A stretch of 21,510 bases of DNA from a virus. The DNA lies in IMG/VR virus record IMGVR_UViG_3300025890_000186, positions 1-21,510 of that record; one strand, written 5' to 3'. Shown piece by piece: positions 1 through 21,510 of this stretch. Both the position numbers and the translations under genes were made by a program. Position 1 is the first letter of the stretch; every line of letters begins with the position of its first letter. Under the pieces are notes generated by a model. That model did no database searches. It saw nothing but the letters and a program-made list of their open reading frames with translations, and was not told the origin of the DNA.

Positions 1-863
1 CTGAAAACTGGTATTTGATTCATGGTAACAACACCATCAGAAGCAATTGCTATAGCATCCAAGTCACTAGCAGAACCAATATTACCAGCATCAGGTATTA
101 CGATATTGCCGCCTGTAGTCATTGTTCCCGCACCAGTATATGTACCGCTTACATCTAGGTTTGCGTTAATATCTACTAGTGTCGCATTCAATTCAATTTC
201 ATCGGTAGCATTGATATCTAGAATAGTAGCACTAGGTGCCCCAATGTTTTGTGATGCATCATTAAACTGAATGACGTTTGTGCTATTCAAAAGCAACCCT
301 GTGCCATTAACATGAGTTAGGGTAACATCTTGTGCGTTACCAAGAGCAATGACTGCCCCAGTAGCAAGAAATAAGTCACTCCATTCTTTCGATGTAGAAC
401 CCAAAGCAGCACCGTTGGCAGAAGCGGGTTCTATGCCATTGGTTGCCACAATAGCAGTATCAGCAGCAGTCAAAGTGCCCGTGATAGTAGCACCCGCACT
501 TGCTGTAATCGCACCCGTTACATCTAAACCAGAACTATCTATATCAACCCTTTTAGTTCCACCAGTGGTGATGTTGACTGTATCAGCAGCACCAAAGTAA
601 ATACCTGTATTTGTGTCGCCTGTGTTTGTAATTGCCGGCGCAGCTGCGCTGCCGTCTGCAAAGGATGCAACACCAGTGATTGTTGGCCCAGCAAGAGTAA
701 CAACAGTAGCAGTAGCACTGATTCCAGAAGTTAGTGCTGTACCTGTACCCAAAAGAGTATAGAGTTCAGCAAAGTTTTCGTTGATTTTAGCGCCGCCGCC
801 ACGGATAGTATCACCTGTACCATCACCGGGAGTTGTTCCTACGCCTATTGCTTGATATGCCAT
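1..863 (-). CDS. Tail-fibre-like virion protein, C-terminus beyond window
   Basis: An open frame of at least 287 codons starts at 863 and reaches the left edge without a stop, so the gene is partial. The N-terminus has a glycine-rich GDGTGDTIRGGG stretch followed by KINENFAELY. I recognise this opening from tail-fibre and other structural proteins of marine myophages. Further on, a block near residues 150-180 (GSTSKEWSDLFLATGAVI) and a segment IGSASDLDAIAIASDGVV near residues 260-280 resemble the repetitive beta-structured shaft blocks of such fibres. Composition is rich in Ala, Gly and Thr, with almost no Cys or Trp. The start is set by the Shine-Dalgarno AAGGAA nine bases upstream and by a TATAAATA late promoter at 884-891. 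It is the last gene of the baseplate block, where a fibre or fibre-attachment protein would fit. The exact role (receptor binding or shaft) cannot be decided without the C-terminus. Confidence 0.7.
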   Translation of the reverse strand, partial: MAYQAIGVGTTPGDGTGDTIRGGGAKINENFAELYTLLGTGTALTSGISATATVVTLAGPTITGVASFADGSAAAPAITNTGDTNTGIYFGAADTVNITTGGTKRVDIDSSGLDVTGAITASAGATITGTLTAADTAIVATNGIEPASANGAALGSTSKEWSDLFLATGAVIALGNAQDVTLTHVNGTGLLLNSTNVIQFNDASQNIGAPSATILDINATDEIELNATLVDINANLDVSGTYTGAGTMTTGGNIVIPDAGNIGSASDLDAIAIASDGVVTMNQIPVF

Positions 864-883
864 CGTTCAGTATTCCTTTGCTA

Positions 884-891
884 TATTTATA
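884..891 (-). promoter_or_regulatory. T4-type late promoter (TATAAATA) for the fibre gene
   Basis: There is an exact match to the T4 late -10 element recognised by the gp55 sigma factor. With standard spacing, transcription would start near 878. This leaves a 15-nt leader that begins with the Shine-Dalgarno AAGGAA. The element overlaps the stop codon of the upstream 1622-aa gene. Confidence 0.8.
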
Positions 892-3800
892 CTTCTTCTA
901 TATCAAAATTATCAAATGCATTATCAAATGTAGCTACTATTCCATCGAAGGGGAACTCATCAGTTATTCTAGTGTCTATTAGTCTAACGTAGGTATCGAT
1001 AGCAGTACCATCCTCAAGTTGATATTTAAATCCAGTGGATTCATCATCACCCTCTAATGTAATATGCCCATCATCAAAGAATGTTTCAAGTAATATATTT
1101 CCGCCTTCAGAACTCTCTAGTACCAATTCTGTGTTGCCACTATGATCTATGAGTATACTACCATTATCACTGGCTTCTAAAGATAATGTACCTATAGATT
1201 GTACAAATATATCTGCGGGATAAGTAAAGGGTTCCAGTGAAACATCTTCCTCTATACCAAATGGCTTTGCACCAACATCTGTAGAAGATTCACGAGCAAT
1301 AAAAGTTTTCTCAAGGCTTAATTTAACACCAATACCAAACCCAGTATATTCTTCTAAAATTATATCATCACCAAATGTTCCTGCAACAGTAGTTCCATCT
1401 TCTTGTTTAAATGTTCCAGTATCTGAACCCTCAAGAATAATTAAATCATCTTCATTTCCTTCATTATCATTTGGGAAAAATATCAAAGAGTCACGAGTAA
1501 AGTCTTCGTCATTAAAAGAATGCAAACCACTCAGGGTGTTTTTGGTTACACTCTGATTTACATTAACATCAGAACCATCTTCCAACAAGAAGCTATCTTC
1601 TAAATCCGGGTGATTGAGCAACAAACGACCACCGATTTGATCATTACCAACTTCCAATCCAATACCATCACCAGTAATACCGTTAATAGTTGTGGTTGCA
1701 AGAAATAATAAACCATGACCAGAGTTGTGGCTTTTGTTTAAAGTTGCATCAAGTCTAGTTACAAAACTAGACCGAACGTGAACCTCTCTATCAGACTGAG
1801 ATACACCCTCTAAAACAAATATATCAGATTCTTCTTCACTAAGAAGACGTTCAATAAATGATGTGGACTCACTAAGCATAAATGATGTGCCATCCTGAAT
1901 ACTGTCTTCCAACTCAAATGACAAACCATCTTCTGTGAGAAGATCACTACCAGCATCAGTTCCAGATGTTGCTAGATGACCAGCTGAAGTGCTATCAATA
2001 ACAAGATTATTTGTTATAACTACAGCACTTTCAGATACAATACGATCCTGTGAGTCTTCTGTTAGTAATACACCAAACTCGCCAGCACCAACACCATGTA
2101 TTATTTGAATTGCTTCAAAATCAAGATAAACATTTTCTGGTGGTTCTAATTGTATAAAACCTTCGCCTGGATGATCTGGTTCGTAATCAACACCAACCTC
2201 ACTTCCATCCTCAAGAATAAATTTATCATCAACACGTTGCTGAATAGAATTTTCTAATAATAAATTAACCTCTTCTCCAGTCGTAACACCAAGGCGACGG
2301 TTAATAGCGTCGGGGAATATTGAGAAGAATGTAGTACCAAGACCTCTATTAAAGAAATCATTTAGACCTGATTCTGCATTGATGTTTGGTTGAGCTATTC
2401 CAACAGACGCCCTAGCAGAAATATATGTAGAAGTATTAACCTTTGAAAATACATTAAATCCAGCTGGGTGAATTGATTTTTTCAATGCATTTAGGTACAC
2501 ATCACTACCAGTGGATGTTTCAATTACATATGAAAAATCTTGATAATAAAAAGAGTCTTGAATTCTAATTAATTCTTCACTAATCAGGTTTTCAATACCA
2601 CTAAATCTTCCGATTTTATCAGCAGAAGCACCTAAATTAAAATTTAACTTTGCAATGTCTGCATGGGCAATCGTCGCAGATGCTGCGGCCGTTGTTATAG
2701 ATGTTGTTCCAGCAGAGAAATCAATTCCTACATCTTCAAACAATATTTTTTCAGATGCATGAAGGAGTGCTGCGTTCGTTCCATTTAATACCAAGTTGGT
2801 AAAGGGAATATTGGTTTCATATAAAAGTTTTTCATTAGCACTATTAGTCACACCAGCTTCTAAAACAATTAGGTTACTAGGATCATTTGTTCCAGATGAA
2901 TCAGTAGCATTCAATAAAAGTTTTTCACCAGCGTTTGTGCTACTACTATCCGTACCATTAAGAAGTAAATCATCTTCGTAGGATATATCAGCATTAAGTA
3001 TAATAAAGTTGCCGCCGCCATCTGTCGTAATGATGTCAGGACTATTTTCCGTTATAAATTTTACTTGCCTTAGTTCATATAAAAAAGCTTCACTACCAGT
3101 TTTAAATCCACTTTCTTGGCAGAGGAAATATCTAGTACCATCAAGAACGTCTGGTTCTGATCTAAGTGAACCCTCACCATCTTCAAGAAGAATCTGTGCG
3201 AACTCTACTATCTGTGGAAACTCCATGGCCAGTTCGCCCTGATCGTCTTCCAAACGTATAAACTCAGTGCTTGATGAGGTGGCATCTATTAAAAGTCGGT
3301 CCCCATCTTGATCAACTAGATTATCTTCATAAACAAGATCAGCATTTATAATAATATTATCAGTAACATATTCATTAACTATAAGAGAGTCTTCAAGGCG
3401 AATACCCTCATTATAAGTGTTTCCTTGAGATTCATCCTCAATAGAAATTGTATCTTCAATTGAAACTTCCAGAACTTGAGTTGTAGAGTCGTATCCTCGA
3501 ACTGTTCCTGTGTGTGATGTTAATGCAGCTCCAACACTAAAAGTGCCAGTTATATCTTTAATAACAAAGTTTGCACGAGGATTTAGTGCAGGTGATTCAG
3601 TATAGCTAAAACCCGGATCAATAACATTGACAGAAGAAATACGTCCGATATCTGTGGTTATTGCAAAGACCTTTGCGTTTGTACCATATTGACTTCTAAC
3701 TGTAACAGTAGGTAACAATAGGTAACCATTGCCTGGATCAGTTATAGTTATTTTTGAAATATCTCCAGAACCAGATTCTAGTGTAAATCCTTCGTCTGCA

Positions 3801-5755
3801 CGACGATTTGTATCTGTAACTGTTATATTTACTGCCCACTCAGATTCAAATCTATCACCAAGAACTAGTTCTATGTTGCGGCCACCAGAATTAATTGCGG
3901 CATTTCCAGATTCACCATAAAGATGATCAGAACGATGGTTAAAGTTACCACCGTAAAGTTCGTAGGTAGTTGTATTATAAGTTGCTGCAGCTGAAACTGT
4001 TGTTGCAGTTGGTGAATAGAAAAAATTGCCAGGATATTCATCAAAAGTATACCGTGTTATTGCTGTTGCAATAGATTCAAAAACCAAAACTTCATTATCC
4101 AAAAATGTATGTGCAGCAGATAGAATGATTGTTGACTGATCTGTAATAGAAGTAACTGTAACTACGGTATCCTTATTGATACTGTTTGATTTTACAACCA
4201 TTCCCAGTGCAATATCATCTCCAGCATTTCCATCCAGTTTTACTGTTGTTGAATTAAATGTTGCACCATTGACAGAAGCAGATGATTTTAAAATAGTTGC
4301 TTGTTGTGCAGCATAATTTGATAGATATATTGGATAATAATAACCTACCGCCGCACCGTATGTTTTACTGGTTCCAAATACTGCATAGGGTTCTTCATTT
4401 ACAACTGTGCCTGCTTCAAGTTCAAAATTAAATAAATCGATGAAAGTATCTGTACCATCTTCTTGTACGATAGCATCACCATCAGTCTCATTAACAATAC
4501 CACCATGAATAGAAGTAACCACACCTTGAGCACTATTAATTAATCCTGCTGCTTCGGAAGCGTGATCTGAAAAAACTACAAGATCACCTACTTCATAATT
4601 AGCACCCGCATCATCAATTATAACACCTGAAACTGATCCTCTTTCCACTTTACCAACAGTAGCTGAAATATTACCACTACCAATTAGAATAGAAGTATCA
4701 AGATCAAGAACATCATCAGTGTTGTATAGTATTCCGTCATTTGTATTTGATACAGATGAAAGTAATTGATTAACAGTAAAAGTGTATCTTACATCTTCTT
4801 TAGAAGATATTCCATAAACATTTTCCCCAACTACAAAGGCACCAATTACACTTGAAATTTGAATTTCAACATAAGAAGTACCACCAGATATAGAAAAGGT
4901 TGATGCATTCTCAACAAGAGCAGTTGTTCCAGAAGTGACACCTGTAATTGATTGCCCAATGAGTTCATCTACAACAACATTACCAATACCAGAACAACGA
5001 ATAACAGTAGGCTTATCCCAATCTGCGGCAGATGGTTTCATCATAAATTGGTTGGGATAGAATACTTCTGCTTCTTCATCTAGAAGAATTTTCATAAAGA
5101 GCTTAGCAGCTTCCTTTGTTCCCTTTCTTCTATACAATTCAGTAATATGTTTTTCAAGATTTCTCTTATTAATTCCGTTTGCAAGATTAGTAGGAATTCC
5201 TGCCATAAAGGATTTGCGGAATTCTTCAATAAAATCATAGATAGTGTTATCAATATCAGCATATGCTAATAGTTGTTGAATATTTTGAACAGGATTTGCA
5301 CGATATTTTGTAACTACACCAGTTGCACCAGAGGTTCCGCCTGTTACAGTTTCGCCCGTCTCAAACAACTGTTGAGATGATATGAATAATCTTGGTGTTG
5401 CATTACCAAGGTCTTCAACCAAAACTGTTGCAGTTGCCTTGGATGTGCCACCCGTAATAATCTCACCATTCACAAATTTACCTGTACTACTGCGCTCTTG
5501 AATTGAACCAACTTCTGTGACAATCAAAGTTCCATCTTCAAGAAGAAGATTAGTAGGAGTTTCAATTTCCAAAAGGATATTATTAATATTGACTGTTAAC
5601 TGAAGTTCACCAGATTCAAGAAAGTGATAATACGATTTTAAAAATTGAGAAAATTGTGGATGATCTTCTGCAATAAAGTCAGGCAGCTGCCCATCAATTT
5701 GAGTACTAAGTTTATTTTTTAATTCTGGGGTCCAAGATAAATCAAAAGGTGCCAT
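887..5755 (-). CDS. Very large baseplate/tail structural protein (1622 aa)
   Basis: This is a giant virion protein encoded directly after gp6, the place taken by further baseplate wedge genes (gp7, gp8) in T4-like phages. Residues 23-47 (LPDFIAEDHPQFSQFLKSYY) and 165-235 (YADIDNTIYDFIEEF, then HITELYRRKGTKEAAKLF and VFYPNQFMM) form an alpha-helical N-terminal module that I recognise from large structural proteins of marine myophages. Within this module, G-x-x-x-TGGTS-x-AT segments repeat near residues 97-111 and 134-148, and a diverged copy lies near 266-280. From about residue 765 to 1605 the chain is dominated by more than twenty degenerate LEDG/LLEDS-type units, and overall it is strongly acidic. 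The start lies 2 nt after the gp6 stop, with only a weak Shine-Dalgarno, which suggests translational coupling. I cannot align it to T4 gp7, and its exact wedge position is inference. Confidence 0.75.
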   Translation of the reverse strand: MAPFDLSWTPELKNKLSTQIDGQLPDFIAEDHPQFSQFLKSYYHFLESGELQLTVNINNILLEIETPTNLLLEDGTLIVTEVGSIQERSSTGKFVNGEIITGGTSKATATVLVEDLGNATPRLFISSQQLFETGETVTGGTSGATGVVTKYRANPVQNIQQLLAYADIDNTIYDFIEEFRKSFMAGIPTNLANGINKRNLEKHITELYRRKGTKEAAKLFMKILLDEEAEVFYPNQFMMKPSAADWDKPTVIRCSGIGNVVVDELIGQSITGVTSGTTALVENASTFSISGGTSYVEIQISSVIGAFVVGENVYGISSKEDVRYTFTVNQLLSSVSNTNDGILYNTDDVLDLDTSILIGSGNISATVGKVERGSVSGVIIDDAGANYEVGDLVVFSDHASEAAGLINSAQGVVTSIHGGIVNETDGDAIVQEDGTDTFIDLFNFELEAGTVVNEEPYAVFGTSKTYGAAVGYYYPIYLSNYAAQQATILKSSASVNGATFNSTTVKLDGNAGDDIALGMVVKSNSINKDTVVTVTSITDQSTIILSAAHTFLDNEVLVFESIATAITRYTFDEYPGNFFYSPTATTVSAAATYNTTTYELYGGNFNHRSDHLYGESGNAAINSGGRNIELVLGDRFESEWAVNITVTDTNRRADEGFTLESGSGDISKITITDPGNGYLLLPTVTVRSQYGTNAKVFAITTDIGRISSVNVIDPGFSYTESPALNPRANFVIKDITGTFSVGAALTSHTGTVRGYDSTTQVLEVSIEDTISIEDESQGNTYNEGIRLEDSLIVNEYVTDNIIINADLVYEDNLVDQDGDRLLIDATSSSTEFIRLEDDQGELAMEFPQIVEFAQILLEDGEGSLRSEPDVLDGTRYFLCQESGFKTGSEAFLYELRQVKFITENSPDIITTDGGGNFIILNADISYEDDLLLNGTDSSSTNAGEKLLLNATDSSGTNDPSNLIVLEAGVTNSANEKLLYETNIPFTNLVLNGTNAALLHASEKILFEDVGIDFSAGTTSITTAAASATIAHADIAKLNFNLGASADKIGRFSGIENLISEELIRIQDSFYYQDFSYVIETSTGSDVYLNALKKSIHPAGFNVFSKVNTSTYISARASVGIAQPNINAESGLNDFFNRGLGTTFFSIFPDAINRRLGVTTGEEVNLLLENSIQQRVDDKFILEDGSEVGVDYEPDHPGEGFIQLEPPENVYLDFEAIQIIHGVGAGEFGVLLTEDSQDRIVSESAVVITNNLVIDSTSAGHLATSGTDAGSDLLTEDGLSFELEDSIQDGTSFMLSESTSFIERLLSEEESDIFVLEGVSQSDREVHVRSSFVTRLDATLNKSHNSGHGLLFLATTTINGITGDGIGLEVGNDQIGGRLLLNHPDLEDSFLLEDGSDVNVNQSVTKNTLSGLHSFNDEDFTRDSLIFFPNDNEGNEDDLIILEGSDTGTFKQEDGTTVAGTFGDDIILEEYTGFGIGVKLSLEKTFIARESSTDVGAKPFGIEEDVSLEPFTYPADIFVQSIGTLSLEASDNGSILIDHSGNTELVLESSEGGNILLETFFDDGHITLEGDDESTGFKYQLEDGTAIDTYVRLIDTRITDEFPFDGIVATFDNAFDNFDIEEV

Positions 5756-5757
5756 GG

Positions 5758-7662
5758 TTAATAACTCGAAGGCGATACATAAGTGCTAGTTGCAACATAA
5801 TTAGTCGAACCACCACCACTACTATTAACTACAATTGTATCTCCTTGCCCTTCAACCAAGGTATTCACAAGATCAATTTCAATAATTTGATTTCTTTTAG
5901 CCACGATATCATTAGAAGCTGGTGTTGCAGTCAATCTTATTGACCTTGATAATACATTATCAACATTAGATACAGAAGTTATATAAACTGGATTAGCAGA
6001 AACTAAACCAGTTGCATAATTTACAGTTCCAGCATTAGTATCAAAATATGTTCGTGCTGCGGCACTCAAATAATAAATACGAAGGTTTCCCGCACCATCA
6101 TCATCAAAGAACATTTCATTTGTATTGTCTTGTATAAAGAATCCCGTTGAAGCAATAATACCACCAGCTGTTGAATTATGCCCAGAGTGAGGATTGTATA
6201 ATTGATTTCCAAATTGTACGTTGAAAGAAAATGCACCTGCTGTATCTGGTGTATAGAGTGAAGAAAGAGCCACTGTAGTAGTATTATTCAATATAGAAGT
6301 TTCACTAGCGTCAATTAAAGTAGTAAATTGTGAATGTCTAAAAATAGAATTGAACACTTTCAAATAATTATTGTTGTAATCCGTGATAGTATCGGACACT
6401 AGTGTTTCCAAAGACTCTCTATTATTTGTTGTTGCATTACTGTCAAATTTAAAAGTGACGTTAAGTATAATGCTCAGAATTGATGGGTCTACGATTACAG
6501 GAGTGAGAGACGCAACAGTATAGGGAGATAAATCTGTAACCAACTGTGCTTTCTGAATCTCATTTAAATTCAATCCAGTTTTTGATTTGATACTAATAAA
6601 TACCTTACCATACTCTGGAATGTCTGATACACCAGTAACATTATTAAATGAACCATCCTCTCCACCCCAAATAGAAACCGATTGAGTATTTGCAAAGAGT
6701 TGCCTAACATAAGTTTTATAATCTTCTGCTGTAACACATCGCCCCTGTGATGCATAGTCTAATGGTGCGTTATATTTTATAGACTCAATAGTTTCTGGTT
6801 CTGAACCACCAGCAGAGGGGGCCACTGTTCTAACATTGACATTGTTAACAGTATCAATTGCAGCTGCACTAACAAAGACAGATGCACCATTTGCAGCACC
6901 CTTATTGGTAACAACATAATTCAATATAACGACATTACCATCCTCTACTGCTTTGCCTAGAATACCATCACCAAAATATATTTCATATTTGCCATCTTCT
7001 ACTTCTTGAAGAAAATAAACATTAGATGTAGAAGTTAGTTCGGCAATGTCTGTTGCTAAAGTATATGAAAATGTTGTAGTATCTGATGCAGAATTTTGTA
7101 CGTTAACTGTAAGAGTTGTTGTATCTACTCTATTATCGTTAATAAGAAATCTCTGTTCAACATTTTGATTATCAACAGTATATCTAGTTGCAACATAACT
7201 GCCCTCTGATATTTCTACCCCGCTAAATATGATTGTAGAACCCTGAGAAAATGCAGTAATATTTTGCACAGTTACGAACTGATAAGATGTATCGCCTACA
7301 CTAGTTGTGAAAACTGTTCCCGCAGGCATAGTTGCACTGGAGTTAGATGTATTCAAAAATATATCAATAGTTGCCTTTGCAGCTGTGGCAGAACGAGTGG
7401 TGTATCCTAAAGTTTTTGCATGGGAAACCACACTTGATCTTAGTTGAGAAGAATCAAGAAACATTTCGTTTGCAAGCATGTTCGCATTGAAACTGAGATA
7501 GTGAGTATTGTATGCAAGAACATCCAGAAGCGCACTAAGACCAGAACCCTCAAAGTCATAGTCTTTGAACTCTGTTTGATTTCGCATAAAGATTTTTAAA
7601 TTGTCTTTAATTTCATCAAAGTCAAGTTCTGTTACATTAAGTCTTTTTCTTGTTGCTGCCAT
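5758..7662 (-). CDS. 6: Baseplate wedge protein gp6 (baseplate J-like)
   Basis: A 634-aa homologue of T4 gp6, the protein that dimerises to form the continuous inner ring of the baseplate wedges in contractile tails. The N-terminus (residues 1-75) shows the typical opening LDFDEIKDNLKIFMRNQTEF, then FEGSGLSALLDVLAYNTHYL and ANMLANEMFLDSSQLRSSVV. A middle segment EIYFGDGILGKAVEDGNVV (near residues 225-245) and APLDYASQGRCVTAEDYKTYV (near 305-325) match the baseplate J/gp47 core. Its length is close to the 660-residue T4 protein. The start codon overlaps the gp25 stop (TAATG), so the two are translationally coupled and probably share the late promoter in front of gp25. The gene order gp25-gp6 is the one used in marine T4-like phages. 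Confidence 0.93.
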   Translation of the reverse strand: MAATRKRLNVTELDFDEIKDNLKIFMRNQTEFKDYDFEGSGLSALLDVLAYNTHYLSFNANMLANEMFLDSSQLRSSVVSHAKTLGYTTRSATAAKATIDIFLNTSNSSATMPAGTVFTTSVGDTSYQFVTVQNITAFSQGSTIIFSGVEISEGSYVATRYTVDNQNVEQRFLINDNRVDTTTLTVNVQNSASDTTTFSYTLATDIAELTSTSNVYFLQEVEDGKYEIYFGDGILGKAVEDGNVVILNYVVTNKGAANGASVFVSAAAIDTVNNVNVRTVAPSAGGSEPETIESIKYNAPLDYASQGRCVTAEDYKTYVRQLFANTQSVSIWGGEDGSFNNVTGVSDIPEYGKVFISIKSKTGLNLNEIQKAQLVTDLSPYTVASLTPVIVDPSILSIILNVTFKFDSNATTNNRESLETLVSDTITDYNNNYLKVFNSIFRHSQFTTLIDASETSILNNTTTVALSSLYTPDTAGAFSFNVQFGNQLYNPHSGHNSTAGGIIASTGFFIQDNTNEMFFDDDGAGNLRIYYLSAAARTYFDTNAGTVNYATGLVSANPVYITSVSNVDNVLSRSIRLTATPASNDIVAKRNQIIEIDLVNTLVEGQGDTIVVNSSGGGSTNYVATSTYVSPSSY

Positions 7663-8096
7663 TATCGTAATCTCTCTAATAGAACTTCCATGTTCACAAG
7701 TTCTGTGGGAGCATTAACAACATAAAATTCAATGGTTACTTCATATGCGTTGTTGTCAAGATTGGGTGTTGCTCTAACGCCAACAAGACGAGCTCTAGGT
7801 TCAAAATTTTCAATAACCTCTTCAATCTTCATAGTTAAAACATATGCCGTAATCGGAGTCATAGGCTCAAATAAAATATCTCTGACCCCAGAACCAATTT
7901 CTGGATGAAAAGGTTTTTCATAAAAATTTGTTAATACAAGATTTCTTACAGACCTTTTGACTGCAAGAAAGTCAGTAATTTTAGAAACATCCTTTGACCC
8001 AATTTTAGGACCAAAGAATAAATCAATATCGGAATATAGCTGAGCCGCTCTTTCTTCACCTTGAAATGTACCATCAGTATATGCGGTCTTTGACAT
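7662..8096 (-). CDS. 25: Baseplate wedge protein gp25
   Basis: A 144-aa protein of the gp25/GPW family, which joins the inner baseplate to the tail sheath and helps start sheath assembly. Visible family features are YSDIDLFFGPKIGSKDVSKI, then AVKRSVRNLVLTNFYEKPFHPEIGS, FEPMTPITAYVLTMKIEEVI, and the terminal strand segment NAYEVTIEFYVV. Its length is close to T4 gp25 (132 aa). Some relatives were once thought to be lysozymes, but the family is structural. The start has a Shine-Dalgarno AAGGGA and a TATAAATA late promoter 19 nt upstream of the ATG. The next gene, gp6, overlaps the stop by one base. The identification is firm. Confidence 0.95.
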   Translation of the reverse strand: MSKTAYTDGTFQGEERAAQLYSDIDLFFGPKIGSKDVSKITDFLAVKRSVRNLVLTNFYEKPFHPEIGSGVRDILFEPMTPITAYVLTMKIEEVIENFEPRARLVGVRATPNLDNNAYEVTIEFYVVNAPTELVNMEVLLERLR

Positions 8097-8114
8097 AAGT
8101 ATTCCCTTTTATTA

Positions 8115-8122
8115 TATTTATA
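8115..8122 (-). promoter_or_regulatory. T4-type late promoter (TATAAATA) for gp25-gp6-1622 aa
   Basis: Exact late -10 element. The predicted start near 8109 gives a 13-nt leader that opens with AAAGGGA, the Shine-Dalgarno of gp25. It lies in the 107-bp gap between the 888-aa lysin gene and gp25, the only sizeable gap in the structural block. Confidence 0.82.
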
Positions 8123-8169
8123 CACTCTCTGATGTATTTTTATTCCGTCATATATCTATTATGTATTTG

Positions 8170-8177
8170 TATTTATG
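8170..8177 (-). promoter_or_regulatory. Near-consensus late promoter-like site (CATAAATA)
   Basis: One mismatch from TATAAATA, 55 bp upstream of the exact late promoter and just after the lysin stop codon. It may be a weak second start for the gp25 operon. AT-rich sequence could also produce this by chance. Confidence 0.3.
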
Positions 8178-8203
8178 ATGTGTATTCTCTGTTGTTTTAA
8201 TCT

Positions 8204-10870
8204 TTACACCATGATATTTTTCAACCACGTTGGGGCAGTATTCACTGACCCACCGGCACCCCAAAATGTTTTTGCATTCTTACTGACTGAATTGCCTGGT
8301 GCAATATCGATATGTATACCAAAATTATTCATATAACCTGGCCCTGCACCAATTGATATTATACCCGCAGCTTTTAATGCTCTTGAAAAATCAGATACCA
8401 ATTTTATATCGCTCACCACTGATAAACGATTTTTGCCCAAGTTCGAGGTGTATACTTCGGGTGTGTATAACCATATATCAGCAGCAAATCCATCATTATG
8501 TCTTTTGGAACCTAACCTATCTCTACCGTTAACGCCACTTGCAGGTTGTCCGGCTGAGTGTATAATAACATGCAAACCAGTTTTTGCTGCAGCTGTTTGT
8601 ATAATATTCATAAGTTCAGGTTGAAGCGGTAGTTTGCGTATGGTTATTTTTGTAAATGCTACTGTACCGATACCTTTAGGTGGTAATCGTTCTGCTTGTA
8701 CGGGTGCCGCCAATGCCGGCGTTGACTGGTACGTCGAAGTAGCTGCTCCGCTCGACGAAGCAACTGCTACGCTCGAAGTACTGGAAGTTCCGTCATCTCT
8801 GAACCTTTTTGCCCTAGCATACCAACCATTTTTAAACCTTGCCAATTTTGGTTTTCTATTAATTAGTGCATCGAAGTATTCAAGTCTTGCCTCAACCAAA
8901 TTATTATTTGTAACTCCGCCGGGTTTGGCCCTAGCATCCCGTACAATTTTTCTCCATCCTCCATGCAAAGTTGTCATATCGAAGATTTGATATTGAACTT
9001 CTACAGGATATTTATCTACACCAAACCTTTTAAATCTGTCTTGATAGAAACCAACAGCTTCATCATGGGTGATATTCTTTATATCATCAGCTGTTAGAGT
9101 ATCTACACCAACACGTTTATATTTTGCCCATTCTCTAGGAGTAATACCCATATTAGTCCCAAGAAGTTTTCCTTGTCTGTTTTCCTTTGTGTAATTACCT
9201 AAGTCAGTTGGATCAGCTTGATATCCACCTTCTTCTTCAATGGTGTTTTCAATAGGACCAAGATTATTTTTCTTTCTTGTTACAGGAGCAGCAGGTTCTA
9301 TTTCTGTAACAGTAGGATTAATCGGATTTGATTTGGGATCGGCATCATAATTATCAAGATATTCATATGATATTTCTGCGGCAAATCCACCATACCTTTT
9401 ATTAAGTTTGCTATCATCACCGATGCGCCGAAACTTTTTTCTAAACTTACCCGGCATTTCAACAAGCAAAAAATTTCCGTCAGCTTGCTCCACTGCTTCC
9501 AAAGCAGGAATACTTGCAATATTACCCGGATGTTCTCTAATAGTAAAAGTTGGAGGGATTTTAATCTCAAGTTCATTACCAGTTATTGTTATGTTTCCGA
9601 GGTCCGGTATGCTACGAACCATATGCGGGCCATCAGGATTATCATAGTATGGTGCCCTTTCTCTATACCATTGAGATCGCAAAATATCTTTTGGATACCT
9701 CGTCCTATTCCCTAATAATTCAGTGTCACGAAAAAAAGTAGCTACCTCTTGTTCAGATGGACATACCTTAATATAGTTGATCTTAATACTAGGGTGTTTT
9801 AAAGTGAACTTCAAACTTGATGTGCTTATTTGTATATCTGAAAGTTTAAATCTTTCCCACATAGTAATGCGCTTGTGTAGAAATCCAGTGGAAATTGTAG
9901 GTGTAACATTAGTTCCCGTCCCCGGCAAAATAGCTTTTTGTTCTGCCCCTGCTGAAGAAGATGTGCTTAATCTGCTATTTCCCTGTGCAATCCTGAAGGC
10001 ACCAATATTCTTTTCTAATGGAGTTGTAGAAACTGAATAATCTATTTTATTGTTATAATTCACCACAAAGTTTGCATCAACATTTACATTTTCTACTATC
10101 TCGGATACAGTTTCAATTGTCGATGATGTTGAAGCTTGCAGTACTGCCGTAGCCTTTTCTACTGCTGCTTTAGAACTACCAGTTTCTTTTTCAAGATTTG
10201 GAATATTGGCACAAATATCTATGGCCTCTTCTATTTCAATCGCAGCAGACGATAATATGCCAAGTGCAGATTCAACAAGATTATCCAACTTTAAACCTGA
10301 TGCTGTTAAATCAGCTTCAAATTCAGATTTAATTTTTGCAAGGGCAGAAGTATATTGGGAAGAACCCTGTTCATAAGAAGTTAAGTTTGTTATTTGTGAT
10401 TGCAAATTTGATGCGTTAAAACTTACACCAGAAGATAATGATTCAATTGCTGATTGAACAACATTATCCAACTCTGTTGAATCTATTGTTGCCGCACCAG
10501 AAGGTAATGATGCAACTGCTGATTCAACAAGATCATCCAACTCTAGTCCTATAGCAGTTAAATCATCTCCAAATTCAGATTTAATTTTTGCAAGGGTAGA
10601 AAGGAACACAGGAGAATCCGGTACAAGGGAAGTTAAGTTTTTTACCTCTGCTTGTAAATTTAATACGGGCAGAGTTGGTATTTCAATAGTTTGCAGTTCA
10701 TTTACCAATCCTACAAGTTCATTCTTTTTTTCTGCAAACGCAGCCGTTGCAGCAGCAGCATCTTCATTAAGATTTGCTATAATATTAGCCCTTGCGTCTT
10801 CTAACTTTAATAGAACATTATTCAGTTCTGTGCTAGCACCACATAAATTTAAATTTGAAAAATCAACCAT
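8204..10870 (-). CDS. Tail-associated lysin: coiled N-terminus, GH108-like muramidase and M15-like peptidase
   Basis: An 888-aa protein encoded between the PAAR tip and gp25, so probably part of the puncturing device. Residues 1-265 are Ala/Ser/Glu-rich and helical, with a duplicated segment (71-125 and 155-209). Residues 275-510 look like a structural domain of unknown type. Residues 540-690 resemble glycoside hydrolase 108: an EEEGGY motif with a candidate catalytic Glu at 545-547, a downstream MGITPREW block, TLHGGWRK, and a terminal RFKNGWYARAKRF resembling its peptidoglycan-binding part. A Ser/Ala-rich linker (693-725) follows. Residues 735-860 carry M15/DD-peptidase-type zinc motifs: S788, H791 and D798 in SKRHNDGFAADI, and H853 in GIHIDI. 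The start has a strong GGAGG six bases upstream, inside the PAAR gene. Family membership is read from motifs only. I infer local cell-wall cutting during infection. Confidence 0.8.
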   Translation of the reverse strand: MVDFSNLNLCGASTELNNVLLKLEDARANIIANLNEDAAAATAAFAEKKNELVGLVNELQTIEIPTLPVLNLQAEVKNLTSLVPDSPVFLSTLAKIKSEFGDDLTAIGLELDDLVESAVASLPSGAATIDSTELDNVVQSAIESLSSGVSFNASNLQSQITNLTSYEQGSSQYTSALAKIKSEFEADLTASGLKLDNLVESALGILSSAAIEIEEAIDICANIPNLEKETGSSKAAVEKATAVLQASTSSTIETVSEIVENVNVDANFVVNYNNKIDYSVSTTPLEKNIGAFRIAQGNSRLSTSSSAGAEQKAILPGTGTNVTPTISTGFLHKRITMWERFKLSDIQISTSSLKFTLKHPSIKINYIKVCPSEQEVATFFRDTELLGNRTRYPKDILRSQWYRERAPYYDNPDGPHMVRSIPDLGNITITGNELEIKIPPTFTIREHPGNIASIPALEAVEQADGNFLLVEMPGKFRKKFRRIGDDSKLNKRYGGFAAEISYEYLDNYDADPKSNPINPTVTEIEPAAPVTRKKNNLGPIENTIEEEGGYQADPTDLGNYTKENRQGKLLGTNMGITPREWAKYKRVGVDTLTADDIKNITHDEAVGFYQDRFKRFGVDKYPVEVQYQIFDMTTLHGGWRKIVRDARAKPGGVTNNNLVEARLEYFDALINRKPKLARFKNGWYARAKRFRDDGTSSTSSVAVASSSGAATSTYQSTPALAAPVQAERLPPKGIGTVAFTKITIRKLPLQPELMNIIQTAAAKTGLHVIIHSAGQPASGVNGRDRLGSKRHNDGFAADIWLYTPEVYTSNLGKNRLSVVSDIKLVSDFSRALKAAGIISIGAGPGYMNNFGIHIDIAPGNSVSKNAKTFWGAGGSVNTAPTWLKNIMV

Positions 10871-10872
10871 AT

Positions 10873-11169
10873 CTAACCTCCGGCAAATACATTGGAACTT
10901 CCCTCAGCAACAGAAGTGCAACCACTAATACCATCACCAATTCTACCAGCACCTTTATCGTTGACAAAGACAGTCGATGAACCCGTTGCAATTGGAGCTG
11001 AATGTGATGCACAAGGTGGAACATTTGGTGGTAACAAGTGTCCTGTGTTATTATCACCTTGTCTGCTTACACCAATACCATTTACAAAGACATTACCAGA
11101 ACCAGCTGCTCTAGTCATACCAGAACAATGTGCTACGTCTGCATCGCCAATTCTAGTTACTGCTGGCAT
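10873..11169 (-). CDS. PAAR-repeat spike-tip protein (T4 gp5.4-like)
   Basis: A 98-aa PAAR protein, the sharp cone that caps the central spike of contractile tails (T4 gp5.4, T6SS PAAR). It opens with MPAVTRIGDADVAHCSG and contains two GS-x-x-VFVN-x-x-G-x-x-R-x-GD units (near 24-39 and 64-79) plus a third partial unit at the C-terminus. His14, His44, His56 and Cys15, Cys53, Cys84 could bind the structural metal at the tip. The start has Shine-Dalgarno GGGAG seven bases upstream and overlaps the end of the 70-aa gene by 17 bp. It lies between the hub gene gp5 and the lysin gene, which fits assembly onto the gp5 needle. Confidence 0.9.
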   Translation of the reverse strand: MPAVTRIGDADVAHCSGMTRAAGSGNVFVNGIGVSRQGDNNTGHLLPPNVPPCASHSAPIATGSSTVFVNDKGAGRIGDGISGCTSVAEGSSNVFAGG

Positions 11170-11365
11170 ATGTTCTCTCCCTTTTCATCAACTCTTTCAA
11201 CTTATCATTAAAAGTTTCCATGTATTCATGTTCATCATCTGTATGTGGGCCTTCTGGCCATTCTGGTTCAAACTTTATAACATTATCAAATACCATTGGT
11301 ATGTCTTCATACTTTGTGTATGTTATAAGTTCGTTCCCCTCTTTTATAATAAATGTTCCGTTCAT
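11153..11365 (-). CDS. Small acidic protein between gp5 and PAAR
   Basis: A 70-aa ORF that begins one base after the gp5 stop codon and overlaps the PAAR start, so it is embedded in the hub operon by translational coupling. There is no clear Shine-Dalgarno. The sequence is acidic in the middle (EPEWPEGPHTDDEHEYMET) with a charged helical C-terminus. I do not recognise a family. Its place between hub and tip suggests a baseplate-associated or chaperone role, but that is inference only. Confidence 0.65.
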   Translation of the reverse strand: MNGTFIIKEGNELITYTKYEDIPMVFDNVIKFEPEWPEGPHTDDEHEYMETFNDKLKELMKRERTYASSN

Positions 11366-11366
11366 T

Positions 11367-12761
11367 TTAGTTCAAGTCAATCCTTGTACCGTTAATTGCT
11401 ATTGTGCCCGGTCGATCAGCAGTCGGGTTTATCGGTGCGCTTGCAGATATGCTATGTTCTGAATTAATTGTCATTGCAAGGTTTGACTTCATATTCAAAG
11501 TGGAGCCAGACATGACAGACACAATACCTGATATAGTTGATTGTGAAATATTAGTAGCAACATCCAATACATAATCAGAACCAGATGATATCATAATACC
11601 ACTACCTGAACTGTTTGAAGTCGGATTTGTCTTACCATCAACTGATAGCATATATTGTCCATTAATAATGTCAAACTTAGACTTCTCTGAATTGATAATT
11701 ACATCACCACCGATACGACCCTTGACATCCTCGTTAATATTATATCCATGATTGCCAAGAATCTCTTCCTCAAGATTGCCTGTGCCACTAGCACCTACCT
11801 TAACACGATGATTTTTATGTATCTTCTGATAAAAGTCTCCTTCTATCTCTTGTATGTAATCACCTTTGATGAGTTCTCTTACTGAACCCTCAACAGTGAT
11901 GTATCGAGGCCCCTTGATGACAATGGCTTCACTACCAATAACAATCTCATAGTTATTTCCAACAATTTTGGTGACAACACTACCATCAGGATGTATCTCT
12001 TCAAATGTTCCTGCTTTATGTTGACGAAACATTCGTTCGGCGCCTGGACTGTCGTCCATTTCTGTGATATGACCAGACTCAGATTCGAATACATGATTGT
12101 ATGGATACGCAGCAGAAATGTATGGGTTTGCATTCTCAACAATACCTTTGGGATCGGGCTCAGACCAAGTTCCTCGTACATCCTGCGTTGATTGAAAAGA
12201 GGTGGTTGTGAGGTCAGGTTTGGTTGCGATAGGAATATCAGTTAGCTTGGACAATCTGCGTTCAATAAGAGATTGATGAGACTCTGATGCGATGCCTCTA
12301 GCTAAACGATTTGTATCTGGTTCGTTTAATCCGTGACCACTGGTATCCATATACTCACTAGGGTATGGTCCATATGTTGGATTTGGTTCATAGTTTTCTT
12401 GTAATGAGTTATCACCACGAGGATCATTAAATCCTTGAGTATTGTCTGATCGATTTTCTGGGATGCCAGGCAATGAACCCATGATAACGGGTTGTTGTGC
12501 TTCAGTGTCTCTAAAGAAACCAACAACCCATGAACCTTGCGTCAAAAACGAAGGTGTGTGCCCTAGGCCTTGCATCGATGGATCAGTCACAGGATGCATA
12601 ACATGCGCCCATGGCAAATCCGTAGTCTGAACGTCAGTTAAGTATTCACTGTGTCGTCCAAGCACACGAACACGAACTCTACCAAGCTTAGCAGGATCGT
12701 TTCTGTCTTCAACTACACCAACGAACCAACTAAACCCGTCTTTTCCCATAAAATCTTGCAT
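11367..12761 (-). CDS. 5: Baseplate central hub gp5 homologue lacking the lysozyme domain
   Basis: A 464-aa homologue of T4 gp5, the trimeric hub and needle under the tail tube. Residues 9-40 (FSWFVGVVEDRNDPAKLGRV) and the rest of the first 105 residues match the gp5 OB-fold. Near residues 220-250, HVFESESGHITEMDDSPGAER and TFEEIHPDGS match the segment that opens the T4 C-terminal beta-helix. The C-terminus ends in GTRIDLN, comparable to the T4 ending. The T4 lysozyme domain between these parts is absent, replaced by about 100 residues of Pro/Asp/Asn-rich linker, so this hub should not cut peptidoglycan. The annotated ATG is almost leaderless relative to the late promoter at 12767-12774. A second ATG at 12749 also fits and keeps the whole OB-fold. 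Confidence 0.93.
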   Translation of the reverse strand: MQDFMGKDGFSWFVGVVEDRNDPAKLGRVRVRVLGRHSEYLTDVQTTDLPWAHVMHPVTDPSMQGLGHTPSFLTQGSWVVGFFRDTEAQQPVIMGSLPGIPENRSDNTQGFNDPRGDNSLQENYEPNPTYGPYPSEYMDTSGHGLNEPDTNRLARGIASESHQSLIERRLSKLTDIPIATKPDLTTTSFQSTQDVRGTWSEPDPKGIVENANPYISAAYPYNHVFESESGHITEMDDSPGAERMFRQHKAGTFEEIHPDGSVVTKIVGNNYEIVIGSEAIVIKGPRYITVEGSVRELIKGDYIQEIEGDFYQKIHKNHRVKVGASGTGNLEEEILGNHGYNINEDVKGRIGGDVIINSEKSKFDIINGQYMLSVDGKTNPTSNSSGSGIMISSGSDYVLDVATNISQSTISGIVSVMSGSTLNMKSNLAMTINSEHSISASAPINPTADRPGTIAINGTRIDLN

Positions 12762-12766
12762 GAGAC

Positions 12767-12774
12767 TATTTATA
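12767..12774 (-). promoter_or_regulatory. T4-type late promoter (TATAAATA) for the hub operon
   Basis: Exact late -10 element in the 18-nt gap between the 58-aa gene and gp5. With normal spacing, transcription begins at about 12761, the first base of the first gp5 ATG. The late transcript would therefore have no leader for that start, or a 12-nt leader for the ATG at 12749. Confidence 0.75.
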
Positions 12775-12779
12775 AGAGT

Positions 12780-12956
12780 TTAATGAAGGTCTGGATCACG
12801 CCCCAAGCGTTTTTCAACATGTGACCAGTTATATTCCTCAATGTTATAGAGGATATCTGGATTGTTTTGCCTTAACATTTCAACACAGGTCAAAGCTTCT
12901 TCTTGTTCCAGACCTTCAGTAAGTATTTCTTTCTTTATTACTCTATACTTTAACAT
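12780..12956 (-). CDS. Small conserved-looking protein, 58 aa
   Basis: A 58-codon ORF fills the gap between the 89-aa gene and the gp5 late promoter. It opens with MLKYRVIKKEILTEG, continues with EQEEALTCVEMLRQNNPDIL and ends with WSHVEKRLGRDPDLH. It looks like a compact alpha/beta protein with a normal charged composition, not random sequence. The Shine-Dalgarno is weak. I do not recognise a family. Support comes from fit to the gap, strand agreement and composition. Confidence 0.55.
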   Translation of the reverse strand: MLKYRVIKKEILTEGLEQEEALTCVEMLRQNNPDILYNIEEYNWSHVEKRLGRDPDLH

Positions 12957-12973
12957 GGTCGGGTATTTAGTGT

Positions 12974-13243
12974 TTACATATTTCCAATAAGTTCATCAGG
13001 AACAATATAATCAAAATTGAGTCTACCTCTCGTACCACGACGAGCAATTTCAATATAAATTGAACTCATAGACTTCTTCTTGAAGGGAACATACTTCTTT
13101 AGCTTCTTAGACTTGTACAAAAACGTACCATCTTCCAACTTGATATCATCATAAGAGTCCTTGTCCGAACCAATTGCAGTGATTTTTCCACGAAGGATAT
13201 TTCCATCATCACCACTGTATTCAACTTCATCACCGATATTCAT
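12974..13243 (-). CDS. Small beta-rich protein, 89 aa
   Basis: An 89-aa protein with Shine-Dalgarno AAGGAA placed eight bases before the ATG. The first 50 residues (NIGDEVEYSGDDGNILRGKI, then KLEDGTFLYKSKKLKKYVPF) look like a small barrel of the SH3/KOW kind, followed by a basic KKK stretch and a C-terminal helix. Such folds often bind nucleic acid or protein, but no family can be named. It lies downstream of uvsX in a run of small genes. Confidence 0.7.
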   Translation of the reverse strand: MNIGDEVEYSGDDGNILRGKITAIGSDKDSYDDIKLEDGTFLYKSKKLKKYVPFKKKSMSSIYIEIARRGTRGRLNFDYIVPDELIGNM

Positions 13244-13257
13244 TTTTTAGCTTCCTT

Positions 13258-13467
13258 TTATAGATATGAGTAAACTTTGATTACCGCTGGGTCATCATAA
13301 GACCCGCAATATTCTGTCGTGGTAGTAACAACACGAATACGTCTTGTTTTTTGAGGAGTATTCTCTAATGAAGTTGACTGCGCTGGATGTTCACTCACAT
13401 AATTAACAGGGTCAACCACAAAATCTTCAAAGTACTCAGTCGTCACTGTCTTAAACGGTTTCGCCAT
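13258..13467 (-). CDS. Small protein downstream of uvsX, 69 aa
   Basis: The frame is open from 13512, but the likely start is the ATG at 13467 because AGGAG sits seven bases upstream. The extra 15 residues before it lie inside uvsX and have no ribosome-binding site. The protein starts [20 protein letters not shown] and ends with [20 protein letters not shown]. It overlaps the uvsX 3' end by 17 bp, which suggests coupled translation. No family is recognised. Confidence 0.65.
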
Positions 13468-14524
13468 TTTCGATCTCCTCTGATTCTGGTAGTACTGTCT
13501 CAACATTTTCATTCACTCCATATTTAAATTCAACTTCTGCCGCAAGGTTCAACTTGTGCATGATATCCTCGGTAAAGAAAGTCTCAGGGTCACTTAGAAT
13601 GGCCTTACCAAACTGCTTTGACCCGTCAGGCAGTTCATATCGTGTAGATACCTTCTTGAACACTCCATACTTCTCTGCCAGTTCCAAAAGACCGTAGTAT
13701 CGATCCAATCCTCTGTCATATGTCAATCGCACATCAACCATCTTGTTCTCTTTGGTCAAACGAGACTTGTGATTCTTACAATGAATGATGTTACCGATAA
13801 CCTCTGTACCATCTTTCTCTTTCTTCTTGCTAAGATAGATGATACTAGACGCAGCATACTTCAATCCAGAACCACCACCCATCTCCTTGGTAGAAAACAG
13901 ACCCATACTCTCATAAGTATGATTGGTTACAACCATCGGGACTTTCGCTCGCCCTAACTTCAACGTCAGCACTCGAAACGCCGCCTTGAGCACTTGCGCT
14001 CTTGTCATATCACGAGTTTCTTTACCATCCGTGGTATCTTCGACTTCCTTTGTGGTACTCAGCATACCCAACGAGTCCAGACAAAGAAACATTGGCTTAC
14101 GATCACTCTCAGGTTGTGCCATATATCCGTCAAGGACTTTGAGAGCCTGTGTGCGAAACTCTTGCACGGTAGTAACAGGAAAAATCACCATTCGCTTTGG
14201 ATCAATTCCCCGATCAACAACCATGTTCCGAGTAATCGCACTTTCACTCTCAAAGTATATGACACCTGCATTTGGATTACTGTCAAGAAAGTTCTTTACG
14301 ATACCCATAAGAAAATACGTCTTACCAGTTGCACTCTCTCCTGCAATCGCAGTAATCTTATTTGCAGGTAATCCCCCGTATATGGAACCACTCAGAAGAG
14401 AATTAAAGATATATGAGCCAGTATCAATGAAACTGTCAACATCTCCTGCTTCAACTCCATCATCCACAATAGATGCATACTCATTACCAACTTGCTTGAT
14501 AACGTCTCTTAAAAAATCACTCAT
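13451..14524 (-). CDS. uvsX: UvsX RecA-like recombinase
   Basis: A 357-aa RecA/UvsX protein that forms filaments on single-stranded DNA and drives strand exchange for recombination-dependent replication and repair. Walker A is GESATGKT at residues 62-69. Walker B is the hydrophobic strand MFLCLD at 145-150. The DNA-binding loop region lies near 200-222, with [10 protein letters not shown] and [11 protein letters not shown]. The C-terminus (335-357) is acidic, as in UvsX, where the tail modulates filament contacts. The length is close to T4 UvsX (391 aa). The ATG has AGGAG eight bases upstream and overlaps the stop of a 55-codon ORF (ATGA). The identification as UvsX rather than host RecA rests on the phage context and the Walker A variant. 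Confidence 0.95.
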
Positions 14525-14688
14525 GTATTCGCTCCTGATAGTAAGTAAAAGAATAGTGTAATAACTACTATATACCCTATTGCAAGAAATGTCAAGGTAT
14601 AAAAGACATATTTAATAGAAATAAGTGGATGCCTCACAAAGAAGCAAACACAGAAACCAATGCATAGTAATAGTAGTAGTGCTTCCAT
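14521..14688 (-). CDS. Possible two-helix membrane protein, 55 aa
   Basis: A 55-codon ORF ends exactly at uvsX with an ATGA stop-start overlap. It has two hydrophobic stretches, residues 3-18 ([16 protein letters not shown]) and roughly 28-50, separated by a short basic turn (RHP...K), so it would be a hairpin membrane protein. Its Shine-Dalgarno is weak. The coupling and the fit to the gap favour a real gene. It could instead be a leader that controls uvsX translation. No family is recognised. Confidence 0.5.
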
Positions 14689-14718
14689 AATATGTCCAGT
14701 TAAGTCAGCAAAAGGCGC

Positions 14719-14877
14719 TCAGTTTCGAGGGGGGGCTGTTTCTATGGCCATGATGCGAGATTGCATGTAGTCTATGATGTCTGAGTTAATCTTCAAGTTC
14801 ATATCAGTTATTCTCTGCAATTCTATTTTTAATACTGTGATGGTTAGAATATCGGAAGCACTGATAAAGTTTGACAT
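14719..14877 (-). CDS. Small helical protein, 52 aa
   Basis: A 52-codon ORF with a strong Shine-Dalgarno (CCAAGGAG) seven bases before the ATG. It starts MSNFISASDILTITVLKIEL and is predicted to be mostly helical, with no membrane segment. The last residues (APPRN) are encoded across a run of seven C in the mRNA sense, a slippage-prone tract. Upstream lie both a sigma70-like promoter (14982-15010) and a near-late promoter (14923-14930). Function unknown. Confidence 0.6.
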   Translation of the reverse strand: MSNFISASDILTITVLKIELQRITDMNLKINSDIIDYMQSRIMAIETAPPRN

Positions 14878-14922
14878 GAAAAACTCCTTGGGGTTGGGGA
14901 ATATTGCTCTGGATACTTATTA

Positions 14923-14930
14923 CATTTATA
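14923..14930 (-). promoter_or_regulatory. Near-consensus late promoter (TATAAATG)
   Basis: Seven of eight bases match TATAAATA. A start near 14917 would give a 40-nt leader for the 52-aa gene and the uvsX cluster. It is weaker evidence than the exact sites. Confidence 0.35.
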
Positions 14931-14981
14931 GATTAGGCTAGCCTTGCCAGTTTTGACCCCCCCTTAGTCATATGAGAGGGA

Positions 14982-15010
14982 AGACTACCACACCTTCAAT
15001 GTAATGTCAA
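14982..15010 (-). promoter_or_regulatory. Sigma70-type promoter upstream of the 52-aa/uvsX cluster
   Basis: A perfect -35 TTGACA is followed by a 17-bp spacer and a weak -10 TAGTCT. The TGG just before the -10 would act as an extended -10 element. It sits directly after the stop of the 32-codon ORF and points toward the 52-aa, 55-aa and uvsX genes. Confidence 0.5.
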
Positions 15011-15018
15011 GACATTTC

Positions 15019-15117
15019 TTAGAAAAACATTACTGGGTCAAAGCCTAGAAATCCTAGACAAAACCCAATAAATGCTGCATTAAGGAATGCATGAACGAAG
15101 TAATTCATAGTAGTCAT
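15019..15117 (-). CDS. Possible membrane microprotein, 32 aa
   Basis: A 32-codon ORF with Shine-Dalgarno GAGG six bases upstream of the ATG at 15117; a second ATG is at 15108. Residues 9-26 (HAFLNAAFIGFCLGFLGF) would span a membrane once. It is the first ORF after the long structured leader made from the promoter at 15330-15358. It is very short, and the transcript could instead act as RNA only. Confidence 0.4.
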   Translation of the reverse strand: MTTMNYFVHAFLNAAFIGFCLGFLGFDPVMFF

Positions 15118-15163
15118 TTCAACCTCTTCAACCAAAATTCTTCGACGCTAGCTACTCAATGAG

Positions 15164-15257
15164 TAACACCCCCTTTATAACGCAGTGGCCACTACTAGGG
15201 GTACTTGCTATACCGTTGCGTGAGCTCTCGGTACATGACAGCAATGCTGCCGTGTTA
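15164..15257 (-). ncRNA. Candidate folded leader domain with kissing loops
   Basis: Between the three-way-junction element and the 32-aa ORF, the transcript can form several helices. UAACAC (15257-15252) pairs with GUGUUA (15169-15164) as a closing stem. A six-pair hairpin with an AUU loop lies at 15237-15251. UACCG/CGGUA pairs 15233-15229 with 15215-15211. CCCC/GGGG pairs 15201-15198 with 15173-15170. The loops of the last two carry ACGCA (15221-15217) and UGCGU (15184-15180), which could kiss. A palindrome, AGTGGCCACT, lies at 15184-15193. This was found by eye with a single sequence, so chance pairing is possible. Confidence 0.35.
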
Positions 15258-15263
15258 TGTTCG

Positions 15264-15322
15264 AAGAGAGACTAGCAGTGGAAAATCCCTAACAGGCGAA
15301 TCCTGTTCCAGAAGTCTCTCTC
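15264..15322 (-). ncRNA. Three-way-junction RNA element, copy 1
   Basis: The RNA starts at or near the predicted transcription start. P1 is a nine-pair helix between 15321-15313 and 15273-15265 (AGAGAGACU with AGUCUCUCU). Inside are UCUGG, then hairpin P2 (AACAGG, loop AUUCG, CCUGUU), AG, then short hairpin P3 (GGA, UUU, UCC), then ACUGCU leading into the P1 3' strand. Copy 2 at 15551-15610 has the same single-stranded segments with different but still complementary P2 and P3 stems. This supports a conserved RNA fold made on the minus strand. I know of no RNA family that matches. Confidence 0.65.
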
Positions 15323-15329
15323 TATTATT

Positions 15330-15358
15330 AATGTACCATATATTTAATACATTGTCAA
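15330..15358 (-). promoter_or_regulatory. Early sigma70-type promoter (TTGACA-17-TACATT)
   Basis: The -35 TTGACA is perfect, the spacer is 17 bp and the -10 is TACATT, followed by AATAATAGAGAGAG. The same TACATT-AATAATAGA block occurs at 15618 and 16123. The -35 lies inside the end of the 63-aa gene. Transcription would start at about 15323, the foot of the RNA element. Confidence 0.75.
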
Positions 15359-15535
15359 CCCATTAATTGCCCGTTCTTTGAATTTATCCACAGCCTCATT
15401 AAAGGATGCATCAAACACATGGCAGTCAGAGAAGTTCACCTTCTTCACCTCTACCTCATACTTGTAGTTACCATACGACCACAGAAAGACAGGAACGCCA
15501 TCAGTGGTATAACCTTTAGCAGCAAGAGTAGTCAT
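15344..15535 (-). CDS. Small early protein, 63 aa
   Basis: The frame is open from 15646, but the upstream 37 codons cover the promoter -10 and the RNA element, so they are not translated. The likely start is the ATG at 15535, with AGAAGGA eight bases upstream. The protein reads MTTLAAKGYTTDGVPVFLWS, then YKYEVEVKKVNFSDCHVFDA and an amphipathic helix FNEAVDKFKERAIN. It looks like a compact beta-strand/helix protein. Early expression is inferred from the host-like promoter, and a role in host takeover is only a guess. Confidence 0.65.
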   Translation of the reverse strand: MTTLAAKGYTTDGVPVFLWSYGNYKYEVEVKKVNFSDCHVFDASFNEAVDKFKERAINGLTMY

Positions 15536-15550
15536 ATCATCATCCTTCTC

Positions 15551-15610
15551 AGGGGAGACTAGCAGTGGCACATGCCCTAGTGGGTGGTTCCCACTCCAGA
15601 AGTCTCTCTC
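15551..15610 (-). ncRNA. Three-way-junction RNA element, copy 2
   Basis: Same architecture as copy 1. P1 pairs GAGACU (15606-15601) with AGUCUC (15560-15555). UCUGG is followed by P2 (AGUGGG, loop AACCA, CCCACU), AG, P3 (GGC, AUGU, GCC) and ACUGCU. Relative to copy 1, three P2 pairs and one P3 pair change on both sides and still pair, while all junction bases are identical. It begins at the predicted start of the transcript that encodes the 63-aa protein, whose Shine-Dalgarno follows about 5 nt after P1. Confidence 0.68.
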
Positions 15611-15617
15611 TATTATT

Positions 15618-15646
15618 AATGTAACACACTCTAAGGATATTGTCAA
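15618..15646 (-). promoter_or_regulatory. Early sigma70-type promoter (TTGACA-17-TACATT)
   Basis: Perfect -35 TTGACA, 17-bp spacer and -10 TACATT. The spacer and flanks are nearly identical to the promoter at 16123-16151 (GAGTGTGT just before the -10), which shows duplication of the whole cassette. It drives RNA element copy 2 and the 63-aa gene. Confidence 0.78.
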
Positions 15647-15658
15647 GAGAAAAATGAG

Positions 15659-15823
15659 CTATTTTCCAAATAATTCGACATATTCTTTGGCGACCTCTGC
15701 ACCCATCTCTTTTAGGATTTCTGTCTTCATCACCTTCGTTGCATTGAAAGCCTTGATATCACCTGCTACACGGAACTCATCAAGGTTCTTATTCACAGCC
15801 ATCAGCATTTCTTCAAGTGTCAT
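15659..15823 (-). CDS. Early 54-aa protein, paralogue A
   Basis: A 54-codon ORF with Shine-Dalgarno AAAGGA eight bases upstream of the ATG. It starts MTLEEMLMAVNKNLDEFRVA, continues with GDIKAFNATKVMKTEILKEM and ends EYVELFGK. It is clearly paralogous to the 54-aa protein at 16164-16328: same length, shared EE-L-N-K spacing, R-x-AGDI-x-AF, K-x-x-I, MG-x-E, EY and terminal GK. It is predicted to be all-helical and soluble. The upstream leader and Shine-Dalgarno (AAAGGACTAACA) are also shared. Function unknown. The host-type promoter suggests early expression. Confidence 0.72.
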   Translation of the reverse strand: MTLEEMLMAVNKNLDEFRVAGDIKAFNATKVMKTEILKEMGAEVAKEYVELFGK

Positions 15824-15863
15824 GTGTTAGTCCTTTATGTCTTATCAACCATCCTACATACAG

Positions 15864-15892
15864 AGTATACCCCATTGTCAAGGGATTGTCAA
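15864..15892 (-). promoter_or_regulatory. Early sigma70-type promoter with doubled -35 (TTGACA-17-TATACT)
   Basis: -35 TTGACA at 15887-15892, 17-bp spacer, -10 TATACT at 15864-15869. A second TTGACA lies inside the spacer (15876-15881), eleven bases from the first. The leader contains GTAGGATGGTTGATAAGACA, the same as in the promoter at 16705-16733. It drives paralogue A. Confidence 0.82.
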
Positions 15893-15908
15893 GAACTTTC
15901 TTTAACTT

Positions 15909-16097
15909 TTATCCCTTATATCCCATATCAGTGTAAAGGATATTCAGAATGTCTTCAATCGTCTCTCTGTCCGTTGCAAGAAGCTTCTGATCAGAAGCGC
16001 TAATGACTTTCTTGATAGCAGCAATCTGATCGAATCGATCTTCATTGCCAATCATTATTTCATTTGCGAGTTCTGCGAATCGGTGAGTGGTATACAT
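15909..16097 (-). CDS. Small early protein, 62 aa
   Basis: The frame is open from 16154, but the first 19 codons cover the promoter, so translation most likely starts at the ATG at 16097, which has AAAGGA seven bases upstream. The protein starts MYTTHRFAELANEIMIGNED and continues with FDQIAAIKKVISASDQKLLA and DRETIEDILNILYTDMGYKG. It is helical, acidic and soluble, with no recognised family. It is driven by the promoter at 16123-16151, whose leader lacks the three-way-junction RNA. Confidence 0.68.
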   Translation of the reverse strand: MYTTHRFAELANEIMIGNEDRFDQIAAIKKVISASDQKLLATDRETIEDILNILYTDMGYKG

Positions 16098-16122
16098 TTT
16101 GTTATCCTTTCTTTCTATTATT

Positions 16123-16151
16123 AATGTAACACACTCAGAGGATATTGTCAA
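16123..16151 (-). promoter_or_regulatory. Early sigma70-type promoter (TTGACA-17-TACATT)
   Basis: Third copy of the TTGACA-17-TACATT-AATAATAGA cassette, with -35 at 16146-16151 and -10 at 16123-16128. The leader here is a short purine-rich stretch running straight into the Shine-Dalgarno of the 62-aa gene. Confidence 0.78.
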
Positions 16152-16163
16152 CAAGAAAATGCA

Positions 16164-16328
16164 TTATTTTCCATATATTTTTATATATTCCTCTTCAGCC
16201 TCTTCACCCATCTTAGCAATGATAGATTCCTTCGTTGCTTGTGCTACAATGAATGCATCGATATCACCCGCAGCACGATACTTAGATATCATCTTATTCA
16301 GTTCAATCAACTCTTCTTCATTCGTCAT
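16164..16328 (-). CDS. Early 54-aa protein, paralogue B
   Basis: A 54-codon ORF with Shine-Dalgarno AAAGGA eight bases upstream of the ATG. It starts MTNEEELIELNKMISKYRAA, contains GDIDAFIVAQATKESIIAKM and ends EEEYIKIYGK. It is paralogous to the protein at 15659-15823, with identical length and matching spacing of AGDI, MG-x-E and the terminal GK. It is likely transcribed from the promoter at 16705-16733 through the winged-helix-like gene, because I see no closer promoter. Predicted helical; function unknown. Confidence 0.72.
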   Translation of the reverse strand: MTNEEELIELNKMISKYRAAGDIDAFIVAQATKESIIAKMGEEAEEEYIKIYGK

Positions 16329-16348
16329 TTGTTAGTCCTTTATCAACA

Positions 16349-16405
16349 TATAGTGGGTGGTGTTCTCATACACCGGGGGATTCTGTATGACACATACCAC
16401 ATATA
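16349..16405 (-). other. Hairpin cluster in the leader of paralogue B
   Basis: In the 83-bp gap between two genes, UAUA-U-GUG (16405-16398) can pair with CACUAUA (16355-16349). This closes over hairpin GUAUG-UGU-CAUAC (16385-16397) and hairpin GGUGU-AUGAGA-ACACC (16359-16374). No U-run follows, so it does not look like a standard terminator. It may be a processing site or mRNA stabiliser. It does not share the junction sequence of the two elements near 15.3-15.6 kb. Confidence 0.35.
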
Positions 16406-16411
16406 GATATA

Positions 16412-16651
16412 TTATGCCAAATACCATTCCCAATCTGCACCAACCCTCCGTGTTTTAACAATATCAAGGTCAGCAAGCTTCTTTTGAGCCCACCCTAAAT
16501 CATAATACATGGTCATAAGGAAATCATCGTTTGCACCACAGAGACGAAGAACAGTGTTGAAAATAATCCTACCGATTGTCTTCCTACCCATCACTCCGCC
16601 ATTAGTCTCTAGAATGTTAACGATCAGTGCTGGTAGATCATCTTTGTTCAT
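16412..16651 (-). CDS. Possible winged-helix protein, 79 aa
   Basis: The frame opens at 16660, but the ATG at 16651 is favoured because AAGGA lies nine bases upstream of it and only one base upstream of the first ATG. The protein reads MNKDDLPALIVNILETNGGV, then GRKTIGRIIFN, then DLGWAQKKLADLDIVKTRRV and ends WEWYLA. A helix-turn-helix followed by a two-stranded wing ending in aromatic residues is the usual look of small winged-helix DNA-binding proteins, so an early transcription regulator is a reasonable guess. I cannot name a family. A strong promoter lies upstream. Confidence 0.7.
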   Translation of the reverse strand: MNKDDLPALIVNILETNGGVMGRKTIGRIIFNTVLRLCGANDDFLMTMYYDLGWAQKKLADLDIVKTRRVGADWEWYLA

Positions 16652-16704
16652 TTTAGTCATTCCTTTTTAACCTCTTCATGTCTTATCAACCATCCTACAA
16701 GCTT

Positions 16705-16733
16705 AATATACCACGATGTCAAGGCATTGTCAA
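16705..16733 (-). promoter_or_regulatory. Early sigma70-type promoter with doubled -35 (TTGACA-17-TATATT)
   Basis: -35 TTGACA at 16728-16733, 17-bp spacer containing a second TTGACA, and -10 TATATT at 16705-16710. AT-rich sequence at about 16743-16766 could act as an UP element. The leader shares GTAGGATGGTTGATAAGACA with the promoter at 15864-15892. Confidence 0.82.
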
Positions 16734-16739
16734 GTCTTT

Positions 16740-17091
16740 TCTGTAACTATTTTAAATTAATTTGATTACCTATAGAGGTGTTATGCGTACCAGTTGTAAT
16801 GCATTACCCTGCCTGATATCCAATGGGGGGAGATATATGAGAGCTGTATCAATGTAAGTGTTATGTGGCACTTAGTAATGACTATAATGTGCATTGTAAG
16901 GGGGCATCAGGGAGTACAGAGCGTCACACAGAGGGTTTCTTCCTGATTGGTAACCGATACCTGCGTTATATGTTCCAGTAGTGCTCGGCATTTAAACTGA
17001 TAGACTGGAGACTTTAACCCCCTCTGCACATCACGATAATACGTTTATTTTAACCTTTTTAATATATGGGAAAATATGGGTATTTATGGGT
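16740..17091. other. 350-bp region without a convincing gene
   Basis: It holds an AT-rich UP-like stretch next to the promoter at 16705-16733, a perfect 12-bp palindrome GTAATGCATTAC at 16796-16807, several G or C runs (for example six G at 16825-16830), and the start of the 10-bp-period G-run array. One minus-strand ORF of 39 codons (16872-16991, starting MPSTTGTYNAGIGYQSGRNP) is possible, but it has no good Shine-Dalgarno and I do not call it. I see no tRNA and no terminator. Confidence 0.5.
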
Positions 17092-17100
17092 CTATTTGGG
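17065..17100 (+). repeat. Four G-runs at exact 10-bp period (possible G-quadruplex)
   Basis: TATGGG occurs at 17065-17070, 17075-17080 and 17085-17090, and TTTGGG at 17095-17100. The result is GGG-N7-GGG-N7-GGG-N7-GGG on the plus strand, which meets the classic G-quadruplex rule. It also places one site per DNA helical turn. It overlaps the stop codon of the 70-aa gene. Confidence 0.7.
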
Positions 17101-17304
17101 AGAGGGTTTCCGCATCTCTTCATAAGCATCAATTTCCTCTTTAGTATAGACCCTGACCTTACTAGCAGCACCTATCTTTTGCTTATGCCTAAAATGTTTT
17201 GTTGTGACTACATTACTCGCCCCTAGCAGAGCATCTTCCTTTTTGTCTATTCTATTGAGTTTTTTTCTGTTCTTCTTCGGTATATTCTTGCTACGTCTAC
17301 GCAT
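17092..17304 (-). CDS. Small basic protein, 70 aa
   Basis: A 70-aa strongly basic protein. The first 25 residues (RRRSKNIPKKNRKKLNRIDK) carry many Lys and Arg and would suit nucleic-acid binding. The C-terminal half (KVRVYTKEEIDAYEEMRKP) is helical and acidic. It overlaps the 36-aa gene by 8 bp and is the last gene of the late-promoted module. No family is recognised. Confidence 0.65.
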   Translation of the reverse strand: MRRRSKNIPKKNRKKLNRIDKKEDALLGASNVVTTKHFRHKQKIGAASKVRVYTKEEIDAYEEMRKPSPK

Positions 17305-17407
17305 ACCTATAGCTACCCTCTTTTATAACTTCATACGCTTCTTCCCATGTACAAAGAAGTATCATAATATCACCAGTCTCAATATGTTTAAATGAATATA
17401 CCGGCAT
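17297..17407 (-). CDS. Small phage protein, 36 aa
   Basis: The frame is open from 17503 inside the methyltransferase gene, but the likely start is the ATG at 17407, which has GAGGAAG just upstream. The 36-aa product begins MPVYSFKHIETGDIMILLCT and ends EVIKEGSYRYA. The MPVYSFK opening resembles short phage proteins that look like the N-terminus of the FmdB zinc-ribbon family, but this one has only one Cys, so it is not a zinc ribbon. It overlaps the methyltransferase end by 20 bp. Confidence 0.5.
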   Translation of the reverse strand: MPVYSFKHIETGDIMILLCTWEEAYEVIKEGSYRYA

Positions 17408-17942
17408 TACTTCCTCTTCCATAAAACTTTGTCTCTCCATCATACTTTGCGTCAAACAGATACCAGCAACAATTGTCTTTGCCTGTTGACTTACTATTCT
17501 CAATCCACTTAACTCTTCCTATACTTACAATCTTGTGTAATCTATGCATAAAGGAAGCGGATTGTTTAGTGTGCATCCAGTCAGCATCAAATAGTAACCA
17601 TGTTGGTCTAAATGCAGTAAAGTATTCAATCATAGGATGTAGAAGTTTTCTATCCCAAGGTGGATTTGTAATAATATAATCAGCTTCTAAAAACTCATGT
17701 TCACTCAAATCTCTAAAGTGTTTAGTATGAATACCTTTTTTCTGTGGTTCAATATCTGAAACCCAAGAACACCAAGCACCATCAATTAAAGTTTCAATGT
17801 GATTTACTAATGCACCATCACCACCACAAGGTTCTGCAAAAGCAAACTTCTTTGGTAAATGTGAAACAAGAGGTTCTACGGCACGCCAAGGAGTAGGATA
17901 GAAGTCTCTCTCTACTCTCTCAAAAGAACTTCTCTTACCCAT
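17388..17942 (-). CDS. DNA-methyltransferase-like protein (NPPW motif)
   Basis: A 184-aa class I SAM-dependent methyltransferase fold. Residues 34-45 (AFAEPCGGDGAL) form the SAM-binding motif I. Asp63 at the end of the next strand (VSDIEPQ) fits motif II. NPPW at 93-96 is motif IV of amino-methylating (adenine N6 or cytosine N4) DNA methyltransferases. It opens with RDFYPTPWRAVEPLVSHLP, the YPTP signature of small phage adenine-methylase-like proteins. There is no obvious target-recognition domain, so specificity cannot be judged. The start has AAGGA seven bases upstream. It lies 12 bp after the DUF1289 gene under a late promoter. Protection of packaged or late DNA against restriction is one possible role, but that is inference. 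Confidence 0.82.
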   Translation of the reverse strand: MGKRSSFERVERDFYPTPWRAVEPLVSHLPKKFAFAEPCGGDGALVNHIETLIDGAWCSWVSDIEPQKKGIHTKHFRDLSEHEFLEADYIITNPPWDRKLLHPMIEYFTAFRPTWLLFDADWMHTKQSASFMHRLHKIVSIGRVKWIENSKSTGKDNCCWYLFDAKYDGETKFYGRGSNAGIFI

Positions 17943-17954
17943 TACTACATCCTT

Positions 17955-18149
17955 TTAGCATCCATTGTCGAAAGCAATCCATCGTGTTTCTTTTCTTTCT
18001 TTTAGCATCTCTATGCCGGCGAGTTGCTCTTCTTCTGTTCTATTACGCCAACCACGAACTTCATCTACTGTGCGTAAGCATCCAAGACAGTATCCTTCAT
18101 CGTCATGCTTACACACTTTAATACATGGAGAGTATTTTGCTTTGGGCAT
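17955..18149 (-). CDS. DUF1289-family protein
   Basis: A 64-aa protein with the clear signature of DUF1289: SPCIKVCKHDDEGYCLGCLR at residues 7-26, followed by TVDEVRGWRNRTEEEQLAGI. Four Cys (9, 13, 21, 24) form a C-x3-C-x7-C-x2-C pattern suited to a metal or Fe-S site. The family is common in Proteobacteria and has no established biochemical role that I can cite. Here it is probably host-derived and phage-borne. The start has AAGGAG eight bases upstream and an exact late promoter at 18173-18180. Confidence 0.88.
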   Translation of the reverse strand: MPKAKYSPCIKVCKHDDEGYCLGCLRTVDEVRGWRNRTEEEQLAGIEMLKERKETRWIAFDNGC

Positions 18150-18172
18150 TATGTTTACTCCTTTGACGTTAT

Positions 18173-18180
18173 TATTTATA
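18173..18180 (-). promoter_or_regulatory. T4-type late promoter (TATAAATA) for DUF1289-methyltransferase module
   Basis: Exact late -10 element that overlaps the stop codon of the upstream 64-aa gene. The predicted start near 18167 gives an 18-nt leader with AAGGAG. It marks the 17.1-18.1 kb module as late, although it sits among replication and early genes. Confidence 0.78.
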
Positions 18181-18370
18181 GTTGACCTGCATTTATTCGT
18201 TGATCACGAGCTGCATGAAGATACTGAATCTTTCTGTCACTCTCCGCTATGGCCCATTCCCAATACTTAGTACTGAATTGTCTTTGATTTTGTACGAGAT
18301 AATCTTTATATTGAAACCAGGCTTTAAGATCACGCTCTATCTCCTTGAGACTGTTATATTCGTTAACCAT
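18176..18370 (-). CDS. Small helical protein, 64 aa
   Basis: A 64-aa protein starting MVNEYNSLKEIERDLKAWFQ and continuing with YKDYLVQNQRQFSTKYWEWA. It is predicted to be a helical hairpin rich in Tyr, Trp and Gln. The ATG overlaps the stop of the upstream gene by one base (TAATG), so it is coupled to the helicase operon. No family is recognised. Confidence 0.65.
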   Translation of the reverse strand: MVNEYNSLKEIERDLKAWFQYKDYLVQNQRQFSTKYWEWAIAESDRKIQYLHAARDQRINAGQL

Positions 18371-18681
18371 TAATCATCTCCAGTACCAAACTTCAGAGTG
18401 CCTGCCTCTAGTTGTTCATCAATCTGGTCAGACAGAATATCACCCATGAGGTCTACGAATGTTTGGTTTTTAAACTCATTCCATTCTCTTCCTGCACTGT
18501 CAATGATTTCAAATTCCCATTGCAGTTTTGCATTGTCTTTTGAATCATTCACTGTTGGAATATTCACAGACGTATATCCCCATGCTACATTCTTATATTC
18601 ACCCTCTAGCATTACCACCGCCGGATGATCATAGCCTTCCTTTACAATGAATGCATATTGGTCTTCATGTATTCTTTTCAT
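18370..18681 (-). CDS. Small protein downstream of the helicase, 103 aa
   Basis: The frame allows an ATG at 18690, but the one at 18681 has AAGGA eight bases upstream and is preferred. It overlaps the helicase stop by 4 bp. The product (KRIHEDQYAFIVKEGYDHPA, then AVVMLEGEYKNVAWGYTSVN, and an acidic C-terminus ending FGTGDD) looks like a mixed beta/alpha protein. It is probably co-transcribed with the helicase. No family is recognised. Confidence 0.68.
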   Translation of the reverse strand: MKRIHEDQYAFIVKEGYDHPAVVMLEGEYKNVAWGYTSVNIPTVNDSKDNAKLQWEFEIIDSAGREWNEFKNQTFVDLMGDILSDQIDEQLEAGTLKFGTGDD

Positions 18682-20066
18682 ACTTGCCATCCTTCTCCGA
18701 ACCCTGTCTTGTCAAATGTGGGCTCTTCAAAATCATCTACCTCTTCTGTTTGGTGCGAATCGGATAGACCTTTCTGTTCATTTTCATCTAAGTTCATCAA
18801 TCGCATTCTTGCACGGTCAATACCAATGACAAATCGTTTATTAACATTAACATCGTTATATCGATTCTTCAACTGTTTGACTGCGATTTGATTTACCGCA
18901 TCAAGTTCCTCGTTAGTAATGAGTGCAAACATGAGATCAGCCGTAGCTGGCAAACCGAAACTCTCACTGGTATCTTCGAGGCCCACATCGGAATTGCTGA
19001 ACCCCGAGCGAGTCGTTTGTGTTGCAGACATAATTGGGACGTTAGTTTCAACTGCGAGTCCTCTAAGTTCTTCTGCAATCGACTTAATATACATATACGA
19101 ATTGACATTGGCTGCTCCCTTGAATCGTGATGATGCACAGATATTCAGATAATCGATGAAGATTATATCCGGCTTGAAACTCTTCTTGATTGCCAGTTCC
19201 TTGAGCAACCCTCGGAAATGTGCGGCATGTGCGGATGCAGTAGGATATTCCTTGATGACCAACTGTCCGTTTGTCTCTCGAATGATCTTTTCGATCTTGC
19301 TGTCATACATCGTCTTGGGTAGATTGTGCAAATCTTCCATAGTTACATTCATAAGGTTTGCATCAATGCGTTCAGCAATGCGTTCCTCAGCCATCTCTAG
19401 AGTGATGTAAAGGACGTTCTTACCTTGATTCATACAGTTTGCTGCCATATGACACATGAACAGGGACTTACCAACACCAGTGCCTGCAAGAGCAATGTTC
19501 AATGACTTGGGTGGTAATCCACCCTTGGTGATACGATTGAAGAATTCCAGATCAAAAGGAATCTTCTCCTCTACTGTATGGTAGTATTCAAATCGAGCAT
19601 CTGCATCCAGCAGATAATCATGCCCCACACTATTATCAAACCCCACAGCCAAGGCATCTGTAAGAATGCTTGGTATAGCATCCGGGCCTCGTTCTTTATC
19701 CTTACCATCAATGATCGATATACCTTCAACAATCGCATTGTACACCGCCTTATCTTTGCAGAACTTCTCAGTGGTTTCTACTAACCAATCAAAGTTCACG
19801 TCTTTGTCATTCTCCAGTTCTTTAACCACAGTTAATACACGCTTGATGTCAGTTTCATTCAAGTCTCGCCGAGTGTCAATCTCTATCTCAAGCGTTGACT
19901 TAGTAGGAAGGGCATTGTACTTCTCTACAAACTTCTGTATCTCTTCAAATACAATACGCTCAGTACGATCACCAAAGTACTCCCCTCGTATAAAGGGAAG
20001 CACTTTTCTCGCATACTGTTCATTGCCTACCAGCTCTGATAGAGTCGTTCTCTCAATTGTCTGCAT
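18678..20066 (-). CDS. 41: Replicative DNA helicase, gp41/DnaB type
   Basis: A 462-aa hexameric replicative helicase that unwinds DNA ahead of the phage fork on the lagging strand and works with primase. The N-terminal helical domain covers about residues 1-150. The RecA-like motor follows: Walker A AGTGVGKS at 194-201, a TLEMAEERIAERI block with the catalytic Glu at 224, Walker B IIFIDYLN at 301-308, and the DnaB motif SATQTTRSGF at 347-356. The C-terminal 30 residues are acidic and end in FGEGWQV, like the acidic tail of T4 gp41. The length equals T4 gp41 within a few residues. The start has AGGA seven bases upstream and a strong promoter at 20099-20127. Confidence 0.95.
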   Translation of the reverse strand: MQTIERTTLSELVGNEQYARKVLPFIRGEYFGDRTERIVFEEIQKFVEKYNALPTKSTLEIEIDTRRDLNETDIKRVLTVVKELENDKDVNFDWLVETTEKFCKDKAVYNAIVEGISIIDGKDKERGPDAIPSILTDALAVGFDNSVGHDYLLDADARFEYYHTVEEKIPFDLEFFNRITKGGLPPKSLNIALAGTGVGKSLFMCHMAANCMNQGKNVLYITLEMAEERIAERIDANLMNVTMEDLHNLPKTMYDSKIEKIIRETNGQLVIKEYPTASAHAAHFRGLLKELAIKKSFKPDIIFIDYLNICASSRFKGAANVNSYMYIKSIAEELRGLAVETNVPIMSATQTTRSGFSNSDVGLEDTSESFGLPATADLMFALITNEELDAVNQIAVKQLKNRYNDVNVNKRFVIGIDRARMRLMNLDENEQKGLSDSHQTEEVDDFEEPTFDKTGFGEGWQV

Positions 20067-20098
20067 TTATTATCCTACGATTTTTTCATTATATACAC

Positions 20099-20127
20099 AG
20101 TATATCATACGGATTATAATTTGTCAA
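20099..20127 (-). promoter_or_regulatory. Strong sigma70-type promoter for the helicase operon
   Basis: -35 TTGACA at 20122-20127, 17-bp spacer, -10 TATACT at 20099-20104, with TGA before the -10 as an extended element. It lies in the 95-bp gap between the GNAT-like gene and the helicase. Confidence 0.85.
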
Positions 20128-20161
20128 TTCATATTTCATAGTTTTTAAGAAATCTAATGCC

Positions 20162-20569
20162 TTAATCTAGAGCATATTCGTAATTCCGAGTTGTTTCATT
20201 CTGTTTAATCAAAAATGCACCATTTTGTATATGAAATTTGTGCGCCATATCTGTCTTTGGTGACATAGTTACAAGACGTTCCCAACCACTATGAATAGCC
20301 AAATCTCTCAAGTCCATAATTATTCGTCTACCTGCTCTGGGTTTATAACTCCATACAGTGTAAGGTATAGCAAATGATCCTCGTTTAGACAACGCAATGT
20401 CTCTTGTGTCTTCAGGAATATGTGTCGTCATTGCAACACACACTATAGCACTTGGATTGTCCTCTTCGCCAATATAATACATCTCGCCCACACTTTTACG
20501 CCACTCAAACGATAATGAGGGCCTTATTGGATCATCTTTGATATATTCATCATTTGTTAATATCTTCAT
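20162..20569 (-). CDS. GNAT-like phage protein, 135 aa
   Basis: A 135-aa protein that resembles the small phage proteins annotated as GNAT-type acetyltransferases. Residues 60-95 (SKRGSFAIPYTVWSYKPRAG, then RRIIMDLRDLAIHSGWERLV) would be the beta-bulge and CoA-binding turn. The late segment (VTMSPKTDMAHKFHIQNGAF, then NETTRNYEYAL) is typical of this phage subgroup. The acetyl-CoA motif is degenerate, so activity is uncertain. It overlaps the 81-aa gene by 20 bp and ends an early operon. Confidence 0.6.
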   Translation of the reverse strand: MKILTNDEYIKDDPIRPSLSFEWRKSVGEMYYIGEEDNPSAIVCVAMTTHIPEDTRDIALSKRGSFAIPYTVWSYKPRAGRRIIMDLRDLAIHSGWERLVTMSPKTDMAHKFHIQNGAFLIKQNETTRNYEYALD

Positions 20570-20795
20570 GATCAGTTTCTATCTCCTTCATTTCTCTAAC
20601 CATGCTGGTAAACTCATTAAAGAGCGTCTTTAAATTAACAATATCGTCTTCTCTGGGAATACACAAGGTTTTTAATGTGGAGTCCTGCTCCGTTATGAGC
20701 ATCCTGACATCCAAACAAGTCTGCATGTCAGGCATTTTTGCCACATAATCTCCACCACCATTTAATGATGCAACAATTAATATTGCTTTTATCAT
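20550..20795 (-). CDS. Small possibly exported protein, 81 aa
   Basis: An 81-aa protein with a short hydrophobic N-terminus (MIKAILIVASLNGGGDYVAK) that could act as a signal peptide, followed by MPDMQTCLDVRMLITEQDST and a charged helical C-terminus. Two Cys (27 and 44) could form a disulfide if it is exported. The ATG overlaps the stop of the 109-aa gene (ATGA). No family is named. Confidence 0.62.
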   Translation of the reverse strand: MIKAILIVASLNGGGDYVAKMPDMQTCLDVRMLITEQDSTLKTLCIPREDDIVNLKTLFNEFTSMVREMKEIETDHEDINK

Positions 20796-21121
20796 TTCAC
20801 AATTTCTCCTTCAAGGGTCTTCCAACCGAACACATCACATACATACTTATCTTTGCCGACAAGTACCATATCACCAACACTTGTGCTGCGACATGTGGGA
20901 GCGGTGCCGATATATGTGACACCCTCATTGCGCCACCATGCCTCAGAAATCGTGTTGGTCTTGACAAATGCGATCTCCAACTTCTTCCGTAGGGGAAGAG
21001 CCGCATTCATCTCAATGAATGCAACCGTAGTGGGATCATCCTCAAAGGCTGCGTGTATTACAGCAACCTTCTCAGTTGTCTTACCCAACAGGGTATTTGT
21101 TAGTGCGTCAATCTTATCCAT
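20792..21121 (-). CDS. Early protein, 109 aa
   Basis: The frame opens at 21163. However, the ATG at 21121 has GAGG nine bases upstream and overlaps the previous stop by only 8 bp, whereas the first ATG would overlap by 50 bp, so the start is set at 21121. The protein begins MDKIDALTNTLLGKTTEKVA and has a C-terminal beta-rich half (EGVTYIGTAPTCRSTSVGDM, then VLVGKDKYVCDVFGWKTLEG). Such small beta domains are common in phage early proteins. No family is recognised. Confidence 0.65.
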   Translation of the reverse strand: MDKIDALTNTLLGKTTEKVAVIHAAFEDDPTTVAFIEMNAALPLRKKLEIAFVKTNTISEAWWRNEGVTYIGTAPTCRSTSVGDMVLVGKDKYVCDVFGWKTLEGEIVK

Positions 21122-21329
21122 AAAACCCATCCTCTGTGAAGTAACCAATTCCTTTATTGGCATCTATCTCATTCCCAACCACCCAAGTAGTAGAGTCGTT
21201 GTCCCACCGAACCTTGACTTCTTTGTTAGCAAGGTTGGCATTGAAAGTCATCTCAACAACCTCACCTTCCCACAGGGGCTCGTAACCACCAAAGTTCCCG
21301 ATGATCTTCGTACCTAGTGTCAGTTCCAT
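21114..21329 (-). CDS. Early protein, 71 aa, small beta domain
   Basis: The frame opens at 21368, but the first 13 codons lie in the promoter, so the ATG at 21329 (AGAGG six bases upstream) is the likely start. The product, MELTLGTKIIGNFGGYEPLW then GEVVEMTFNANLANKEVKVR and WDNDSTTWVVGNEIDANKGI, looks like a small SH3-like barrel. It is the first gene of a four-gene early operon. Confidence 0.68.
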   Translation of the reverse strand: MELTLGTKIIGNFGGYEPLWEGEVVEMTFNANLANKEVKVRWDNDSTTWVVGNEIDANKGIGYFTEDGFYG

Positions 21330-21358
21330 AACAACCTCTTTCTCTCTGATTATATCTA

Positions 21359-21387
21359 ATATTAACATAGTCAGAGAACTTTGTCAA
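21359..21387 (-). promoter_or_regulatory. Early sigma70-type promoter (TTGACA-17-TAATAT)
   Basis: -35 TTGACA at 21382-21387, 17-bp spacer, -10 TAATAT at 21359-21364. It sits just downstream of the tRNA gene and drives the 71-, 109-, 81- and 135-aa genes. A TATAAT further downstream has no -35 at correct spacing. Confidence 0.7.
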
Positions 21388-21407
21388 GAAGAAAATGCAT
21401 TTATTTT

Positions 21408-21484
21408 TGGCGGTCCCTATAGGATTCGAACCTATGACCCACAGCTTAGAAGGCTGTTGCTCTATCCAACTGAGCTAAGGAACC
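21408..21484 (-). tRNA. tRNA-Arg (anticodon UCU), CCA encoded
   Basis: A full cloverleaf can be drawn. The acceptor pairs GGTTCCT with AGGGACC, including one T-G pair. The D arm is AGCTCAGTTGGATAGAGC. The anticodon stem ACAGC/GCTGT holds the loop CTTCTAA (anticodon TCT). The T arm is ATAGG-TTCGAAT-CCTAT, the discriminator is G, and CCA is encoded. It would read AGA codons, which are frequent in the phage genes here. The coordinates include CCA. Confidence 0.96.
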
Positions 21485-21510
21485 ATTATTTCTCAGTTTA
21501 ACTTTGAAGC

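What the first reader, a model, noticed from the sequence alone, without database searches (positions are those of the whole stretch)
15264..15610. Two-copy three-way-junction RNA with compensatory stem changes at transcript 5' ends
Two 60-nt elements lie 287 bp apart. Each sits directly at the predicted start of a transcript from a TTGACA-17-TACATT promoter. Both fold as P1-UCUGG-P2-AG-P3-ACUGCU-P1'. The junction strands are identical, while three P2 pairs (A-U to G-C, C-G to U-A, A-U to G-C) and one P3 pair (A-U to C-G) change on both sides and still pair. Such covariation is strong evidence for selected RNA structure. No riboswitch or ribozyme core that I know fits (hammerhead, twister, preQ1, glnA-type). 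It could cap the mRNA 5' end against decay, sense a ligand, or regulate early genes.
Basis: partly seen in the sequence, partly recalled or inferred. Interest (0 to 1): 0.82.

Follow-up and report, generated by a model that had tools for sequence, protein, structure and literature searches.

The report
Structured RNA leader in marine phages
Marine T4-like viruses of bacteria start some of their early transcripts with a conserved 55-60 base RNA that folds into a three-armed shape; it is real, widespread in ocean virus DNA and in no RNA catalogue, but what it does is still unknown.

Summary
Two copies of a three-way-junction RNA lie on the minus strand (15264-15323 and 15554-15610), each just 3' of a TTGACA-17-TACATT promoter. 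Pattern scans of IMG/VR, refined with a covariance model, found about 70 further phage contigs (49 distinct copies pooled). P2 and P3 stay paired through changes on both sides (8 of 9 pairs; no shuffle of 500 matches). The junction UUCUGG / AG / ACUGCUAG is nearly invariant. In all 46 copies tallied, a mismatch facing itself across the junction is either U.U or A.A, never mixed. A promoter lies upstream in 45 of 49 copies (1.7% of random positions). No Rfam family matches. No convincing copy was found in Melnitz, HTVC008M or AG-345-F15, or in about 200 bacterial genomes searched with stricter filters.

The host is a marine T4-like myovirus related to Methylophilales phage Melnitz. Copies sit mostly in the variable small-gene region around gp41 and uvsX, before unrelated small ORFs or noncoding stretches. 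The same promoter also occurs without the element.

Best reading: a new cis-acting structured 5' leader of early transcripts, most likely acting on RNA stability or 5'-end processing. An unknown ligand or protein, or RNA polymerase antitermination, remain open. The mechanism is inferred, not shown.

The parts
15264..15323 (-). Copy 1 of the three-way-junction leader: P1 GAGAGAGACU/AGUCUCUC, J12 UCUGG, P2 AACAGG-AUUCG-CCUGUU, J23 AG, P3 GGA-UUU-UCC, J31 ACUGCU
   Evidence: CM R1 75 bits (this copy is in the model)
15554..15610 (-). Copy 2: same junction strands, P2 AGUGGG-AACCA-CCCACU, P3 GGC-AUGU-GCC; P1 shorter (GAGACU/AGUCUC, then an A.C mismatch)
   Evidence: CM R1 86 bits (this copy is in the model)
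15321..15358 (-). Predicted promoter of copy 1: TTGACA-N17-TACATT
15609..15646 (-). Predicted promoter of copy 2: TTGACA-N17-TACATT
15344..15535 (-). 63-aa ORF (MTTLAAKGYTTDG...) after copy 2, SD GAGAAGGA; relatives follow the element in several other phages; no confident PHROGs family
15118..15263 (-). About 146-nt noncoding, foldable stretch between copy 1 and the next ORF
15019..15117 (-). 32-aa ORF (MTTMNYFVHAFL...) downstream of copy 1
16114..16151 (-). Third copy of the same promoter, without the element (internal comparison)

Best explanation
This is a new family of cis-acting structured 5' leader RNA carried on early transcripts of a group of marine T4-like phages. Host sigma70-type RNA polymerase starts just upstream. 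The first 55-60 nt fold into a compact three-way junction: P1 joins the 5' end of the message to the stretch just before the Shine-Dalgarno sequence, P2 and P3 stack on a nearly invariant junction, and the SD is left free. The most likely use, which is inferred, is to control the lifetime or 5'-end processing of short early transcripts, coding or noncoding. A rigid 5' structure would hinder 5'-end-dependent decay, and the invariant junction would hold the fold or bind a host or phage factor. Shown here: the structure, its phylogenetic spread, its promoter-proximal place, and its independence of the downstream gene and of the promoter. Inferred: that it is transcribed as predicted, and the stability role. 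Rough sub-confidences: real structured RNA 0.97; cis-acting leader 0.85; stability or 5'-end role as the main one 0.35.
For: About 70 related contigs (CM scores). Pairing kept through 11 pairs with two-sided changes, 0/500 shuffles. Junction nearly invariant, and the 12/57 mismatch switches U.U to A.A as a unit (38 vs 8, none mixed, when L306, L307 and L315 are read from the listing; the script's own tally is 37 vs 6, Fisher 1.6e-7). Promoter upstream in 45/49 distinct copies, most often 17 nt from the -10 end to the core, against 348/20000 random positions. Leaders precede unrelated small ORFs, and also noncoding stretches with no ORF. Folding keeps the SD mostly unpaired (mean 0.71, against 0.51 without the 5' strand of P1). 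No U-tract after P1' in the window copies or in the listed relatives apart from L306, so it is not normally a terminator. In the 115-kb record two supported copies lie 26 kb apart.
Against: Nothing measures decay or transcript ends. In L152 a separate hairpin, and in L126/L322/L337 some tens of nucleotides, lie between the predicted start and P1, so a blunt paired 5' end is not what is conserved. A merely protective stem does not need an invariant junction. In L306 P1 is followed by a T-run and could terminate transcription.
Confidence: 0.45

Rival explanations
1. Ligand- or protein-responsive regulator (riboswitch or operator): the nearly invariant junction binds a small molecule or a phage/host RNA-binding protein, and P1 formation controls access to the SD, which could otherwise pair with the pyrimidine strand of P1.
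For: Conservation sits in the junction while P2/P3 sequences and loops vary, as in aptamer cores. SD exposure falls when the 5' P1 strand is removed. Glutamine riboswitches are reported in this phage group (PMC9004378).
Against: Downstream genes are unrelated small ORFs with no metabolic theme, and some copies precede no ORF. P1 is long and purine/pyrimidine, so the SD effect may be composition only. No Rfam riboswitch matches.
Confidence: 0.27
2. Antitermination or anti-pause RNA like HK022 put: the nascent leader stays on RNA polymerase and lets it read through terminators in poorly translated early regions.
For: Similar place and size as put: about 70 nt, putL just downstream of an early promoter, putR about 270 nt downstream of the start (PMC9378689). 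Copies lead noncoding stretches.
Against: put has two stem-loops, not a three-way junction. In the window the next element-bearing promoter is only 288 bp away, so processive antitermination would be redundant. P1 abuts the SD.
Confidence: 0.13
3. PeSL-like shuffling cassette: promoter plus structured leader is mainly a conserved seam for homologous recombination that swaps small genes in the variable region.
For: The same promoter+element joins many unrelated ORFs in the gp41-uvsX variable region and recurs within genomes.
Against: A recombination seam needs sequence identity, but P2 and P3 change sequence while keeping pairing, which is selection on RNA structure. U-tracts are lacking, except in L306.
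Confidence: 0.1
4. Self-cleaving or otherwise catalytic small RNA with a new core.
For: Compact three-way junction with an invariant core.
Against: No match to any ribozyme family in Rfam. Cleavage would remove the 5' leader from the mRNA, with no obvious product role.
Confidence: 0.04

Closest known systems
PeSL (promoter-early stem-loop) elements of T4-type phages (Arbiol 2010; Comeau 2014; known here from memory and from citations in PMC4503421)
   Same: Early promoter coupled to a structured element, repeated before unrelated ORFs in variable regions of T4-like genomes
   Different: PeSLs are described in the 2014 title as promoter-terminator composites; here a three-way junction with an invariant junction, compensatory changes, and usually no U-tract
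HK022 put RNA
   Same: Structured RNA of similar length just downstream of early phage promoters, before different genes
   Different: put has two stem-loops acting on RNA polymerase; the fold differs and no antitermination was tested
5'-terminal stem-loops that stabilise bacterial mRNA (ompA type, from memory)
   Same: Stem at or near the transcript 5' end, just before the ribosome binding site
   Different: Those need only a stem; here a nearly invariant multi-branch junction is kept
Glutamine (glnA) riboswitch in Melnitz and pelagimyophages (PMC9004378)
   Same: Structured RNA in related phages, in a transcript behind an early promoter
   Different: No Rfam match between the two; different junction
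rpsL three-stem leader motif of Pelagibacter (PMC2704228)
   Same: Three-stem 5' UTR motif of marine bacteria
   Different: There P1 has a conserved bulge and the P3 loop is conserved; here P3 loops vary; the CM found no copy in 97 SAR11-order genomes (weak negative)

Membership tests
PeSL | Early promoter directly joined to a structured element | tested here: met
   45/49 distinct copies have a predicted promoter upstream
PeSL | Stem-loop acts as a terminator (stem plus U-tract) | tested here: not met
   No U-tract after P1' in the listed copies except L306
PeSL | Repeated next to different ORFs in variable regions | tested here: met
PeSL | Mediates recombination | not testable with these tools
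   needs crosses or population breakpoints
put RNA | Two stem-loops binding the RNA polymerase beta' zinc domain | tested here: not met
   Fold is a three-way junction; binding untested
put RNA | Suppresses termination | not testable with these tools
   in vitro transcription needed
Any Rfam 15 family (riboswitches, ribozymes, leaders) | Covariance-model match | tested here: not met
Riboswitch (general) | Conserved aptamer-like core in a 5' UTR | tested here: met
Riboswitch (general) | Specific ligand and ligand-dependent expression | not testable with these tools
   biochemistry needed
Conserved structured RNA | Compensatory changes across homologues | tested here: met

The most novel reading that the evidence does not exclude
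The element is a new class of sensor or polymerase-acting RNA shared by early transcripts of marine T4-like phages: an invariant junction (tandem U.G/G.U, and a U.U-or-A.A switch pair) binds one factor, and so sets the fate of several early coding and noncoding transcripts at once.
Probability: 0.3. Interest if true: 0.82.

Novelty: new variant of a known kind. Interest (0 to 1): 0.62.

Why it matters
As far as I know, well-supported structured RNA families specific to tailed phages are few, and this one sits at predicted starts of early transcripts in a marine group whose early control is poorly understood (Melnitz lacks identifiable middle promoters, PMC9004378). A 60-nt element with a defined junction, natural no-element comparisons behind the same promoter and ready compensatory variants makes early post-transcriptional control in these phages directly testable.

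Tried and rejected
A first loose pattern gave mostly chance hits in coding sequence; only L074 was real, as shown by tighter scans. blastn of single copies against cultured phages found nothing. The CM found no copy in Melnitz or AG-345-F15 and only E=0.68 in HTVC008M. The RNAalifold junction CUGG/CUAG was rejected: variants ACUGCA, ACUGAA and ACUGUU change its G-U and G-C pairs, while the P1 register GACU/AGUC stays intact. The continuous helix U14.G55, G15.U54, G16-C53 cannot be tested by covariation because it is invariant, apart from one G.U to G-C change in the 115-kb record. Strand bias of wobbles is weak (11 GU vs 7 AC cells). A weak hit at 5069 of the 115-kb record lacks the core and was dropped. 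A tmRNA or known ncRNA downstream was looked for and not found.

Full report
WHAT IS THERE. The two copies lie on the minus strand, in the coding orientation of this window. Each begins directly after TTGACA-N17-TACATTAATAATAGA. The shared parts are P1 GAGACU/AGUCUC and flanks, J12 UCUGG, J23 AG and J31 ACUGCU. P2 and P3 differ in sequence and still pair. A third copy of the same promoter (16114-16151) has no element, so the element is separable from the promoter. Single-sequence folding is only moderately better than shuffles (z -2.1 and -1.8) and does not give the junction as the minimum, so comparative evidence was needed.

HOMOLOGUES. Pattern scans of IMG/VR and a covariance model gave about 70 contigs; 49 distinct copies were pooled. 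On 45 distinct aligned sequences 98.3% of cells pair, 11 pairs change on both sides (P2 5/6, P3 3/3, P1 3/8), and no shuffle of 500 reaches any of the measures. The CM alignment leans towards its own structure, but the unfitted MAFFT alignment of 29 sequences gave the same picture. Slid controls drop to about 40-50% paired. These controls do not remove relatedness; R-scape was not available.

JUNCTION. UUCUGG, AG and ACUG(C/U)UAG are nearly invariant. In a relaxed scan that left the relevant positions open, the first base of J12 and the last base of J31 proved to change together: U with U, or A with A. Reading L306, L307 and L315 from the listing in addition to the script's tally (37 and 6, Fisher 1.6e-7) makes 38 and 8, none mixed. 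Near-identical elements differ by exactly this switch (L124/L129 versus L310/L316), and L153 carries one copy of each kind 310 bp apart, so at least two double changes are likely. The variants rule out the alternative CUGG/CUAG register. A continuous P1 extension through a tandem U.G/G.U is attractive but invariant; one U-to-C change in the 115-kb record keeps its G pair. Extremes of the family are L340 (UUCG and GAAA tetraloops), L306 (P1 followed by a T-run before the SD), and L322/L337, where P3 is replaced by AUACCA and one core is nested in another.

PLACE. 45 of 49 copies have a TTGAC(A/T) promoter upstream, most often with 17 nt between the -10 box and the core; of the rest, L129 is cut by the contig end and L336 has TTGCCA. 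Random positions have such a promoter in 1.7%. Many of the contigs carry relatives of the window's gp41-like helicase and/or UvsX, and the copies mostly lie in the small-gene region around them. gp41 and UvsX are closest to Methylophilales phage Melnitz (70% and 81% identity), so the window is a marine T4-like myovirus. Records of 40, 47 and 83 kb each have one copy, the window two, and the 115-kb record two supported copies. The model found none in 97 SAR11-order and 100 Burkholderiales-order genomes (strict filters and no positive control, a weak negative; the orders are inferred from the seed loci L232 and L219).

WHAT FOLLOWS IT. In many copies an ATG with an SD lies 17-24 nt after the junction. 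The ORFs belong to unrelated small families: MTTLAAKG, MIDFID, MNMNKLKNG, MFDKDG, MTKEKK and others. The ten small ORFs tested (six ORFs found downstream of the element and four other window ORFs) had no confident PHROGs match. In other copies (L074/L131, L309/L312, L319, L322/L337) noncoding sequence follows. A role tied only to one gene product or only to translation is therefore unlikely.

MECHANISM. I favour a cis-acting leader that sets transcript stability or 5'-end processing, because it is indifferent to the downstream gene, serves coding and noncoding transcripts, lies at the 5' end and leaves the SD free. It remains inference: variable 5' extensions and the invariant junction point to some recognised surface as well. 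Ligand or protein sensing, put-like antitermination (PMC9378689) and PeSL-like shuffling (cited in PMC4503421; the originals were not held) are the rivals. Shuffling alone cannot explain compensatory changes.

COMPARISON. No Rfam 15 family matches at gathering level, nor within E 10 apart from a chance snoRNA hit outside the copies. PeSL is the closest known arrangement, but its terminator feature is not met; put is the closest functional parallel, but its fold differs. I file this as a new RNA family within the known kind of structured 5' leaders.

Noticed in passing
L125, L136, L139, L140, L141, L156, L161, L164, L165 (e.g. L139 minus strand, offset about 4509): A second conserved RNA-like element: GAGAGTAT-CCCGAATGGGCTTTCGTAAACTGCTGAATTGCTAAGTGGCCTG-ATACTCTC followed by TTTT, in several cases right behind an early promoter. 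No Rfam match in the three of these loci that were scanned (L139, L141, L161).
   Followed up: partly
L074, L123, L124, L129, L130, L131, L151, L309, L312, L337: A third conserved noncoding element around ATTAAGGTTGGTTGGCCCAC...GTGAAAGTTCC...GTGTGGG closed by a long stem, often downstream of the three-way-junction leader.
   Followed up: partly
L146, L319, L322: A shared stretch GAGGGACGCAGCTCGAAAC in noncoding sequence downstream of the element; ARAGORN finds no tmRNA or tRNA there.
   Followed up: no
window 15118-15263 (-): Noncoding, foldable stretch (-38.3 kcal/mol for 144 nt) after copy 1; only short weak matches in relatives.
   Followed up: partly
L123/L133/L134, L326: A two-codon ORF ATG-ACT-TAA with an SD follows the element; in L131 and L074 its start codon has decayed.
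   Followed up: no
L322, L337: Nested double version of the element whose outer P1 strand overlaps a following TTGAC sequence.
   Followed up: partly
L154 upstream of the element: About 150 nt inserted, relative to L126, between AACAAAG and CTCGRCACCC, with the look of another structured RNA.
   Followed up: no
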